Assembly: GCF_000282055.1 (NCBI RefSeq)
Contig: NZ_AKJZ01000016.1
Coordinates: 62,001 to 126,000, forward strand
Source: Flavobacterium sp. CF136
Lineage (GTDB): Bacteria > Bacteroidota > Bacteroidia > Flavobacteriales > Flavobacteriaceae
DNA length: 64,000 nucleotides
Direction: 5' to 3'
In this document: piece after piece, positions 1 through 64,000 of the stretch
Numbering within the stretch: position 1 is the stretch's first letter
How the letters are laid out: every line of letters starts with the position of its first letter
The notes under the pieces: generated by a model
What the model saw: only the letters and a program-made list of their open reading frames with translations
Told to the model about the DNA's origin: nothing
Databases searched by the model: none
Translations under genes and position numbers: made by a program

Positions 1-195
1 ACCTGTACGAATTACGAAATTCTAAAAAGCAAAGAAAACAAAATGTGTCTTTGTACAGGAATGTTGTATGACCCAAAAGAAAAGCAAAAAGATCCGCCAA
101 GACATCCTTTTAATGAAGCTGTTTTGAAAAGACTGAAAAAAATTAAACAAGCTTTATTCTTAAGTAAAATCCTTTCTTTTGGATTTTTATCATAA
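1..195 (+). CDS. GNAT-family N-acetyltransferase, C-terminal fragment
   Basis: An open frame runs in from the left edge and stops at 193-195, giving the last 64 residues of a protein. The Cys-rich stretch (TCTNYEIL, then MCLCTGMLYDP) resembles the C-terminus of GNAT acetyltransferases that I recall lying upstream of argG in flavobacteria. There they are proposed to supply the N-acylation of glutamate that starts arginine synthesis. The position 66 bp before argG, on the same strand, fits. The acetyl-CoA-binding core is outside the window, so the family call rests on the tail and the context only. Confidence 0.6.
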   Translation, partial: TCTNYEILKSKENKMCLCTGMLYDPKEKQKDPPRHPFNEAVLKRLKKIKQALFLSKILSFGFLS

Positions 196-261
196 GTAAT
201 AAACAGATAAAATGAATCTCAAACTTGCTAAATACGAAAGTATTGGCCTAAATTATAAAAA

Positions 262-1455
262 ATGAAAAAAGTTGTATTAGCTTATAGTGGAGGATTAGAT
301 ACCTCGTATTGTTTGAAATATTTAAAAAATGAAAAAGGATACGAAGTTCACACCGTACTGGTAGATACAGGAGGATTTGATGCAGAAGAATTATCTGCTA
401 TCGAAAAAAGAGCCTACGAATTAGGGAGCGCACAACATGCTAACTTAACTATCGTAGATAAATATTATGATAAAGCTATAAAATATTTGATTTTTGGAAA
501 TGTATTAAAAAACAATACGTATCCATTATCAGTAAGTGCAGAGCGTGTTTTTCAGGCTATTGAAGCAATTAAATATGCTAAAAAAGTGGGAGCAAGTGCC
601 ATCGCACACGGAAGTACAGGTGCAGGAAATGACCAGATTCGTTTTGATTTAATTTTCCAGACTATCGCTCCGGAAATTGAAATTATTACTCCAATTAGAG
701 ATTTAAAGCTTTCAAGACAAGAAGAAGTTGATTATTTAGCTCAAAATGGTGTTCATTATTCTTGGGAAAAAGCACAATATTCTATCAATAAAGGATTATG
801 GGGAACAAGTGTTGGAGGAAAAGAAACTTTAACTTCAAGCCAGCCTTTGCCAAGTGAAGCTTATCCTTCGCAATTGAAAAAAGAAGGTGAAGAAAAAGTA
901 AGATTACATTTTGAAAAAGGAGAGCTGGTTGGATTAAACGGACAATTTGACAAACCTTCAAATAACATTGTTGCATTGGAAAAGCTCGCAAATGCTTTTG
1001 CCATTGGAAGAGATATTCACGTAGGTGACACGATTATCGGAATTAAAGGAAGAGTTGGTTTTGAAGCCGCTGCGCCTTTAATCATTATCAAAGCACACCA
1101 TTTATTAGAAAAACATACACTGGGTAAATGGCAGCAATACTGGAAAGAGCAATTAGGAAACTGGTACGGAATGTTATTTCATGAAGGACAGTTTTTAGAT
1201 CCTGTGATGCGTAACATTGAAACGTTTTTGCAAGACACACAAAAAACAGTGAATGGTGTTGTAACTGTTTCATTAAAACCATATCATTTTTCGCTAGACG
1301 GAATTGAATCAGATAATGATTTGATGAACACCGGTTTTGGTCAATATGGAGAAATGAACAATGCCTGGACATCTGACGATGCAAAAGGGTTTATTAAAAT
1401 TTTAGGAAATGCTCAAAACATATTTTCATCTGTAAACCATTTAGATCATGATTAA
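262..1455 (+). CDS. argG: Argininosuccinate synthase
   Basis: Cytosolic ligase joining citrulline and aspartate at the cost of ATP to AMP, the penultimate step of arginine synthesis. The 397-residue protein has the usual family length. It opens with the P-loop-like ATP pyrophosphatase motif AYSGGLDTS (residues 8-16), and HGSTGAGNDQ, which contacts citrulline/aspartate in the family, follows around residues 116-125. It is the first complete gene of a long plus-strand arginine operon, and its last 8 bases overlap the start of argC, which suggests translational coupling. Identification is firm. Confidence 0.97.
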   Translation: MKKVVLAYSGGLDTSYCLKYLKNEKGYEVHTVLVDTGGFDAEELSAIEKRAYELGSAQHANLTIVDKYYDKAIKYLIFGNVLKNNTYPLSVSAERVFQAIEAIKYAKKVGASAIAHGSTGAGNDQIRFDLIFQTIAPEIEIITPIRDLKLSRQEEVDYLAQNGVHYSWEKAQYSINKGLWGTSVGGKETLTSSQPLPSEAYPSQLKKEGEEKVRLHFEKGELVGLNGQFDKPSNNIVALEKLANAFAIGRDIHVGDTIIGIKGRVGFEAAAPLIIIKAHHLLEKHTLGKWQQYWKEQLGNWYGMLFHEGQFLDPVMRNIETFLQDTQKTVNGVVTVSLKPYHFSLDGIESDNDLMNTGFGQYGEMNNAWTSDDAKGFIKILGNAQNIFSSVNHLDHD

Positions 1456-2425
1456 TATCGGAATAATTGGTGGTTCAGGCTACACGGCCGGAGAACTTAT
1501 CAGAATATTAATGTATCATCCAAATGTAAACATCGATTTTGTTTACAGTACGACGAACTCTGGTAAACCACTTTCTGTGGCGCACCATGATTTGATGGGA
1601 GACATTGAAATGAATTTTACTGATACTATTAATCCGGATGTAAACGTTGTGTTTTTATGTTTGGGTCATGGAAAGTCGATTTCATTTTTAAAGGAAAATC
1701 AATTTGCAAGTCATACGAAAATCATTGATTTAGGAAATGATTTCAGATTGAATGCAGCTGCTCATTTCGAAGGGAAAGATTTTGTTTACGGCTTACCGGA
1801 ATTGAATAAAGCAGAGATTAAAAAAGCAAATTATATTGCAAATCCTGGTTGTTTTGCTACGGCTATTCAATTGGCTTTGTTGCCTTTGGCGAAAAATAAT
1901 TTATTGAATAATGACGTTCATATTAATGCGACAACAGGAAGTACCGGTGCTGGAGTTGGACTTTCAGAAACATCTCATTTCAGTTGGAGAAACAATAATA
2001 TGTCTCATTATAAAGCTTTTGAGCACCAACATTTGGGCGAAATCTCAGAAAGTTTGGTTCAATTACAGGATGATTTTGAAAGTGAATTGCTTTTTATTCC
2101 GAATAGAGGAGATTTTCCAAGAGGAATTTTTGCAACATTATACACACTTTCTGATGATAGTTTAGAGCAATTGGTTGCTAAATATGAAGATTTCTATAAA
2201 GATGAACCTTTTGTAACGGTGACAACGACAAACATCAATATGAAACAAGTCGTTCAAACAAATAAATGTATCATCAGTTTATTGAAAAAAGGAAACCGGA
2301 TTTTAATCACTTCTATCATTGATAACTTAACCAAAGGTGCTTCCGGGCAAGCAATTCAAAACATGAATTTAATGTTTGGATTGGAAGAAACCACAGGTTT
2401 ACATTTGAAACCAAGCGGATTTTAG
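1448..2425 (+). CDS. argC: N-acyl-gamma-glutamyl-phosphate reductase
   Basis: NADPH-dependent reductase converting N-acyl-glutamyl phosphate to the semialdehyde, the third step of arginine synthesis. The 325-residue protein begins with a Rossmann motif (GIIGGSGYTAGEL) and has the catalytic cysteine in NPGCFAT (Cys135). The start ATG at 1448 lies inside the end of argG. In this phylum the acyl group may be succinyl rather than acetyl (see argF'). An 87-bp spacer with an imperfect hairpin repeat separates it from argD. Confidence 0.95.
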   Translation: MINIGIIGGSGYTAGELIRILMYHPNVNIDFVYSTTNSGKPLSVAHHDLMGDIEMNFTDTINPDVNVVFLCLGHGKSISFLKENQFASHTKIIDLGNDFRLNAAAHFEGKDFVYGLPELNKAEIKKANYIANPGCFATAIQLALLPLAKNNLLNNDVHINATTGSTGAGVGLSETSHFSWRNNNMSHYKAFEHQHLGEISESLVQLQDDFESELLFIPNRGDFPRGIFATLYTLSDDSLEQLVAKYEDFYKDEPFVTVTTTNINMKQVVQTNKCIISLLKKGNRILITSIIDNLTKGASGQAIQNMNLMFGLEETTGLHLKPSGF

Positions 2426-2434
2426 GAAAAATTT

Positions 2435-2494
2435 GTTTCAGGTTTTAAGTTTCAAGTTTCACCCTAAACGTAACTTGAAACATGAAACATGAAA
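2435..2494. repeat. Intergenic hairpin repeat (GTTTCA/TGAAAC type)
   Basis: The argC-argD spacer is filled by GTTTCA-rich sequence followed by TGAAAC-rich sequence, which can fold back on itself (GTTTCAAGTT pairs with AACTTGAAAC). A similar fold-back occurs at 30095-30125 between menB and menA. It has no clear T-tract, so it does not look like a simple terminator inside this operon. It resembles short dispersed repeats of flavobacterial intergenic regions. Confidence 0.5.
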
Positions 2495-2512
2495 TTTTAA
2501 ACAAAAAAAGAT

Positions 2513-3652
2513 ATGAATTTATTTAATGTATACCCACTTTACGATATAACTCCTGTAAAAGCGCTGGACTGCACCATTACAGATAATAACGGAGTGGAAT
2601 ATTTAGACTTATATAGCGGACATGGCGTAATTTCGATTGGCCATACGCAACCTGATTATGTTGCCAAATTGAAAGATCAATTGGATCATTTAGGATTTTA
2701 TTCGAATGCTATTCAGAATCCTTTGCAGGTTGAATTAGCAGAGAAATTAGGAAAGCTTTCAGGATTAGAAGATTACGAATTATTTTTATGCAGTTCCGGA
2801 GCTGAAGCAAACGAAAATGCATTGAAATTAGCTTCTTTCCATAACGGAAAATCCAGAGTTGTGGCTTTTCATAATTCTTTCCACGGAAGAACTTCTGCAG
2901 CCGTTGCTGTTACAGATAACAAAAAAATTGTAGCGCCAATTAACGCACAGCAAGTAGTAACTTTTTTACCACTTAATCAAATCGAATTAGTAGAAGCAGA
3001 GCTTTCAAAAGGTGATGTTTCTGCTGTAATTATTGAAGGAATTCAAGGAGTTGGAGGTTTAGATCAGGGGACAACCGAATTTTTTCAGGCTTTAGAAAAA
3101 GCATGTAAAAAACATGAAGTTGTTTTAATTTTAGACGAAGTACAATCAGGATACGGAAGAAGCGGAAAGTTCTTCGCATTCCAACATCACGGAATTAACG
3201 CTGATATTATTTCGGTTGCAAAAGGAATGGGGAATGGTTTTCCGGTGGGAGCGATTTTAATTTCTCCAAAATTTGAAGCAAGTTTCGGATTATTAGGAAC
3301 TACTTTTGGAGGAAGTCATTTATCTTGTGCAGCAGGAATTGCAGTTTTGGATGTAATCGAAAAATTGAAACTACAAGATAACGTAAACGAAGTTTCGGCT
3401 TATTTCGCTGAACAAATCAAACAAGTTCCAGGAATCAAACAAGTAAAAGGAAAAGGATTAATGCTCGGAATTGAATTTGATTTTGATGTAAGTGCATTGA
3501 GAAAAAAACTGATTATCGAGAAACATATTTTCACAGGAAGTGCAAACAATAAAAATTTGCTTAGAATTTTACCGCCACTTACTGTGAAAAAATCAGATAT
3601 CGATACTTTCATCGTAGCTTTAAAAGAAAGTTTAGAAGAGCTTAAAAATTAA
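2513..3652 (+). CDS. argD: N-acyl-ornithine aminotransferase (class III)
   Basis: PLP-dependent transaminase turning N-acyl-glutamate semialdehyde into N-acyl-ornithine with glutamate as amino donor. The 379-residue protein shows the class III signature: SSGAEANENALK for cofactor phosphate binding, FHGRT (residues 123-127), LDEVQSGYGR (Asp208 stacks on the PLP ring) and the Schiff-base lysine in SVAKGMGNGFP (Lys237). It follows argC in the operon. It might also serve as a succinyl-ornithine aminotransferase, since the family does not discriminate strongly. Confidence 0.93.
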   Translation: MNLFNVYPLYDITPVKALDCTITDNNGVEYLDLYSGHGVISIGHTQPDYVAKLKDQLDHLGFYSNAIQNPLQVELAEKLGKLSGLEDYELFLCSSGAEANENALKLASFHNGKSRVVAFHNSFHGRTSAAVAVTDNKKIVAPINAQQVVTFLPLNQIELVEAELSKGDVSAVIIEGIQGVGGLDQGTTEFFQALEKACKKHEVVLILDEVQSGYGRSGKFFAFQHHGINADIISVAKGMGNGFPVGAILISPKFEASFGLLGTTFGGSHLSCAAGIAVLDVIEKLKLQDNVNEVSAYFAEQIKQVPGIKQVKGKGLMLGIEFDFDVSALRKKLIIEKHIFTGSANNKNLLRILPPLTVKKSDIDTFIVALKESLEELKN

Positions 3653-3691
3653 GTTTTTAGAAACAACCAAAAAACCAACCAACTATAAATT

Positions 3692-4885
3692 ATGAATCCA
3701 TTATCAATAGAAAAACGCAATTTGGTTTTGCATTCCATGGCAAAACTGGTAGAGCAGGATCGGAGTCAGATTATTCAGGTCAATCAAGAAGATTTGAATG
3801 CATACGACGGTTCAGATTTAGCGATGGAAGAACGCCTGAAAGTAGATGATAAAAAAGTCGACGAGATGATTTTATCATTAAATCAATTGGCTTCTCAAGA
3901 GGATCCTGTTGGAGTAGAGCGTTTTCATTTTGTTCATGATAATGGAATTCGGGTAACAAATAAAACAGCTGTATTTGGCACAGTTTTAATTATTTACGAA
4001 TCACGACCTGATGTAACCATTGAAGCAGGTGGAATCGCTTTTAAATCCGGAAATAAGATTTTATTAAAAGGAGGAAAGGAAGCTTTAAAATCGAATTTGA
4101 AAATTGTGAGTTTATGGCATAAAGCTTTAGAAGAAAATGGAGTTTCAAAAGATTGGGTTGAATATTTAAATTACAATCGTACCGAAACTCAGGCTTTCTT
4201 AGAAAAACCAACTCAAAAAGTTGATTTAATAGTTCCCCGTGGTGGTGAAAAACTGATTGAGTTTGTCAAAAAACACGCAACTTGTCCTGTAATTGTAAGT
4301 GGTCGCGGAAATAATTTTGTTTATGTCCAGCAGGAAGCCGATTTAGAAATTGCCTTAAAAGTAATTCTGAATGCTAAAACGGCTAAAATATCTGCTTGCA
4401 ACGCTGTTGACAAAGTTCTAATTGATAACAGAATACCAAATTTTGAAGGTTTTGCTGCAATGTTAATTGAAGAATTGATAGAAGCTAACGTTGAAATTTT
4501 AGTGGATAAGTCACTGGAGACGTTTAAAAACACCAAATTACTTGCAGATGAAAATATTTGGTACGAAGAGTTTTTAGATTATAAAATTGTAATTGGAACA
4601 GTTGATTCAGATTCTGAAGCTATTGCTAAAATTAATAAATATTGTGGAGGACATTCTGCTTCCATCATTACAAAAAATGATAATATAGCACAAAATTTCA
4701 TGGAAAGTATTGATGCTGCAGCTGTTTATCAGAATGTTTCGACCCGATTTACAGATGGTTTTCAATTAGGATTAGGAGGAGAGTTGGCTATCAGTACAGA
4801 CAAACTGCATCAAAGAGGACCAATTGGTTTACAACATCTGGTTACTAATAAGTGGTATATTTACGGAGAAGGGCAAATTAGATAA
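3692..4885 (+). CDS. proA: Glutamate-5-semialdehyde dehydrogenase (gamma-glutamyl phosphate reductase)
   Basis: Reduces gamma-glutamyl phosphate to glutamate semialdehyde in proline synthesis. The 397-residue aldehyde-dehydrogenase-fold protein contains YESRPDVT and IEAGGIAFKSGN, and the catalytic cysteine sits in KISACNAVD (Cys236). The order is proA before proB, and both lie inside the arginine operon, so proline and arginine branches from glutamate are expressed together here. The 39-bp gap to argD and 58-bp gap to proB contain no terminator. Confidence 0.95.
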   Translation: MNPLSIEKRNLVLHSMAKLVEQDRSQIIQVNQEDLNAYDGSDLAMEERLKVDDKKVDEMILSLNQLASQEDPVGVERFHFVHDNGIRVTNKTAVFGTVLIIYESRPDVTIEAGGIAFKSGNKILLKGGKEALKSNLKIVSLWHKALEENGVSKDWVEYLNYNRTETQAFLEKPTQKVDLIVPRGGEKLIEFVKKHATCPVIVSGRGNNFVYVQQEADLEIALKVILNAKTAKISACNAVDKVLIDNRIPNFEGFAAMLIEELIEANVEILVDKSLETFKNTKLLADENIWYEEFLDYKIVIGTVDSDSEAIAKINKYCGGHSASIITKNDNIAQNFMESIDAAAVYQNVSTRFTDGFQLGLGGELAISTDKLHQRGPIGLQHLVTNKWYIYGEGQIR

Positions 4886-4943
4886 TTTTAGATTTAAAAA
4901 CTTAGAATCTTAGTAACTCAGAACCTTAGGAGCTAAAAAAATA

Positions 4944-5705
4944 ATGACTAAAAAAAGGATTTTATTAAAAATAGGAAGTAATACCTTAACCAAGGAAACC
5001 AATCATATTTCGAGAGGAAAGATTGAGGATATTGGTATGCAAATCGCAGCTTTAAACAAAGACTACGAGTTTGTAATTGTAAGTTCAGGTGCTATTGCAG
5101 CTGCTAAACAATTTGTAAAACTCGAAAGCAAAGGCAAGGAAATTATTGTAAAACAAGCTTTGGCTTCAATTGGACAGCCTCATTTAATGCGGATTTTCCA
5201 CGAAAATTTCAGCGATTTAGGTTTATTGACCTCACAATGTTTATTGTCTTATTCTGATTTCGAAAAGGACCAGTCGAAAGTAAATATTGTCAATACGATT
5301 AATGTTTTGGTAGAGAATAATTACATTCCGATTATCAATGAAAATGATACTGTTGCCACAGATGAGATTCAGTTTGGTGATAATGATAAATTGGCGGCTT
5401 TGGCAGCAGTTTTATTAAATGTTGATATTCTGATAATTGCAACTAATACTAACGGAATATATACAAAGGCTTCAATTCATAATGAAAATCCGGAAACGAT
5501 TGGTTTAGTGAATGATTTGAAACTTTTGGAAAAAGAAATCGGAGAATCTAAATCGTCACACGGAACAGGAGGAATGCAGTCAAAAATTGAAGCTGCAGGA
5601 ATTGCAAAAGCAGCAAACATCGAAACCTGGATTGTGAACGGTTTAAATGATAATTTTATTTTGAAAGCTTTACAAAACGAAATTCCTTTTACTAAGATCG
5701 TTTAA
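4944..5705 (+). CDS. proB: Glutamate 5-kinase (kinase domain only)
   Basis: Phosphorylates glutamate on the gamma-carboxylate, the first step of proline synthesis. The protein has 253 residues and covers only the amino-acid-kinase domain: KIGSNTLT near the N-terminus, VSSGAIAA, NENDTVATDEIQFGDNDKLAA and GTGGMQSKIEAA. The C-terminal PUA domain of the roughly 367-residue E. coli enzyme is absent, a natural shorter form rather than a truncation since the frame ends cleanly. Sequence before the start (4886-4943) contains a CTTAGAATCTTAG-like phrase typical of this genome's intergenic repeats. Confidence 0.93.
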   Translation: MTKKRILLKIGSNTLTKETNHISRGKIEDIGMQIAALNKDYEFVIVSSGAIAAAKQFVKLESKGKEIIVKQALASIGQPHLMRIFHENFSDLGLLTSQCLLSYSDFEKDQSKVNIVNTINVLVENNYIPIINENDTVATDEIQFGDNDKLAALAAVLLNVDILIIATNTNGIYTKASIHNENPETIGLVNDLKLLEKEIGESKSSHGTGGMQSKIEAAGIAKAANIETWIVNGLNDNFILKALQNEIPFTKIV

Positions 5706-5710
5706 TTATA

Positions 5711-5763
5711 ACGCGGATAATACGGATTCGCTAAAGCGAAAACGCGGATAAAAACTGATTTTT
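5711..5763. repeat. Left arm of 53-bp inverted repeat flanking GxxExxY gene
   Basis: This 53-bp sequence is the near-perfect reverse complement of 6167-6219: by hand alignment 48 of 53 positions match, and the inner 28 bp (5736-5763) are identical. It contains the element ACGCGGATA twice and a small internal fold-back (TTCGCTAAAGCGAA). It ends 4 bp before the GxxExxY start codon, so together the arms form a cassette boundary. Confidence 0.85.
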
Positions 5764-5767
5764 ATAT

Positions 5768-6157
5768 ATGGAATTATTACATGAAGAGTTAACCGATGCA
5801 ATTATTAAAACTTTTTATGAAGTTTATAATGAATTAGGGTATGGATTTTTAGAAAAAGTTTATTTAAACTCTTTATACTTGGAATTAAAAAGTAAAGGCT
5901 TAAAAGTTGAAGCTCAAAGAAAAATAGAAGTTTACTATAAAGGAATTGAAGTTGGAGAATATTACGCAGATTTAATTGTTGAGAATTTAGTTATTCTAGA
6001 ACTAAAAGCTGCAGACAGTATTGCTCCTGCATTTGAAAATCAAATATTAAACTATTTAAGAGGAACAAATTGTGAAGTTGGTTTGCTCCTGAATTTTGGA
6101 AAGAAACCTGAATTTAAACGGAAGGTTTTCGAAAATAGTAGGAAAATAAGAAAATAG
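5768..6157 (+). CDS. GxxExxY protein (PD-(D/E)XK nuclease-like)
   Basis: A 129-residue protein of the GxxExxY family, with GFLEKVY at residues 26-32. The family has been placed in the PD-(D/E)XK nuclease superfamily, and the residues expected for that fold are visible: Asp68 in YADLIV and Glu78-Leu-Lys80 in ILELK. Its cellular role is not established. It has no evident link to arginine synthesis yet lies inside that operon, between proB and argF', enclosed by a 53-bp inverted repeat. That arrangement suggests a mobile or recently inserted cassette. There is no signal peptide or membrane segment. Confidence 0.85.
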   Translation: MELLHEELTDAIIKTFYEVYNELGYGFLEKVYLNSLYLELKSKGLKVEAQRKIEVYYKGIEVGEYYADLIVENLVILELKAADSIAPAFENQILNYLRGTNCEVGLLLNFGKKPEFKRKVFENSRKIRK

Positions 6158-6166
6158 AAAGAAAAG

Positions 6167-6219
6167 AAAAATCAGTTTTTATCCGCGTTTTCGCGATAGT
6201 GAATCAGTATAATCCGCGT
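6167..6219. repeat. Right arm of 53-bp inverted repeat flanking GxxExxY gene
   Basis: Reverse-complement partner of 5711-5763. It starts 9 bp after the GxxExxY stop codon and ends 24 bp before the likely argF' start. The possible GTG start at 6199 for argF' lies inside this repeat, which is a reason to prefer the downstream ATG at 6244. Confidence 0.85.
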
Positions 6220-6243
6220 CTAAATAACACAATACAAAAAAAC

Positions 6244-7191
6244 ATGAACTATATTTCAATTCAAGATATCAATTCATTATCAAAATGGGTAAAAAGTGCA
6301 CTAAAAATTAAAAAGAACCCGCTTAAAAATCAAAGCTTAGGAAAGAATAAAACCTTAGGAATGTTATTCTTTAACCCGAGTTTAAGAACGCGTTTGAGTA
6401 CTCAAAAAGCCGCTTTAAACTTAGGAATGAATGTTATGGTAATGAACTTTACCAACGAAGGCTGGACTTTAGAGTTTGAAGACGGAGCAGTAATGAATTC
6501 CGGTGCTTCAGAACACATCAAAGAAGCTGCAGAAGTTGTTTCTCAATATTGTGATATTATTGCCATTCGTGCTTTTGCAGGTTTGGCCGATAAAGAAAAA
6601 GATTATGCTGAAACAGTAATTTCAGGATTTTTGAAACATGCTACAGTGCCAATTGTAAATATGGAAAGTGCCGTTCGTCATCCATTACAATCTTTGGCTG
6701 ATGCAATTACGATGGAAGAATACAAAACGAAACACAAACCAAAAGTAGTTCTTTCATGGGCTCCACATCCTAAAGCTTTGCCTCAGGCGGTAGCTAATTC
6801 ATTTGTAGAGATGATGCAAATGCAAAAAGATATGGATTTTGTAATCACACACCCGGAAGGTTATGAATTAAGTCCGGAAATCACAAAAGACTGCAAAATT
6901 GAATACGATCAAAATAAAGCGTTCGAAAATGCTGATTTTGTATATGTGAAAAACTGGAGTAATTTTAATGATTACGGAAAAGTAACGAACACTGACTCAA
7001 ATTGGACTGTAACTGCTGAAAAAATGGCATTGACCAATAATGGAAAGTTTATGCATTGTCTGCCAGTACGTCGTAATGTAATTGTGAGCGATGAAGTTAT
7101 CGACAGTGAAAATTCAATTGTAATTCAGCAAGCCAATAACAGAACCTATTCGGCACAATTAGTTTTACAGAAGATTTTGAAGAAGTTATAA
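6244..7191 (+). CDS. argF': N-acyl-ornithine carbamoyltransferase (ArgF' type, probably N-succinylornithine)
   Basis: Transfers a carbamoyl group to N-acyl-ornithine, giving N-acyl-citrulline; this replaces the ordinary ornithine carbamoyltransferase in Bacteroidota. The carbamoyl-phosphate loop is NPSLRTRLS, and HPLQSLAD and HCLPVRRNV are also clear. In the loop that decides acyl specificity this protein has Ser89 before Glu-His. From memory, the Bacteroides fragilis succinyl enzyme has Pro there and the Xanthomonas acetyl enzyme Glu, so a small residue favours succinyl; this is inference. Start chosen at ATG 6244 (MNYISIQDI), which matches family N-termini. An upstream GTG at 6199 would add 15 residues from the flanking repeat. 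Confidence 0.92.
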   Translation: MNYISIQDINSLSKWVKSALKIKKNPLKNQSLGKNKTLGMLFFNPSLRTRLSTQKAALNLGMNVMVMNFTNEGWTLEFEDGAVMNSGASEHIKEAAEVVSQYCDIIAIRAFAGLADKEKDYAETVISGFLKHATVPIVNMESAVRHPLQSLADAITMEEYKTKHKPKVVLSWAPHPKALPQAVANSFVEMMQMQKDMDFVITHPEGYELSPEITKDCKIEYDQNKAFENADFVYVKNWSNFNDYGKVTNTDSNWTVTAEKMALTNNGKFMHCLPVRRNVIVSDEVIDSENSIVIQQANNRTYSAQLVLQKILKKL

Positions 7192-7290
7192 ATAAAGGTA
7201 TAAAGTCACAAAGTTACAGAGGTAAAAAGGTTTAAAAACCTTAAAAGAAACCTTTGTGTCTTTGTCGCTCTGAACCTATGAACCTTAAAA
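7192..7290. repeat. Intergenic repeat (CTTTGTGTCTTTGTCGCT type)
   Basis: The argF'-argB spacer consists of a left part reading AAAGTCACAAAGTTACAGAGG and, after a short AAAGGTTT/AAACCTT centre, a right part reading CCTTTGTGTCTTTGTCGCTC, which are loosely inverted. A related phrase, TTTGTGACTTTGAGCCTTAG, occurs just before argE (about 8238-8265), and another at 4895-4935. These look like copies of a dispersed intergenic repeat family. Confidence 0.5.
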
Positions 7291-7293
7291 GAA

Positions 7294-8067
7294 ATGAACG
7301 TTACAGTAATAAAAATAGGCGGTAATATAATTGATAATCCATCCGAATTAGAGGAATTTTTAACCGATTTTTCTAAGATTGAAGGGTATAAAGTTCTTGT
7401 TCATGGCGGTGGAAAATCAGCTACAAAAATGGCTCAAAGTATTGGGTTGGTTCCGCAAATGATTGAAGGGCGCCGAATTACAGATGCTCCAATGCTTGAT
7501 GTTGTCGTGATGATTTACGCAGGACAAATCAACAAACATATTGTGGCGCAATTACAGGCTAAAAATAATAATGCAATTGGTTTTTCAGGAGCAGATGGGA
7601 ATTTAATCCAATCAACCAAAAGAAACCATCCAACAATCGATTACGGATTTGTTGGTGATGTAAAGCAAGTAAACACACCTTTATTGAAAACGTTGCTTGA
7701 AAACGGAATTGTACCCGTTTTCTGCGCCATCACACACGATAAAAATGGTCAATTATTAAATACAAATGCAGACACGATTGCTAGCGAACTATCAATTGCA
7801 TTGTCTGAAGTTTTTGATGTTACACTAACTTATTGCTTTGAAAAACAAGGTGTTTTACAAGATTCAGAAGATGATTCTTCGGTAATTGCTGAAATAAATG
7901 AGGTTTTATACAAAGAGTTAAAGGAACAAAAAGTTATCCATTCCGGAATGATTCCAAAACTGGATAATTGCTTTAATAGTTTAGCACGAGGCGTTCAGAA
8001 AATTAAAATTGGGCATCATAGAATGTTACAGAATCCAAATGTTTTGCATACAACAATTACATTATAA
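7294..8067 (+). CDS. argB: N-acetylglutamate (N-acylglutamate) kinase
   Basis: Amino-acid kinase phosphorylating the gamma-carboxylate of N-acyl-glutamate, the second arginine step. The 257-residue protein begins VIKIGGNIIDN, with the ATP-binding lysine and glycine loop, and shows VHGGGKSAT, a substrate-binding stretch GRRITD and a late SGMIPKLDNC segment typical of the family. The long C-terminal or N-terminal extensions of arginine-inhibited types are absent, so strong arginine feedback is not obvious from sequence. Confidence 0.95.
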   Translation: MNVTVIKIGGNIIDNPSELEEFLTDFSKIEGYKVLVHGGGKSATKMAQSIGLVPQMIEGRRITDAPMLDVVVMIYAGQINKHIVAQLQAKNNNAIGFSGADGNLIQSTKRNHPTIDYGFVGDVKQVNTPLLKTLLENGIVPVFCAITHDKNGQLLNTNADTIASELSIALSEVFDVTLTYCFEKQGVLQDSEDDSSVIAEINEVLYKELKEQKVIHSGMIPKLDNCFNSLARGVQKIKIGHHRMLQNPNVLHTTITL

Positions 8068-8279
8068 AATATGTTACGAATTACACCAACTTTGGCGAAT
8101 TAAAATTTTAAAAAAATAGTAAAAATTGGTATAATTCGTGGCAAAAAAACGCAACCAGGAAGCCATTTTAAATATTAATTTAAGAAATTTGCGCAAATTA
8201 AAATTGTCACAAATTGATTATAAGGAATCAATTGAAAAATTTTGTGACTTTGAGCCTTAGTGGCAGAGACAACACACAT

Positions 8280-9350
8280 ATGAAAAATATAGAAACGCTT
8301 ACCAAAGAGGCAATTAATTTATTAAAAAACCTGATTGAAACACCTTCATTTTCCAGTGAAGAAGATCAAACGGCACTTTTAATAGAAAATTGGTTCAATC
8401 AAAACGAGATTCCTTTTAAAAGAGAGAACAATAATGTGTGGGCTTTCAATAAATATTTCGACGAAAATAAACCAACGCTTTTACTGAATTCACATCACGA
8501 TACCGTAAAACCAAATCAGGCATATACAAACGATCCGTTTAAAGCAATTGAAAAAGACGGGAAATTATTTGGTTTAGGAAGTAATGATGCCGGAGGATGT
8601 TTGGTGTCACTGTTAGCCACTTTTGTTCATTTTTATGAGAATCAAAACTTGCCATATAATTTGGTAATCGTAGCTTCAGCTGAAGAAGAGAGTAGTGGAA
8701 AAAATGGTTTAAACAGCGTTTTAAAACATTTACCGGAACTGGATTGTGCTATTGTAGGCGAACCGACTTTAATGCAATTGGCCGTTGCCGAAAAAGGTTT
8801 GTTGGTTCTTGATGTAAAAGTGAAAGGAACCGCAAGTCACGCCGCACATCAAAATGATGATAATTCGCTTTACAAATCAATTCCGGTAATGGAATGGTTT
8901 AAAAACTATAAATTCGACAAAATATCTGATGTTTTAGGCCCCGTAAAAATGACCGTAACGCAGATCAGTGCAGGAAAACAGCATAATGTTGTACCTTCAG
9001 AATGCGATTTGGTTATCGATATTCGTGTGAACGACTGCTATTCAAATACAGAAATTCTTGAAGTGGTAAAAGCCAATGTAAATGCCGAAGTAACACCAAG
9101 ATCAATGCATTTAAATGCTTCGTCTATTCCAATTGCACATGATTTGGTTCAGGCCGGAATCGCTTTAGGAAGAACAACTTATGGCTCACCAACGCTTTCA
9201 GACCAATCGGTTTTGAGTTGTCAGTCTTTAAAACTTGGTCCGGGGGAAACACTCCGGTCACATTCGGCAGACGAATTTATTTTTATCAACGAAATTGAAG
9301 AAGGAATCGACTTGTATATCAAAATACTAACGGATTTCTTTAAATTATAA
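8280..9350 (+). CDS. argE: Acetylornithine deacetylase-type M20 peptidase (N-acyl-citrulline/ornithine deacylase)
   Basis: Metal-dependent M20-family deacylase that removes the N-acyl group late in the pathway, probably from N-acyl-citrulline because carbamoylation precedes deacylation in Bacteroidota. About 356 residues. LLNSHHDTVKP provides the first metal His and Asp, GLGSNDAGGC the bridging Asp, and ASAEEESSG the catalytic and metal-binding glutamates. The middle dimerisation lid domain follows. Start chosen at ATG 8280 (MKNIETL). An upstream ATG at 8214 would add 22 residues encoded by repeat-like sequence. Confidence 0.92.
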   Translation: MKNIETLTKEAINLLKNLIETPSFSSEEDQTALLIENWFNQNEIPFKRENNNVWAFNKYFDENKPTLLLNSHHDTVKPNQAYTNDPFKAIEKDGKLFGLGSNDAGGCLVSLLATFVHFYENQNLPYNLVIVASAEEESSGKNGLNSVLKHLPELDCAIVGEPTLMQLAVAEKGLLVLDVKVKGTASHAAHQNDDNSLYKSIPVMEWFKNYKFDKISDVLGPVKMTVTQISAGKQHNVVPSECDLVIDIRVNDCYSNTEILEVVKANVNAEVTPRSMHLNASSIPIAHDLVQAGIALGRTTYGSPTLSDQSVLSCQSLKLGPGETLRSHSADEFIFINEIEEGIDLYIKILTDFFKL

Positions 9351-9369
9351 TTGTTATCGAAAATTGATT

Positions 9370-9402
9370 AAACCTAACAGGTTTTTAAAACCTGTTAGGT
9401 TT
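9370..9402. repeat. Perfect palindromic repeat AAACCTAACAGG/CCTGTTAGGTTT
   Basis: A near-perfect hairpin in the argE-argH spacer: AAACCTAACAGG with T-rich loop then CCTGTTAGGTTT. It lacks a long T-tract and lies inside an operon, so it may be a dispersed repeat or a processing or attenuation site rather than a terminator. Confidence 0.7.
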
Positions 9403-9428
9403 ACTTAAAATATATAAAAATATTACCT

Positions 9429-10709
9429 ATGAAACTTTGGGAAAAAGGAATACCAACCGACAAGCAAATCGAACATTTTACTGTTGGAAACGATCGTGAA
9501 CTTGATTTGGTTCTTGCTAAATATGATGCGTTAGGTTCTATTGCACATGCCAAAATGCTTGGACAAATAGGTTTATTGACTTCAGAAGAAACTACTTCTT
9601 TGGTTGATGGATTAAATGATATTATCGCCGACATTGTGGTAGGGAACTTTGAAATTGAAGATAGTTTTGAAGATGTTCACTCAAAAATTGAATATTTACT
9701 GACAGTAAAATTGGGCGATGCCGGAAAAAAAATCCATACAGCGCGTTCTCGTAATGATCAGGTTTTAGTGGATGTTCATTTGTATTTAAAGGACGAAGTC
9801 AAAGCTTTAAAAGAACAGGTAAAAACACTTTTTGACTTGTTGATGGAATCTGCAGAGAAACATCAAAATGTTTTGCTGCCAGGGTACACGCATTTACAAA
9901 TTGCAATGCCTTCCTCATTCGGAATGTGGTTTTCTGCTTACGCCGAAAGTCTGATTGATGATATTACAATGCTTAATGCAGCGGGAAAAATTGTAGATCA
10001 AAACCCGTTAGGTTCTGCAGCCGGTTACGGAAGCTCATTTCCTATCAACAGAACATTTACAACTCAGGAATTGGGTTTCGAAACTTTAAAATTCAATGCA
10101 GTTGCAGCACAAATGAGTAGAGGTAAAGCTGAGAAAACCGTTGCTTTTGCAATGAGCAGTGTAGCAGCAACCCTATCAAAATTTGCGATGGATGTTTGTT
10201 TGTATATGAGTCAAAATTTTAATTTTATTGGTTTGCCATCGCATCTTACAACAGGCTCGAGCATTATGCCTCACAAGAAAAACCCTGATGTATTTGAATT
10301 AATCAGAGGGAAATGTAATAAAATTCAAGCGTTGCCTTATGAAATCACTTTAATTACAAATAATCTTCCAAGTGGTTATCACAGAGATTTACAGTTGCTA
10401 AAAGAAGGTCTGTTTCCGGCAATTCAAAACTTAAAAGCCTGTTTGGATATTGCTATTTTCTCTATAAAAGACATTACAGTAAAAGATCATATTTTAGAAG
10501 ATAAAAAATATGATTATTTGTTTACTGTAGATACTTTAAATGAAATGGTTGCGGCAGGAATGCCTTTTAGAGATGCTTACAAAGCTGTTGCTGAACAACT
10601 GGAAGCCGGAACTTATAAATCGCCAAAAGAAACTAAACATACACACGAAGGCAGTATTAATAATCTTTGTCTGGATGCTATAAAAGATAAAATGAAAGCT
10701 GCATTTTAA
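9429..10709 (+). CDS. argH: Argininosuccinate lyase
   Basis: Cleaves argininosuccinate to arginine and fumarate, the last step of the pathway. The 426-residue protein of the fumarase/aspartase superfamily carries SRNDQV near the N-terminus, LPGYTHLQIAMP, and the mobile serine loop signature GSSIMPHKKNPD. It is slightly shorter than the roughly 457-residue E. coli enzyme at its C-terminal end, as is common in this phylum. It closes the operon, with a strong terminator 9 bp downstream. Confidence 0.96.
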   Translation: MKLWEKGIPTDKQIEHFTVGNDRELDLVLAKYDALGSIAHAKMLGQIGLLTSEETTSLVDGLNDIIADIVVGNFEIEDSFEDVHSKIEYLLTVKLGDAGKKIHTARSRNDQVLVDVHLYLKDEVKALKEQVKTLFDLLMESAEKHQNVLLPGYTHLQIAMPSSFGMWFSAYAESLIDDITMLNAAGKIVDQNPLGSAAGYGSSFPINRTFTTQELGFETLKFNAVAAQMSRGKAEKTVAFAMSSVAATLSKFAMDVCLYMSQNFNFIGLPSHLTTGSSIMPHKKNPDVFELIRGKCNKIQALPYEITLITNNLPSGYHRDLQLLKEGLFPAIQNLKACLDIAIFSIKDITVKDHILEDKKYDYLFTVDTLNEMVAAGMPFRDAYKAVAEQLEAGTYKSPKETKHTHEGSINNLCLDAIKDKMKAAF

Positions 10710-10717
10710 AATATCAT

Positions 10718-10760
10718 AAAAAAAGACCGATTTGCTTTATACACTAATCGGTCTTTTTTT
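10718..10760 (+). terminator. Intrinsic terminator after argH
   Basis: Stem AAAAAGACCGAT / ATCGGTCTTTTT with a 14-nt loop followed by a run of T. It marks the 3' end of the arginine operon. Confidence 0.9.
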
Positions 10761-10814
10761 ATATAATTTATTGATTAAAGTTAATATAAGTATTAAACTT
10801 AGAGTTTTGAGCAT

Positions 10815-10852
10815 AAAAAAAGGTTATTGATTTTTGTCAATAACCTTTTTTT
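10815..10852 (-). terminator. Intrinsic terminator after pectate lyase gene
   Basis: Stem AAAAAAAGGTTATTGA / TCAATAACCTTTTTTT. It is symmetric, so it could act on both strands. It sits 18 bp beyond the stop of the minus-strand pectate lyase gene. Confidence 0.85.
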
Positions 10853-10869
10853 ATGGAGTTTGTTTAAAA

Positions 10870-12249
10870 CTAATTTTTTATAACCTTAAAAGTTTTAACT
10901 CTGTTTTCAATTTGTACTTTACTGATGTAAACCCCTTTAGCAAGGCTTCCAACGTTTAATTCTAATTTCTCGTTACCAGTAACACTTTTTGTATGAGTAT
11001 ATACTTTACTTCCATTAGCGGAAAATATTTCAATAAGAGCTGTACCATTTTCAATACTTGAAAATTCGATGTTTAAAAAGTTGTCTACAACTGTTGGATA
11101 ATATTTAAGTTCTAAATCAGATATATTATCATTAACGCCTAAATTAGGACAACTACTAGAAATCACACCAGCTGAAGTAACCTGAAGTGTAGCACCTGCA
11201 CCACAAGTTGCATTTGGTACATAAGTAGCAACATTGGCTATAGGAAGTACTGAATAAGTATAAGTTGGTTTTGAGGGTGCCGTTCCTGCATCCAGACCTG
11301 TAACTGCCGTAGAAGTTGTTCCTTTAACACAACCATCAAATTTTACCTGAACTGTTCCGGAACCTTCGCTAACAGGGCTGGAAATTGTAGCTACTTGTTC
11401 AAAATTACAATTCTCCACATAACAAGTTGTACCTTTATTTCCTGCACCTAAACCAACTGCGGTAGCTCCAGAAACGGAAGTTTTGTAATAACAATTTAAT
11501 AAATGTAATTCGGCATTTCTGGCTCTTGGCATTCTGGCTTTACAGCCTTCTGCCCAATAGCAGTTTTTAAAGGTAATACTGAATCTTCCATTTGCATCTG
11601 TTGTTGGGAAATCAGTAATACTCGATCCCACTAAGTCAGTAAAACGGTGATCAGCAGAACCTCCTGATCCACCAGCAGTTGGAGCTTTTAAATAGGTGAA
11701 TTTACACCATGAAATGGTTACATTATCTGCATCACCTTTGTTGTCAAAGTTACCGTCCATTCCGTCCTGAAACTCACAGTGATCCACCCAAACATTGGTA
11801 CCTTCATTGGTAAGATTGTCACGGCCATCAACATCGTAAGCGCCAGGTCCTTCAAAAATAAGATTTCTGATAATAACATTATTAGAACCGGGTTTTATAT
11901 AAAGAGTTCCAGAATTTGCGGCTGAAGTTGGGGAATCACCAACAGTTATCTGAGTATTTCTAAGTTTTGCTCCCGGTAAACCGATAATAGTTTTATTATT
12001 CAATAATACACTAGTATAAACACAATCAATAGTTCCCGAAACCAAAATTACTGAATTAGCAGTGGAAGTTGAGTTAAGGGCTGTTTTTAAAGATGCATAA
12101 TCTGAAACAGTTACTGTATTAGAAGCAGTCGGAGTTCCAGCTCCGGTTGCTGCAGCACCAAATCCTTCGGGAGCTGACATGTAATAATTTTGTGCAAAAA
12201 CACTGGATAAACTTAGTAGGAAAAAGAATAAGGGGAATTTTTTTCTCAT
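10870..12249 (-). CDS. Secreted pectate lyase (polysaccharide lyase family 1) with T9SS sorting domain
   Basis: Cleaves de-esterified homogalacturonan by beta-elimination. The 459-residue protein has a signal peptide (MRKKFPLFFFLLSLSSVFAQ). A right-handed beta-helix follows, with the PL1 signatures NVWVDHCEF plus nearby Asp residues for Ca2+, VTISWCKF, and RMPRAR with the catalytic arginine region (about residues 235-240). The last 75-80 residues (from about LELKYYPTVVDNFLNIEF) form a type A T9SS C-terminal domain ending in KTFKVIKN, so the enzyme should cross the outer membrane. No SusCD pair or other pectin gene is adjacent, so it appears to be a stand-alone enzyme. Confidence 0.9.
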   Translation of the reverse strand: MRKKFPLFFFLLSLSSVFAQNYYMSAPEGFGAAATGAGTPTASNTVTVSDYASLKTALNSTSTANSVILVSGTIDCVYTSVLLNNKTIIGLPGAKLRNTQITVGDSPTSAANSGTLYIKPGSNNVIIRNLIFEGPGAYDVDGRDNLTNEGTNVWVDHCEFQDGMDGNFDNKGDADNVTISWCKFTYLKAPTAGGSGGSADHRFTDLVGSSITDFPTTDANGRFSITFKNCYWAEGCKARMPRARNAELHLLNCYYKTSVSGATAVGLGAGNKGTTCYVENCNFEQVATISSPVSEGSGTVQVKFDGCVKGTTSTAVTGLDAGTAPSKPTYTYSVLPIANVATYVPNATCGAGATLQVTSAGVISSSCPNLGVNDNISDLELKYYPTVVDNFLNIEFSSIENGTALIEIFSANGSKVYTHTKSVTGNEKLELNVGSLAKGVYISKVQIENRVKTFKVIKN

Positions 12250-12675
12250 TTTAATTTTTGTTTAATTGTTTAAGTTAATTTAACGATCGTGGTTTAATGT
12301 AATCGATTGCACAAATTTAATTGAATAAAATTTAAAATAAATATTTTTATAAAATAATTATAATTTTATGATATACTTTTGAATTAATGAGTGCTTAATT
12401 CAATTATTTATAAAAATAAAACATTCTTAAGAGTGTTTTATTTTAAAAACTATAAAAACTCAATATGATTTAAAAAAGATAATTAGATTCCTCAAAAATA
12501 TATTGTAAGAATACTTCATTTGAAAACTCTAAAAAATTAAAAGCCAGTCTTAAAACTACAAGTAAAAAAGGAGCAAGAGAGGAATCAAATTGTAAAATAA
12601 AATGATAAAAAGAAACCCCAAATTTGAGAATAAGGGGTGTTATTTTGTATGTTCATTAATTTAAATATTATAAAA
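12250..12675. other. Intergenic region between anti-sigma gene and pectate lyase gene
   Basis: AT-rich, no ORF supported. It holds a TAAATTTG box read on the minus strand at 12312-12319 that could be the -7 element for the pectate lyase gene, though no good -33 partner was seen. There is a near-palindromic hairpin at 12413-12444 (AAATAAAACATTCTT / AAGAGTGTTTTATTT). A weaker stem at 12614-12642 (ACCCC/GGGGT, followed by a T-run on the minus strand) could terminate the sigma/anti-sigma operon. Confidence 0.5.
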
Positions 12676-13464
12676 TTAAACTTTTCCCAAAGTATATAAT
12701 TGTTCCATTGTTGGCGTGATGCTTCCGCCCTCCGGTTCTAATGTAATACCAAAAGCTTCAGCATAAACAGTTTGATTTACAGCAAATATTTTTTGATCAT
12801 TTTTTTCAAAATCACTTAATAAACCAATGCTTGTTGGAGTCAGGACAGGGCTTAATTTAAGTGCCCATACCTGATAAACCATTCCTTTTGGAGGTTTAGG
12901 CAAACCTGCAGCATCAATATAAGTTGTTTTGGTTTCTTTATTCCAGTACACTTTTGCAAATGATTTTGGTGAAACTGTTTGGCCTCCCAGAGTTACACCT
13001 GTATTTTTAATATCCCTGACAATAGTCAGATTTTTTTCGACAGCTTTGTTTTTTTCTCCTAAATAAGCATACTCTTTTTCAATTTTATTTTTTTGTCTAC
13101 CAATAGTTGAAATAGCCTGTTTGGTTTCATTTAACTGTAATGTCTGATAACCAATACCCAGAAGTAATAATACGGCAGCTGCCCACCCGGTATATTCTGA
13201 CCAGCGGGATGCTGGTTTCATTTCGATAGTTTTACCGTATTTCAGTTCAAGTTTAGCTTTAATTTTTTCATAATTGGCTACAGAATGAAAAGGTGAAAAA
13301 CTAGAGGACAGTGCTACAATTGCTTTTTCTATAGAAATTATTTCGTTGTCAATTTCGGGATTATTTTTTGCCATATTGGCAACTTCTATGTTTTCGGATT
13401 CACTTAGTAATCCGTACACATAAAGTTCTAAAATACCTGATTCTATATAGTCTTTTGCTTCCAT
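12676..13464 (-). CDS. Membrane anti-sigma factor (RskA-like C-terminal domain)
   Basis: A 262-residue protein predicted to hold its cognate ECF sigma factor at the inner membrane. The N-terminal roughly 80 residues form a helical cytoplasmic anti-sigma region (YIESGILELYVYGLLSESE). One transmembrane helix lies near residues 92-106 (WAAAVLLLLGIGYQTL), a coiled-coil-like stretch follows, and the periplasmic part matches the RskA-type domain (MVYQVWALKLSP and a final EPEGGSITPTMEQLYTLG). It is translationally coupled to the upstream sigma gene through a TAATG junction. The inducing signal cannot be told from sequence. Confidence 0.88.
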   Translation of the reverse strand: MEAKDYIESGILELYVYGLLSESENIEVANMAKNNPEIDNEIISIEKAIVALSSSFSPFHSVANYEKIKAKLELKYGKTIEMKPASRWSEYTGWAAAVLLLLGIGYQTLQLNETKQAISTIGRQKNKIEKEYAYLGEKNKAVEKNLTIVRDIKNTGVTLGGQTVSPKSFAKVYWNKETKTTYIDAAGLPKPPKGMVYQVWALKLSPVLTPTSIGLLSDFEKNDQKIFAVNQTVYAEAFGITLEPEGGSITPTMEQLYTLGKV

Positions 13465-13994
13465 TAGATTTTCAAATAATTACGTAAATCATTAATACAG
13501 TTCCTGTTTTGTGTTTTTACTGTTCCCAACGGAATAGCTAATTCTTCGGACGCTTCTTGTTGTGTATATCCTTTAAAGAATAACAAATCAATAATTTCAA
13601 TACATTTTGGTTTTAGTTTTTTAACAAATTCCTGAATTCCAATCGTATCAATCTTATTGTTCAACTTATTATTATCCTCTAACAGATGTACGAAATTATC
13701 AGAGTTTAGGTTTTTTTGACTGTTATTAAAGCTTTTAGAACGTAATTTATCAATCGATGTATTTCGGGCGATATTTAGGATCCAGGTATAAAACCGACCT
13801 TTACTTTCGTGATAAGAATCAATGTTTTTCCAAATTTTTACAAATACTTCCTGAAGAACATCTTCTGCTTCTTCTCTGTTTTTTACCAGAACATTGATTA
13901 TAGAGAATAAACTTTTGGAATACATATCGTATAAATGTGTGAAAGCTTTTTCATCTTTCTTGTAAATTAAAACTAATAATTCTTCCTGACTCAT
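13464..13994 (-). CDS. ECF-type RNA polymerase sigma factor
   Basis: Sigma-70-family factor with region 2 (AFTHLYDMYSKSLFSI, then EDVLQEVFVKIW and FYTWILNIARN, which bind the -10 element and core) and region 4 (FKGYTQQEASEELAIPLGTVKTQ, a helix-turn-helix for the -35). It is about 176 residues from ATG at 13994 (MSQEELL). An alternative TTG at 14018 would add eight residues and is less likely. It is paired with the anti-sigma gene that begins inside its stop codon. Targets are unknown; the pectate lyase gene downstream is co-oriented but separated by about 425 bp. Confidence 0.92.
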   Translation of the reverse strand: MSQEELLVLIYKKDEKAFTHLYDMYSKSLFSIINVLVKNREEAEDVLQEVFVKIWKNIDSYHESKGRFYTWILNIARNTSIDKLRSKSFNNSQKNLNSDNFVHLLEDNNKLNNKIDTIGIQEFVKKLKPKCIEIIDLLFFKGYTQQEASEELAIPLGTVKTQNRNCINDLRNYLKI

Positions 13995-14302
13995 AGATTT
14001 TGGTTTTAGCTTATACAAACATATACATTTTCAATTGATGGACAAAAGTGTATGAAATATCTGAGTTAAAGATAATTCATTTTTTTGTAAAAATGTGTTT
14101 TTTTTATGCCTGAAACCCCTTGTAAAATAAGGGAAACTAAAAATAATTAGCTTTTTTATGATGTTTTTTAAAACCAAAATTCAATTTTTTACGTACATAA
14201 TTTATTATAGTAAAAATCTGATATTAATTTACTTGTAAAAGGTAAAAGAATTCATATTTATTATTTAATTATTATGAGTACAGCCAAATTAATGAAGAAA
14301 TT

Positions 14303-14512
14303 AATAGTTGATGTCTTCGGGACTTCCAATCGAAAATGTTTATGTATTTAATAGAGTATCTAAGGTATCTGGATATAAAAAATAATTTTCCTTATAAACC
14401 GAAGCATCAACTATTCATTTTAATGTCAAGAAAAAGGAAATAAGATTTAATACATGGTTTGATTTGTTTGTATGGTTGAAGCCTAACGCCTGATTAGCGT
14501 TAGGCTTCTTTA
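14303..14512 (+). ncRNA. Candidate structured RNA with 3' terminator
   Basis: The 577-bp gap between the sigma gene and the peroxidase gene contains a long-range stem: AATAGTTGATGTCTTCGG (14303-14320) pairs with CCGAAGCATCAACTATT (14399-14415) with one bulged base. Inside it GAAAAT (14332-14337) can pair with ATTTTC (14385-14390), giving a rod-like shape. A strong terminator hairpin follows at 14478-14512 and serves no recognised gene. This looks like a small regulatory RNA of about 150-220 nt. A 6S-like rod is one possibility, but no family was recognised. The strand is inferred from the terminator. Confidence 0.4.
14478..14512 (+). terminator. Strong hairpin terminator
   Basis: GAAGCCTAACGC / GCGTTAGGCTTC with a 7-nt loop, followed by TTTATTTAACTT. 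It lies more than 450 bp from the minus-strand sigma gene start and upstream of the peroxidase gene, so it most likely ends a short plus-strand transcript. Confidence 0.75.
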
Positions 14513-14595
14513 TTTAACTTATATTTAATAAAAATAACATAATCAAAAGCTTCATGTAAAATTGATTTTGATTAATTTTATAAAAAATTAAAACG

Positions 14596-15183
14596 ATGAA
14601 AAAAATATTATTTCTGTCCTGTGGTTTACTATTTTTATTTAGTTACCAAATTCAGGCACAAACAAATAAAGCAAAAACGCCTAAAACAGATAAGGTTATG
14701 ACAAAAGAAACCATTTATCAATATAAAGTTGAAGATTTATCAGGAAACGCTTTTGACTTTGCTTCTTTAAAAGGAAAAAAAGTAATGATTGTAAATACTG
14801 CTTCAAAGTGCGGATTAACACCTCAATATAAAGATCTTGAAGCCATTTACAAACAATATAAAGATAAAGGTTTTGTAATTGTAGGTTTCCCCGCAAACAA
14901 TTTTGCTTCGCAGGAACCTGGAACAAATGCAGAAATTGGCGCTTTTTGCCAGCAAAATTACGGAGTGACTTTCCCTATGATGGACAAAGTTTCTGTAAAA
15001 GGGGATGATATGTGTGAGGTGTATAAATTTTTGACTCAAAAGTCGAAAAATGGTTTGCAGGATTCTGAAGTAGAATGGAATTTCCAGAAATACCTGATTA
15101 ACGAAAAAGGAGAATTGGTAAAAGTAATTAAACCAAAGACATTGCCAACTGATCCGGAAATTATAAATTGGATAAAAAGCTAA
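14596..15183 (+). CDS. Exported glutathione peroxidase-family thiol peroxidase
   Basis: Reduces hydroperoxides with a peroxidatic cysteine. The 195-residue protein has an N-terminal signal peptide (to about AQ at residue 22). The GPx signatures follow: NTASKCGLTPQY with Cys72, FPANNFASQEPG with the glutamine, and VEWNFQKYLI with the tryptophan and asparagine of the catalytic tetrad. A second cysteine (in AFCQQNYGV) could resolve the disulfide, so a thioredoxin-type donor is more likely than glutathione. It acts in the periplasm or as an exported protein. Expressed alone and followed by a terminator. Confidence 0.92.
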   Translation: MKKILFLSCGLLFLFSYQIQAQTNKAKTPKTDKVMTKETIYQYKVEDLSGNAFDFASLKGKKVMIVNTASKCGLTPQYKDLEAIYKQYKDKGFVIVGFPANNFASQEPGTNAEIGAFCQQNYGVTFPMMDKVSVKGDDMCEVYKFLTQKSKNGLQDSEVEWNFQKYLINEKGELVKVIKPKTLPTDPEIINWIKS

Positions 15184-15202
15184 TATTTAGACTATCTAGA
15201 CC

Positions 15203-15252
15203 AAAAAGTCCACAAATTTGTATTTAAGATATAAGTTTGTGGATTTTTTTTT
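15203..15252 (+). terminator. Terminator after glutathione peroxidase gene
   Basis: AAAAAGTCCACAAATTT pairs with AAGTTTGTGGATTTTT; T-run at 15243-15252. Confidence 0.8.
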
Positions 15253-15330
15253 AGAAGCTGTTTACTTCGTCAGTTCGCTATCGCTCATGCTGTTCTCATC
15301 AGGGACCAGGCAGTCTTTTGAAAAGAAAAT

Positions 15331-15831
15331 TTATTTTAATATCAGCTGCATAAAAACCAGATCAAGCCAATGATCAAATTTATAGCCTACTTCACGAATA
15401 GTTCCTATTGCTGTAAAACCAAATTTTTCATGAAAAGCAATACTTCCTGTATTGTCACCGTCGATTGCACCAATCATTACATGAAAGCCTTGTTCTTTAG
15501 CCAACCTGATTAATTCGGTTAATAATTTAGTTCCAATACCTTTTCCAATCACATTATCAACTACATATACAGAATGTTCAACAGTATATTGGTATCCAAT
15601 TTTTTCTCTGAATTGTCCATAACTTCCAAAACCAACGACTTCACCATCTAAATCGGCTACAACAACAGGCATATTTTTAGTTTTTTTATCCTCAAACCAT
15701 TTTGTCTGTATTTCCAAAGTCTGAATATCATAGTTGTAATTTGCAGTTGTATGCAGAATAGAATGATTAACAATCTCCAGTATTTTGTCTAAATCTCCTG
15801 ATTTTGCAGGTCGTATTGTTAAATTTGTCAT
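15331..15831 (-). CDS. GNAT N-acetyltransferase (phosphinothricin acetyltransferase-like)
   Basis: A 166-residue single-domain GNAT protein. The acetyl-CoA pyrophosphate loop is GKGIGTKLL (V-x-G-x-G-x-G/A type), and the N-terminus (LTIRPAKSGDLDKILEIVNHSI) plus HEKFGFTAIGTIREVGYKF..W.D match the PAT/Bar/methionine-sulfoximine acetyltransferase subfamily. Natural substrates of such enzymes are usually amino-acid analogues or sulfoximine/sulfone compounds, so the exact substrate cannot be stated. It stands alone on the minus strand. Confidence 0.85.
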   Translation of the reverse strand: MTNLTIRPAKSGDLDKILEIVNHSILHTTANYNYDIQTLEIQTKWFEDKKTKNMPVVVADLDGEVVGFGSYGQFREKIGYQYTVEHSVYVVDNVIGKGIGTKLLTELIRLAKEQGFHVMIGAIDGDNTGSIAFHEKFGFTAIGTIREVGYKFDHWLDLVFMQLILK

Positions 15832-15950
15832 GTTTTATAAGATTGTTAAATGTATGCGAAGCTTATTTTATTTAAAAATTTGCTTTTACAAATATATTCT
15901 CTTTTATAAAAAGAGGCTTAATATCTTTTCTGTTTATAATGTGAAGTTTG

Positions 15951-15958
15951 TAACTTTG
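15951..15958 (+). promoter_or_regulatory. Possible -7 box (TAACTTTG) for menD
   Basis: Matches the Bacteroidota -7 consensus TAnnTTTG and lies 48 bp before the menD start. No good TTG at the -33 position was found, so support is partial. Confidence 0.35.
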
Positions 15959-16005
15959 CGATATAGGAAATTTATAATTTCTTAAAAAATAATATACTAT
16001 AACGA

Positions 16006-17667
16006 ATGATTTACCCCAAAATACCGCTTGCTCAAAGCATTATAGAAATTTGTTCAGCAAAAGGCATCACCAACATTATAATTTCTCCCGGATCCAGAAA
16101 CGCACCTTTGACCATAGGTTTTGCACAAAATTCTAATTTTAACTGTTACAGCATTGCAGATGAACGCTGTGCAGCTTTTTTTGCATTAGGAATTGCCCAG
16201 CAAACCAAATTTCCAACAGCAATTGTCTGTACTTCAGGATCAGCATTATTGAATTATTATCCGGCAGTTGCGGAGGCATTTTACAGTCAGATTCCGTTAA
16301 TCGTTATTTCGGCAGATCGTCCGCAAAATAAAATAGATATTGGAGACGGTCAAACAATACGCCAACAAAATGTTTATGAAAATCATTCGGTCTTTAATGC
16401 CAATTTAACTGAAGAAGCTTCGGAAGAAAATGATTTAAAAATAAATAAAGCAATAGAAACAGCAATTCTTCAAAAAGGTCCGGTACATATTAATGCACCT
16501 TTTGAAGAGCCTTTGTATGAAACGGTTGAGATACTTTCGGTTCAATCAAAAATCACCAATGCTGAAGAAACGACTGAATCAAAAATCATTGAAAATGTAG
16601 AAGATTTTGTTTCTATTTGGAATTCGGCTAAACGCAAACTTGTTTTAGTTGGTGTAAATGAAGTAAATTCAATTGATGAGAAAACAATAGAGAATCTGGT
16701 TAAAGACCCATCGATTGTAGTGCTGACAGAAACTACCTCTAATTTACATCATCCGAGTTTTATTAATAGTATTGATACTTTAATTACACCCTTTGATGAT
16801 ATTGATTTTAAAGAGTTTGAACCGGAAATTTTAGTGACTTTTGGAGGAATGGTCGTTTCAAAACGTATTAAAGGTTTTTTACGAAAATACAAACCGGTGC
16901 ATCATTGGCATGTTGATACTTTACGTGCTTATGATACATTCAATGCATTAACAAAACATTTTGTAATGCAGCCAAATCATTTTTTCAATGATTTATTATC
17001 TAAAGCGGTTTTTGTAAAAAGTGATTATTTCAAACAGATAAACAAGATTTATGAGTTGCGAAAAATTAAAAAGCAAAAGTACTTGGATAAAATCCCATTT
17101 TCAGACTTTAAAGTGTTTGAAAAAGTAATAGCATCTTTGCCTAAAAATAGTCAATTGCAAATAAGTAACAGCTCAGCAATTCGATATGCACAATTAATTG
17201 ATATTGATCCGTCGATTGAAGTTTTTTGTAATCGCGGAACAAGTGGAATTGACGGAAGTACATCAACAGCAATTGGTGCAGCTGTCGGAAGCTTAAAACC
17301 TAATGTTTTTATTACCGGCGATATCAGCTTTTTATATGACAGCAATGCGTTATGGAATTCATATATTCCTAAAAACTTCAAAATTATTTTGATTAATAAT
17401 GGAGGAGGGGGGATCTTTAGAATTTTACCCGGACATGAAGAGAAACCTGTTTTTAATACCTATTTTGAGACTTCCCATCATTTAACTGCTGAGCATTTGG
17501 CAAAAATGTATCAAATAAATTATTTTACCGCAACAGATTTACCTTCATTAGAAAAAAGTATAACTTCATTTTATGAAATAAATGATAAACCAAATATTTT
17601 AGAAATTTTTACTCCAACTTTTGAAAATGATGTTATTTTAAAGCAATACTTCAGGGAATTGATTTAA
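16006..17667 (+). CDS. menD: SEPHCHC synthase (2-succinyl-5-enolpyruvyl-6-hydroxy-3-cyclohexene-1-carboxylate synthase)
   Basis: ThDP-dependent enzyme that adds the succinyl-semialdehyde unit from 2-oxoglutarate to isochorismate, the first committed step of menaquinone synthesis. The 553-residue protein shows the three ThDP-enzyme domains. The N-terminal part has IISPGSRNAPLT and the central catalytic glutamate region around SIADERCAAFFALG. The C-terminal ThDP/Mg motif begins GDISFLYDSNALWN, with the second metal ligand in NNGGGGIFR. menB and menA lie 11-13 kb downstream on the same strand. Confidence 0.95.
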   Translation: MIYPKIPLAQSIIEICSAKGITNIIISPGSRNAPLTIGFAQNSNFNCYSIADERCAAFFALGIAQQTKFPTAIVCTSGSALLNYYPAVAEAFYSQIPLIVISADRPQNKIDIGDGQTIRQQNVYENHSVFNANLTEEASEENDLKINKAIETAILQKGPVHINAPFEEPLYETVEILSVQSKITNAEETTESKIIENVEDFVSIWNSAKRKLVLVGVNEVNSIDEKTIENLVKDPSIVVLTETTSNLHHPSFINSIDTLITPFDDIDFKEFEPEILVTFGGMVVSKRIKGFLRKYKPVHHWHVDTLRAYDTFNALTKHFVMQPNHFFNDLLSKAVFVKSDYFKQINKIYELRKIKKQKYLDKIPFSDFKVFEKVIASLPKNSQLQISNSSAIRYAQLIDIDPSIEVFCNRGTSGIDGSTSTAIGAAVGSLKPNVFITGDISFLYDSNALWNSYIPKNFKIILINNGGGGIFRILPGHEEKPVFNTYFETSHHLTAEHLAKMYQINYFTATDLPSLEKSITSFYEINDKPNILEIFTPTFENDVILKQYFRELI

Positions 17668-17680
17668 ATAAATTAAGTAT

Positions 17681-17706
17681 AAAAGCGCCTGATCAGGTGC
17701 TTTTTT
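17681..17706 (+). terminator. Terminator after menD
   Basis: Compact hairpin AGCGCCTG/CAGGTGCT with an AT-only loop, followed by TTTTTT. Confidence 0.8.
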
Positions 17707-17721
17707 ATTTTAGCGAAAGTT

Positions 17722-19071
17722 TCAACGAATTGGTATTGGGAATACAGGTAAACTTGTATGTCCCAAATCATCAACTGTTTGTACTGCAAAGAAATAATTA
17801 TCTTTTGAATAGGGTATTTCAGCTTTAGTATCTTTTACAAAAAATGTTTTTTCCCAATTGGGAGAAGAAGTTTCTCTCATCAAAATCTGATAACCATACT
17901 GTACTTTCTCATCTGGGGCATTCCAAATTAACGTTGAAGAATTTGAAAGATTTTTAACTTCTATACCAACATTTACAGGAGCTTTCGGGGACCATGCTAA
18001 ATTTGCCAAAGTTGCTAAGTTGGCACAGGTATTTTTTCTTAAATAATCAAAATCCATAAATTCAGGAAGATCACCAAATTTAATATTATTTTCAGTTCTT
18101 AAATCCTGATGTTGATGTTCAAAATTTTCATTCATTTCACAAAACCTAACAGCAGTAAATCCATTTTGACTAAATGGGGTATGATCCCCACTGCGTAAAA
18201 AGCGATCATTTCTATACACCAATTTTACTTTTAACTGATCTACATATTGTTCTGTAACTATTTTAATATAACGTGCCAATAATCTCGAAGGACTATCATT
18301 GTCGCGATTTGTTGCTTTACGTATTTTAGCTTCGTCTTCAGTTTCTAAATACGGAATGGCTTCACTAAAGATTCTGACTTGCGTGTTGTCTCTTAAATTA
18401 GTTCCGCTGGATAAGCTATTTCCAATCATATCATTATTCAGCATGGTAATAATATTCCAATTAGATTCTTTAGCTAATTCGGCAAGATGTCTGGAGCCAT
18501 AAAGACCTTGTTCTTCGCCTGTTACAGCAACAAAAATAATAGTGGAAGGAAAAGATCTTTTGCTCATAATTTTAGCCAATTCCATTACAGCGGCAACTCC
18601 GGACGCATCATCATTAGCGCCCGGTGCATCAGATTTTACATTCATTACATTAGTTACACGTGAATCCAGATGTCCGCTGATAATAAGAATACGGTTATCA
18701 TTAGGATCTGTTCCTTTTAAAGTTGCCATTACATTACCAAGCTGGCTGTCTGTTGTAATTCGTTTCCCGTCAGCCTTAATTGTAAAATAATCAATAGTTG
18801 AAGTTAACCTTCCATTAGATTCCAAAGCATATTTATCAAATTCAGATTTTACCCATTTTTGTGCGGCACCAATTCCTTTGGTTTTACTCTTCGTGTCACT
18901 CAAAGTATGTCTGGTTCCAAAAGAAACTAATTTCCTCACCGTTGCTTCCAGGTTTTCCGCTTTAACTTCTGTAATCATTTTTTTTATTTCCGGATCTTCA
19001 GCAACTTGTGAAATACTTATTTGAGAAAAGAATAAAAAGGTAAAAACGAAATAAAAAGTATTTTTTTTCAT
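17722..19071 (-). CDS. Secreted M28-family zinc aminopeptidase
   Basis: A 449-residue exported peptidase. The signal peptide ends near residue 22 (SISQVAED). A co-catalytic two-zinc M28 domain follows: ISGHLDSR (His134, Asp136), PGANDDASG (Asp154/155), VTGEEQGLYGS (Glu186 catalytic and Glu187 metal), NNDMIG and a late SGDHTPF His. Residues from about 365 onward (VGIEVKNLSNSSTLIWNAPD to the end) look like a fibronectin type III-like domain. No T9SS C-terminal domain is visible, so it is probably periplasmic or exported by another route. It probably trims peptides for nutrition. Confidence 0.9.
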   Translation of the reverse strand: MKKNTFYFVFTFLFFSQISISQVAEDPEIKKMITEVKAENLEATVRKLVSFGTRHTLSDTKSKTKGIGAAQKWVKSEFDKYALESNGRLTSTIDYFTIKADGKRITTDSQLGNVMATLKGTDPNDNRILIISGHLDSRVTNVMNVKSDAPGANDDASGVAAVMELAKIMSKRSFPSTIIFVAVTGEEQGLYGSRHLAELAKESNWNIITMLNNDMIGNSLSSGTNLRDNTQVRIFSEAIPYLETEDEAKIRKATNRDNDSPSRLLARYIKIVTEQYVDQLKVKLVYRNDRFLRSGDHTPFSQNGFTAVRFCEMNENFEHQHQDLRTENNIKFGDLPEFMDFDYLRKNTCANLATLANLAWSPKAPVNVGIEVKNLSNSSTLIWNAPDEKVQYGYQILMRETSSPNWEKTFFVKDTKAEIPYSKDNYFFAVQTVDDLGHTSLPVFPIPIR

Positions 19072-19185
19072 TTGATTTGGAATTAATTAAGGTTCTCAAA
19101 TTTAATTAAAATAGAATGAATCCTAAAAAAGATATTTCTTAATTTTTATGCAAAACATTTTTCGCTTTACCATTTTCAAACTTCG

Positions 19186-19193
19186 TACATTTG
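19186..19193 (+). promoter_or_regulatory. Possible -7 box (TACATTTG) for cvfB
   Basis: Perfect TAnnTTTG match, 44 bp before the cvfB start; the -33 element is poor. Confidence 0.4.
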
Positions 19194-19237
19194 CGCTTTA
19201 AAAACTTAGCTGTTTTAGAGCTCAGAATCTCATTATA

Positions 19238-20092
19238 ATGATTGAAATAGGAAAATACAATACACTTACCATCTTACGTGATACCAAAGTTGGATTATTT
19301 TTAGGAAATCCTGAAAAAGACCCGGAAGGGATTCATGATATATTATTACCAAATAAATACGTTCCGAATGAATTTGAAATAGGCGAAGAACTCGTTGTCT
19401 TTGTTTATTTAGACCATGAGCAGCGCCCGGTTGCAACAACACTTGAACCTTATATTTTATTGAATGAATTTGCTTTATTGAGGGTAAATTACATCAATCA
19501 GGTTGGCGCCTTTATGGATTGGGGGATGGAAAAAGATATCCTTGTTCCGTTTAAGGAGCAGGCCCGTCCAATGGAAAAAGGAAAGCGTTATTTGGTTTAT
19601 CTTTATATGGATGAGAAAACCAATCGTTTAGTGGCTTCAAGTAAATTGAACCAATTTTTAAAGAACGATCAGCTTACAGTTGAAAAAGGGGAAGAAGTTG
19701 ATTTAATCGTTTCGCATATTACTGAATTGGGAATCAATGTGATCATCAATGAACAACATAAAGGATTGTTATATAAAGATGAAGTATATGATGATGCGAT
19801 AAGAACCGGAGACAGGATGCGTGGTTATATAAAAAATATTCGTCCCGATAATAAAATAGATGTTGCTTTGCAGGTACAGGGTTATCAAAGCATTGAGCCT
19901 AATGCCGAGAAAATCCTGGATGAATTAAGAGCTAATCGTGGATTTTTACGCTTAAATGATAATTCACATCCTGAAGACATTAAAACCGTATTAAAAATGA
20001 GCAAAAAAACTTTTAAAAAAGCAATTGGAGCTCTTTATAAAGACAAACTTATAGAAATTAAAGAGGATGGAATTTATCTTGTAAAAGAATAA
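19238..20092 (+). CDS. cvfB: S1-like RNA-binding protein, CvfB family
   Basis: A 284-residue cytosolic protein beginning MIEIGKYNTLTILRDTKVGLFL, characteristic of CvfB/YitL. It has several S1-like OB-fold segments (residues about 5-60, 65-130 and 145-215, the last with DKIDVALQ-type ending DNKIDVALQVQGY). A C-terminal winged-helix segment (VLKMSKKTFKKAIGALYKD) comes last. In Gram-positive bacteria the family affects virulence gene expression through RNA binding; the role here is unknown. Monocistronic with its own terminator. Confidence 0.88.
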   Translation: MIEIGKYNTLTILRDTKVGLFLGNPEKDPEGIHDILLPNKYVPNEFEIGEELVVFVYLDHEQRPVATTLEPYILLNEFALLRVNYINQVGAFMDWGMEKDILVPFKEQARPMEKGKRYLVYLYMDEKTNRLVASSKLNQFLKNDQLTVEKGEEVDLIVSHITELGINVIINEQHKGLLYKDEVYDDAIRTGDRMRGYIKNIRPDNKIDVALQVQGYQSIEPNAEKILDELRANRGFLRLNDNSHPEDIKTVLKMSKKTFKKAIGALYKDKLIEIKEDGIYLVKE

Positions 20093-20111
20093 AATTACTT
20101 AAAAATTAATT

Positions 20112-20151
20112 CAAAAAAATCCCGAGAAGGAATCTTTTTGGGATTTTTTTA
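20112..20151 (+). terminator. Terminator between cvfB and the convergent acyltransferase gene
   Basis: AAAAAAATCCC / GGGATTTTTTT stem, symmetric, probably serving both converging genes. Confidence 0.75.
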
Positions 20152-21018
20152 TTTTCGGTGTTTCCATCTTTTGTGCGTCCATAAATAATATTCCGGAGCT
20201 TCAAGAATTTGTTTTTCCACTTCTTTTAAATACATTTCAGTAATTTCAAAATTTGCATAATCATTTGGATTTTCGCAAATCGGAACTATCGTTGATTCAT
20301 AATATCCTCTTTTTATTTTTTTTACTTTAATAAATAAAACACTTAAATCATATTTTTTGGCGAGCATTTCACCACCGGTATGAACCGGAACTTCAATTCC
20401 CATAAACGTTTTTGAATGAAAAATTCTATCCATTTTAGGTGATTGATCACTGGCTAATCCATAAAGGCTTAAAATTCCTTCTCGTTGATTTTGTGCCATT
20501 AATGGAATTGTTTTTTTAGTTTCAACTAATTCAGTACCATATTTTGAACGTATTTTTCGAACTAATTTATCAAAATAAGGATTGGCAATTTTTTTATAAA
20601 CACCAATTGGTCTGAATTTTAATCTTTTAGTAAGGCTCAAAAGCCATTCCCAACTCGCATAATGAGAAGCTAATAAAACGATACTTTTACCTTTTTCTTC
20701 ATATGCCCTCATCGCATCAATATTGGTAACAGTAAATCTTTTATCCATTTCTTCCGGAGAAATATTCATTGTTTTTATCATTTCCAAAAACATATCACAC
20801 ATATGCTGATAGAATTTTTTTTCTATAACTTTTCGTTCTGTATCGTTTAAATGAGGTAATGCAAGAGCAAGGTTTTCACGTACTATTTTTTTGCGGTAGC
20901 CTAAAACATAATACACCAGAAAATAAACACAATCTGAAAACCAGTAAAATATTCGAAAAGGAAGTATTGAAATAAACCAAAGTAGCGGATAAGCCAAAAT
21001 ATAAACAAGAAACTGCAT
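20149..21018 (-). CDS. Lysophospholipid/lipid A-type acyltransferase (LpxL/HtrB family)
   Basis: A 289-residue inner-membrane protein with an N-terminal hydrophobic anchor (FLVYILAYPLLWFISILPFRIFYWF). It has the family motif H-x4-E in LLASHYASWEWL, where His and Glu form the catalytic pair. GIYGLASDQSPKM-like sequence (residues about 192-203) and an ending YYLWTHKRWKHRK, matching the conserved LWxHRRW, are also present. It adds a secondary acyl chain to lipid A in Gram-negatives, or to a related lipid in Bacteroidota. Convergent with cvfB. Confidence 0.88.
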   Translation of the reverse strand: MQFLVYILAYPLLWFISILPFRIFYWFSDCVYFLVYYVLGYRKKIVRENLALALPHLNDTERKVIEKKFYQHMCDMFLEMIKTMNISPEEMDKRFTVTNIDAMRAYEEKGKSIVLLASHYASWEWLLSLTKRLKFRPIGVYKKIANPYFDKLVRKIRSKYGTELVETKKTIPLMAQNQREGILSLYGLASDQSPKMDRIFHSKTFMGIEVPVHTGGEMLAKKYDLSVLFIKVKKIKRGYYESTIVPICENPNDYANFEITEMYLKEVEKQILEAPEYYLWTHKRWKHRK

Positions 21019-21130
21019 CTAACTTTTTTTTACAAAGATAAAGTAAAAATGAATAACGCCATATATTTTGGACAGTTTGAAAGTTATCTCCAAGATTGAC
21101 TATATTTACAATTCAAATAAAATAAAATTT

Positions 21131-21769
21131 ATGAATACCATTTTGATAGGGATTATTGTTGCCAATGCACTAATTAGTTACAAAGGATTTAACGATCTTG
21201 CTTTTTTTAGAAAATACGAATTTCATGTTGGAAGTATTCGTTCCGGCGAGCAGATAAGAATGCTTTCTTCGGGTTTTTTACATGCTGATATAATGCATTT
21301 AGCGTTTAATATGCTGACGCTTTGGTTTTTTGCGCCAACCGTTATTGATTATCTGGGTAATTTTTCATTCATTTTAGTTTATGTTGGGAGTTTAATTTTT
21401 GGAAGCTTACTAACTATGTTATTCCATAAAAATGATTACAGTTATCGGGCCGTTGGAGCTTCAGGAGCTGTAACGGGTGTTTTATATTCCGCAATATTAT
21501 TACAACCTGACATGATGTTGGGAATTTTTGGGATCATTCCTATACCAGCGTATCTTTTCGGAATTTTATATTTATTATATTCTATTTATGGGATGAAAGC
21601 CAAAAATGATAACATTGGGCATACGGCGCATTTTGGAGGAGCTGTAGGAGGTTATTTAATCACTTTGATAAGAGAACCGTCATTGATTATGGACCATAGT
21701 TTGATGACAATTTTACTGGCGATTCCTATTCTAATACTTTTTGTAATGGCTAAAATGGATAAATTATAA
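21131..21769 (+). CDS. Rhomboid-family intramembrane serine protease
   Basis: About 212 residues with six hydrophobic segments. The catalytic dyad is visible: Ser in RAVGASGAVTG and His in GHTAHFGGAVGGY; HLAFNM (the HxxxN of the family) lies in TM2. It cleaves transmembrane substrates in the inner membrane; substrates unknown. Start chosen at ATG 21131 (MNTILIGIIVANALIS), which places the first residues at TM1. A TTG at 21068 would add 21 unsupported residues. It is followed after 52 bp by the SIMPL gene on the same strand. Confidence 0.9.
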   Translation: MNTILIGIIVANALISYKGFNDLAFFRKYEFHVGSIRSGEQIRMLSSGFLHADIMHLAFNMLTLWFFAPTVIDYLGNFSFILVYVGSLIFGSLLTMLFHKNDYSYRAVGASGAVTGVLYSAILLQPDMMLGIFGIIPIPAYLFGILYLLYSIYGMKAKNDNIGHTAHFGGAVGGYLITLIREPSLIMDHSLMTILLAIPILILFVMAKMDKL

Positions 21770-21821
21770 TGCTGGCATAAATTTTGAAATGCCATTATTA
21801 AATAATTTAAATATAACAAAA

Positions 21822-22511
21822 ATGAAAAAACTAGTATTATTTATAACAATCATGTTTATGACAATGACTTACGGTCAGGAAATCAAGCAAATTCCTCAAA
21901 TAAATGTAAATGGAGAAGGAAAAATAAAAGTAACACCTGATCAGGTTAGTATTTCGGCTACGGTTGAAACAAAAGGGAATAATGCTAAGGATGTTAAAAA
22001 ACAAAACGACGAAAAAATAGATGCTGTTTTAAAATTCATTAAAAAAATGAATATTCCAACAGCAGATTTTAAAACGAAACAGGTTGCTCTAAATCCGCAG
22101 TATGATTATGAGAAAAAGAAAACCAGCTACAATGCGATACAAACAGTAGAAATTGTATTGAAAGATTTATCTAAATATGATGAATTGATGGAAGGTTTGG
22201 TTCAGCAAGGAATTAATCGTATAGACAAAGTTTCTTTTGAATCATCTAAACTAACCCAATATCAGTCAGAAGCAAGAAAACTGGCTATTAAAGATGCAAA
22301 ATCAAAAGCAGAAGACTATGTTTCGGTTTTAGGTCAAAAAATTGGAAAAGCAATTACTATTTCCGATAATTCACAAATTTACCAGCCACAGCCAATGTAT
22401 GCAGGTATGAGAATGAAAGAATCAGCTGATGCAGGCGCTTCAAATGAAACTTTAGCGATTGGAGAAATTGAAATTACAGCAAATGTGAGCGTTAGTTTTA
22501 TCTTAGACTAA
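21822..22511 (+). CDS. SIMPL (DUF541) domain periplasmic protein
   Basis: A 229-residue exported protein. Start at ATG 21822 gives a normal signal peptide (MKKLVLFITIMFMTMTYGQ); the upstream ATG at 21789 would put 11 charged or polar residues ahead of it. The rest is a single SIMPL domain: INVNGEGKIKVTPDQVSISATVETKG near the start and AIKDAKSKAEDYVSVLGQKIGKAITISD near the end, closing with EIEITANVSVSFILD. Members include E. coli YggE (oxidative stress). No enzymatic activity is known. Confidence 0.9.
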   Translation: MKKLVLFITIMFMTMTYGQEIKQIPQINVNGEGKIKVTPDQVSISATVETKGNNAKDVKKQNDEKIDAVLKFIKKMNIPTADFKTKQVALNPQYDYEKKKTSYNAIQTVEIVLKDLSKYDELMEGLVQQGINRIDKVSFESSKLTQYQSEARKLAIKDAKSKAEDYVSVLGQKIGKAITISDNSQIYQPQPMYAGMRMKESADAGASNETLAIGEIEITANVSVSFILD

Positions 22512-22531
22512 ACTTAAAAACAGATTACAAT

Positions 22532-22579
22532 AAAAATTCCCAATACCAATAATCTTAAATTTTGGTATTGGGAATTTTT
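22532..22579 (+). terminator. Terminator after SIMPL gene
   Basis: AAAAATTCCCAATACCAA pairs with TTGGTATTGGGAATTTTT. The right arm is the beginning of the 63-bp direct repeat copy A. Confidence 0.85.
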
Positions 22580-22624
22580 AATTTTATGCCATAAAAAAAG
22601 TCCTAATTTTCATTAGGCCTTTTT
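22562..22624. repeat. 63-bp direct repeat, copy A
   Basis: Matches 27025-27087 in the same orientation with two mismatches by hand alignment. It comprises the right arm of the SIMPL terminator, ATTTTATGCCAT, and a second terminator-like hairpin (AAAAAAAGTCCTAA / TTAGGCCTTTTT) that is an imperfect copy of the tRNA-Tyr terminator. The two copies frame a 4.4-kb islet with two secreted protease genes. Confidence 0.88.
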
Positions 22625-22829
22625 CATTGTTTTTAGGTTAATTCTACAATATAAATTCCGTGACTAAAGCCATTGGTAGAAAAATTATAATTTATGCTAA
22701 TACCAAGATCTTAAGAATAGTCTTTAATGCGGATTAGGAAAAATTCCACTTACTTTCATAGAAGTATAAAGTACAAAATTAAAAACTATTTATGTAATAC
22801 GTTGAAAAAAGTAGATAATCAACAATAGC

Positions 22830-25544
22830 TTAAAAAATTGCAATTTTACCTGTTTGCATTTCTCCTAAGCTTGTAACTATTTTATAGATATAAATTCCTG
22901 ACGCAATATTTTTCATATAAATGTTATTGGTTTTAGAAAGTAATGGCGAAGTAATGGTATTTTGTCCACTAATATCATATAAATAGAAAATAGCGTTTTG
23001 CTCTTTTTTGGCTTCAATATTTAATTCTTCATTTTTGCTTAATAGAGTGGGGGAAACAAAAAACAAATCATTGCCTAAATAGTTGGTATCAAGAATTGGA
23101 GAACTTATTATATTATTGTTTTTTAAAATTATGTTTATTTTATATTTATTAATGCCTTTTATAGGGACAGTGTCTAAAAAAGAGAATGTTTTTGAATTGA
23201 TATCATTTATTGTACTAATAACACTTTCGGCATTATTAATTATTTTTACTAACTCAATTCTTTTGATATTGAACAAGCTAAAAAGACTGGCATCAATTTT
23301 TACTTTGTTCTGTTCAAAAACTTCTGCTACAGTCAACTCGAAATAACAATTTGAGTTTTGAGCATATTGTAATGTTGACTCACTTTTTATTCCTTCATTA
23401 TTGTCAAGTACAGGAACTACAGTGTAGATTTTTCCGTCAGTATACGTGTAATTTGAGCTTGTTGTTTGTTCTTTAAATTCTAAATGATCTCCTGTTAGTT
23501 TATATATATTAAATGAAGTAACATTGGTAGGTTTGTCCCAATTAATTTCTGTTGTGCCATCACAAACTAAGCTCGTACTAATATTTAAATCATAAGAAAT
23601 CGTAAAGCTTTCAGAGATATAATCGGTATTATCAATAGTCATTTTTAGTTTTGCTTTTGAAAATTTTTGTTCTGTAGGCGTATAAGTAAATTGTTCATTA
23701 TCCAGATTTATATTATCTGTGATAATTTCCCAGGTCTGTCCATTATTATAACTAATAGACAATTGTCCTGGAATACCAGAAAATGAAGAATCCCATTTGA
23801 AAGGCGAAATAGTTTTGCCGTCATAAGGGAAATTATCATTATGAGCAGGGTAATTCCATTCAAATCGATTTTCCAATTCATATTCGTAAGCGATACTGTA
23901 TTCCTGGGATGTATTGGAGACGTATGAACCAATAATATTGATAGTATAAGATCCAGATACGGGGTTTTCACTAGTGACTTGCTCTATAGTGTTAATTTTA
24001 TCTTTGCCTCTTACAGCTTGTTGCTGTGGAGCATCCGGATTAAGAATCCATGGTAAAAAAGTGTTATTGTCAGCTGAAATTACTTCCATATCTAAATCGT
24101 TTACCAAACTTATATTACTATTGATTGCAGCGGGCAAATCATTCCATACTAATGTGATTTTTAAGTTTTTTGCATTTGACGGAAGCGTAATGGTATGTGA
24201 ATTTGTCTGACCAGATGTCAAATTACCAGATATAATTCTATTTTCGCTGATGGTTTTTAAACTTTTATTAGCATTGATATTACCATAGCCATAGGTAAAA
24301 TCCGGGCCTATGTTACCTAAATCTTTTGCACTATTAATTAAAATTGCTTTTGTGAGCGCATTCGTCAAAGAGGTATTGTTTATTGTTTTATAATGTTGCT
24401 TCATCAATGTAATAATTCCTGTAGCTAGTGCTGTAGAATTTGAAGTTCCCTGTGTGCTAAAGGCCACTAAATCTGGTTTTACACGTCCGTCATAGGCTGG
24501 ACCTTTTGATGAAAACGGCATAATTATTTCATTTTGGTCAATACAACCAAATACAATACTGTTTTTAGATTGCTTAAAATTACCCGTAATAGATTTATAA
24601 CCCTGGAGTCCACTATTACCTGAGGAAAAGCAATGAGTCAAATTTACATTTGAGAATAATTGAAAATCATAGGCATTAGCGAGAGAGCCATAAAAATTCT
24701 CAATCAATGTGCCGTAGGAATGATTTTGAGTGGTTGCACCTTCTAAAGTTGCAACTTCATCGGGATAAATATTCAAAAAGTCAGACGATTGTATTTTAGC
24801 CTTTTGAACGACTCCTTTTCCTAATTCAGAACTATTTCCTAATCCGCAAACTATAGTAGCCATAGCCGTTGCATGGCTCGTTACATTAGCCGATTGTGTT
24901 TTAGAAGGAATGTGTTTATTTAAAAGGTCTATATCATTTAGATCAAAAAAATCATCTTTGATAGAAACAATCTGATTTTCGCCTGTTAAAAGAGGAAAAT
25001 TAATATTGGCTTTATTTATAGAATTTATACTAAAATTTTGATCTATTATTTTAGATTCAGCTTTTGGCTGTAGGGATTCTTGCGAAATAGAAGATACACT
25101 GTTCAACTCTATGATCTCATCAATAATTTTTTTCGAATCACTTTTTATGATTACAAGATGATTATCGAGTATTTTAATATCAGAAATACGCATTGATTTC
25201 AATTCAGTAATTAAAGCGTCGATTGTATCAGTTGCAATTATATACTGCCTTTTTTCCTCATGATTTGAAAAATTTGAGGGTAATTTCCATAAACTATTAA
25301 CAGGAAGGTTTTTTTTTACAGAGTGGTCAGATCGTAAACTTTCATTTTCAATAATACAAAAAGTACTGTCCAGTTTTTTTACAACCTTGTATTTGTTTTG
25401 ATGTGCATTTTCTAAAAATGTAAAATAGTATTTCTCAAATTTTCTTTCGTTTTCTTTTTTGATGTATCGTTTCCATTTTTCGGCACTTTGCGAGAAACTG
25501 ATTGTCGTTATCATAAAAAAGAGAAAGGTAATTCGTTTATTCAT
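22830..25544 (-). CDS. Secreted subtilisin-like serine protease (S8) with T9SS sorting domain
   Basis: A 904-residue protease. Signal peptide to about residue 18, then a roughly 170-residue prodomain-like region. The S8 catalytic domain has Asp197 or 198 (VSIKDDFFD), His224 (TSHATAMATIVCG), the oxyanion Asn310 (HCFSSGNSG) and Ser368 (QGTSNSTALATG). A C-terminal P-domain-like beta region follows (about 430-550), then Ig/FnIII-like domains, and a T9SS type A sorting domain in the last 70 residues ending YIYKIVTSLGEMQTGKIAIF. Asp and His motifs diverge from the textbook (HATAMA instead of HGTHVA), as in other Bacteroidota S8 proteins. Divergent from the M57 protease gene across a 572-bp gap. Confidence 0.9.
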   Translation of the reverse strand: MNKRITFLFFMITTISFSQSAEKWKRYIKKENERKFEKYYFTFLENAHQNKYKVVKKLDSTFCIIENESLRSDHSVKKNLPVNSLWKLPSNFSNHEEKRQYIIATDTIDALITELKSMRISDIKILDNHLVIIKSDSKKIIDEIIELNSVSSISQESLQPKAESKIIDQNFSINSINKANINFPLLTGENQIVSIKDDFFDLNDIDLLNKHIPSKTQSANVTSHATAMATIVCGLGNSSELGKGVVQKAKIQSSDFLNIYPDEVATLEGATTQNHSYGTLIENFYGSLANAYDFQLFSNVNLTHCFSSGNSGLQGYKSITGNFKQSKNSIVFGCIDQNEIIMPFSSKGPAYDGRVKPDLVAFSTQGTSNSTALATGIITLMKQHYKTINNTSLTNALTKAILINSAKDLGNIGPDFTYGYGNINANKSLKTISENRIISGNLTSGQTNSHTITLPSNAKNLKITLVWNDLPAAINSNISLVNDLDMEVISADNNTFLPWILNPDAPQQQAVRGKDKINTIEQVTSENPVSGSYTINIIGSYVSNTSQEYSIAYEYELENRFEWNYPAHNDNFPYDGKTISPFKWDSSFSGIPGQLSISYNNGQTWEIITDNINLDNEQFTYTPTEQKFSKAKLKMTIDNTDYISESFTISYDLNISTSLVCDGTTEINWDKPTNVTSFNIYKLTGDHLEFKEQTTSSNYTYTDGKIYTVVPVLDNNEGIKSESTLQYAQNSNCYFELTVAEVFEQNKVKIDASLFSLFNIKRIELVKIINNAESVISTINDINSKTFSFLDTVPIKGINKYKINIILKNNNIISSPILDTNYLGNDLFFVSPTLLSKNEELNIEAKKEQNAIFYLYDISGQNTITSPLLSKTNNIYMKNIASGIYIYKIVTSLGEMQTGKIAIF

Positions 25545-26116
25545 TTACTATATATGTTATAAATTTTATAAGCATTATTATCAATATTATCAATGGCACA
25601 AAGATTGTCTGTTGCACGTGCTTATCCCTTTTAATTAGACAAGGTAAAGATAAAATTTGTGCTTAATGATTTCTATTTGAAATATTTATCCGTTATAAGT
25701 AAATCAAAGTTATTAAATTATTTGTAAAAATTTTATGATTTTTTATTTCATTCTAAATCTTCAAAATCTGTAAAAGCAATATTGTATTTGTAATCGTTTT
25801 TATATTTAAATACTATTCTAAAAAATGTAAAATATTTTTTTTTACTGCTAAACAAAGTAAAATATTGAACTAGTATAATGATATTTAACTAACTGGTTTA
25901 TGTTTGATTCCCGATTTAACTGGATCTTCCCTAATAATCAGATAATTATTATTAAAATAATAATACAAAATATTTAACAAAGAATGTTAAATTTGTTAAA
26001 TATAAAATTTATAAGTATTTTAATGTTAAATATTATATAAATTTGAGGACAAATGTTACAATATCTTGTAAAGACCCCTTTTTTATCAACTAAATTTAAC
26101 AATCAAAAAGATTACT
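25545..26116. other. Divergent intergenic region between the two protease genes
   Basis: Very AT-rich, no ORF supported. TAAATTTG boxes at 25988-25995 and 26038-26045 match TAnnTTTG upstream of the M57 gene (the second is about 70 bp before its start); no convincing -33 TTG was found at the right distance. The phrase TGTTAAAT recurs several times in 25984-26032. No hairpin of note. Confidence 0.4.
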
Positions 26117-26947
26117 ATGAAAAAAATTAAATCAATTTTAGCCTTGGCGCTTATAGCACTAACAGTGTTATCTTGTAATAAAGAAGATAACTCAGTTCAA
26201 ACAAATCAAGAATCTCTTAAAGTAACACCAGAAGTGTTAAGTAAAATTAGTTCATTATCACTAAATAACTCAGATGTTCAGGTTATTAAAAATACTAATT
26301 TAGACGGTACAACTGAGGATGCCTTCCTTATAGAAGGAGATATTGTCATCACACAGGATCAATTAGATAAAATGGATCTTCACGGAGGTATTACTACAGA
26401 ACAATACCGTACCACTAATTTAGTTTCTGCTCCAAGAACTATCAGGGTTGTTGGATTATCAGGAACTGGTACATCAGCCTTGAGCACAAATATGCGTAAT
26501 GGATTGCAAGCGGCAATAAACAGATACAATAATTTAGGTTTGTCTATTAATTTTACACTAACCTTTAGTTCAAGTACTTCAGGTGCAAATATTGTTGTGA
26601 GAAGACAGACAGGATCTGCCGGTGGAGTAGCAGGTTTCCCTTCAGGAGGGAATCCTTATAATTCAGTTACATTATATTCTGGATTAGATTCTTATTCAAC
26701 AAATGTAAATGCGCACGTATCTGCACATGAAATAGGACACTGCATTGGTTTACGTCATACAGACTGGTTTAGCCGTCAAAGCTGTGGAGAGAATTCAAAC
26801 GAAGGAACAGCTGGAGTTGGAGCAATTCTAATTCCGGGTACACCTTCAGGATATGATGCAACTTCTTATATGAGAGCATGTTTTAGTTCAAGCGAAACCG
26901 GAGCTTTCAATGCTAACGATATTACAGCTCTGAATTATTTATATTAA
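26117..26947 (+). CDS. Lipoprotein zinc metalloprotease, M57 (HEIGH) family
   Basis: A 276-residue protein with a lipoprotein signal (ALTVLSC, lipidation at Cys20) and a C-terminal metzincin-type domain. HEIGHCIGLRHTD supplies His204, Glu205, His208 and His214, the HExxHxxGxxH motif characteristic of the M57 'dual-action HEIGH' peptidases. The central part (SGANIVVRRQTG, GVAGFPSGGNPYNSV) resembles other flavobacterial members. It is probably anchored to the outer or inner membrane and exported. It shares a divergent promoter region with the S8 gene, and both lie between the 63-bp repeats. Confidence 0.9.
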   Translation: MKKIKSILALALIALTVLSCNKEDNSVQTNQESLKVTPEVLSKISSLSLNNSDVQVIKNTNLDGTTEDAFLIEGDIVITQDQLDKMDLHGGITTEQYRTTNLVSAPRTIRVVGLSGTGTSALSTNMRNGLQAAINRYNNLGLSINFTLTFSSSTSGANIVVRRQTGSAGGVAGFPSGGNPYNSVTLYSGLDSYSTNVNAHVSAHEIGHCIGLRHTDWFSRQSCGENSNEGTAGVGAILIPGTPSGYDATSYMRACFSSSETGAFNANDITALNYLY

Positions 26948-26977
26948 AAGTTGAATTAGAGTTGTCTTTACAAAATA

Positions 26978-27022
26978 GAAGAGACTGTTTCACCCAATTT
27001 GTGAAGCAGCCTCTTTTTTTTT
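26978..27022 (+). terminator. Terminator after M57 gene
   Basis: AGAGACTGTTTCAC / GTGAAGCAGCCTCT stem with one mismatch, followed by TTTTTTTT. Confidence 0.8.
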
Positions 27023-27024
27023 CA

Positions 27025-27087
27025 TTGGTATTGGGAATCTTTAATTTTATGCCATAAAAAAAGTCCTAATTTTCATTAGGACTTTTT
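27025..27087. repeat. 63-bp direct repeat, copy B
   Basis: Same-orientation copy of 22562-22624. Its second half is the tRNA-Tyr terminator, and its first half (GGTATTGGGAAT) lacks here the left stem partner that copy A has, so the first half is the transplanted part. It abuts the 3' end of tRNA-Tyr. Confidence 0.88.
27053..27087 (-). terminator. Terminator of tRNA-Tyr
   Basis: On the minus strand AAAAAAGTCCTAAT / ATTAGGACTTTTTTT with a 4-nt loop, 2 bp beyond the tRNA. Confidence 0.85.
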
Positions 27088-27089
27088 TG

Positions 27090-27170
27090 TGGGGAGAGCA
27101 GGATTCGAACCTGCGAAGTTCACACAGCAGATTTACAGTCTGCCCTCGTTGGCCGCTTGAGTATCTCCCC
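27090..27170 (-). tRNA. tRNA-Tyr (anticodon GTA)
   Basis: On the minus strand the sequence starts GGGGAGATACTCAAGCGGCC and ends GGTTCGAATCCTGCTCTCCCC plus discriminator A. The 7-bp acceptor stem GGGGAGA/TCTCCCC is perfect, the T-loop is TTCGAAT, and the variable arm is long, as expected for class II tRNA-Tyr. The anticodon GTA is complementary to 27134-27136 within GACTGTAAATC. CCA is not encoded. Confidence 0.96.
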
Positions 27171-27209
27171 GAAGCTTGTATTGATGCGCTTTGTTGTTCT
27201 AAGCGGTTG

Positions 27210-27240
27210 CAAATATATAAACGTTTTTGATGTTTACAAA
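27210..27240 (-). promoter_or_regulatory. Promoter of tRNA-Tyr
   Basis: On the minus strand TTTG (27240-27237) and TATATTTG (27217-27210) are separated by 19 nt, an exact fit to the Bacteroidota TTTG-N19-TAnnTTTG pattern, about 40 bp before the tRNA. The tRNA-Arg promoter at 39604-39634 has the same spacing. Confidence 0.8.
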
Positions 27241-27647
27241 CTAAAATCGAACTTAATTTTAAGTTATTTTTTAATCCATTGGTAGTGAATAAAATAATAA
27301 TCAGGATTAAATCAATTTCTCAATTTTTTATGACAGAATAATTAGTTTAAATCATTTTATGGTAAAATTCATCTTGTATTTAGGGTTTAATTTTTGTAAA
27401 ACCCTAAATGATATTATAATTATTGGATTAACCGTATTTATACGTAAGAAAATAAGTTTTTTAATATCAAAAAAACATATATTTAATATTTTTTTTGATA
27501 AAATAATAAAAAAAAATCGCTTTGTAAATTGTTCTATTGTGTCATTTTAACGATTATTTAAGTCGTTTGTCGAGTAAATTTCTTAAAAAATTGGTTTAAA
27601 CATATTTTAGTAATATTAAAATGATAAAATGTTTTAATACAACTATC
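27241..27647. other. Intergenic region upstream of LamG gene
   Basis: Very AT-rich. An open frame at 27359-27550 has low-complexity Ile/Lys/Phe composition and is judged random. No hairpin with a T-tract was seen. The promoter of the LamG gene presumably lies here but no clear box was found. Confidence 0.4.
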
Positions 27648-28553
27648 ATGAAAAAAACACTACTTACATTAATAATTTTCATTTCGTTAGAAGTTGCTGC
27701 CCAAGTACCGATTCACGAATTTAATTTTAACGGAACATTACAGAATACGAAAAACACCATATCTTTTATGGGGGCAGAAAATTATGTAACAGATAGAATG
27801 GGGAATGAAAAAGGTGCACAAAGATTGACAAACAAGGCTTTAGAAGCTGTAATTGATAATCTTCCGCAGAATAACAAACCAAGAACGATAACTATATGGA
27901 TTAAAATGAATGATCTTTCGTCTGCAAATTATATTTGGGGATATGGATTGGCGTTTAATGGTCAATATTTTGGACTCCTGCAACAAGGTATAAAAAACTC
28001 TAATTCTGATTTAAGCCTGGCGGGTTGGGGTGTTTCAAATAACATCATGGTGAACACTTCTTTGATTAAGGATACGTGGTATCAATATAGTGTTACATTT
28101 GATGGCAGTATTTCAAAAATATACAGAAATGGTGAATTATTAAAAGATTCAAAAGAGATATCCCGAGATACTCAAGGGAATATTTTTAGATTAGGAGAGT
28201 TCAATACAAAAGTAGGCATCAATGCTGATTTTGATGAATTAAAAATTTATGACGTTGCCTTATCTGATCAAGAGATACAGGCATTATATAATTCTTCAAA
28301 ACAAGTTATCCCTGTTGCCGTAGCAAATTCTAAGTTAAATACTATTGTAAAAGAAGAGAACCAAAAAACGAATAAGAATTCGACGGTTACTATAAAACCA
28401 AATACTTTGAATACAAAAAAAATAGAAGTTTTTTCCCAGGGGCAAAAGGTATTAAGTAATAATTCACAGGAAATAAATTTAAAAGAACTTCCGGAAGGGA
28501 TATATTTATTGAAAGTAACTAATTCACCTTCGAAAAAAATAACATCTAAATAA
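27648..28553 (+). CDS. Secreted LamG/concanavalin-like domain protein with short sorting-domain-like C-terminus
   Basis: About 301 residues. Start chosen at ATG 27648, which gives a signal peptide (MKKTLLTLIIFISLEVAAQ); the ATG at 27621 adds nine residues. Residues about 25-200 match a LamG-like jelly-roll: PRTITIWIKMNDLSS, GQYFGLLQQG, SVTFDGSISKIYRNGELL, ADFDELKIYDVALSDQEIQALY. The last 60 residues (KKIEVFSQGQKVLSNN..INLKELPEGIYLLKV) resemble the second half of a T9SS type A domain but end in SPSKKITSK. Probably a surface carbohydrate- or protein-binding module; no enzyme domain. Confidence 0.82.
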   Translation: MKKTLLTLIIFISLEVAAQVPIHEFNFNGTLQNTKNTISFMGAENYVTDRMGNEKGAQRLTNKALEAVIDNLPQNNKPRTITIWIKMNDLSSANYIWGYGLAFNGQYFGLLQQGIKNSNSDLSLAGWGVSNNIMVNTSLIKDTWYQYSVTFDGSISKIYRNGELLKDSKEISRDTQGNIFRLGEFNTKVGINADFDELKIYDVALSDQEIQALYNSSKQVIPVAVANSKLNTIVKEENQKTNKNSTVTIKPNTLNTKKIEVFSQGQKVLSNNSQEINLKELPEGIYLLKVTNSPSKKITSK

Positions 28554-28555
28554 AC

Positions 28556-28595
28556 AAGAAAGGCCATTCATTACGAATAGCCTTTCTCTTTTTAT
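28556..28595 (+). terminator. Terminator after LamG gene
   Basis: AGAAAGGC / GCCTTTCT hairpin followed by CTTTTTATT. Confidence 0.8.
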
Positions 28596-29246
28596 TCTAG
28601 TTTTAAAAAATTGTAATTAAAAAAAAACAGAAATAAAATATTCTAATCTACTTAAAAAGTAAAACTTTTAAAAATTTTAAGAATTACTTTTCGAAAGGTG
28701 TGTCTTTTAAACAATCAATTCATTTTTTTCAAAAACAAGAAATCAATTTCACGGTTTAACCTTTGGTTTGATATAATATTTATAGAAAGTTTTTCAATTT
28801 TAATTTTCTATTATCATAATCATTTTTTAATAAATTGAATAAACAAATCTAGGATTTAACCTTCGGTGTTACTCTCTTTTTTTTGAAGTTGATGCATATG
28901 AATAAATCATTTGCCCATTATTTTTTGTTTTATAATTAAAAACCGTAAAAAAATGAGCGACAAATTTTTTAAATTTTCTCAAAAAAGTCATTTTTTAGGT
29001 TAATAAATCAGTGAAAGAAAATCAATCTTAAAACCAATAAAAAAATGTATCTTATTGATTTCTAGACTGTAAAAATACTTATTTTTTTTGAAAGCAAGTG
29101 TTAAATATTATTATTTTTTATTTTAAAAACTTTATTGGTTGTCAGGTATCAAATTTAGAAGAAAGACTTGCAAGGAATTGAGTAGGTAAAAATGTAAAAA
29201 TGGTTTATTTTTACGCTATAATTATTTCAAACAAAAATAAACAGAA
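28596..29246. other. 650-bp AT-rich intergenic region before menB
   Basis: No ORF supported. The phrase GGTTTAACCTTTGGT (28753-28767) recurs as GGATTTAACCTTCGGT (28852-28867), 99 bp apart in the same orientation; meaning unknown. The remainder is A/T runs. No terminator or clear promoter box for menB was recognised. Confidence 0.4.
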
Positions 29247-30080
29247 ATGGATTGGATAACTGCCAGAGAATTCGAAGATATAACGTATAAAAAATGTAAC
29301 GGAGTTGCAAGAATAGCTTTTAACAGGCCAAATGTTAGAAATGCTTTTCGCCCAAAAACAACCTCAGAATTATATCAGGCCTTTTATGATGCACAGGAAG
29401 ATACTTCAATAGGAGTAGTTTTACTTTCTGCTGAAGGCCCTTCTACAAAAGACGGGGTTTATTCTTTTTGCAGTGGGGGAGATCAAAATGCACGTGGAAA
29501 TCAGGGTTATGTTGGAGATGATGGTCAACATCGTTTAAATATTCTTGAAGTGCAACGCTTAATTCGTTTTATGCCAAAAGTAGTAATTGCTGTGGTTCCG
29601 GGTTGGGCAGTTGGCGGCGGACATAGTTTGCATGTAGTTTGCGATATGACTTTGGCCAGTAAAGAACATGCTATTTTTAAACAAACGGATGCTGATGTAA
29701 CCAGTTTTGATGGTGGTTATGGTTCCGCATATCTGGCTAAAATGGTTGGACAGAAAAAAGCACGTGAAATTTTCTTTTTAGGAAGAAATTATTCTGCTCA
29801 GGAAGCAATGGATATGGGAATGGTAAATGCCGTAATTCCGCATGACGAATTAGAAGCCACTGCTTACGAATGGGCTCAAGAGATCCTTCAAAAATCGCCG
29901 ACATCTATAAAAATGCTGAAATTTGCCATGAATTTAACCGATGACGGCATGGTTGGACAACAAGTTTTTGCCGGAGAAGCAACACGTTTGGCTTATATGA
30001 CCGAAGAAGCAAAAGAAGGAAGAAATGCCTTTTTAGAAAAAAGAAAGCCTAATTTTGGTGAAAATAAATGGTTACCATAA
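29247..30080 (+). CDS. menB: 1,4-dihydroxy-2-naphthoyl-CoA synthase
   Basis: Crotonase-fold enzyme closing the naphthoquinone ring from o-succinylbenzoyl-CoA. The 277-residue protein shows FNRPNVRNAFRP, the oxyanion region FCSGGDQNARG, the VVPGWAVGGGHSLHVVCDM loop, and the MenB-specific TDADVTSFDGGYGSAYLAKMVG containing the conserved Asp and Tyr. Ends with RKPNFGENKWLP, typical of MenB. It is followed after 75 bp by menA. Confidence 0.96.
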   Translation: MDWITAREFEDITYKKCNGVARIAFNRPNVRNAFRPKTTSELYQAFYDAQEDTSIGVVLLSAEGPSTKDGVYSFCSGGDQNARGNQGYVGDDGQHRLNILEVQRLIRFMPKVVIAVVPGWAVGGGHSLHVVCDMTLASKEHAIFKQTDADVTSFDGGYGSAYLAKMVGQKKAREIFFLGRNYSAQEAMDMGMVNAVIPHDELEATAYEWAQEILQKSPTSIKMLKFAMNLTDDGMVGQQVFAGEATRLAYMTEEAKEGRNAFLEKRKPNFGENKWLP

Positions 30081-30094
30081 AAAATTATAAAAAT

Positions 30095-30125
30095 TGTTTC
30101 AAGCTACGAACCTGAAACTTGAAAC
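30095..30125. repeat. Short intergenic fold-back GTTTCAAG/CTTGAAAC
   Basis: Lies between menB and menA and resembles the argC-argD spacer repeat at 2435-2494. No T-tract. Confidence 0.45.
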
Positions 30126-30155
30126 CTAAAACTAAAAAAAACTAAATAAATAATA

Positions 30156-31118
30156 ATGAAACATTGGATTGAAGCCGCCAGATTGCGCACATTACCTTTA
30201 TCAGTTTCCGGAATTATAGTAGGAAGTATTTATGCTTTATCAAACCCAACAGAAACCATTAATACACCAACAGAAGTATTCAGCTGGAAGATTTTTGGTT
30301 TTGCACTTTTAACTACGCTTGGATTACAAATATTGTCCAATTTTGCAAATGATTATGGTGATGGGGTAAAAGGTACGGATAATGCTGACAGAATAGGCCC
30401 TCAAAGAGCTATACAAAGTGGTGCAATTACGCCTCAGGCAATGAAAAAAGCAATTATAATTACGTCTGCATTGACATTATTATCAGCCATAATTTTAATT
30501 TATTTTGCTTTTGGAAAAACAAATTTCATCTATTCCATCTTTTTCTTATTGCTCGGAATTACAGCAATTGCTTCGGCAATTCGTTATACAGTAGGGAATT
30601 CAGCATATGGATACAAAGGTTTCGGTGATATTTTTGTTTTTGTCTTTTTTGGATTAGTAAGCACTTTAGGAGTTAACTTTTTATATTCAAAAGAAGTTGA
30701 TCCCCTTTTGATTTTACCGGCTATTTCAATTGGTTTGTTGAGCGTAGGAGTTTTAAACCTGAACAATATGCGTGATGAAGAATCTGATAAAAAATCAGGG
30801 AAAAACACCATTGTAGTTCAAATGGGCGGTGCAAAAGCTAAAATTTATCATTTTTCATTAATCATAACAGCAATGCTTTTAGTGGTAATTTTTGCCATTT
30901 TAAGCCATTATAATTTCGATCAGTATCTGTTTTTACTGGCTTACATACCTTTAACAAAACATTTAATTACTGTTTATAAAAACCAGAACCCTAAGCTATT
31001 AGATCCAGAATTAAAAAAACTGGCACTTAGTACATTCTTGCTTTCCATATTATTAACAGTATGTATGATTTCATTAATTTCTGATATTGTTGTAAATCTT
31101 TTTTTAGGAGGAAGATAA
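30156..31118 (+). CDS. menA: 1,4-dihydroxy-2-naphthoate polyprenyltransferase
   Basis: Integral membrane UbiA-family prenyltransferase attaching the isoprenoid tail to DHNA. The 320-residue protein has about eight hydrophobic segments. The first Asp-rich motif is NDYGDGVKGTD (residues about 67-77), and the second is NNMRDEESDKKSGKNT (about 203-218). It follows menB and precedes a metallo-hydrolase gene by 25 bp. Confidence 0.95.
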   Translation: MKHWIEAARLRTLPLSVSGIIVGSIYALSNPTETINTPTEVFSWKIFGFALLTTLGLQILSNFANDYGDGVKGTDNADRIGPQRAIQSGAITPQAMKKAIIITSALTLLSAIILIYFAFGKTNFIYSIFFLLLGITAIASAIRYTVGNSAYGYKGFGDIFVFVFFGLVSTLGVNFLYSKEVDPLLILPAISIGLLSVGVLNLNNMRDEESDKKSGKNTIVVQMGGAKAKIYHFSLIITAMLLVVIFAILSHYNFDQYLFLLAYIPLTKHLITVYKNQNPKLLDPELKKLALSTFLLSILLTVCMISLISDIVVNLFLGGR

Positions 31119-31143
31119 TTGTTTCACTCAAAATTTAATTAAA

Positions 31144-31821
31144 ATGAAAATCACATTTTACGGTCATGCCTCATTAGGAATTGAAGTAGGGGGTAAACAT
31201 ATTATTGTAGATCCTTTTATTACAGGGAATCCATTGGCTTCAGCTATTGACATAAACACATTAAAAGCCGATTATATTTTGCTTACACATGCACATGGCG
31301 ATCATGTCCTGGATGTGGAGGCAATTGCAAATCGTACACAAGCTACCATAGTTTCAAATGCCGAAATTGCAAGCTATTATGCGAAATTTGGCCTAAAAGC
31401 ACATCCGATGAATCATGGCGGAAGCTGGAATTTTGACTTTGGAAAAGTAAAATATGTAAACGCAATTCACTCAAGTTCTTTTCCTGACGGAAGTAACGGT
31501 GGAAATCCGGGAGGTTTTGTGATCGAAGGCGAGCATAAAAATATCTATATTGCAGGCGATACAGCACTTACGATGGATATGAAACTTATCCCTATGCGTA
31601 CCAAATTAGACCTTGCTATTTTACCAATAGGGAGTAATTTTACAATGGATGTTGAGGATGCCATAATTGCTTCTGATTTTGTAGAATGCGATAAAATACT
31701 CGGATATCATTTTGACACTTTCGGATATATCGAAATCAATCATGAAGAATCTATTCGTAAATTTTTCGATAAAGGAAAAGATTTAATGCTCCTCGAAATC
31801 GGAGAATCTATAGAATTATAA
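31144..31821 (+). CDS. Metallo-beta-lactamase-fold hydrolase (UPF0173 family)
   Basis: A 225-residue cytosolic protein with the metal-binding THAHGDHVLD motif (HxHxDH), a further His in NHGG, IAGDTALTMDM with the bridging Asp, and a late GYHFDTF His. The UPF0173 family is a UlaG-like branch whose substrate is unknown in bacteria outside ascorbate pathways. Closely linked to menA (25 bp) and probably cotranscribed, although a role in quinone metabolism is not established. Confidence 0.88.
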   Translation: MKITFYGHASLGIEVGGKHIIVDPFITGNPLASAIDINTLKADYILLTHAHGDHVLDVEAIANRTQATIVSNAEIASYYAKFGLKAHPMNHGGSWNFDFGKVKYVNAIHSSSFPDGSNGGNPGGFVIEGEHKNIYIAGDTALTMDMKLIPMRTKLDLAILPIGSNFTMDVEDAIIASDFVECDKILGYHFDTFGYIEINHEESIRKFFDKGKDLMLLEIGESIEL

Positions 31822-31848
31822 AATATGTTATATCCTGAGTGTAGTAGA

Positions 31849-31940
31849 AGGAAGGAGCTGTTTCCTGCTGTACGCTATATCTTTTTCCGGCTAAAGAAGC
31901 CAGAAAAAGGATGCCGCTTCCATCAGGGCTAGAGCTTTAG
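31849..31940. repeat. Dispersed repeat with CTTTTTCCGGCT/AGCCAGAAAAAG hairpin
   Basis: GC-richer than its surroundings. The centre folds as CTTTTTCCGGCT (31881-31892) with AGCCAGAAAAAG (31898-31909), flanked by AGGAGCTGTTTCCTGCTGTA and ATGCCGCTTCCATCAGGGCT. I recognise this wording as similar to a widely dispersed intergenic element of flavobacterial genomes, from memory. Confidence 0.6.
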
Positions 31941-31999
31941 TTTTTTACAAGAAATTATTTTAAACAATAGTTTCATTAATTAAACCTGTTGGGTGAATA

Positions 32000-32121
32000 C
32001 GTCAGTTCGAGTGTTTTTTGAGTAGTAAAACGGAACAAAAAATGTATCGAGAACTATTTTAATTTTAATTTTCTTGTTCTCGATACAATCCCTCCTAAAA
32101 CCGGGATCACTTGAACTGACG
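32000..32121. repeat. Nested double-hairpin element (GTCAGTTCGAGTG ... CACTTGAACTGAC)
   Basis: The outer arms CGTCAGTTCGAGTG (32000-32013) and CACTTGAACTGACG (32108-32121) pair with one G-U. Inside them TGTATCGAGAAC (32043-32054) and GTTCTCGATACA (32076-32087) pair perfectly. The 122-bp unit therefore makes a long interrupted cruciform. It resembles a dispersed repeat seen in flavobacteria and contains no ORF. Confidence 0.75.
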
Positions 32122-32169
32122 AAAAATTAAAATTAAAAAACCGGAACTCTAAAATCTAAAATAAAAACA

Positions 32170-33504
32170 ATGTCTAAACAATTCTCATCATTAGGAATTT
32201 CAACACCAATTTTAAAAGCACTAAGCGAATTGAATATTGTTGAGCCAACAGAAATCCAACAAAAAACAATTCCATTACTTTTATCTGAAAATCATGATGT
32301 TGTGGGTTTAGCCAAAACCGGAACAGGAAAAACTGCCGCTTTCGGATTGCCTTTATTGCAATTAATCGATACAGCATCTCCAGTTGTTCAGGCTGTAATT
32401 CTGGTACCAACAAGAGAACTTGGGCAGCAAATTTTTAGAAATCTCGAAGGTTTTTCAAAACATATCCCAAATATTTCTATTGCGGCAACTTGCGGAGGAA
32501 TTCCGATAAAACCTCAAATTGAGCGGCTTACAAACCCAACACATATTGTTGTGGCAACACCGGGGCGTTTAATTGATTTGATTCAGCGTAAAGCTGTTGA
32601 CTTGAAACAAACCCAATATTTGGTTTTAGACGAAGCCGATGAAATGGTTTCAATTTTAAAAGAAAGCTTGGACGAAATTATTACAGAGCTTCCAAAAAAA
32701 CACAGGACTTTATTATTTTCGGCCACTTTACCCGGGACAATAAAACAGCTGATTCAGAATTATTTAAACAAAAATGTAGTTCAGATAAGTGCCAGCATGG
32801 AAACAGTTGGTAATCAGGGAATCGATCACGAATATATTGTGGTTGATCCTATTGAAAAACTGGATGTTTTGATGCATTTTTTGAATTCAAAAGAGGGCGA
32901 ACGTGGAATCATTTTCTGTAAAACTAAAGCTGCGGTCAACAAATTAGCTAAAAATCTGGCCATAAATAGATTTTCATCAGGAGCACTTCACGGAAGTTTA
33001 TCACAAGGAATCCGTGACAGGATTATGGAGCAATTTCGTGAAGGACATATCAATATTTTGATTGCTACAGATTTGGCAGCCAGAGGAATTGACGTTAAAG
33101 AAATTTCTTATGTTGTAAATTATCATTTGCCGGACACTTATGAAACTTATGTCCACAGAAGCGGAAGAACAGCAAGAGCAGGAGCAAAGGGACTTTCCTT
33201 AACAGTTTTACAAGAAGAAGAAATAATTGAGATTCCTGATTTTGAAAGAGAATTGGGTTTGAAGTTTACAGAATTTAAAAAACCAACTGTTGCAAGTTTA
33301 GAAGAAAATAATACCCTTTTATGGGCAAAACAAATCTTTAAAACAAAACCAAATCATGATATTTCTGCTGAGTTAAAAACAAAAATAAAAACTGTTTTTC
33401 ATCATTTGACTAAAGATGAATTAATTGAAAAATTATTAGCTAATTATGTTCTGCAGAACAAAAACGATATAGTTGAAAAACCTGTTAAAAAATTCAAAAA
33501 GTAA
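32170..33504 (+). CDS. DEAD-box ATP-dependent RNA helicase
   Basis: A 444-residue helicase with the full motif set: Q-motif (LGISTPILKALSELNIVEPTEIQQ), Walker A AKTGTGKTAAF, PTRELGQQ, TPGRL, DEAD, SAT, then HGSLSQGIRDRIMEQFREG, ATDLAARGID and HRSGRTARAG in the second RecA domain. The C-terminal roughly 95 residues end in a basic stretch (KPVKKFKK). It resembles the RhlE/CsdA group, so a role in ribosome assembly or cold-related RNA remodelling is likely. The paralogue cannot be named from sequence alone. Confidence 0.94.
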   Translation: MSKQFSSLGISTPILKALSELNIVEPTEIQQKTIPLLLSENHDVVGLAKTGTGKTAAFGLPLLQLIDTASPVVQAVILVPTRELGQQIFRNLEGFSKHIPNISIAATCGGIPIKPQIERLTNPTHIVVATPGRLIDLIQRKAVDLKQTQYLVLDEADEMVSILKESLDEIITELPKKHRTLLFSATLPGTIKQLIQNYLNKNVVQISASMETVGNQGIDHEYIVVDPIEKLDVLMHFLNSKEGERGIIFCKTKAAVNKLAKNLAINRFSSGALHGSLSQGIRDRIMEQFREGHINILIATDLAARGIDVKEISYVVNYHLPDTYETYVHRSGRTARAGAKGLSLTVLQEEEIIEIPDFERELGLKFTEFKKPTVASLEENNTLLWAKQIFKTKPNHDISAELKTKIKTVFHHLTKDELIEKLLANYVLQNKNDIVEKPVKKFKK

Positions 33505-33568
33505 GTTATTCCGACTTTGTAACTGTTAAATTATATTGTACTTTTATGAGGTAATTAAAACAATATTT

Positions 33569-34831
33569 ATGAAAATAGTCATTATTGGAGGTGGTTTTGC
33601 AGGTTTAAATTTAGCAAAAGAGCTTGTTAATCATCCTCAAATACAAGTTACACTTGTAGACAAAAATAATTATAATTTTTTTCCGCCACTTATATATCAG
33701 GTTGCTACGGCTTTTTTGGAGCCTTCCAGTATCAGTTATCCTTTTAGAAAATTTTTTGCAGGCAAAAAAAACCTTCAATTTCGTTTAGGCGAATTATTGT
33801 CTGTAGTTCCCGCTGAAAACAAAGTGATTTTGAGTAATGGTGAATTAACATATGACCATTTGGTTTTTGCTACAGGTGCAGAAACGAGTTACTTTGGTAT
33901 GGAAAACGTAATGAAAAATGCTATTCCGATGAAAACCTTAAATGATGCCATCGTAATGCGAAATACACTGCTTAAAAATCTTGAAAAAGCATCTATTTGT
34001 AAAGAAATCCGTAAACGTCGTAAGTTATTAACAATTGTTGTAGCAGGAGGAGGGCCAACAGGAGTAGAGGTTTCGGGTATGTTTGCTGAAATGCGTAAGA
34101 ATATTTTATTGAAAGAATATCCGGAATTAGATACCACAGCGAGTAATATTTATTTAGTTGATGGTGGTGATGCCTTACTGGCACCTATGAGTGAAGCTTC
34201 TCAAAAAGACACCTTAGAAGCACTTAAAAATTTGGGAGTTATAGTAAAATTAAATAGCAGAGTGACTGATTATGTTGATGATACAGTATATTTTGAAAAC
34301 GGCGAAACCATTAAAACCAGAAATTTAATATGGGCAGCCGGTGTTACAGCCAAAATATTTGAAGGTATGCCGGCCGAAAGTTACGGCCGTGGCAGAAGGA
34401 TGGCTACTGATGCTTTCAGTAAAGTGAATGCAACAGAAAATATATATGCTATTGGTGATACAGCTATTTTGACGAGTGATAAAAACTTTCCTGACGGACA
34501 TCCTCAGGTTGCTCAGGTTGCGATTCAACAAGGAATAAACCTGGCAAAAAACTTTAAAGCTTTAATTCAGGAGAAACCACTTAAACCTTTTGTTTACAAT
34601 GACAAAGGATCTATGGCTATTATTGGAAAAAACAAAGCGGTAGTGGATTTACCAAGTCCAAAATGGCATTTTAATGGATTTTTTGCGTGGATCATTTGGT
34701 TATTTATTCATTTAATTTCGCTGATTACATACAGAAACCGAATAAAAACTTTCTATAATTGGATGATAGCTTATTTTGCCAGCGATCAATCTCTTAGAAT
34801 GATAATCAGACCCGATAAAAAACAACAATAA
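33569..34831 (+). CDS. Type II NADH:quinone oxidoreductase (NDH-2)-like flavoprotein
   Basis: About 420 residues. It has two dinucleotide-binding motifs, VIIGGGFAGLNLAKEL at the N-terminus (FAD) and VVAGGGPTGVEVSGMFAEM near residue 160 (NADH), plus IYAIGDTA, the third FAD motif. The C-terminal hydrophobic segment (FFAWIIWLFIHLISLITYRN) anchors it to the inner membrane, as in bacterial Ndh. It feeds electrons to menaquinone without pumping protons. Start ATG 33569 chosen; a TTG 33 bp upstream adds an unlikely extension. Confidence 0.92.
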   Translation: MKIVIIGGGFAGLNLAKELVNHPQIQVTLVDKNNYNFFPPLIYQVATAFLEPSSISYPFRKFFAGKKNLQFRLGELLSVVPAENKVILSNGELTYDHLVFATGAETSYFGMENVMKNAIPMKTLNDAIVMRNTLLKNLEKASICKEIRKRRKLLTIVVAGGGPTGVEVSGMFAEMRKNILLKEYPELDTTASNIYLVDGGDALLAPMSEASQKDTLEALKNLGVIVKLNSRVTDYVDDTVYFENGETIKTRNLIWAAGVTAKIFEGMPAESYGRGRRMATDAFSKVNATENIYAIGDTAILTSDKNFPDGHPQVAQVAIQQGINLAKNFKALIQEKPLKPFVYNDKGSMAIIGKNKAVVDLPSPKWHFNGFFAWIIWLFIHLISLITYRNRIKTFYNWMIAYFASDQSLRMIIRPDKKQQ

Positions 34832-34835
34832 AATC

Positions 34836-34866
34836 AAAAACCGGAATTTAGATTCCGGTTTTTTTA
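34836..34866 (+). terminator. Terminator between NDH-2 and convergent MFS gene
   Basis: AAAACCGGAAT / ATTCCGGTTTT stem followed by T-run; symmetric, likely bidirectional. Confidence 0.85.
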
Positions 34867-34872
34867 TATAAT

Positions 34873-36102
34873 CTAATGTGCAACCGTAATGTCATCTCCA
34901 GAAGATACTTCTACTTTTTGTTTAATAAAACGTTTCCCAATATTTAGAATAATAAATGCCAAAATGGTTGTTGCTGTCATAATCACTACCATTGGAGTTA
35001 CAGAATCCTTAACAAAAACCCCAATGGAAAAAGAAACCAGAGCTCCCAAACCGAGCTGAATTGCTCCCATTAATGCAGAAGCGCTTCCGGCATTTTTAGC
35101 AAAAGGAGCCATTGTAAGTCCTGCAGTGTTAGGATTTGAAATTCCTAAACAGGCTAAAAACAAAAATAACATTCCAATTGTTTCATACAACCCTAAAAGG
35201 TCATTTAAAGAAAGAATTAAAAAAATAATGCTTATTACAGATTGAGCTATTAAAGCACTAAAAATCATTTGTTCACTGGAAAATTTCTTCAGTAAAACCG
35301 AATTTAATTGGCTTGAACCAATAAAACTTACCGACATAAACGCAAAAATCCATCCATATGTTTTGGCATCAACATGGTAAATATTCATAAAAATAATAGG
35401 CGATGCCGCAACATATGAAAATAACCCTGAAAATGCTATTGCTCCGGTAAATGCATAAGTAAAAAATTGAGGTTCTTTTAGGACTTTTAAAAAGTTTGAA
35501 ATGATTGGCTTTGGTTTTAGTGAAATAGAAGTATCCGGTTTATAGGTATTTGGCAAGCCTAGTTGTGATGCCGCCAGAATAGCAATTCCCATGCACATTA
35601 ATATTAAAAAGACTACATGCCATCCATAATATTCAGTTATATAACCTCCAATTGTTGGTGCTAACATTGGTGAAAGCCCAAGAACAAGCATTAATAATGA
35701 AAAGACTTTAGGGATATCTTTTACAGGAAATAAATCCCGTACCATAGCTACTGAAGCTACGGTTGCGGCACAACTGCCAATAGCCTGGATAAAACGCAGG
35801 AATATAAAAGTGTCTATATCTGTAACGTAGACAGATCCTAAAGATGCCAAAATATAAACCAGCAAACCAATAAATAATGGTTTTTTGCGTCCAAAGCGAT
35901 CTAATAATGGACCATATAACAATTGGCCAGTAGAAATTCCAACAAAATAACTGGATAAACTCATAGATACTTTAGCTACAGTTGTATGCAGGTCCTTTGC
36001 AATTCCTGAAAAACCAGGCAAATACATATCAATTGAAAAAGGACCAAGTGCAGTCAAAGAACCTAAAATAAGGATGAGTTTAATATATTTTTTTGTTGTC
36101 AT
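34873..36102 (-). CDS. Bcr/CflA-family multidrug efflux MFS transporter
   Basis: A 409-residue protein with 12 predicted transmembrane segments. The loop 2-3 motif LLYGPLLDRFGRKKPL and the motif MLAPTIGGYITEYYGWHVVFLIL (DHA1/Bcr type) are clear; the N-terminus contains LGPFSIDMYLPGF typical of the Bcr/CflA group. Proton-driven export of drugs or small metabolites is expected; substrate unknown. Confidence 0.92.
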   Translation of the reverse strand: MTTKKYIKLILILGSLTALGPFSIDMYLPGFSGIAKDLHTTVAKVSMSLSSYFVGISTGQLLYGPLLDRFGRKKPLFIGLLVYILASLGSVYVTDIDTFIFLRFIQAIGSCAATVASVAMVRDLFPVKDIPKVFSLLMLVLGLSPMLAPTIGGYITEYYGWHVVFLILMCMGIAILAASQLGLPNTYKPDTSISLKPKPIISNFLKVLKEPQFFTYAFTGAIAFSGLFSYVAASPIIFMNIYHVDAKTYGWIFAFMSVSFIGSSQLNSVLLKKFSSEQMIFSALIAQSVISIIFLILSLNDLLGLYETIGMLFLFLACLGISNPNTAGLTMAPFAKNAGSASALMGAIQLGLGALVSFSIGVFVKDSVTPMVVIMTATTILAFIILNIGKRFIKQKVEVSSGDDITVAH

Positions 36103-36250
36103 TTTCTTAAAATATTGCTTTTAATTTCCTGCAAAGGTAAATATTTCTTATCTTGTTGCATAAACTAATCCATTTTATATAAAAACGGATTGGTTTTTAA
36201 CATATTTGACTCAATAATGAGTCAGGTATTAATCTTATAAATTTATAAAT

Positions 36251-36667
36251 ATGAAAAATTACATTTTACTATTTGCTTTTATTTTTACAACAATATCATT
36301 TGCTCAGACAATTTCATCAAAATTGGAAGATGTAAATCCGGCACAATATGATCTCCTTAAAAAAGTAAATGAATATTATCCGGATATTACATTAAATAAA
36401 TCTATCACGAATTTTTATGCTGATGGAAAAATTATTGATTCACAACAGCAATTTGATTTAAAAGGAACTAAATTTTCCAGTTATAAATTAGGAATCGAAC
36501 CGGATAATAAAAAATTATTATTTGAATATGTTTCTGTTGAAAACGGAAAAATTTATGGTGACGTTTCAGTTTTTAAAGGAAACGTTTTAAGAACAACTTT
36601 CAATGAACAAAAAAACGAAATAGAGGTTTCGTTAAACGGTAAAGCTGTTTTTTCTAAAAAGATATAA
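36251..36667 (+). CDS. Exported protein of unknown function (138 aa)
   Basis: No family recognised. A signal peptide (MKNYILLFAFIFTTISFAQ) is followed by about 119 residues predicted as alternating beta strands (ITNFYADGKIIDSQQQFDLKGTKFSSYKLG, VSVFKGNVLRTTFNEQKNEIEVSLNGKAVFSKKI) with no cysteines, so a small periplasmic beta-rich protein is likely. It is monocistronic with its own strong terminator. Confidence 0.75.
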   Translation: MKNYILLFAFIFTTISFAQTISSKLEDVNPAQYDLLKKVNEYYPDITLNKSITNFYADGKIIDSQQQFDLKGTKFSSYKLGIEPDNKKLLFEYVSVENGKIYGDVSVFKGNVLRTTFNEQKNEIEVSLNGKAVFSKKI

Positions 36668-36673
36668 ATTTTC

Positions 36674-36710
36674 ACTTAAAAGGCATTACGTTTGTAATGC
36701 CTTTTAAGTT
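36674..36710 (+). terminator. Terminator after the 138-aa exported protein gene
   Basis: ACTTAAAAGGCATTAC / GTAATGCCTTTTAAGT, a 16-bp nearly perfect stem with a 4-nt loop. Confidence 0.85.
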
Positions 36711-36724
36711 TATTATCATTTGAA

Positions 36725-36755
<31 letters not shown>

Positions 36756-36945
36756 CGGTTTTTGCGTTCATGACATAACTCTGGTCGATTGCCTAATTTC
36801 TTAATCATTTGAAGCTAATAGATATTTTCTTTAAATAATTTTAAAAGATATTAAGAATTTTACAAATTAATCGTTTTACTCCATCATTGGTAGTATTATG
36901 ATTTTTTATTTTATTATTTTTACATCAGACTATATTAAATTCACT

Positions 36946-38862
36946 ATGAATACAATTGCTGAACATATTGCAGATTTTTTAAAAGAATACCCACCATTTA
37001 ATAATTTAACTTTTCAGGAGCTGTATGATATTGCGACCAATATTCGTGTAATAAATTTAGAAAAACAGGCAATATTGTTTCAAAATGACGACGTACTTCA
37101 TGATAGTTTTTATGTCGTATCATCAGGAATCATTAATCTGACAACAATTGCTGATGCAGAAGAAACTATAATCAATAAATGTCACGAAGGAGATATTTTT
37201 GGTTTGCGTCCATTTTTTGCAAAAAATAATTATATGATGACCGCCAAAGCGCGTGAAGATAGTATTGTTTATGCTATTCCAATTGCGATTTTCAGGCCGT
37301 TTGTAGCAAATAATTCAGATGTTTTAAACTTCCTGCTTGAAAGTTTCGCCATAAATTCACGACATACAAAAGAAAGTGTAAATTCTGGTGGTAAATTGAC
37401 TTCAGAGAATGTGTATTATGCAGATCCACAATCAGATATGCAGTATATCCAGTCTTTGAACTATAATAATTCGCCATTGACAACTACAGGTGATAAAATT
37501 GTTAAGGATGTTGCCATATTAATGACAAACGCAATGGTTGATAATATCGTTGTCTGCGAAAATAATAACCCAATTGGTATTTTAACTGATGGTGATTTAT
37601 CATCAAAAATAGCCACAGGACGTTATCCTATTACGGAGAGAATTGATAAAATTATGTCTTCTCCTGTTGTTACTGTAATTGAAAACGTATCATTGGCTGA
37701 AGCTCAGTTGTTAATGTTAAAACATAATGTGACGCACTTATGTGTTACCAAAGACGGAACAAACAAATCGGCTGTTAAGGGAATTATTTCAGAACATGAT
37801 TTAATTGTTGCCCAGGCCAGTAATCCTGGCGTATTGATTAAAGAAATAAAACGTTCACAATTGCCAAAAGATTTAAAACAAATCAGGGAACGATTATCAG
37901 ATTTAATTCAAAATTCAATTCAAAAGAATATTCCAATTTCACATATCAGTAATATAGCAAGCGAAATAAATTTAGCTCTTATAAAACGTGCCGTTGAATT
38001 GACAATTTTAGATTTAGGCTCCCCTCCTGCCCGTTTTGCATGGTTAAGTATAGGCAGCCAGGGAAGAAAAGAGCAGCTTTTACTTACTGATCAGGACAGT
38101 ATTTTGATTTTTGAAGACGTCACTCCCGATAAGTACAGAGAAGTAAAAGATTACTTTTTAAGGCTCGCAAAAAGAACTACATCCTTGTTGGAAAAAGTGG
38201 GTTATGAATTTTGTCCAAATGGTCATATGGCAAGTAATATGTTATGGTGTAAGTCGTTGACAGACTGGGTAAAACAGTACAATAGCTGGATGAATACTCC
38301 AGGTGAAAACAGTAATGATTTAAGCAGTATTTTCTTTGATTATGAAATTGTTTTTGGGGAACCAAAAATAGAAGAAGCAATAGAAAATATTATTTATAAA
38401 AACGCCATTAACAATCCATTATTTTTTGATTTTTTAGGAAACGATGCTTTAAAAAAGAATTCACCATTAAGTTTTTTCAAAAAATTTATTTTAGAAGAAG
38501 AAGGCCCTCATAAAATGAAATTCGATATTAAAACAAGAGCATTAATGCCTTTGATAGACGGAGCAAGATTACTTATATTAAGTTCAAACATAAAAGGAAT
38601 TAAAAACACTTATTTAAGATTTAAACAACTCGCAATTTCAGATTCTAAAAATGCTGAAATATATTTAAGTTGTGCTGAAGCTTTTATGACATTGGTTAAA
38701 TTTAGAACAGTTGAAGGATTAAAGAATGATGATTCCGGACAATATATAAATTTGAAGGATTTTTCTAAAACAGATAAAGAGAAATTAAAAAATGCATTAG
38801 CTCCTATGCGTGACCTTGAGGAGTTAATTAAAAGTAAATTTCAACTTACACAATTTTCATAA
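36946..38862 (+). CDS. cNMP-binding / CBS-pair / DUF294 nucleotidyltransferase-like protein
   Basis: A 638-residue cytosolic multidomain protein. A cyclic-nucleotide-binding-like domain spans about residues 10-130 (DDVLHDSFYVVSSGIINLTT, CHEGDIFGLRPFF), followed by two CBS motifs (about 170-290; NNPIGILTDGDLSS and SAVKGIISEHDL). Next is a GlnD-like putative nucleotidyltransferase (GSQGRKEQLLLTDQDSIL, the GSxxRxExxxxxDxD motif near residue 385) and a DUF294 C-terminal helical domain. Proteins of this architecture are often paired with a DnaQ-like exonuclease, exactly as here (2-bp gap). Role is probably signalling; ligand unknown. ATG 36946 chosen over 36898, whose extra 16 residues are hydrophobic noise. 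Confidence 0.9.
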   Translation: MNTIAEHIADFLKEYPPFNNLTFQELYDIATNIRVINLEKQAILFQNDDVLHDSFYVVSSGIINLTTIADAEETIINKCHEGDIFGLRPFFAKNNYMMTAKAREDSIVYAIPIAIFRPFVANNSDVLNFLLESFAINSRHTKESVNSGGKLTSENVYYADPQSDMQYIQSLNYNNSPLTTTGDKIVKDVAILMTNAMVDNIVVCENNNPIGILTDGDLSSKIATGRYPITERIDKIMSSPVVTVIENVSLAEAQLLMLKHNVTHLCVTKDGTNKSAVKGIISEHDLIVAQASNPGVLIKEIKRSQLPKDLKQIRERLSDLIQNSIQKNIPISHISNIASEINLALIKRAVELTILDLGSPPARFAWLSIGSQGRKEQLLLTDQDSILIFEDVTPDKYREVKDYFLRLAKRTTSLLEKVGYEFCPNGHMASNMLWCKSLTDWVKQYNSWMNTPGENSNDLSSIFFDYEIVFGEPKIEEAIENIIYKNAINNPLFFDFLGNDALKKNSPLSFFKKFILEEEGPHKMKFDIKTRALMPLIDGARLLILSSNIKGIKNTYLRFKQLAISDSKNAEIYLSCAEAFMTLVKFRTVEGLKNDDSGQYINLKDFSKTDKEKLKNALAPMRDLEELIKSKFQLTQFS

Positions 38863-38864
38863 AT

Positions 38865-39461
38865 ATGCTGGACTGGCTTAAAAATATCAACAAAGAATAT
38901 CCCGATTTTTGGAAAAACTATCTGGATAAATTTGAAACGAAACCAAATAGGTTTGTAGTTATATCTACAGAAACATCAGGATTAAATCCTGACAAAGATG
39001 TAATTTTATCCTTAGGTTCTTTTGGAATTGTTAATGACAGTATAATTATTCTGGATAATTTCGAAGCGGTTTTATTACAATATAAGTATTTGCATGATAA
39101 TGGTCTGTCAAATGAATTTATAATAGACAGCAAAATGACAAAGCTTGAGGAGAATGAAGCTCTTGAAACTTTTATAAATTACTTGGGAAATGCAGTTTTA
39201 GTAGGTCATCATATTAATTTTGATATTGAAATGATAAATGCGGCACTGGAACGATTAAGTTGTGGCAGATTAAAAAATGAAGCATTAGATATTGATGTTA
39301 TGTACAGAAAATTACATGATATTAATGACAAACAATTTTCGTTGGATGATTTATGTGATATATATAAAATTCCAAAAAGCGATAGAAATTCTTCAGCCGA
39401 AGATGCTTATAAAATTGCATTATTGTTTTTAAAACTAAAATCGAGACTGGGAATTAAATAA
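38865..39461 (+). CDS. DnaQ-like 3'-5' exonuclease-fold protein with altered active site
   Basis: A 198-residue DEDD-fold protein starting 2 bp after the CBS/DUF294 gene, so the two are cotranscribed. The fold motifs are recognisable, but key residues differ from active DEDDh exonucleases. Motif I reads STETSGL instead of DTETTGL, so the first catalytic Asp is Ser. Motif II (GHHINFDIEM) keeps its Asp. Motif III reads NSSAEDA where His is expected five residues before the Asp. It may therefore be inactive or a nucleotide-binding partner of its neighbour. Motif alignment was by eye. Confidence 0.83.
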   Translation: MLDWLKNINKEYPDFWKNYLDKFETKPNRFVVISTETSGLNPDKDVILSLGSFGIVNDSIIILDNFEAVLLQYKYLHDNGLSNEFIIDSKMTKLEENEALETFINYLGNAVLVGHHINFDIEMINAALERLSCGRLKNEALDIDVMYRKLHDINDKQFSLDDLCDIYKIPKSDRNSSAEDAYKIALLFLKLKSRLGIK

Positions 39462-39603
39462 ATTTTGCACCGATTTTCACCGCTTAATCCGGTTTTAGAG
39501 AAGCAAGCCGAAATTATTTGGAAAATAATTTACGAGGAAAGTACTGACTATCATATATATAATTTTACGAATCATTTTTATTTGATTTTTCTGGTATTTT
39601 TAT

Positions 39604-39634
39604 TTTGCATATGTCACATTTATACCTATATTTG
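39604..39634 (+). promoter_or_regulatory. Promoter of tRNA-Arg
   Basis: TTTG (39604-39607), 19 nt, TATATTTG (39627-39634), starting 13 bp before the tRNA. Exact Bacteroidota consensus. Confidence 0.8.
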
Positions 39635-39646
39635 CACCCGCATTAA

Positions 39647-39720
39647 GGCCTCGTGGCGCAACTGAATAGCGCACTTGATTACGGCTCAAGAGGTTACTGG
39701 TTTGAATCCAGTCGAGGTCA
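39647..39720 (+). tRNA. tRNA-Arg (anticodon ACG)
   Basis: A 74-nt cloverleaf: acceptor GGCCTCG/CGAGGTC with one G-U, D-stem GCGC/GCGC, anticodon stem CTTGA/TCAAG with loop TTACGGC (anticodon ACG, read as ICG), T-arm ACTGG-TTTGAAT-CCAGT, discriminator A. CCA is not encoded. A recombinase remnant begins within 100 bp downstream, so this tRNA is a plausible island landmark. Confidence 0.95.
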
Positions 39721-39725
39721 CTCTT

Positions 39726-39768
39726 CGGGACAAAAGATTAAAATCATCTTTTGTCCCGTTTTTTTTAT
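39726..39768 (+). terminator. Terminator of tRNA-Arg
   Basis: CGGGACAAAAGAT / ATCTTTTGTCCCG stem followed by TTTTTTTT. Confidence 0.9.
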
Positions 39769-39813
39769 CCTTTAACTCCCTGTTTACCAAATAGATACTA
39801 CTGGCAATTTCGT

Positions 39814-40650
39814 TTACCTGCGCGGTTTGGAATTGATTATTTCTAAATGTAAAATTTTCAGGGTAAATGTTACTATTTTAGGCCTGTAAACTCTAGATCT
39901 GCCATCTAACACTTCTTGAACCTGATTAAACAATTCTTCCGAAATAATAGCCTCATGTTGTCCAGTTACAAAATAGCTGTTCTCGTCTTTATATTTGAGA
40001 ATAAATATTTTTCCGCAATACAAAGGATTTTTAATCATTACCCAAAAACCACTTTTTGTAACAGTAAGTCCTTTTTTCTTTGCTAAAACATAAATTGACT
40101 CTGTATTGAAAGCTTTTTTAGCAATTTCATGAAAAGCCCATCTAATTACAGCTGCCTGCTTTTCATTTATTGCTATATACTTCCTCCCATCTTCAGTAGT
40201 CTTGTGCATATAACCAAAAGGTGCTGTACCCATATACCGCCCTTCTTTCCGAGCTCTCCTCATACCATGCATAGTATTTAAGGCTCGTCTATCATTTTCT
40301 ACTTTAGGTGCGGCTAAGTAAAAAGCAAGCATCATTTTATTCTCCGGAATACTTAAATCCAATGGTTGCTCGATAGCCTGCTCAACTCCCATTTTTCTCA
40401 GAAGGTTTATCATTTGGTATGCATCCACAGCATTTCTGCTGAATCTGTCCCATTTTGTAAATAAAACCAAATCAGTTTTATTTTTATATCTTTTAAGATT
40501 CAACAAAATTTTCTTCCATTCCGGCCTGTTAAAAGTTTTTGCTGAAAAGTCTTCGTAAATTACATCTTGTACTTCAATACTATTTAGAAGGCAATACTTA
40601 TAAGTTCTTTGGCTGCAGCAATTATTTATTTGGCTGTGATTATACCACAA
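39814..40650 (-). pseudogene. Truncated serine site-specific recombinase
   Basis: Remnant of a large serine recombinase. Recognisable parts are YEDFSAKTFNRPEWKK, LVLFTKWDRFSRNAVDAYQM (catalytic-domain segment), the recombinase domain with ENDRRALNTMHGMRRARKEGRYMG, and PLYCGKIFILKYKDENS. The N-terminus is missing: the RVSTxEQ motif with the nucleophilic serine is absent, the only start is a TTG, and the preceding frame is closed by a stop. The C-terminal zinc-ribbon and coiled-coil part is also lost after YRPKIV, replaced by an unrelated tail. It should be inactive. Its position between tRNA-Arg and the island marks a past integration. Confidence 0.85.
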
Positions 40651-40705
40651 CAGAGTGGACTAATTACAACAGGCAGTATTTGTAGGTATCACTGCATTAT
40701 CTAGA

Positions 40706-42691
40706 TTACTTCAGTTTAAACTTTTCAAGTGCCATATTATATACTTTTTCCTGAAGCTGATCCAGCCAGTTTCCCGAAAGAATATCATCCGTATTTAGGG
40801 GCTCAAGATTAAGCTTTCCACTTATGTATCCCAGCTGGCCTGAAAATTCACGTATCACTGCATGAGGAAATTCCCTAAACAGAATAATCACAGCTTCCTT
40901 TTTATCTTGCATGCTAAGATTTTCTTTGATAGTCAGCAGCGTTATTAAATCCGGCAGTGAAAGCAGACAATCCAAAATTTTAGAAGCAACAGCATACAGG
41001 TCGCCTCCATTTTCATAAACTGAGATTGCAGCACTGAAACTACTGGCAGCCACTAAATCGAGAACCTCTAAAAATTCCTTTTCAGGATAGAAATGCGGGC
41101 TTACCAGATGACTGGTGTATCGGTTCTGAGGAATATCATTTCTGAACTGCCTGTACTTGTCATAATGAATCAAAAAATCAAGAACTTCACTGAGCTGCAC
41201 ATTGCTTTGCGAAAGTGTTTCTACCGTTGATTTTTGGAGTATGTCGAGATTTTTTTTCAAATATTCGAGTACGTTTTTATTATCAAATGCCTCCTGTATT
41301 TTTATTAAATAATAAAGACATCTGTAATTCCCGTCGAGTTCTAATCTGAACGAAAAAAAATCTCGTGCTTTTGATTTCAATACTTCATTATCATCCCAGT
41401 GCAATGCCAGGAAATCTGTTTTAAAATCCAGCATGGTACTGTTCTCTGGATCAATATTTAAGCCTTTATCTATAAAATAAAGAACCTGCTCTGTATTTCC
41501 CATTTTTTTATATGCTTGGGCAATCCAAAAATAACCAAAAGGGAAATTAAGTATCATTGTTTTCTCTCCCACATCCAAAGCCTGCATCATCAGTTCGAGC
41601 CCTTCTTTATTTTTATTATAGACAAAAGAAAGTGTGGCTCCTTTACTGAACAGCGCTTCCTGCAGATCCGGCTTTAACTTTAAAGCTTTATCATAACAGC
41701 TGATTTCCTTTTCGTGATCACGAAACTCGTAATAGCACGAGCCTAAATTTTTCCATGCCTCTGCATGATTAGGATCTATAGCCAGTCCTTTTTTATAATG
41801 TGCGGCTGCCTGTTCATATTCATTCAAATATCGCAATGAATTGGCATAGTTAAACAAGTGACTGGCGACAGTATCCTGCTGCTCAATATATGAGGAAAAT
41901 ATTTTTTTTGCCTCTAAAGATCTTGCTTTGTTTTTATTGGTTATTCCGTCCTCTGCCAGTATGCAGGCCTTAGTAAGATATTGTCCAGAAGTGCCGGATA
42001 ATAATATCGCCTTGTCAATTGTCTCAAGCGCCTCCTGATAGCGGTAAAGCATATACAAACTGTGCGCCAGTCCTTCGAGAAGGGAGATTTCTGAGTCAGG
42101 ATTCTGTTCTTCGTAAAGCGTCTTCTTAAAATAAAAGGCCGCGTTTTCAAACTTTGAACAATAGTAATTGTTCCATGCCATAATCTGTGCATTAGACATC
42201 TCGTCATATTCTAAATCCTTGATTCCATCAACTAATGTTTTGATGCTGAATCTTTTTTGTACATGGGCCGTTAGTTCATCCCACTTTATCAGGCTAAGTT
42301 TGTTTGTTTTAGGAATATTGATTCTTAAAGTTTTTTGCTTGCTGGTAAGGTCTATTTTAAGTTCATCAAACCAGAGATAATAAGCTTCATCCTCTGCCTT
42401 GACATATGCAATAAGTAGCACGGGCTCCAATCGGGTATTATATAGACGTAATGTACGGTACTTGATAGATATTACTGCTGAACTTTCATTGTTTTCAATC
42501 TTTTTTGATTTTAATTGAATCGAAAAATTAAGACCGGTTACCTGTCCATTAATTACGATATTAGCTGTAAAATCAATCCCGTAATCGTGATCAGGCTTAT
42601 CTAAAAACCATTCTTCAGGAAGCTGCGCATTTAAAAATTTGTTTGATCTATTTTCTAAAACATGGGTAAAATGTCTGCTGGGTTTGTCCAT
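40706..42691 (-). CDS. DUF4365-TPR protein (predicted nuclease-like domain plus repeats)
   Basis: A 661-residue protein without a signal peptide. The N-terminal roughly 150 residues match DUF4365: DYGIDFTANIV followed by NFSIQLKSKK, placing Asp and Gln-x-Lys as in the QxK variant of PD-(D/E)XK nucleases. The middle (about residues 170-430) consists of TPR repeats, for example AEAWKNLGSCYYEFRDHEKE and SCYDKALKLKPDLQEALFSKG. A helical C-terminus of about 230 residues has no recognised family. Such nuclease-like plus repeat layouts occur in anti-phage proteins, so a defence role is possible but not shown. First gene after the recombinase remnant. Confidence 0.78.
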   Translation of the reverse strand: MDKPSRHFTHVLENRSNKFLNAQLPEEWFLDKPDHDYGIDFTANIVINGQVTGLNFSIQLKSKKIENNESSAVISIKYRTLRLYNTRLEPVLLIAYVKAEDEAYYLWFDELKIDLTSKQKTLRINIPKTNKLSLIKWDELTAHVQKRFSIKTLVDGIKDLEYDEMSNAQIMAWNNYYCSKFENAAFYFKKTLYEEQNPDSEISLLEGLAHSLYMLYRYQEALETIDKAILLSGTSGQYLTKACILAEDGITNKNKARSLEAKKIFSSYIEQQDTVASHLFNYANSLRYLNEYEQAAAHYKKGLAIDPNHAEAWKNLGSCYYEFRDHEKEISCYDKALKLKPDLQEALFSKGATLSFVYNKNKEGLELMMQALDVGEKTMILNFPFGYFWIAQAYKKMGNTEQVLYFIDKGLNIDPENSTMLDFKTDFLALHWDDNEVLKSKARDFFSFRLELDGNYRCLYYLIKIQEAFDNKNVLEYLKKNLDILQKSTVETLSQSNVQLSEVLDFLIHYDKYRQFRNDIPQNRYTSHLVSPHFYPEKEFLEVLDLVAASSFSAAISVYENGGDLYAVASKILDCLLSLPDLITLLTIKENLSMQDKKEAVIILFREFPHAVIREFSGQLGYISGKLNLEPLNTDDILSGNWLDQLQEKVYNMALEKFKLK

Positions 42692-42931
42692 CAGTAAAAA
42701 AGCAGCCTTGCTGCAAAAATTAAATTAAAATAAATAAAGCATACAGTTATAAAACACTTCTAAAAACATCTATAGATACAAAGATCTTAATTTCCTTTTC
42801 ACAATAATAATTACTGGCTTTAAAAATAATATTTTTGTAGTCATAAGAATCAATGAATTTAATCTTTATATAAAAGCATTTCAAAAGTAACTAATTTCAA
42901 GAGCAGGCATATATTTTATAATAACTTTCAG

Positions 42932-44002
42932 CTATATTTTAATTTTAAATACAACTGTATTTACTTGTTGTCTATCAAATCCTACTGTAGGATCACAGCC
43001 TTTTTTATATTCGTATCCGAGTTTAACATCAGCAAATTTTGATTTTTCTTTACTTACTATAACTAAATTCACCGACAGTTTTGTCAATCTATTAACCCTT
43101 TCTTCAACAGCACTTGTATTTGAAAAAGCATTGCGATAAGTAAATTCTGGAATGAATTCCAATCGTTTGACTAAAATCTCTGACAATGGATAAAACGTCC
43201 CTGTAATTCGGAAATACCAACGCCCTGTCTTGCCTTTATATATAGGGTCTGATACCTGGGCACGGTTTTCAAACTCTAATCCGCCGTAAATATTATAATA
43301 ATAATCTAGCACGCAATTGTTACTTAGGACATCAGGTAATAGAGCAATTTTCTTATCATTACCAACAAAAGAAGGGGTAAAATATAAGCTTGCCTGAGTT
43401 CCCTCCGTTTTTTTCTCAGAATCATGTTTATAATTTAAGGCAGCAATAGTATAGAGTGTCCATTTTTTCCCTTTGTCGCTTCCATATTTAATAACTGGCC
43501 ATAAAGGAATCTGGAAATTTAGGCCTGCCATAAATGCATTTTGTTCTTTATCACTAAGATTATTCTTCTGCCACTCAATAAATGGATTAAGTGATGCCTC
43601 TCCCCTTCCGCTAAGTACATTATATCCCAAAGCAAAACTAAAATTTTGTGAAGATGCTGAATCTTTAGGAAATATAAGTGTTGCATATGCAGGTTCAGCC
43701 TTGTCATTTTTATTCTGAAATGACTGTCTCAAAGATAATTTCGTATACCATGCCGGAGATTTCGTATCCAGTTTGGTATTTTTTAATGCGAATTCTACTT
43801 TTGTCTCTTTAGAAAGTAGAAAAGCCAAAATACTATCGTTTTTTGTCTTAATAGAGAAAGTAGTGTCCTTTGTTTGTAATAACTTAATCGTTACTGTAGT
43901 GTCTTTGACTTTAGGTGCTACATTTACCTGTCCAAACGAATTGGCATACAAAATGAAAAATAGTAAATTTATAAAAATTATTTTGTCTCTAATCATTGTC
44001 AA
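42932..44002 (-). CDS. Putative outer-membrane beta-barrel protein (356 aa)
   Basis: No named family recognised. It begins with a signal-type segment (IIFINLLFFILYANSFGQ). The mature part after about residue 90 is rich in alternating polar/hydrophobic strands with aromatic girdle residues (WYTKLSLRQSFQ, FSFALGYNVLSGRGEASLNPFIEW, WYFRITGTFYPL) and ends in NTVVFKIKI, like an outer-membrane barrel. The N-terminal mature region has repeated Thr/Lys segments (DTTVTIKLLQTKDTTFSIKTK). Its start overlaps the upstream 132-aa gene by 4 bp (ATGA), so they are translated together. Confidence 0.6.
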   Translation of the reverse strand: MTMIRDKIIFINLLFFILYANSFGQVNVAPKVKDTTVTIKLLQTKDTTFSIKTKNDSILAFLLSKETKVEFALKNTKLDTKSPAWYTKLSLRQSFQNKNDKAEPAYATLIFPKDSASSQNFSFALGYNVLSGRGEASLNPFIEWQKNNLSDKEQNAFMAGLNFQIPLWPVIKYGSDKGKKWTLYTIAALNYKHDSEKKTEGTQASLYFTPSFVGNDKKIALLPDVLSNNCVLDYYYNIYGGLEFENRAQVSDPIYKGKTGRWYFRITGTFYPLSEILVKRLEFIPEFTYRNAFSNTSAVEERVNRLTKLSVNLVIVSKEKSKFADVKLGYEYKKGCDPTVGFDRQQVNTVVFKIKI

Positions 44003-44397
44003 GGAATTTTGGATTCTACAAGTCTATTTAGATCTTCCACGGTGACAACAATCCCCATTTCTGTTTCAGAAATAAATAAACTGCTCCCTTGCTTTTGAAT
44101 GTATCCATTTAGATAGGCACGAAGTTGTCCTTTCTTTGTAGGGGTAAGACCAAGATCACTAAGTTTGGATAATAAGGTAATTTTATCTTGAGGTTTTCCT
44201 GTAAGTAACGAAATCCCTTTCGAAATTACATTTAATGGCACTACATTAATAACATCCTGTGCAATCACATGGGAAAGATATTTAACTGCCAGTCTATCTT
44301 TTTTTTTCAAGATATTTGGTGAAGATGAATTCTCCATAGTGCGAATGAGTAATTCGATTTCATCTAGAGTAAGATTAATTCGTAGAGTTTTTGCCAT
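43999..44397 (-). CDS. Hypothetical 132-aa protein coupled to barrel gene
   Basis: Not recognised. No signal peptide; predicted mainly helical. It starts MAKTLRINLTLDEIELLIRTMENS, which has a strand-helix look. The rest includes KITLLSKLSDLGLTPTKKGQLRAYLNGYI. It overlaps the downstream barrel-protein gene by 4 bp and follows the astacin-like protease gene by 194 bp on the same strand. It could be a cytoplasmic regulator or accessory factor of either neighbour. Confidence 0.6.
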   Translation of the reverse strand: MAKTLRINLTLDEIELLIRTMENSSSPNILKKKDRLAVKYLSHVIAQDVINVVPLNVISKGISLLTGKPQDKITLLSKLSDLGLTPTKKGQLRAYLNGYIQKQGSSLFISETEMGIVVTVEDLNRLVESKIP

Positions 44398-44591
44398 AAT
44401 CTATCGGTTTTTTAAAGAAAATATTATCGTAATTGCCTTGATGTTATAAATCAAAATTCAGAAATGCTATACAAATGATTTTTAAACCAACTATTATATT
44501 TTTACTATTTTATGAATATCAGCAGAATACCCAAAAATTAAAAAGTACCTCTTGGTATTAATATTTGAAATTATTTTAAAGTTCATTGTTA

Positions 44592-45446
44592 CTATCTTGG
44601 ATAGCACTTCGCAATAAAATTTTTATCGCTTTCGGAAAGAACTTCATTCATGCCGACTGAAAATCCATCAGTAGTAAATTGCTTCGGGATCGGATACAAC
44701 ATTATAGAATTTGGATCAAAAACACTATTTGATACTGTTGCTGAAGTGAACTTATTAAAAATATTATGATCAACTTTATTTTTATCCCATGGAGGAGTTT
44801 GAGTACTTTTGTAATAATTATAAACAACTTCCTTATTCCATGTTATATTAGCTTCAGGGCTTTGGTGTTCATGGATGCATCCTAAACAATGCCCAAATTC
44901 ATGTATAACCACTCTGCTGAATTCAGAGTCAGGAGTATTATCATCAAGCCAGCCAAAATTCATAGTAGGCTTTGATTGATCTGTATTGTTCAATGCATCT
45001 GTTCCGACAGCAGACCATGATCCCATTCCCATCATAAAAGAAATCCTGATTTCAGCATCTCCCGATTCAATGAAATTAAATTTAATATTGGCAAATTCCT
45101 CCCATTGTCTAGCAAAGAAAATTACCCTGCTTCGGAGTGTATCGTTCCCTCCTAAAAATTTGATTTTCAATTCCCTTCCATTTGCCCATAGCTTTCCTCT
45201 TTCGACAGCAAGTTCTATTATCAAATCTGAAGTGTTTTGTTTTGTAAAAAGCAGGCTATCAAAGTCATTGTGCTCTTTTGCATCCAACAATAATTGCTCC
45301 GTCAAAGTGTCGGATTGAATAATTGCGCGGTAATTATCAGTAAATAAATTACTATCTCTTTCTTTATATGAATTAAACAAAGCAAATTTTAAGCTGTTCG
45401 GATTCGAATCATTGTTTAAGTCAACACATACCTTTAATTCTTCCAT
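44592..45446 (-). CDS. Astacin-like (M12A) zinc metalloprotease without signal peptide
   Basis: About 284 residues from ATG 45446 (MEELKVCVDL). The zinc site is HEFGHCLGCIHEHQSP with His182, Glu183, His186 and His192 in the HExxHxxGxxHE pattern, and SIMLYPIP is the Met-turn. KIKFLGGNDTLRSRVIFFARQWEEFANIKF matches the N-terminal half of astacin-like bacterial peptidases. No export signal is visible from this start. The 45-residue in-frame extension to 45581 is charged and does not form a signal peptide either, which is unusual because most relatives are secreted. It may act inside the cell or use another route. Confidence 0.82.
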   Translation of the reverse strand: MEELKVCVDLNNDSNPNSLKFALFNSYKERDSNLFTDNYRAIIQSDTLTEQLLLDAKEHNDFDSLLFTKQNTSDLIIELAVERGKLWANGRELKIKFLGGNDTLRSRVIFFARQWEEFANIKFNFIESGDAEIRISFMMGMGSWSAVGTDALNNTDQSKPTMNFGWLDDNTPDSEFSRVVIHEFGHCLGCIHEHQSPEANITWNKEVVYNYYKSTQTPPWDKNKVDHNIFNKFTSATVSNSVFDPNSIMLYPIPKQFTTDGFSVGMNEVLSESDKNFIAKCYPR

Positions 45447-45792
45447 GATATTGCTAATTAATAAATTTATTTTTTCAACGAAAAAACGAAAACTGTTCAA
45501 AAGACACGTGGAAAATCTTAACTTATAAATAGAACCTCCGTTTTTTTGTAGTAAAAATAGATCTATTTTTATTATCTGCAAGGAGTATATTTACCTGTTT
45601 TCACGTGCCCGAGGAAGTGCACTATGAGCAACTAATAGATACTGTATTAAAAAGGTTTTCGGAATTAATAAAGACCGCAGATTTGGGTACCTACTAATTT
45701 TAGTATCACGAACTGCTGAGGGTTCATCTTTCCTCAATTTCAAGTATATACATTTATAAACATCCCGCCTTAATAAAACGACCATACTTGAT
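45447..45792. other. Intergenic region between astacin-like and HEPN-like genes
   Basis: No gene could be supported. A minus-strand frame at 45591-45854 overlaps the end of the HEPN-like gene and has unconvincing composition. A plus-strand frame from GTG 45605 to 45697 (30 residues, VPEEVHYEQLIDTVLKRFSE...) has coding-like composition but no context, and may be a relic. Confidence 0.35.
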
Positions 45793-47100
45793 TTATCTGA
45801 AAACATTTCTGTAGGCACTAAATGAGAAACCTGCAGCCATCGGCCTTGATTCAATAACAGATTTTAAAAAGATATGATCTCCTGCTGCTTTTTTACGTCC
45901 ATATGCCTGGCCGTTTTTATTGGTATCTGCACAAATTTTGGTTAACTGCGCATCGGACAACATATCAATATTAGGTTTTAGGATATCATTGAAAACCCTG
46001 TCAGCTTCATCAAAGCCTCTCACTGCGGGATATCTCCAAGCAATAAAATCTGCAATCTCCGAAAGATATCCCTTTGTCTCTGCCATTTTAACTAAATTCT
46101 CATATGCCTGAGAATTGGCATCAAAGGGCCATTGAGACATTCCAAAATCTTTTGGGATTTCCACTTTCAATTTTGCAAGATGTTTCACAAAATCACCTTC
46201 TAAAAACCAGCAGACCATTACGGCATTCGGGCTGGCCAAAACAAACTTTTTTAAAACTAGCTTAAAATCAGCTGTAAAATCCTGATATAATTCCCCATGC
46301 CTTGCAAGAAAATCTACAATCAGACTCATAGCTTCAGGTAAATTAGCCACGGTACTGTAATATTTACTATCCTCTTTAATTTTTTGGTCGCACACAACAA
46401 AATTCTTTTTATAAAGCAAAGTCAACAGCCTGTAATTAAGCTCTCTGTTAACAGAACTCTCCTCATCCTCCAATCTAAAAACAAACTTCCACAGTTCTTT
46501 AAAAATAGCCACTTCTGTTATACTGTCCAAATTTTGAAGATACTTCGACTGAATGTATTTCTCCAGCTCATCACCAATCAAAATGGATGCATTTGCAGCA
46601 ATATCAACCAGTATTACCTTTAAAATTTTCTTGGATAATATTACAGGTTTTTGCAGCACCGACTCCAACATATTTCTGATATGGGCAGCCACGGTTTCCC
46701 TGTTTGGAGTGTAGAGTTTATCGCCCCTGTCCAATACAGGATGGGCGCACAAATGACGGTCGCCTCTTAAAGATAAAATTCTTGCATGATCAATGTTATT
46801 GAGCAGATTGGTACGGGTCTTAACTTCTTCAATCAATACTTTTTCCCATTCCGAACCCACTGAATTTGCAGCCTGCAAACCACGAATCTGATCTAGTATC
46901 GCTTCAGCTGCAGGATCCGAATACATGTCGTATAATGTTTCCAATTTTCCTAGAATATCAACAATCACCACACTGTATAATGTTACTACTGCAGCGCGAT
47001 AATTATCATTAAAATAAGAACTTGACACTTCCTTAAAAAACAATTTAGTTTCCGGGGAATTAATTTTTTGGGCGTTATGCTCAATACTGAAATCGTACAT
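45793..47100 (-). CDS. HEPN-like protein of unknown function (435 aa)
   Basis: No signal peptide or membrane segment. The N-terminal roughly 160 residues look like an all-helical HEPN-type domain (SSSYFNDNYRAAVVTLYSVVIVDILGK, then RTNLLNNIDHARILSLRGDRHLCAHPVL). Arg115 and His120 form the R-x4-H motif that is catalytic in HEPN ribonucleases. The remaining 275 residues are predicted helical and not recognised. HEPN RNases are common in toxin and anti-phage systems; here that function is inference from motif and island context. It lies upstream of the protease gene on the same strand. Confidence 0.68.
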   Translation of the reverse strand: MYDFSIEHNAQKINSPETKLFFKEVSSSYFNDNYRAAVVTLYSVVIVDILGKLETLYDMYSDPAAEAILDQIRGLQAANSVGSEWEKVLIEEVKTRTNLLNNIDHARILSLRGDRHLCAHPVLDRGDKLYTPNRETVAAHIRNMLESVLQKPVILSKKILKVILVDIAANASILIGDELEKYIQSKYLQNLDSITEVAIFKELWKFVFRLEDEESSVNRELNYRLLTLLYKKNFVVCDQKIKEDSKYYSTVANLPEAMSLIVDFLARHGELYQDFTADFKLVLKKFVLASPNAVMVCWFLEGDFVKHLAKLKVEIPKDFGMSQWPFDANSQAYENLVKMAETKGYLSEIADFIAWRYPAVRGFDEADRVFNDILKPNIDMLSDAQLTKICADTNKNGQAYGRKKAAGDHIFLKSVIESRPMAAGFSFSAYRNVFR

Positions 47101-47330
47101 TTTTTCTATTTTATATTATTCTTCTCAAAATTTTTCACTGTCAAACCGCTCAAAGAGACAGTTTGAAAAATCACTTATAGTCAAAAGGCTAAAATATCAA
47201 AAGCTAGCATTCTTCAAGCAGGTAAAAATACCTGTTCATCTGCTGTAGGATAAATTATTTCAATCACTTTGCATTAAGGGGATTTACTATGGTCTCACAA
47301 AAAAAGGACAGCCTTAAGACTAAACCCGAT

Positions 47331-47356
47331 CGCGCGGATTTGTAATCCGTGCCCGC
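47331..47356. repeat. REP-like hairpin, left copy
   Basis: CGCGGATTTGTAATCCGTG folds on itself and is followed by CCCGC. It is an inverted partner of 47440-47463. Confidence 0.65.
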
Positions 47357-47439
47357 AAAGTATATCTTAACAGATTTAAAAAAAAGAAAATACAGTTTTT
47401 AACTATATAACTTTATATTAGTTTTTATTAATATAGGAA

Positions 47440-47463
47440 CGGGCACGGAAAGAATTTCCGCGC
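47440..47463. repeat. REP-like hairpin, right copy
   Basis: CGGGCACGGAAAGAATTTCCGCGC: CACGGAA pairs with TTTCCGCG, preceded by CGGG. It is in opposite orientation to the copy at 47331-47356. Confidence 0.65.
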
Positions 47464-47609
47464 TATCGTTGCGCACATCATATTTATGGTTAAAATTAAT
47501 ACTATTCTCCCCTACTGTAACGGAGAAGATGAATATTGTTAATACATCCAATTCGGTTTTCAAGGATTTAAAAAAAGCTTTCCTCAACTGCATTGCTCTA
47601 ATAATCCCC

Positions 47610-48308
47610 TTAACAAATCAACAACAACCGATATTCCCCTTCATTTTCTATTGGTGCTCTATGAATACAAGGGAGCACCTGTTGTTTTGGATGATCTACA
47701 GCCAGCCTCCAAAGATGTCCTAATCCTAAATTAACAGGTTCTACATCTGTATGTGCATGATAATGCAAATCAAAATAATTTTCCTTCAAAAAGTTTTCGA
47801 AATCTTCGGATGGTCCGTCATACAGCTCTTTTAGCTTTGCTCGGATTTCTGGGATTAGAATTTTTTGCTCTGCCTGCGAATTAGAAATAATATCACTAGC
47901 CGCTCCGTGATAGGTACATAAAAAAGTATCTGTTGCAATGGGCGAACGATCTACATGAAACGAATACACATCAGTCGATATGAAATCAAATTCATCATCA
48001 CGTTCATAACACTTCAGTAAATTAAGAGACGGCGAAGCTCCAAAATCAGCTAATAATTGTAAATCATTTAAGATTATTTCCCTTGCTATATTCCCCTTTT
48101 CTGATAGTTGGAGTGCGATTAGATCTTCAGGATAAACTTCTGTTATATTTTCTTTTATGCATAACCGGGCTACAATATCATTAAAATCACCATCCAAATT
48201 TCTGTACCAGCACAGCGCATTCATTTCTCCCTTGAAATCCGTATGTACAAGCTCAGAGAAAGTAGATACCACTCCAATTTGGTTGCTGTCAGAAAATGTA
48301 TTCCTCAT
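47610..48308 (-). CDS. DUF1826-like protein
   Basis: A 232-residue cytosolic protein. The pattern resembles DUF1826: NALCWYRNLDGDFNDIV near the N-terminus, then a core FHVDRSPIATDTFLCTYHGAASDII, and a C-terminal CIHRAPIENEGEYRLLLIC, where His and Asp could bind a metal. In proteobacteria DUF1826 genes are often near zinc-homeostasis genes, but no such neighbour is present here. First gene of the minus-strand island string, so its promoter should lie in 48309-48400. The family match was made from memory. Confidence 0.65.
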   Translation of the reverse strand: MRNTFSDSNQIGVVSTFSELVHTDFKGEMNALCWYRNLDGDFNDIVARLCIKENITEVYPEDLIALQLSEKGNIAREIILNDLQLLADFGASPSLNLLKCYERDDEFDFISTDVYSFHVDRSPIATDTFLCTYHGAASDIISNSQAEQKILIPEIRAKLKELYDGPSEDFENFLKENYFDLHYHAHTDVEPVNLGLGHLWRLAVDHPKQQVLPCIHRAPIENEGEYRLLLIC

Positions 48309-48486
48309 AGTATAATATTTACGAAGCTGGCTACTTCATGCATTACAAAATTATGCAATCATATTTTATTGCAAAATCATTTTAAAACTAAATAAATTTC
48401 CCCATCAATCCACCTGGACAAATTTCTTAGCCTTTTATTAAAACTTGCCAAAATAATACTTAAATTGCTTATATAGAAACAAATAA

Positions 48487-49398
48487 ATGAAAGTTATTAT
48501 TTTATTCATCCTGCTTTTCTTAACCGCTTTACCTGTCAGTGCACAGAAAGATGAGTTGCGCCTCCTGCAGGCAAATATTGATTCTATGTCTTATGTGAAG
48601 CCGACCAACGTAAGTATTGAACATTCAGATTATGCTCTGGTTGCCGGTGGTAGCAAGGGAATTGGTTATGGCATTGCCAAGGCTCTGGCAAAAAGGAAGT
48701 TTAACCTAATCCTGATTGCCCGTCATCAGGATTCTCTGGATAAGACAAAAGAAAGATTAGAAAAGGGTTATAAAGTTCATGTTGAATTATTAAAACTAGA
48801 TTTAGAGCACGAATCAACTGCCGATTCAATCGCCAGATGGTGTACAAGCAAAAATATCCGCTTAAAAATGCTTTGCAATGTGGCCGGGTTGGGAGGGCCA
48901 AAGGATTATTTATCCCTGCCTCTTGATTCATTGCGGTATATGGTGCGTCTAAATGTGGAGTCGTGCATGGCCTTGACTCTTACCTTGTTGCCACTTTTAG
49001 AGAAAAACAAACCGTCTTATATACTGAATGTTGCAAGTATGGCCGGACTTGCCCCTATTCCTTCCAAAAACATGTATTCTGCAACTAAATCAGCGGTCAT
49101 CTTTTTCAGTTACGCTTTACGTCATCAATTAAGAAAAAAAGATATTAGTGTGAGTTGTCTGAGTCCTGGTCCGGTGTTTACCAAACCAGAGATTGTTCAA
49201 TATACAAAGAAACAACTGGGTTGGTTTGGTATGAAGATGGCTGTGCCGCCGGAAAGAGTTGGTGAAATTGCAGTTCGCGGTACGCTGCGGGGAAAAATGA
49301 TGATCATTCCCGGAACTCTTGCGAAGATCAGTTCATTTTTTATTCGGATACTTCCCCGGAGGTGGGTTGTATCCTTATATGGAACAGCTGCCGATTAA
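48487..49398 (+). CDS. Short-chain dehydrogenase/reductase with N-terminal signal-like segment
   Basis: A 303-residue SDR. The cofactor motif is VAGGSKGIGYGIA (residues about 52-64), followed by CNVAGLGG, NVASMAG (Ser) and YSATKSA with the catalytic Tyr-x3-Lys. The enzyme resembles 17-beta-hydroxysteroid/3-ketoacyl reductase-type SDRs. Unusually the frame begins with a convincing signal peptide (MKVIILFILLFLTALPVSAQ), although SDRs need cytosolic NAD(P)H. An internal ATG at 48586 would yield a conventional cytosolic SDR. A C-terminal hydrophobic stretch (LAKISSFFIRILP) may associate with membrane. Confidence 0.85.
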   Translation: MKVIILFILLFLTALPVSAQKDELRLLQANIDSMSYVKPTNVSIEHSDYALVAGGSKGIGYGIAKALAKRKFNLILIARHQDSLDKTKERLEKGYKVHVELLKLDLEHESTADSIARWCTSKNIRLKMLCNVAGLGGPKDYLSLPLDSLRYMVRLNVESCMALTLTLLPLLEKNKPSYILNVASMAGLAPIPSKNMYSATKSAVIFFSYALRHQLRKKDISVSCLSPGPVFTKPEIVQYTKKQLGWFGMKMAVPPERVGEIAVRGTLRGKMMIIPGTLAKISSFFIRILPRRWVVSLYGTAAD

Positions 49399-49491
49399 AT
49401 ACCGTCTCTGGGGAAACTTCCGAATCGAAGATGACTATCTGTACTTTTTAGCTAATGTTTCCATAAAACAAAAAGGTTAATACTCCAATTT

Positions 49492-50850
49492 TTAATATTT
49501 ATTAATGTAAACAGTTTTCTTGTTTACAAATTCCTGAATGCCATCCTGTGACAGTTCACGTCCATATCCTGAATTTTTAGTCCCTCCAAAAGGCAGTCTC
49601 TGATCGCTCTTTACGAGTTCATTTACAAAGACTGCCCCTTCATCAAATTTCGGCACCAATCTGGATGCTTTTTTAAAGTCCTCTGTGAAAATTGTAACTC
49701 CTAGTCCAAATGGGCTGTTATTTGAAAGCTGAACAGCTTCTTCTTCATCCTTAAAAGTTGTGATTCCAATCACAGGACCAAAAACTTCTTCTTTAAAAAT
49801 AGCCATATCTGTTGTAACACTGCCTATAACAGTAGGTTCGAAATAAGCTTTATTCCTTTTACCTCCATGCAAGACTTCTGCACCTTTATCCAATGCGTCC
49901 TGAAGCTGCTTTTCGAGTTCTTCAGCAAGATCAATACGTGCCATAGTACCTATTGTTGTTTCCTCACTCAATGGGTCTCCCGGTCGCAGCTTGCTGACAC
50001 CTTCCAGAAATGCTTTTGTAAATTCTGCCGCAATAGATGATTCTACAAGCAGGCGCTTTCCGGCTATACAGCTCTGTCCCGCATTTTGAAAACGAGCTTG
50101 CACACAGGTTTTCACAGTTTGCTGAAGATTACAGTCAGCAAAAACAACCAGGGCATTACTGCCCCCTAACTCTAGTACCGTTTTTTTAATTTCACTTCCT
50201 GCAATGGCTGCTACAGCTCTTCCTGCTGCTTCACTTCCAGTCAGTGTAACAGCTTTCACTTTGGGGTTCCTGATGATTTCTTCTACCATTTTACTGCCAA
50301 TAGGCAGATTAGTAAAACAACCTGGAGGAAAGCCTGCCCTTTCGAATATTTTTTCAATACTCATGGCGCTTTTCATCACATTACTGGCATGTTTTAATAT
50401 TCCAACATTTCCTGCCATCAGTGCAGGCACTGCAAAACGCATGACCTGCCAAAACGGATAATTCCATGGCATAATCGCCAAAACAATCCCTATTGGTTCG
50501 TAGCTTACATAACTCTTATGCGCTTCTGTTTCAATTACTTTATCGGCAAGCATTTCGAAAGCGTACTCAGCGTAATAATCACATAAATTAGCGCACTTTT
50601 CCACTTCTGCTAATGACTGAATGATAGGCTTTCCCATCTCCTGAGTAATAATTTGGGCATATTCACTGGAGTTTTTCCTCAATTCCTCGCCTGCCGCCCT
50701 CATAAGCACTGAACGTTCAGAAAAGGGAACTTCTTTCCATAACTTATACTGCAACTCCGCCCTGTCAATTGCTTTGTCAATATCTTGTCTCCCGAATTCA
50801 GAAATCTCATAAACCATCTCTTGGTTATAAGGATTTATAGACTTTATCAT
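49492..50850 (-). CDS. NAD(P)-dependent succinate-semialdehyde-type aldehyde dehydrogenase
   Basis: A 452-residue ALDH-superfamily enzyme. MPWNYPFWQVMRFAVPALMAGN, TLTGSEAAGRAVA (cofactor), VLELGGSNALVV (general-base Glu) and QNAGQSCIAGKR-type sequence NAGQSCIAGKR (catalytic Cys) are all present, and RLPFGGTKNSGYGREL closes the domain. The length and wording match the short succinate-semialdehyde dehydrogenase group (GabD2/Sad-like). No GABA transaminase neighbours it, so the natural aldehyde is uncertain. Confidence 0.88.
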   Translation of the reverse strand: MIKSINPYNQEMVYEISEFGRQDIDKAIDRAELQYKLWKEVPFSERSVLMRAAGEELRKNSSEYAQIITQEMGKPIIQSLAEVEKCANLCDYYAEYAFEMLADKVIETEAHKSYVSYEPIGIVLAIMPWNYPFWQVMRFAVPALMAGNVGILKHASNVMKSAMSIEKIFERAGFPPGCFTNLPIGSKMVEEIIRNPKVKAVTLTGSEAAGRAVAAIAGSEIKKTVLELGGSNALVVFADCNLQQTVKTCVQARFQNAGQSCIAGKRLLVESSIAAEFTKAFLEGVSKLRPGDPLSEETTIGTMARIDLAEELEKQLQDALDKGAEVLHGGKRNKAYFEPTVIGSVTTDMAIFKEEVFGPVIGITTFKDEEEAVQLSNNSPFGLGVTIFTEDFKKASRLVPKFDEGAVFVNELVKSDQRLPFGGTKNSGYGRELSQDGIQEFVNKKTVYINKY

Positions 50851-50901
50851 AATATTAAATTTTAACCTGTCTAATTAAAAGTTCTGTAAAAGATACTTTA
50901 A

Positions 50902-50938
50902 AAAAAAGATCAAACATATTAAACATTTGATCTTTTTA
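50902..50938 (-). terminator. Terminator after PRC-barrel gene
   Basis: AAAAAGATCAAA / TTTGATCTTTTT stem with flanking A/T runs, 60 bp beyond the PRC-barrel stop on the minus strand. Confidence 0.75.
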
Positions 50939-50997
50939 ATCTTATTTTTATAACACATCGGTTATCCCTGAGATCTAAGATCTGTTAATCAGCAATA

Positions 50998-51507
50998 CTA
51001 GTGGTTGTCAAATTCCCTGCGGTTGTAAAAAGCGTCATCATTGCTGTCAGAACCAGGATCATTTTCAGGATAATAGGACTTCATTACTCTTCTTTCATAG
51101 TCCCTGTCAAAATTATCCAGTCTATTGTATCTGCTTGTGTTTCTAAAGGTATCATATCCTATATTGTTAGCCATAACAATTTTCGTATCTTTATTTATGT
51201 TTACTGATCCAATTGGTATGATGATATGGCTATCTCCTTCTTTATAGATAAACTCCTTTCCATTGTCGTTCGCTATCACATCACGTACCTCATTACGGTT
51301 GTCGTCGTCTATTAATCCTTTATCTAATTTCACATCCAGGTAGACTATGCGCTGCATATCTTTATTAACCCAGAGGTTATCAATTTTGCCTATTGTATGG
51401 TTGTCAGCATCTACTATCTTCCATCCTCTTACATCAGAATAATTTGAAGCAATTTTATAATCAGACAGTTCGTCCAGTCTGTATAAGTTTTTGTCTTTAT
51501 TTTCCAT
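50998..51507 (-). CDS. PRC-barrel domain protein
   Basis: A 169-residue cytosolic protein. Residues about 20-110 form a PRC-barrel (VRGWKIVDADNHTIGKIDNLWVNKDMQRIVYLDV and FIYKEGDSHIIIPIGSVNINKDTKIVMANN). The acidic/aromatic tail (residues 110-169) contains RYNRLDNFDRDYERRVMKSYYPENDPG and is likely disordered. Such proteins in soil and plant-associated bacteria often belong to general stress regulons. It lies next to a small membrane protein gene and an aldehyde dehydrogenase on the same strand. Confidence 0.85.
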   Translation of the reverse strand: MENKDKNLYRLDELSDYKIASNYSDVRGWKIVDADNHTIGKIDNLWVNKDMQRIVYLDVKLDKGLIDDDNRNEVRDVIANDNGKEFIYKEGDSHIIIPIGSVNINKDTKIVMANNIGYDTFRNTSRYNRLDNFDRDYERRVMKSYYPENDPGSDSNDDAFYNRREFDNH

Positions 51508-51580
51508 AATTTTTTATAAATAATATTATCTACTGTATGCGAAAGAACAATATGGTCCCACTGTTTTCCAGTTATTGTGT

Positions 51581-51736
51581 CTATTGTGCACTTGTAGTAT
51601 TTTCGGTTTGTATGGTGCTTTCACTGTTAGCTTCATGATCTGTACAATAGATGTAGTATATAAGTGCTCCGATTATCAGCAGTGCTACAATCCATGGCCA
51701 TATCGGTTTCTTTTTCTCAATTTTAATTTCTGCCAT
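51581..51736 (-). CDS. Small single-pass membrane protein (51 aa)
   Basis: Read directly from the minus strand: MAEIKIEKKKPIWPW, then a transmembrane helix (IVALLIIGALIYYIY, residues about 16-30), then a hydrophilic Thr/Ser/Glu-rich tail ending TTSAQ. Positive residues before the helix and acidic residues after it suggest N-in topology. It starts 229 bp upstream of the PRC-barrel start, on the same strand, so the two may form one transcription unit. The function is unknown. Confidence 0.7.
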   Translation of the reverse strand: MAEIKIEKKKPIWPWIVALLIIGALIYYIYCTDHEANSESTIQTENTTSAQ

Positions 51737-51938
51737 AACTCATTTTTTTTTGATTATAAAATAGTTTTAAAATACTATTAAAGATACAAATGAGATGAGA
51801 CTAAGAAGTATTTAATTTCAGCAGGATGTTACACAATTCCCAGTAGATTGATTTGGAAAATTATTTTATAATTATACGATTTCAATTCAATGAAAAATTA
51901 CTGAAAATCTGTCATATAATATTAACGAGTCCAGTACA

Positions 51939-51969
51939 AAAAAAGCTAAATCTTTCGATTTAGCTTTTC
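51939..51969 (-). terminator. Terminator after SusD-like gene
   Basis: AAAAAGCTAAAT / ATTTAGCTTTT stem with a short loop, 32 bp beyond the SusD stop on the minus strand. Confidence 0.85.
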
Positions 51970-52000
51970 ATATTAAATTATTCCCTTTTAGTAATTCAGC

Positions 52001-53425
52001 TTAATTTGCATCAAACCACAACTTTGTAGTAAGCAGGTCTTTTCCCTGAACAGCTACTGCAGCCTGATAACTAGTTCCGTTCAACGACTGCTCTGTGCCC
52101 GGATAGAAGAAACGTGAAGGTATTTTTCCATCCAAAACCGTAGCCGGACCGGCTGTTAAAACCGGATAGTCCAGTCTTCTCCACTCAGCATAGGCGTCAA
52201 GACCTTGTCCAAAGAATGCGATCCATTTTTGTGTACCTATCGATTTGGCATAATTTGCTGCATCGTACTTCACGATTGCCTGATTAAGATAATTAGAAAT
52301 AATTGTTGCATCGGTAATACCAAATTGATTAAATGATGCGGTAATTGCATTTTTATAAAGCTGTTCTGCATCTCCGGCAATATAGCCACGGGCTGCCGCT
52401 TCGGAAAGATTGAACAACGTTTCGGAATAAGAAGCAATCACAGCCGGTGATGACGAGGTCAGGAAGTAAGTACCCGGTTTTGATGTTTTGGCAAAACCCT
52501 GACTGTTGGCATCACTGTTTGACAATCCATTCGCACCTCCAACGTATTTACCTACACTTGCGTCTGATGGCAGCTGTGCATAAACGGGTAAACGCGGATC
52601 GGATAACTCATATAACTTATCAACCAATGTCTTCGAAATACGATAATCATCACGGGTTTCGAACCAGGCTGAGGCCGGATTTTGTTGTGGTGAACTGGTA
52701 TAAATAAACTGAAAGGTTTCGCTATTGCTGCTAATTACCCCTGCAGCATCAGTTGTTGCATCAATCGCGGCTTGCTTTGCTAAAGCAGGTTCCTTGTCCG
52801 AGATTCTCAATGCAATACGCAAACGAAGTGAATTCACCAGTTTTTTCCATTTTGAAATGTCTCCTTTATAAGCCAAATCACCGGTTACAGTACCGTTTGT
52901 TGTACTTAGTAAGGACTGGGCTTGCTTCAAATCTTCGAGTAATCCTGTATATACTTCCTTTTGAGTATTATATGCCGGCGTCACTTTTAGACCTGCTTCT
53001 TTATAAGGAATACTTCCATAAGCATCTGTCAACAATAAAAACGTCCATGAACGCAGAGTCAGTGCAATCCCTTTATAATTTGAATTTGCCTGCTGATCCG
53101 GGAAATTCAGAATCATGTTCAAATCCGTGATCAGGGTTGCATATCCGGTATTCCACAAAGAAGTGAAAGAAGTGTTGGACACATCGTATCTGTCCGGTTC
53201 CGTATATTGTATTTTAGCCCAATGCTGAACAAATAACAAAGACGAATTAAAATTATTTTCCGAGCCCCAATATAAGTCAGCACCCTGCTTTAATGTTCCT
53301 GTTAACAGGTAAGGTGCCAATGGTGTTTCAGTTGCATTTGGATTTTTATTAATGTCATCCAGAGTATCACTGCAAGAACTCAGTAACAATGCAAATAGAG
53401 TTATATAGGCTATTTTTTTTAGCAT
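52001..53425 (-). CDS. SusD/RagB-like outer-membrane lipoprotein (SusD-like_2 type)
   Basis: A 474-residue surface lipoprotein, lipidated after LLSSCSD (Cys18), that acts as the lid of a SusCD transporter. NATETPLAPYLLTGTL and SLLFVQHWAKIQYTEPDRY near the N-terminus, ALTLRSWTFLLLTDAYGSIPYKEA and the C-terminal RRLDYPVLT/IPSRFFYPGTEQ are characteristic of the SusD-like_2 group. The ligand could be a glycan or a peptide; no glycoside hydrolase or other polysaccharide enzyme lies nearby, so it cannot be named. It follows the SusC gene by 12 bp. Confidence 0.93.
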   Translation of the reverse strand: MLKKIAYITLFALLLSSCSDTLDDINKNPNATETPLAPYLLTGTLKQGADLYWGSENNFNSSLLFVQHWAKIQYTEPDRYDVSNTSFTSLWNTGYATLITDLNMILNFPDQQANSNYKGIALTLRSWTFLLLTDAYGSIPYKEAGLKVTPAYNTQKEVYTGLLEDLKQAQSLLSTTNGTVTGDLAYKGDISKWKKLVNSLRLRIALRISDKEPALAKQAAIDATTDAAGVISSNSETFQFIYTSSPQQNPASAWFETRDDYRISKTLVDKLYELSDPRLPVYAQLPSDASVGKYVGGANGLSNSDANSQGFAKTSKPGTYFLTSSSPAVIASYSETLFNLSEAAARGYIAGDAEQLYKNAITASFNQFGITDATIISNYLNQAIVKYDAANYAKSIGTQKWIAFFGQGLDAYAEWRRLDYPVLTAGPATVLDGKIPSRFFYPGTEQSLNGTSYQAAVAVQGKDLLTTKLWFDAN

Positions 53426-53437
53426 GATTTTGTATTT

Positions 53438-56400
53438 TTAAAATTTGAGATTAACATTAAGACTGAAATTTCTGGTAGTTGGCAGGGATAAACTCTCCAA
53501 CCCTTGTGCATTTCCGGTATTGAAAGCCGTTTCAGGATCGATATTTGGCACATCTTTGTAAATAAAGAACAGGTTACGACTTGCGGCAGTAATACTTGCT
53601 CCTTCAAATCCCAGCTTTTTAATTAGTTTCTTATTGAAATTGTAAGTAAGTTTTACTTCTCTTAGTTTTACAAAAGTTGAACTGTAAATATAGGCTTCGC
53701 TGATATTGTATGACGCTTTGTAATATTCCTGTGCACTAAGCACTGAAGCATTTGTTGTCCCATCAGTATATACTCCGTTAAAGATCATTCCGTCATCATA
53801 TACCGTTGCGCCACCCGGAGCAGTTCCACCTGCTGGCAGCAAAGTTTTCGTAGTACCTGCCAAGTAGTAATTTAATCCTCCATTGGCTGCATCACGGCCT
53901 TGCAGCGTTTGAGCCAGTACACCGGTATAATTACCTGTTCTGTTAGTACCCGAAAAAAGCTCCCCTCCTACACTGGCATCAATGAGGAATGATAATTCAA
54001 GATTTTTGTAGGTTAATGTATTTGTAATACCACCTATCCAATCTGGGGTATAATGTCCCAATACTTTCTTTTGTGGATCTGCTTTCGGCAAACCATTCGC
54101 ACCTACTACTATATTTCCACTTGCGTCGCGCTGATAAGCTGTGCCATAAAGTGCACCGTAAGCTTGTCCTACCGATGCTAATACATCAACACCTCCCGAA
54201 GAGCCAATTGTGTAGTTTTGAATCTTTTTATCATAGTCAAGCACTTCTACTTTGCTTATATTCTTTGAATAATTTACGCCTACATTCCATTTGAAATTTT
54301 CAGTCTGAACAGGGCTTCCATCCAATTGAATTTCAATACCATGGTTGTTTATTTTACCTGCATTGATTAATTGCGAATTATAACCGCTTGCAGCAGTTGT
54401 TTTTATCTCCAGAATCTGGTCAAAACTATTGGTATTATAATAAGCGACATCAAAATGCAGTCTGTTTTTCCAGAAAGAGGATTCTATACCAAATTCGGTA
54501 GAACGGGTTGTTTCCGGTTTCAGGTTCTCATTGAGTTTTTTCTGAGAAGAGGTTTGAATCGGATTTCCGTCGAATGCGGTCTGAAAATTGTAAACCGTGG
54601 ATAATTGATACGGATCTGCATCGTTACCTACTTCAGACCAGCCACCACGTAACTTTAAGAAGTCGAGTGTATTGCTTTTAAGATTCAAAGCGTCGGAAAC
54701 TACTAAACTACCATTAACAGAAGGATAAAAATAAGAGCGGTTACTGCTTGGCAATGTCGATGACCAGTCATTACGGGCAGTAAGGTTTAAAAATGCATAA
54801 TTTTTATAACCCAATTGTGCCGAAGCATATGCACTGTATACTCTCAATTTTGAGAATGAGTTTGATGAAGTTAACGGATCTCGCGAATTGGTCAATGTAT
54901 ATAAATCAGGCACAGCCAGACGTGGTGCTTTTTGATAATTGTTTGCATCGCTGTGGTTGCGCACATTAAATCCGGTAAGGGCATCCAGACTAAAATCATC
55001 GTTCAGTTTTTTGGTATATTGCAAGATACCCTCAGTATTTCTTTCATTTACAGTATACCCATCTTCAGCATACGATCCAAAAGGAGTTCCATTTGTACCA
55101 TACTTAATCGTGTATTTTCTGCGGTCGTTATAATAGTCAACTCCGGTACGGAATTTAAAATTAAGCCCATCGATAATTTTTGCATCCAAATGGATATCCC
55201 CTATTAAACGGTTGCGCTGTTGGCTGGTAGTATTATAATTGGCATTCCAATACGGATTGCTGTAATAGCTGTTATTCCAGTTTCTGTTCCAGTCATTATT
55301 AAGCTGATTGATATCTACCTGACGTCCGAACCAAAGAAACTGGAGCATCACGCCGGCAGCACGGTTACCCGATGGACCTCCCGGTAAAGCCGGAGCATCG
55401 GTAACAATATAGTTAGCCGTTACACCTACTTTTATATTTTTGGATAATTGATAATTTGAGTTAATAGTAAAGTTTGTTTTGTTTACTTCACTGTTAGGCA
55501 CTGTTCCTAATTGTTTTTGATTATTTACCCCTAAGCGGAAATCTGATTTGTCATTCGATTGAGCCACAGAAATACTATTATCGTAAGTAACACCGGTATT
55601 AAAGAAGTCCTTCACATTATCAGGATGAGCAACAAAGGGCACTGCCACACCATTTGAATAAAATTGAGGAATAAGGCGTCCATCCAATTTAGGTCCCCAA
55701 CTTTCATCAACTCCATCATTAACACCACCTCCCTTACCATCTACATAGCTGAACTTTCCGTTTGATCCTTGCCCAAACGAATTTTGAAATTTAGGTAGTG
55801 TTGTAACCTGAGAGATCGTTATACCCGAACTGACGCTTATGCCCAGCCCATTTTGGCTTTTTCCTGATTTTGTAGTTATAAGAACAACGCCATGTGCAGC
55901 ACGCGATCCGTAAAGAGCAGCTGCATTAGGTCCTTTTAGCACAGTTAATGATTCAATATCCTGAGGACTTAAATCGGCAATCGCATTTTTGAAATCGCGC
56001 ATGGCTCCGCCAAAGTTCAACTGCGAGTTATCTACCGGGACTCCATCCACTACAAATAGAGGTTGGTTATTTCCGGCTATAGATGTTTCACCACGAATAA
56101 CAATACGTGAAGATCCCATATCACCCTGTGAATTTGTGATACGTACTCCTGCCAGTTTACCGGTAAGATTATTCAAAAGATTCGTTTCTTTTGTATTCTC
56201 CAAATCCTTGCTCTTAAGTGACTGGGTAGTATATCCTAAAGATTTTTTTTCTTTTGAAATACCCAGAGCGGTAACTACTACTTCTGATAATACATTCTGC
56301 TCTTCAGAAAGATTAATGATGACTGAATTTGCAGTAACTACAGTTTCTGTTTTTTTATACCCCAGAAAACTTACTACTAGCGTATAAGGAAATTTTTGTC

Positions 56401-56617
56401 CTGTCTGGAAAAAAAACTTTCCATCAAAATCTGTTAAAACTCCGTGTGTAGTACCTTTAATGTTTACTGAAGCACCAATGACAGGCTCCTTTGTAACGGC
56501 ATCGATTACTGTTCCTTCGAGTTTGGACTGGATTAACGGTTTGGTCTCCTGAGCTTTAATCCCTATGGAAATCAACAAAATGCAAAACCATGCATATCTA
56601 TTTAATTTTTTTTTCAT
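53438..56617 (-). CDS. SusC/RagA-family TonB-linked outer-membrane transporter
   Basis: A 1059-residue TonB-dependent importer. A signal peptide (to about AQ, residue 23) is followed by a carboxypeptidase-regulatory-like domain (LEGTVIDAVTKEPVIGASVNIKGTTHGVLTDFDGKF, residues 34-70). Next come the SusC-specific plug start (LSEVVVTALGISKEKKSLGYT) and plug (LAGVRITNSQGDMGSSRIVIRGETSI, GPNAAALYGSRAAHGVVLITTKSG), and then the 22-strand barrel ending NFSLNVNLKF. It makes a complete SusC-length pair with the SusD gene downstream. The leader region carries an antisense-direction terminator and a small ORF. Confidence 0.95.
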   Translation of the reverse strand: MKKKLNRYAWFCILLISIGIKAQETKPLIQSKLEGTVIDAVTKEPVIGASVNIKGTTHGVLTDFDGKFFFQTGQKFPYTLVVSFLGYKKTETVVTANSVIINLSEEQNVLSEVVVTALGISKEKKSLGYTTQSLKSKDLENTKETNLLNNLTGKLAGVRITNSQGDMGSSRIVIRGETSIAGNNQPLFVVDGVPVDNSQLNFGGAMRDFKNAIADLSPQDIESLTVLKGPNAAALYGSRAAHGVVLITTKSGKSQNGLGISVSSGITISQVTTLPKFQNSFGQGSNGKFSYVDGKGGGVNDGVDESWGPKLDGRLIPQFYSNGVAVPFVAHPDNVKDFFNTGVTYDNSISVAQSNDKSDFRLGVNNQKQLGTVPNSEVNKTNFTINSNYQLSKNIKVGVTANYIVTDAPALPGGPSGNRAAGVMLQFLWFGRQVDINQLNNDWNRNWNNSYYSNPYWNANYNTTSQQRNRLIGDIHLDAKIIDGLNFKFRTGVDYYNDRRKYTIKYGTNGTPFGSYAEDGYTVNERNTEGILQYTKKLNDDFSLDALTGFNVRNHSDANNYQKAPRLAVPDLYTLTNSRDPLTSSNSFSKLRVYSAYASAQLGYKNYAFLNLTARNDWSSTLPSSNRSYFYPSVNGSLVVSDALNLKSNTLDFLKLRGGWSEVGNDADPYQLSTVYNFQTAFDGNPIQTSSQKKLNENLKPETTRSTEFGIESSFWKNRLHFDVAYYNTNSFDQILEIKTTAASGYNSQLINAGKINNHGIEIQLDGSPVQTENFKWNVGVNYSKNISKVEVLDYDKKIQNYTIGSSGGVDVLASVGQAYGALYGTAYQRDASGNIVVGANGLPKADPQKKVLGHYTPDWIGGITNTLTYKNLELSFLIDASVGGELFSGTNRTGNYTGVLAQTLQGRDAANGGLNYYLAGTTKTLLPAGGTAPGGATVYDDGMIFNGVYTDGTTNASVLSAQEYYKASYNISEAYIYSSTFVKLREVKLTYNFNKKLIKKLGFEGASITAASRNLFFIYKDVPNIDPETAFNTGNAQGLESLSLPTTRNFSLNVNLKF

Positions 56618-56631
56618 TACTTTGTTTTAGT

Positions 56632-56715
56632 TTAATAAATAAGGTGAGCCGAAAATGGATTTACTCCACTCTCGCTTTCCTTATAGAGATCTACAATTTC
56701 TTTAAGCTTCACCAT
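56632..56715 (-). other. Small ORF in the SusC leader (27 codons)
   Basis: On the minus strand, ATG at 56715 opens MVKLKEIVDLYKESESGV and continues NPFSAHLIY before stop at 56632, 14 bp before the SusC start codon. The composition looks coding. The same frame is open upstream for nine codons (KTISVAAE before the Met) to a TAA, itself preceded by an ATG eight codons earlier. It may be a leader peptide or the decayed end of an older gene. No match was recognised. Confidence 0.4.
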
Positions 56716-56741
56716 TTCTGCTGCAACAGAAATGGTTTTTT
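56711..56741 (+). terminator. Plus-strand terminator-like hairpin antisense to the SusC leader
   Basis: ACCATTTCTG (56711-56720) pairs perfectly with CAGAAATGGT (56727-56736), followed by six T on the plus strand. No plus-strand gene precedes it, so it could end a short RNA antisense to the SusC 5' leader and start codon. On the minus strand the right arm overlaps the start codon of the small ORF. Confidence 0.55.
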
Positions 56742-57437
56742 ATTTACAATACATTCGTTTTTTCATTTTTATTTATTTTGGATTACTATTATTTGAACTG
56801 GCCTTTGACAAGATTTCAACCTTACAATTAAGGATCCATCTTATTAAAAATTTGCATGAATTAGAGATTGAAGAATTTTTAAAAGTGACAACTCATAGGA
56901 CATAAATCACCAAATGGTTCTTGCTTGTTTAAAAATGAAATGTGTATTTAATAGTCTTTAATCTTTTTATTTTTAAATCATTTTTAAATTCTACTAATTC
57001 GATAGAACAAAAGTATATTAAAAATATTGACCTTCAAATTTTAATTGTTTTTTTTGCGAAAAAAATGTTAATTAAATTAATCTGAAATTTTAAATTGCTA
57101 AAAACAAAATAGTTAATGCCCATAGGCTTTTTTTTATTGTGTAAGAATTTTTCTAATTTGATAGGAATAAATTAGGAATATCCTCCGGGACGCAATAAAC
57201 CGTTTTTAAACATTTCATGCTGGCTACCTATAAATCTGCTACACTTTTTTTGCATAATCAAAAGTTTGAAAATATGTTACAGAGAAGTTTTTGAAAGAAA
57301 AAAATCTAAAATTAACCCGCTGGTTAAAATTAATTTGAAAATAATTGAACAAATATTGTAGCGAAATAAAATAATACTATCTTAGTAATAACGACTTCCC
57401 TTGTCGTAAGAGCATATTAATTTATAAATCATTATTA
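56742..57437. other. AT-rich intergenic region between SusC leader and PAP2 gene
   Basis: No ORF or RNA gene supported. Contains A/T runs and a weak CGACTTCCCTTGTCG fold near 57390. The SusC and PAP2 promoters must lie here but no TAnnTTTG box with a partner was identified. Confidence 0.4.
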
Positions 57438-58199
57438 ATGAAGAAAATTATTTTATTAGCTTTTTTACAACTGACTTTTTTTTCTGCTGTAGCACAAAAC
57501 TCAATTGTAAAAGACAGCACTGTAATGGATTCTGTAAAAAATACTAAGTTCAGCTACAAGCAGCTTATTATTCCTACTGTTCTTATTGGCTATGGATTTT
57601 GGGGAATCGAGAGTGGACAGATAAAAAGTTTCAATTCTCAAATACGTGATGAAATTACCGAAAACATTGATAATAAGGTTTCAATCGATGATTTCTCCAG
57701 ATATGTTCCTGCTGTTTCAGTATATGCCCTTAATGCTTTTGGTGTAAAAGGAAAAAATAATATGAGGGATCGTTCTGTAATTCTTGCAACTTCAACAATT
57801 ATTACTGTTGTGACCGTTTTTGGATTAAAATCAATTACCAATGTTGAAAGACCTGACGGAACTTCGAACGATTCTTTTCCTTCAGGTCATACTGCTATCG
57901 CTTTTGCCGGTGCAGAATTCATGTATCAGGAATATAAAGATAAATCGATCTGGTACGGTGTTGCCGGTTATGCTATTGCTGCGGGAACCGGAATTTTCCG
58001 TATGTACAATAACAGGCATTGGCTCACAGATGTAGCTCTGGGCGCAGGAATTGGTATACTCGCTACAAAAACAGCTTATTGGATGAATCCATATATAACC
58101 AGAAAATTATTTGGTGAGAAACAGACCAAATCAACATCTTTTATTGCACCTTCTTATAATGGCAGGCAGTTTCTGATTTGTTATTCAAAAACATTTTAA
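57438..58199 (+). CDS. PAP2-family phosphatase
   Basis: A 253-residue exported or membrane-associated acid phosphatase-like protein. It has a signal peptide (MKKIILLAFLQLTFFSAVAQ) and the three-part catalytic signature: KSITNVERP, SFPSGHTAIAF (PSGH) and RMYNNRHWLTDVALG (R-x5-H-x3-D). Hydrophobic segments surround the motifs. Possible substrates are undecaprenyl pyrophosphate, phosphatidate or LPS phosphates. It precedes the polyketide cluster by 125 bp on the same strand, but membership in that pathway is uncertain. Confidence 0.9.
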   Translation: MKKIILLAFLQLTFFSAVAQNSIVKDSTVMDSVKNTKFSYKQLIIPTVLIGYGFWGIESGQIKSFNSQIRDEITENIDNKVSIDDFSRYVPAVSVYALNAFGVKGKNNMRDRSVILATSTIITVVTVFGLKSITNVERPDGTSNDSFPSGHTAIAFAGAEFMYQEYKDKSIWYGVAGYAIAAGTGIFRMYNNRHWLTDVALGAGIGILATKTAYWMNPYITRKLFGEKQTKSTSFIAPSYNGRQFLICYSKTF

Positions 58200-58324
58200 T
58201 CAGTATTATAGTAGGACAAATGATTTTCTCTGATAAAAAATAAACAGCTTTAAATCTCTTAAATCAGTATTTTTATACTTCAAAATCCCTGGTTCGTATA
58301 AGATTTTTTCGCTAAATTGGGTAC

Positions 58325-59461
58325 ATGAAAACAAATTCGGATGTAATAATTATTGGCGGTGGCCTTGCAGGTTTGACAGGAGCAATACATCTGTCAAAAA
58401 AAGGACTGAATGTAATCTTAATCGAAAAATCCGAGTACCCGCGTCACAAAGTTTGTGGCGAATATATTTCCAATGAAATTCTGCCCTATCTCCTTTGGCT
58501 TGATATAGATGTTTTACAATTTAACCCGGAGAAGATTTCTACTTTTGAATTTACGACACAAAACGGCAAAATTGCCAGAACAAAACTTCCTTTGGGCGGA
58601 TTTGGTATCAGCAGATATATGCTGGATCATATTTTATATCAAAAAGCATTATCAAATGGCTGTATCATTCTAAAAGAAACCGTCACTGATATTTCTTTTG
58701 ATAATGATGAATTTTCAGTTACCATTCCCAATCAAATTCTATCGGCAAAATTAGTATTGGGAGCTTTCGGCAAACGTTCTAATATCGATCAGTTTCTGTC
58801 ACGGGATTTTATCACAAAAAAATCACCATGGCTGGCGGTCAAAGCACATTATTCCGGTAAAATTCCGAATGATATTGTAGCGCTTCATAATTTTAATGGT
58901 GGGTATTGTGGTGTTTCAAAAGTTGAAAATAACATTATAAACATCTGTTATCTGGCAGATTATGCTACTTTCAAAAAATATAAAAACATAGAAGAATATC
59001 AAAAAAATGTGCTGTATAAAAATAAGCATCTTAAATCTGTCTTTGAAAATAGTACCCTTTTATTTGACAAACCCCTTACGATTAGCCAGATCTCTTTTGA
59101 TAAAAAACAGCCTGTAGAAAACCATATATTAATGATCGGCGATTCGGCCGGACTCATTCATCCTATGTGCGGTAACGGTATGGCAATGGCAATACACAGC
59201 GCAAAAATTGCATCAGAAATGATACTGGATTATCATTCGGGTAAAATCGAATCACGTAACTTACTTGAAAAATCTTATGCAAAACAATGGAAAAAGAATT
59301 TTGGTAAGAGATTATTAATGGGAAGGCTTTTGGCGAAAATCTTAACCAACAAAACAATTACTAACGGATTTGTTGCAATCGTAGCAAGGTTACCTTTGGT
59401 ATTGTCTCAAATAATAAAACAAACACACGGAAAACCCATAGGAGTCAATAAATGTCAATAA
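58325..59461 (+). CDS. FAD-dependent oxidoreductase of the geranylgeranyl reductase / group A monooxygenase type (polyketide cluster)
   Basis: A 378-residue flavoprotein. VIIIGGGLAGLTGAIHLSKKG binds the ADP part of FAD, YPRHKVCGEYIS is a conserved Cys-containing loop of the geranylgeranyl reductase-like group, and ILMIGDSAGLIHPMCGNGMAMA binds the FAD ribityl chain. Family members hydroxylate aromatic rings or reduce isoprenoid double bonds. Next to a type III PKS and a methyltransferase it most likely oxidises the polyketide ring; that is inference. Its last 10 bases overlap the methyltransferase gene. Confidence 0.87.
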   Translation: MKTNSDVIIIGGGLAGLTGAIHLSKKGLNVILIEKSEYPRHKVCGEYISNEILPYLLWLDIDVLQFNPEKISTFEFTTQNGKIARTKLPLGGFGISRYMLDHILYQKALSNGCIILKETVTDISFDNDEFSVTIPNQILSAKLVLGAFGKRSNIDQFLSRDFITKKSPWLAVKAHYSGKIPNDIVALHNFNGGYCGVSKVENNIINICYLADYATFKKYKNIEEYQKNVLYKNKHLKSVFENSTLLFDKPLTISQISFDKKQPVENHILMIGDSAGLIHPMCGNGMAMAIHSAKIASEMILDYHSGKIESRNLLEKSYAKQWKKNFGKRLLMGRLLAKILTNKTITNGFVAIVARLPLVLSQIIKQTHGKPIGVNKCQ

Positions 59462-60165
59462 ATACGAAATACAGGACACAGGAAACGGAAATAATGGATG
59501 ATTTTTCTCTTCATGGAAGGGAATTACGCACCACACTAGATGAAATTGCCCGTATAAACCAATTACTTGGAGGCAATAAAGTGACTTTAAATGGAATTAA
59601 AAGAATAGTAAAGAAAGTCAATACTTCCAAACCTATAGTAATTGCTGATATAGGATGTGGCAATGGTGATATGCTGCGTATGCTGGCCAATTACGGGTTA
59701 AAAAACAATCTTAATTTTAAACTAATCGGGATAGATGCAAATGTCTTTACTATAAATTATGCCAAAACATTATCAAATGAATATTCAAATATGGAGTATT
59801 TGTGTTTAGATATTTTTAGTGAAGATTTTTCTGCTCTCCAATATGATATTGTTTTATGCACCCTTACCCTGCACCATTTTACTACTGAACAATTATTAAA
59901 TATAATTACTATCTTTAATAACAATGCAAGCATGGGTATTGTTATCAATGATTTACAGCGCAGTAAATTGGCTTACAAGCTTTTTAAAATAATTAGTATG
60001 CTATTCAGCCTGAGCAAAATGTCCCGCGAGGATGGCCTGATATCTATTTTAAGAGGATTTAAGAAAAAGGAACTGGAGGAATTTTCCAAAAAACTGAATT
60101 TAAAAAACTATACCATAAATTGGAAATGGGCTTTCCGTTACCAATGGATAATTATAAAAATATGA
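59452..60165 (+). CDS. Class I SAM-dependent methyltransferase (polyketide cluster)
   Basis: A 237-residue protein with SAM motif I IADIGCGNGDMLRMLA (residues about 63-78), acidic motif II LIGIDAN, and a Rossmann core ending near LCTLTLHHF. The C-terminal section (SKMSREDGLISILRGFKKKELEEF) resembles the lid of small-molecule C- or O-methyltransferases seen beside bacterial type III PKSs. It overlaps its upstream gene by 10 bp and the PKS gene by 4 bp (ATGA), so all three are translated together. ATG 59493 is an alternative start. Confidence 0.87.
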   Translation: MSINTKYRTQETEIMDDFSLHGRELRTTLDEIARINQLLGGNKVTLNGIKRIVKKVNTSKPIVIADIGCGNGDMLRMLANYGLKNNLNFKLIGIDANVFTINYAKTLSNEYSNMEYLCLDIFSEDFSALQYDIVLCTLTLHHFTTEQLLNIITIFNNNASMGIVINDLQRSKLAYKLFKIISMLFSLSKMSREDGLISILRGFKKKELEEFSKKLNLKNYTINWKWAFRYQWIIIKI

Positions 60166-61214
60166 GTGTCAAGATAATAACTGTAGCCAAACAACTACCA
60201 CAATATTCGCGTACAACAGAAGAAATACTTCCGCTTTTGGATGGCTGGCTGAATGGTCAGGATGAACGTTTTATAAAAAAAGTAAAAAAAATATTTGAAG
60301 GTGCTGCTGTAAACAAACGGTATTCGATCATGAAACCGCTTGAGGTTTTTACAGCAACATCATTTGAAGAAAAAAATGATATTTACAGCCGTGAAATGAT
60401 TGTTTTAGGCGAAAAAGTATTGGAAAAAGCCCTAAAAAAAGCAAACTGGGCCCCGGAAAGCATCGATTATATTATTACCGTAAGCTGCACGGGCATTATG
60501 ATTCCTTCTTTAGATGCCTATCTTATCAATAAAATGAAACTGAGACAGGATATCGTGCGTTTACCTGTTACAGAAATGGGTTGTGCAGCAGGGATCTCAG
60601 GTATTATATATGCTAAAAACTTTCTTAAAGCCAATCCCGGAAAACGTGCTGCAGTCATCGCGGTAGAATCACCTACGGCAACATTTCAGCTTGATGATTT
60701 TTCAATGCCCAATATTGTCAGTGCTGCTATTTTTGGAGATGGTGCCGCCTGCTGTCTTTTATCATCCTGTGAAGAAGATAATGGACCTGAAATACTTGAC
60801 GAACAAATGTATCATTTTTACGATGCTGAACATATGATGGGCTTTAAGCTTACCAACAGCGGTTTGCAAATGGTATTGGATGTAGAAGTTCCGGACACAA
60901 TTGCCTCCAATTTTGGGGCTATCATTCATCCATTTTTACAAAAAAATAATTTAGAAATTAAGGATATTGATCATATGATATTTCATCCCGGGGGCAAAAA
61001 AATAATTACAACTGTTGAATCTCTTTTTGCTGGCCTGGGTAAAAATATTGATGATACAAAAGAAGTACTAAAACAATATGGCAATATGTCCAGTGCTACG
61101 GTATTATATGTTTTAGAAAGAATAATGAATAGCAATCCAAAAGCTGGAGAGAAAGGATTGATGCTTAGTTTTGGCCCCGGATTTTCGGCCCAACGAGTTT
61201 TATTACAATGGTAA
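60162..61214 (+). CDS. Type III polyketide synthase (chalcone/stilbene synthase-like)
   Basis: Condensing enzyme that extends an acyl starter with malonyl-CoA and cyclises the product. From ATG 60162 it has 350 residues. The catalytic triad is visible: Cys141 in TEMGCAAGISG, His275 in MIFHPGGKK, Asn308 in QYGNMSSATV. The thiolase fold ends in the typical LSFGPGFSAQRVLLQW. Start ATG 60162 overlaps the methyltransferase stop; an in-frame TTG at 60120 adds 14 residues. With dedicated ACP, ketosynthase and dehydratase downstream, the starter is likely an ACP-bound acyl chain. The product (alkylresorcinol or alkylpyrone type) cannot be read from sequence. Confidence 0.93.
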   Translation: MSVKIITVAKQLPQYSRTTEEILPLLDGWLNGQDERFIKKVKKIFEGAAVNKRYSIMKPLEVFTATSFEEKNDIYSREMIVLGEKVLEKALKKANWAPESIDYIITVSCTGIMIPSLDAYLINKMKLRQDIVRLPVTEMGCAAGISGIIYAKNFLKANPGKRAAVIAVESPTATFQLDDFSMPNIVSAAIFGDGAACCLLSSCEEDNGPEILDEQMYHFYDAEHMMGFKLTNSGLQMVLDVEVPDTIASNFGAIIHPFLQKNNLEIKDIDHMIFHPGGKKIITTVESLFAGLGKNIDDTKEVLKQYGNMSSATVLYVLERIMNSNPKAGEKGLMLSFGPGFSAQRVLLQW

Positions 61215-61236
61215 TTATTACATAAAAAAACAAACT

Positions 61237-61674
61237 ATGAACCCAAATGATATTATAGCAAAATTACCTTACAGCAAGCCCTTTTTATTTGTGGATGAGT
61301 TGCTTCATGCTGATGAAAACAGTGTTACCGGAACCTATACTTTTAAGGAAGATCTTGACTTTTACAAAGGCCATTTTAAAGATAATCCTGTAACTCCGGG
61401 TGTAATTTTAACCGAAACCATGGCTCAGATAGGTATGGTTTGCCTGGGAATTTATTTATTGGGTGATGCCTTTAAGAAAGATACCGTTATTGCTTTTACA
61501 TCTGCAGATATGCAGTTTTTAAAACCGGTATATCCGAATGAAAAAGTCACTGTAATTTCCAAAAAAACATTTTTCAGGTTTGGCAAACTAAAGTGTGATG
61601 TGGTCATGAAAAATGAAGCCGGACAGGAAGTTTGTAAAGGTATTTTAGCCGGAATGATAACTGCAAAATTATGA
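61237..61674 (+). CDS. FabZ-like 3-hydroxyacyl-ACP dehydratase (hot-dog fold)
   Basis: A 145-residue hot-dog protein. PYSKPFLFVDEL at the N-terminus, then GHFKDNPVTPGVILTETMAQ, gives His46 and Glu60 as the catalytic pair, matching FabZ. QFLKPVYPNEKVTV follows. It would remove water from the 3-hydroxyacyl-ACP intermediate during starter synthesis. Start ATG 61237 chosen because the longer frame from 61171 lies inside the PKS gene. It overlaps the ketosynthase gene by 4 bp. Confidence 0.9.
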   Translation: MNPNDIIAKLPYSKPFLFVDELLHADENSVTGTYTFKEDLDFYKGHFKDNPVTPGVILTETMAQIGMVCLGIYLLGDAFKKDTVIAFTSADMQFLKPVYPNEKVTVISKKTFFRFGKLKCDVVMKNEAGQEVCKGILAGMITAKL

Positions 61675-62945
61675 GTAAGCGGGTTGTAATAACAGGTCTT
61701 GGCGTAGCAGCTCCAAACGGAGTTGGAATTCCTGCGTTTACACATGCCATAAAAAACGGATTATCAGGTATAAAGCATGATGCTCAATTACAAGAGCTGC
61801 AGTTTTCCTGCCAGATAGCGGGTAAACCGGAGATTACGGAGGAACTTAAATTGCAATGTTTTACGGACCTTGAACTACGCGGGTTTAACAGTACTGGTAT
61901 TTTATATGGTGTTATTGCAGGTATGGAAGCCTGGAAAAATGCCGGATTACCAATAGAAACCAACAATGAACCGAATTGGGACAGCGGTACTATTTTTGGA
62001 TCAGGTACATCAGGCATCGATAAATTTCGTGAAAGCATTTATAAAATAGATGAATTTCAAACACGTAAACTTGGAAGTACCGTCGTGGCACAAACCATGA
62101 ACAGTGGCATAAGTGCTTATCTTGGCGGAAAACTGGGACTTGGGAATCAGGTAACTACAAATTCATCGGCATGTTCAACAGGTACCGAAGCTATTATAAT
62201 GGCTTATGACCGAATAATATCCGGACAGGCAAAACGTATATTAGCCGGAAGTACAGGTGATAGCGGTCCATATATTTGGGGTGGATTTGACGCCTTGCGT
62301 GTATGCAGTTCCAAATACAACGAAAATCCTGAACTTGGCTCCCGCCCTATGAGTGCCACAGCAGCAGGATTTGTACCCGGTAGTGGCGCCGGAGCTTTGG
62401 TTATTGAAGATCTTGATAGTGCTTTGGAACGCGGTGCAACAATTTATGCCGAAATTTTGGGTGGAAATGTAAACTCCGGCGGGCAGCGCGGAAACGGAAG
62501 CATGACTGCACCAAATAGTGCTGCGGTACAACGATGTATTATTGATGCGCTTAATAGTTCCGGTATTTTGCCAGCAGATGTTGATGCTATTAACGGTCAT
62601 CTTACTGCTACTACAAAAGATAGCCTGGAAATCGAAAACTGGATAGAAGCATTAAACCGAAAAGGAAATAACTTTCCGTATATAAATTCCTTAAAAAGTA
62701 TGACAGGGCATTGTCTTGGTGCGGCCGGAAGTATAGAAAGCGTAGCTGCAGTTTTGCAGCTTCATGAAGGTTTTTTGTTTGGGAATACAAATTGCGAAGA
62801 TCTTCATCCGGAAATTACGGCTCTTATTGATTCTTCAAAAGTGCCTTTTAAAACGATTAACACTGATTTAAATATAATTGCTAAAGCCAGCTTTGGTTTT
62901 GGAGATGTAAATGCCTGTGTACTATTTAAAAAATATAAAAATTAA
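61671..62945 (+). CDS. Beta-ketoacyl-ACP synthase (FabF-like, polyketide cluster)
   Basis: A 424-residue ketosynthase of the FabF/KAS II group. The active Cys168 lies in TNSSACSTGTEAI, His310 in INGHLTATTKDS (where most FabF proteins have HGTST), and Lys342/His347 in LKSMTGHCLGAAGS. The changed HLTAT motif keeps the catalytic His and recurs, to my memory, in KS enzymes of Bacteroidota aryl/alkyl polyketide clusters. Together with the ACP and dehydratase it should build a dedicated acyl starter. Start overlaps the dehydratase stop by 4 bp (ATGA). Confidence 0.92.
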   Translation: MSKRVVITGLGVAAPNGVGIPAFTHAIKNGLSGIKHDAQLQELQFSCQIAGKPEITEELKLQCFTDLELRGFNSTGILYGVIAGMEAWKNAGLPIETNNEPNWDSGTIFGSGTSGIDKFRESIYKIDEFQTRKLGSTVVAQTMNSGISAYLGGKLGLGNQVTTNSSACSTGTEAIIMAYDRIISGQAKRILAGSTGDSGPYIWGGFDALRVCSSKYNENPELGSRPMSATAAGFVPGSGAGALVIEDLDSALERGATIYAEILGGNVNSGGQRGNGSMTAPNSAAVQRCIIDALNSSGILPADVDAINGHLTATTKDSLEIENWIEALNRKGNNFPYINSLKSMTGHCLGAAGSIESVAAVLQLHEGFLFGNTNCEDLHPEITALIDSSKVPFKTINTDLNIIAKASFGFGDVNACVLFKKYKN

Positions 62946-62947
62946 TT

Positions 62948-63202
62948 ATGAACAGAGAAGAACTAATTGCGAAACTAAAAGTCATCATAAAGCCTTATGC
63001 AACCAATACTGATGCTTATGACAATCTTACAGAGAATACTGATTTCATTAACGATCTTAGTATTAATTCGGCTAACCTTGTAGATATTGTACTCGATATT
63101 GAAGAAACTTTTGATGTTGTAATTGATAATACGGATATGGAGCGAATGCTCGATGTTAAAACTGCCGTTGAAATTATAGAAACTAAACTCGCTGCAAAAT
63201 GA
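62948..63202 (+). CDS. Acyl carrier protein (polyketide cluster)
   Basis: An 84-residue acidic four-helix carrier. The phosphopantetheine serine is probably Ser41 in NDLSINSANLVDIVLDIEE, where ordinary ACPs have DSL, so the recognition motif is altered to NSA. It follows the ketosynthase gene by 2 bp and overlaps the phosphopantetheinyl transferase gene by 4 bp, a dedicated carrier separate from housekeeping AcpP. Confidence 0.9.
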   Translation: MNREELIAKLKVIIKPYATNTDAYDNLTENTDFINDLSINSANLVDIVLDIEETFDVVIDNTDMERMLDVKTAVEIIETKLAAK

Positions 63203-63738
63203 TTGGTAATGACGTGATAGACCTAATACAATCACGTCATGAAAGTAATTGGCAGCGCAAAGGTTTTATAGAAAAGCTGTTTACTGCCGAAGAACAATTG
63301 CTTATAAAACATGATTCTGATCCTGAAATTATGGTTTGGCTGCTTTGGAGTATGAAAGAAGCTGCCTATAAAATTTATAACAGACAGACAAAATTACGGC
63401 AATACATTCCTAAAAAACTGATTTGCATCATATTATCAAACAACAATGATTACATTACAGGTCAGGTAACTTGCTGCGAAAATGTTTACCATACCAAAAC
63501 AACCATTTTAACTGATAGCATACATACAATAGCGGTTAGCTTTCTACACGATTTAAATAATGTAATTGAAATTGAAAACAGAAACATTTTTAAAGACGAA
63601 AATGCTATTCCATTTTTAAATAGTTTACAGAATACATTTCAGGATGTTTCAATTAGTCATCATGGCCGATTTGAAAAAGTAGTCACTATTATTAAAAAGA
63701 ATAGCAGGCAAAATCAACAAGATTCAGTTTTTAGATAA
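63199..63738 (+). CDS. 4'-phosphopantetheinyl transferase (holo-ACP synthase type)
   Basis: A 179-residue protein loading phosphopantetheine from CoA onto the cluster ACP. MIGNDVIDL gives the Mg-binding Asp (Asp5 and Asp8) of AcpS/Sfp enzymes, and WSMKEAAYKIYNRQ is the second signature with Glu54 and Lys58. It begins at ATG 63199, overlapping the ACP stop. Its presence beside a nonstandard ACP suggests partner specificity. Confidence 0.88.
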   Translation: MIGNDVIDLIQSRHESNWQRKGFIEKLFTAEEQLLIKHDSDPEIMVWLLWSMKEAAYKIYNRQTKLRQYIPKKLICIILSNNNDYITGQVTCCENVYHTKTTILTDSIHTIAVSFLHDLNNVIEIENRNIFKDENAIPFLNSLQNTFQDVSISHHGRFEKVVTIIKKNSRQNQQDSVFR

Positions 63739-63816
63739 CATTAAATTTGACTGCACAAATCAATAAATGGTGATTTTTATAACTTTTATTTCGTACTATG
63801 CATTCATAAATAAATT

Positions 63817-64000
63817 CTAATCAATTGATTGAATAGTAATTGTAGGCCCTACTTCTGTGTCTCCTAAAGTCGCGTTTGTAGTATTTCCTGTAGTGGTTCT
63901 AACACTTATTACCAATGGAGTTACGCCTACTGTTACTAAATGAGAAAAGCCAAGTGTTCCGGCAAAAGCACCACTGTTTACTGCCTCACAATGTGCTACA
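63817..64000 (-). CDS. C-terminal fragment of an unrecognised surface or secreted protein
   Basis: The minus-strand frame enters from the right edge and stops at 63817-63819, giving the last 60-61 residues: a Gly/Thr/Val-rich beta-type sequence (GTLGFSHLVTVGVTPLVISV, then NTTNATLGDTEVGPTITIQSID). It lacks the T9SS type A ending. It could be the end of a jelly-roll (C1q-like) or fibre protein. It is convergent with the polyketide cluster across 78 bp. Function unknown. Confidence 0.65.
   Translation of the reverse strand, partial: VAHCEAVNSGAFAGTLGFSHLVTVGVTPLVISVRTTTGNTTNATLGDTEVGPTITIQSID

Follow-up and report, generated by a model that had tools for sequence, protein, structure and literature searches.

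From what source does a type III polyketide synthase (T3PKS) draw its starter when its gene lies beside genes for a dehydratase (DH), a ketosynthase (KS), an acyl carrier protein (ACP) and a phosphopantetheinyl transferase (PPTase)? This question is raised by a cluster of Flavobacterium sp. CF136 (contig NZ_AKJZ01000016.1). We examined it within a window of 64 kb (the whole stretch of DNA that was analyzed), and all positions below refer to that window.

The seven genes and their products

An ORF check of the window confirmed seven plus-strand ORFs at 58325-63738 (Table 1), with the genes, coordinates, overlaps and gaps of the original prediction. Neighboring genes overlap by 10 bp (FAD gene and methyltransferase [MT] gene; 59452/59461) or by 4 bp (MT and T3PKS, 60162/60165; DH and KS, 61671/61674; ACP and PPTase, 63199/63202), whereas T3PKS is separated from DH by 22 bp (61215-61236) and KS from ACP by 2 bp (62946-62947). 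Pfam profiles upheld the family predicted for each of the seven proteins, although the ACP scored barely above its cut-off. The type II proteins among them are all single-domain. By these profiles, none of the seven window genes encodes a ketoreductase, malonyltransferase or thioesterase, and the predicted absence of the first and last of these was thus correct for that set.

Table 1. Features of the cluster, in window positions
Feature	Position	Strand	Basis and remarks
FAD-dependent monooxygenase/reductase-superfamily enzyme	58325..59461	+	Pfam FAD_binding_3; probable tailoring (ring hydroxylation)
SAM-dependent methyltransferase (class I)	59452..60165	+	Pfam Methyltransf_25/31; probable tailoring (C- or O-methylation)
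Type III polyketide synthase	60162..61214	+	PF00195/PF02797; Cys141-His275-Asn308
Junction without SDR gene (~263 codons in most relatives)	61215..61236	+	SDR absent here
FabZ-like 3-hydroxyacyl-ACP dehydratase (FabA/FabZ-type hotdog)	61237..61674	+	PF07977, 49.7 bits
FabF/FabB-like ketosynthase, distinct subfamily	61671..62945	+	PF00109/PF02801; GHLTA and GFGD signatures
Acyl carrier protein, attachment site Ser41	62948..63202	+	PF00550, 21.1 bits vs cut-off 20.8
4'-Phosphopantetheinyl transferase	63199..63738	+	PF01648, 42 bits

The T3PKS matched both of its Pfam domains well above the cut-off of 27 bits (PF00195, 71.4 bits; PF02797, 72.0 bits). The predicted catalytic residues Cys141, His275 and Asn308 are present and were kept in 41 of 41 aligned sequences, a set that includes the window protein and one locus (L055) whose gene is split over two frames. 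Among the fold matches listed for its model (pLDDT 90.1), PKS11 was best (Z 46.0) and CylI was the next entry family (Z 44.4). PKS11, which we take to accept fatty starters, is an alkylpyrone enzyme, and CylI is a resorcinol enzyme. CylI also takes fatty starters, according to the excerpted text of PMC8086630. ArsC was not among the best 50 fold matches, which excludes nothing; Trp281 of ArsB and Gly284 of ArsC mark the position associated with ring type (PMC6274091). The best NCBIfam match was DpgA, at 175 bits against a cut-off of 425; given that score and the lack of a DpgBCD-type gene among the seven, we rejected a DpgA-type function.

The FAD enzyme reached 116 bits against NCBIfam GG-red-SF, under the cut-off of 158.8. 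The best 50 matches listed for its predicted fold (pLDDT 84.7) include FAD halogenases, aromatic hydroxylases and a GG-reductase-like protein, with Z from 35.5 to 31.0. Halogenase folds rank first, but the protein lacks WxWxIP, which we take to be the halogenase motif, and a halogenase assignment was rejected. The MT scored 131 bits against PRK06202, under the cut-off of 243. Judged from their families, both enzymes probably tailor the product, the former by ring hydroxylation and the latter by C- or O-methylation.

Catalytic residues are likewise intact in the type II set: His46 and Glu60 of the DH in 39 of 39 aligned sequences, Cys-His-His-Lys of the KS in 38 of 38, the INS motif at the ACP serine in 38 of 38, and, in the PPTase, KE in 28 of 28 and GND in 27 of 28 (GVD in the other). 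The KS reached 260.1 bits against the NCBIfam fabF equivalog, short of the cut-off of 493.75 although the catalytic residues agree. All 38 cluster KSs carry GFGDVN, whereas the four paralogs in the window genome carry GFGG.

Co-inheritance and variation of the gene set

We found a T3PKS ortholog in 103 of 299 genomes of the Flavobacteriaceae, using a cut of E 1e-110 that was chosen from the match list (the next match below lay at 5e-52); at E 0.001 all 299 genomes match, the weaker matches showing 25-33% identity. The cluster KS occurs in 101 of the 299 genomes, all of them T3PKS-positive, and in 0 of the 196 T3PKS-negative ones, counts that are not corrected for phylogeny. The two genes lie within 6 kb of each other in 97 of these 101 genomes. 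In one single-contig genome (G190) FAD-MT-T3PKS-SDR and DH-KS-ACP are 356 kb apart, and both have been retained. Two genomes (G138 and G293) have the T3PKS without the KS; the contig concerned in G293 is just 4.6 kb long. The two modules are thus co-inherited near-perfectly, with intact catalytic residues, and the predicted tie between a dedicated type II system and the T3PKS held up at the level of inheritance. Such co-inheritance is evidence of a shared pathway, not of the direction of transfer.

The queries for the gene neighborhoods were the proteins of the window itself together with one SDR and one MMPL protein, a set that may overlook other shared genes. MT, FAD oxidoreductase and T3PKS genes were adjacent at 40 of 40 clade loci, and the PPTase was found at 27 (three of the other 13 are split or edge loci). 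Among the best 80 of at least 567 loci, a sample biased to near relatives, FAD-MT-T3PKS-DH-KS stood in order in all 80, with the ACP in 78 and the PPTase in 74; the PPTase was not found in four Kaistella loci. Besides Kaistella, these 80 include F. johnsoniae CI04, Myroides, Sphingobacterium and a bin titled Candidatus Nitrotoga (L191), which is probably misbinned. Co-conservation of all seven genes had been proposed as a check; the KS-T3PKS link passed it, but the seven are not always together, as the PPTase shows. None of 20 loci whose T3PKS is more distant (up to 37% identity) had a homolog of DH, KS, ACP or PPTase; four had FAD and MT genes.

Most relatives have one gene more. An SDR gene lies between T3PKS and DH in 93 of the 103 T3PKS-positive family genomes; it is mostly missing in Flavobacterium, and the window genome holds no close copy (best match, 30% identity). 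Flavobacterium sp. GT3R68 and Kaistella are SDR-positive. The SDR was at first read, from Pfam, as a ketoreductase. This reading was dropped, as all 19 cassette SDRs show YX6K with Val rather than Tyr at K-4. (The count leaves out the L104 SDR, which was aligned but lies outside a cassette; a 28% identity filter removed none of the matches listed for the 40 loci.) YX6K, as opposed to YxxxK, is presumably the motif of the enoyl-ACP reductases FabI and FabL. One such SDR (L037) reached 140.4 bits against the FabL equivalog, under the cut-off of 328, and we describe the cassette SDR as enoyl reductase-like without filing it as FabL. Its best PDB sequence match was gluconate 5-dehydrogenase, a point against the enoyl reductase assignment; FabL came second, and ketoreductases were among the others. 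Judged by gene content, the window cluster is a reduced version of a set that holds a putative enoyl reductase in most relatives.

In 5 of 395 genomes of the phylum the cluster KS is present and the T3PKS clade is not. There the DH-KS-ACP set adjoins DarB and DarH genes (two genomes) or GNAT/glycosyltransferase genes (three genomes), with no T3PKS nearby. In one of the former (L228), DarB and DarH were identified from profile scores (DarB, 634.8 bits; cut-off, 550); in the other (L229) they were recognized by similarity to the first.

A candidate pathway and its alternatives

We consider it fairly probable that the cluster encodes a two-module pathway to a phenolic or pyrone lipid, in which a chain bound to the cluster's own ACP is handed to the T3PKS. 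In the first module, DH, KS, ACP and PPTase (plus the SDR in most relatives) would lengthen or finish a fatty chain on that ACP, with malonyl transfer and ketoreduction presumably borrowed from housekeeping fatty acid synthesis (FabD and FabG). In Flavobacterium strains without the SDR, a housekeeping enoyl reductase would substitute or the chain would remain unsaturated; chain length and saturation are predictions of the model. In the second module, Cys141 of the T3PKS would take the acyl group straight from the ACP, and the enzyme would add about three malonyl units and close an alkylresorcinol or alkylpyrone ring; methylation by the MT and oxidation by the FAD enzyme may then follow. The direct hand-over is plausible, and is inferred from the co-inheritance. 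For the product we infer a phenol, quinone or pyrone, resorcinol and pyrone not being separable.

Parts of this scheme have precedents. A T3PKS gene adjoins MT and FAD oxidoreductase genes in srsABC of Streptomyces griseus. Such trios have been published for cyanobacteria and Planctomycetota (PMC8086630, PMC10896814); in planctomycetes, 58 of 96 T3PKS genes sit in MT-oxidoreductase-T3PKS operons (PMC10896814). As described in the texts available, the hidABC and planctomycete operons (hierridins, alkylresorcinols) resemble the window cluster in joining a T3PKS to one MT and one FAD oxidoreductase but have no KS/DH/ACP set, and their order is MT-oxidoreductase-T3PKS rather than FAD-MT-T3PKS. Nor is an acyl-ACP starter new in itself: ArsB/ArsC of Azotobacter and germicidin synthase and SCO7671 of Streptomyces use one (PMC6274091). 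The A. vinelandii ars operon also places dedicated fatty chain synthesis beside T3PKSs, the starter passing directly from the FAS ACP to ArsB/ArsC (PMC6274091, PMC3098273). The ars FAS is a type I multidomain system, whereas the window cluster has separate type II proteins, its own ACP and PPTase, and FAD and MT genes; no ArsA/ArsD-like type I FAS protein was found by Pfam among the seven. In the CylB-CylD-CylH-CylI route to cylindrocyclophanes, an ACP-bound, PKS-elongated chain is likewise passed to a T3PKS to give an alkylresorcinol (PMC8086630), but that route has type I PKS elongation, chlorination and dimerization, and the window cluster has a type II cassette. Dialkylresorcinol/flexirubin dar genes (DarB and DarH) adjoin the SDR-DH-KS-ACP-PPTase cassette in the two genomes noted above; DarB is missing from the window cluster, whose T3PKS scored 27.5 bits against the cut-off of 550. 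Koreenceine, which is directed against Flavobacterium and comes from a type II pathway in Pseudomonas (PMC6498172, as excerpted), was set aside as not this cluster.

The T3PKS could instead start from an ordinary acyl-CoA, as most type III PKSs do (PMC6274091), while KS, DH and ACP make a second fatty part, such as an acyl chain in ester linkage to the phenol; the product would be shared without an acyl-ACP hand-over. The two distant genomes in which the cassette adjoins DarB and DarH, an acyltransferase by family name, fit this account, but Pfam assigned none of the seven window genes to an acyltransferase or ligase family, and we regard it as rather unlikely. It is still less probable that the T3PKS acts first, its aromatic or pyrone acid being loaded on the ACP and extended by KS, DH and SDR like aryl polyene-type chains. 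DpgA, the best if far subthreshold NCBIfam match, does make an aromatic acyl-CoA. Against this order, the seven include no gene of the DpgB/C/D, CoA ligase or loading type, the nearest folds among the matches listed (PKS11 and CylI) are fatty-starter enzymes, and five genomes keep the cassette with no T3PKS nearby. That the type II genes are duplicated fatty acid genes lying here by convenience, as their resemblance to FabF, FabZ and ACP might suggest, is close to refuted by the KS, which shares just 35% identity with its closest paralog in the same genome and is found in the family only with the T3PKS (101 of 101 genomes, unlinked cases included).

Reach and significance

Adjacency of the cassette to DarB need not mean that it supplies chains to DarB, because flexirubin clusters carry their own ACP, KS and DH genes for the polyene part (PMC9606717, as excerpted). 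Since the DH-KS-ACP set stands beside other systems, it could be a unit for acyl-ACP that is portable between them. We tentatively raise the possibility, which we would not yet back, that SDR-DH-KS-ACP(-PPTase) is an undescribed "acyl-ACP cartridge" of Bacteroidota, recognizable by the GHLT and GFGD-type signatures of its KS, that serves three unrelated acyl-using systems: the type III PKS in Flavobacteriaceae, DarB, and GNAT/glycosyltransferase pairs. With the enoyl reductase lost in most Flavobacterium, a saturated T3PKS starter would then give way to an unsaturated or polyenyl one. If so, these clusters would form a natural series with predictable product changes.

The locus was originally put forward as an undescribed pathway. 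In the portions of the open-licence PMC literature consulted, we found no report of a type III PKS linked to a type II set of its own and no description of this cluster's product; the acyl-ACP starter and the FAD-MT-T3PKS trio were, as noted, already published. In a survey of Flavobacteriaceae, type III PKS clusters accounted for 9% of those called by antiSMASH (PMC7440613, as excerpted). If the two-module pathway is right, the hand-over from acyl-ACP to T3PKS could readily be reconstituted in vitro from its separate type II proteins, and the lack of an enoyl reductase would offer a natural test of how side chain saturation is controlled. It would also assign one chemistry to a pathway present in about one-third (103 of 299) of the genomes sampled from the family, F. 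johnsoniae CI04 included.

Gene content and catalytic residues of the cluster

On the window DNA, the seven open reading frames and junctions of the original prediction (FAD oxidoreductase [FAD], methyltransferase [MT], type III PKS [T3PKS], FabZ-like dehydratase [DH], FabF-like ketosynthase [KS], ACP, and PPTase) were borne out, as was the T3PKS catalytic triad; Pfam matched each named protein class, the ACP barely above cut-off. The best NCBIfam score of every cluster protein fell below the model's curated cut-off (KS, 260 versus 493.75 for fabF; T3PKS, 175 versus 425 for DpgA); thus, these are divergent members. Catalytic residues were intact in all aligned sequences: T3PKS Cys-His-Asn (41/41), KS Cys/His/His/Lys (38/38), DH His/Glu (39/39), and ACP Ser (38/38). 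Cluster KSs carry GHLTA and GFGDVN (38/38), the four KS paralogs of the window genome (assembly, 5.1 Mb) carry GFGG, and the cluster KS is 35% identical to the nearest paralog of its own genome. A PAP2-superfamily phosphatase gene immediately upstream of the cluster had no counterpart among 20 loci examined.

Co-inheritance of the T3PKS and the KS

Among 299 Flavobacteriaceae genomes (236 genera, window genome included), a T3PKS ortholog (58 to 100% identity; split in two pieces in genome G150) was found in 103 and the cluster KS (E 1e-60 or better; weakest, 2.3e-138) in 101. Both occurred in 101 genomes, the T3PKS without the KS in 2 (G138 and G293), and the KS in none of the 196 T3PKS-negative genomes. 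The two genes lay within 6 kb on a single contig in 97 of the 101. In G066, one of the four exceptions, contig ends interrupt the cluster; in G276 and G144 the two halves are on separate contigs, and in G190 (a single contig of 3.16 Mb) 356 kb separates FAD-MT-T3PKS and the eighth gene described below from DH-KS-ACP. Both genes were present in 17 of 24 Flavobacterium genomes and neither in 7. Among the matches listed, the closest named carriers by T3PKS identity were Flavobacterium species: F. hydrophilum (95%), F. cheongpyeongense (93%), and F. johnsoniae CI04 (88%).

FAD, MT, and T3PKS were present at 40/40 clade loci, DH-KS-ACP together at 37/40 (the exceptions being G276 and G144, which are split, and G138), and PPTase at 27/40. 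At 20 loci of distant Bacteroidota T3PKSs (≤37% identity), no DH, KS, ACP, or PPTase homolog was found within the stretch read; FAD and MT accompanied 4 and MT alone 1. All seven genes also occur in three genomes outside the family (G375, G428, and G536), and a Sphingobacterium locus is among the best 80 of at least 567; these carriers suggest transfer as a whole unit. In two relatives, an MMPL/HAE3-type RND transporter gene directly follows PPTase; export of the lipid is a possible role.

An eighth gene and the cassette away from the T3PKS

The T3PKS-DH junction of most relatives holds an enoyl-reductase-type gene (SDR) of ~263 residues. Active sites follow the enoyl-ACP reductase pattern, Y-x6-K, and Val occupies K-4 (19/19); the top NCBIfam model was FabL (140 bits, below cut-off), and FabL 3oic ranked second to gluconate dehydrogenase in a PDB search. 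Orthologs were found in 93 of the 103 T3PKS-positive family genomes (missing in 10) and in two T3PKS-negative ones, G031 and G257. In G257 a T3PKS fragment (residues 271 to 350) immediately precedes SDR, making this a decayed cluster. At L221, a decayed cluster in which a T3PKS fragment precedes SDR, no KS was found in the genome. The window genome has no SDR ortholog (best match, 30%), and none of the 17 T3PKS-positive Flavobacterium genomes sampled (window, L036, and L089 to L103) has SDR in the cluster; among the best 80 of at least 567 loci, it is in place at five (four Kaistella and Flavobacterium sp. GT3R68). SDR was therefore probably ancestral to the cluster and later lost.

In a 395-genome Bacteroidota sample (T3PKS, ≥66% identity; KS, E 1e-70 or better), the T3PKS was found in 33 genomes and the KS in 38, the same 33 plus 5 more. 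These five KSs (50 to 55% identity) all lie in a DH-KS-ACP set, with SDR in 3/5. At L228, DarB scored 634.8 (cut-off, 550) and DarH 453.7 (cut-off, 300); the L229 orthologs are 74.5% and 70% identical. Both loci share conserved 300-aa and 145-aa genes, the former with no Pfam or NCBIfam match. Dialkylresorcinols are made from fatty-acid-derived precursors, according to a title cited in PMC9606717. Flexirubin clusters, as described in that paper, also have ACP, KS, and DH genes, serving the polyene part; the DarB neighborhood therefore supports reuse of the cassette and not its task. The other three loci, among which only L230 has SDR, possibly encode an N-acyl or glycolipid pathway.

Features at the cluster and at loci of relatives
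Feature	Locus	Coordinates	Strand
PAP2-superfamily phosphatase gene	window	57438-58199	
MMPL/HAE3-type RND transporter gene	L047	11096-13333	
MMPL/HAE3-type RND transporter gene	L049	~12013	
DUF218 + hemopexin-repeat protein, between SDR and DH	L046	6307-7533	-
Decayed cluster, T3PKS fragment then SDR	L221	6623-7648	
SDR-DH-KS-ACP-PPTase cassette, oriented divergently from genes for DarB, DarH, and an ABC transporter	L228	8276-18066	
Same	L229	8155-17817	
DH-KS-ACP with GNAT-like and family-2 glycosyltransferase genes	L230	8597-13746	
Same	L231	7325-11689	
Same	L232	7606-11856	

Predicted structures and overall reading

The T3PKS model (pLDDT 90.1) matched PKS11, a pyrone enzyme (Z 46.0, rmsd 1.8, 343 aligned). 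It also matched CylI (Z 44.4, rmsd 1.8, 344 aligned), a resorcinol enzyme according to PMC8086630. The FAD model (pLDDT 84.7) matched FAD halogenases, hydroxylases, and a GG-reductase-like protein (Z 35.5 to 31.0); ring hydroxylation is the likeliest role, but the predicted fold does not settle it. Each cluster half already has precedent (PMC8086630, PMC10896814, PMC3098273, and PMC6274091); the accessible portions of the open-licence literature searched yielded no description of a type II elongation set that includes a dedicated ACP and is co-inherited with a type III PKS. We favor, with moderate confidence, a putative hand-over in which the ACP-bound fatty chain would pass directly to the T3PKS as the best explanation of the cluster.
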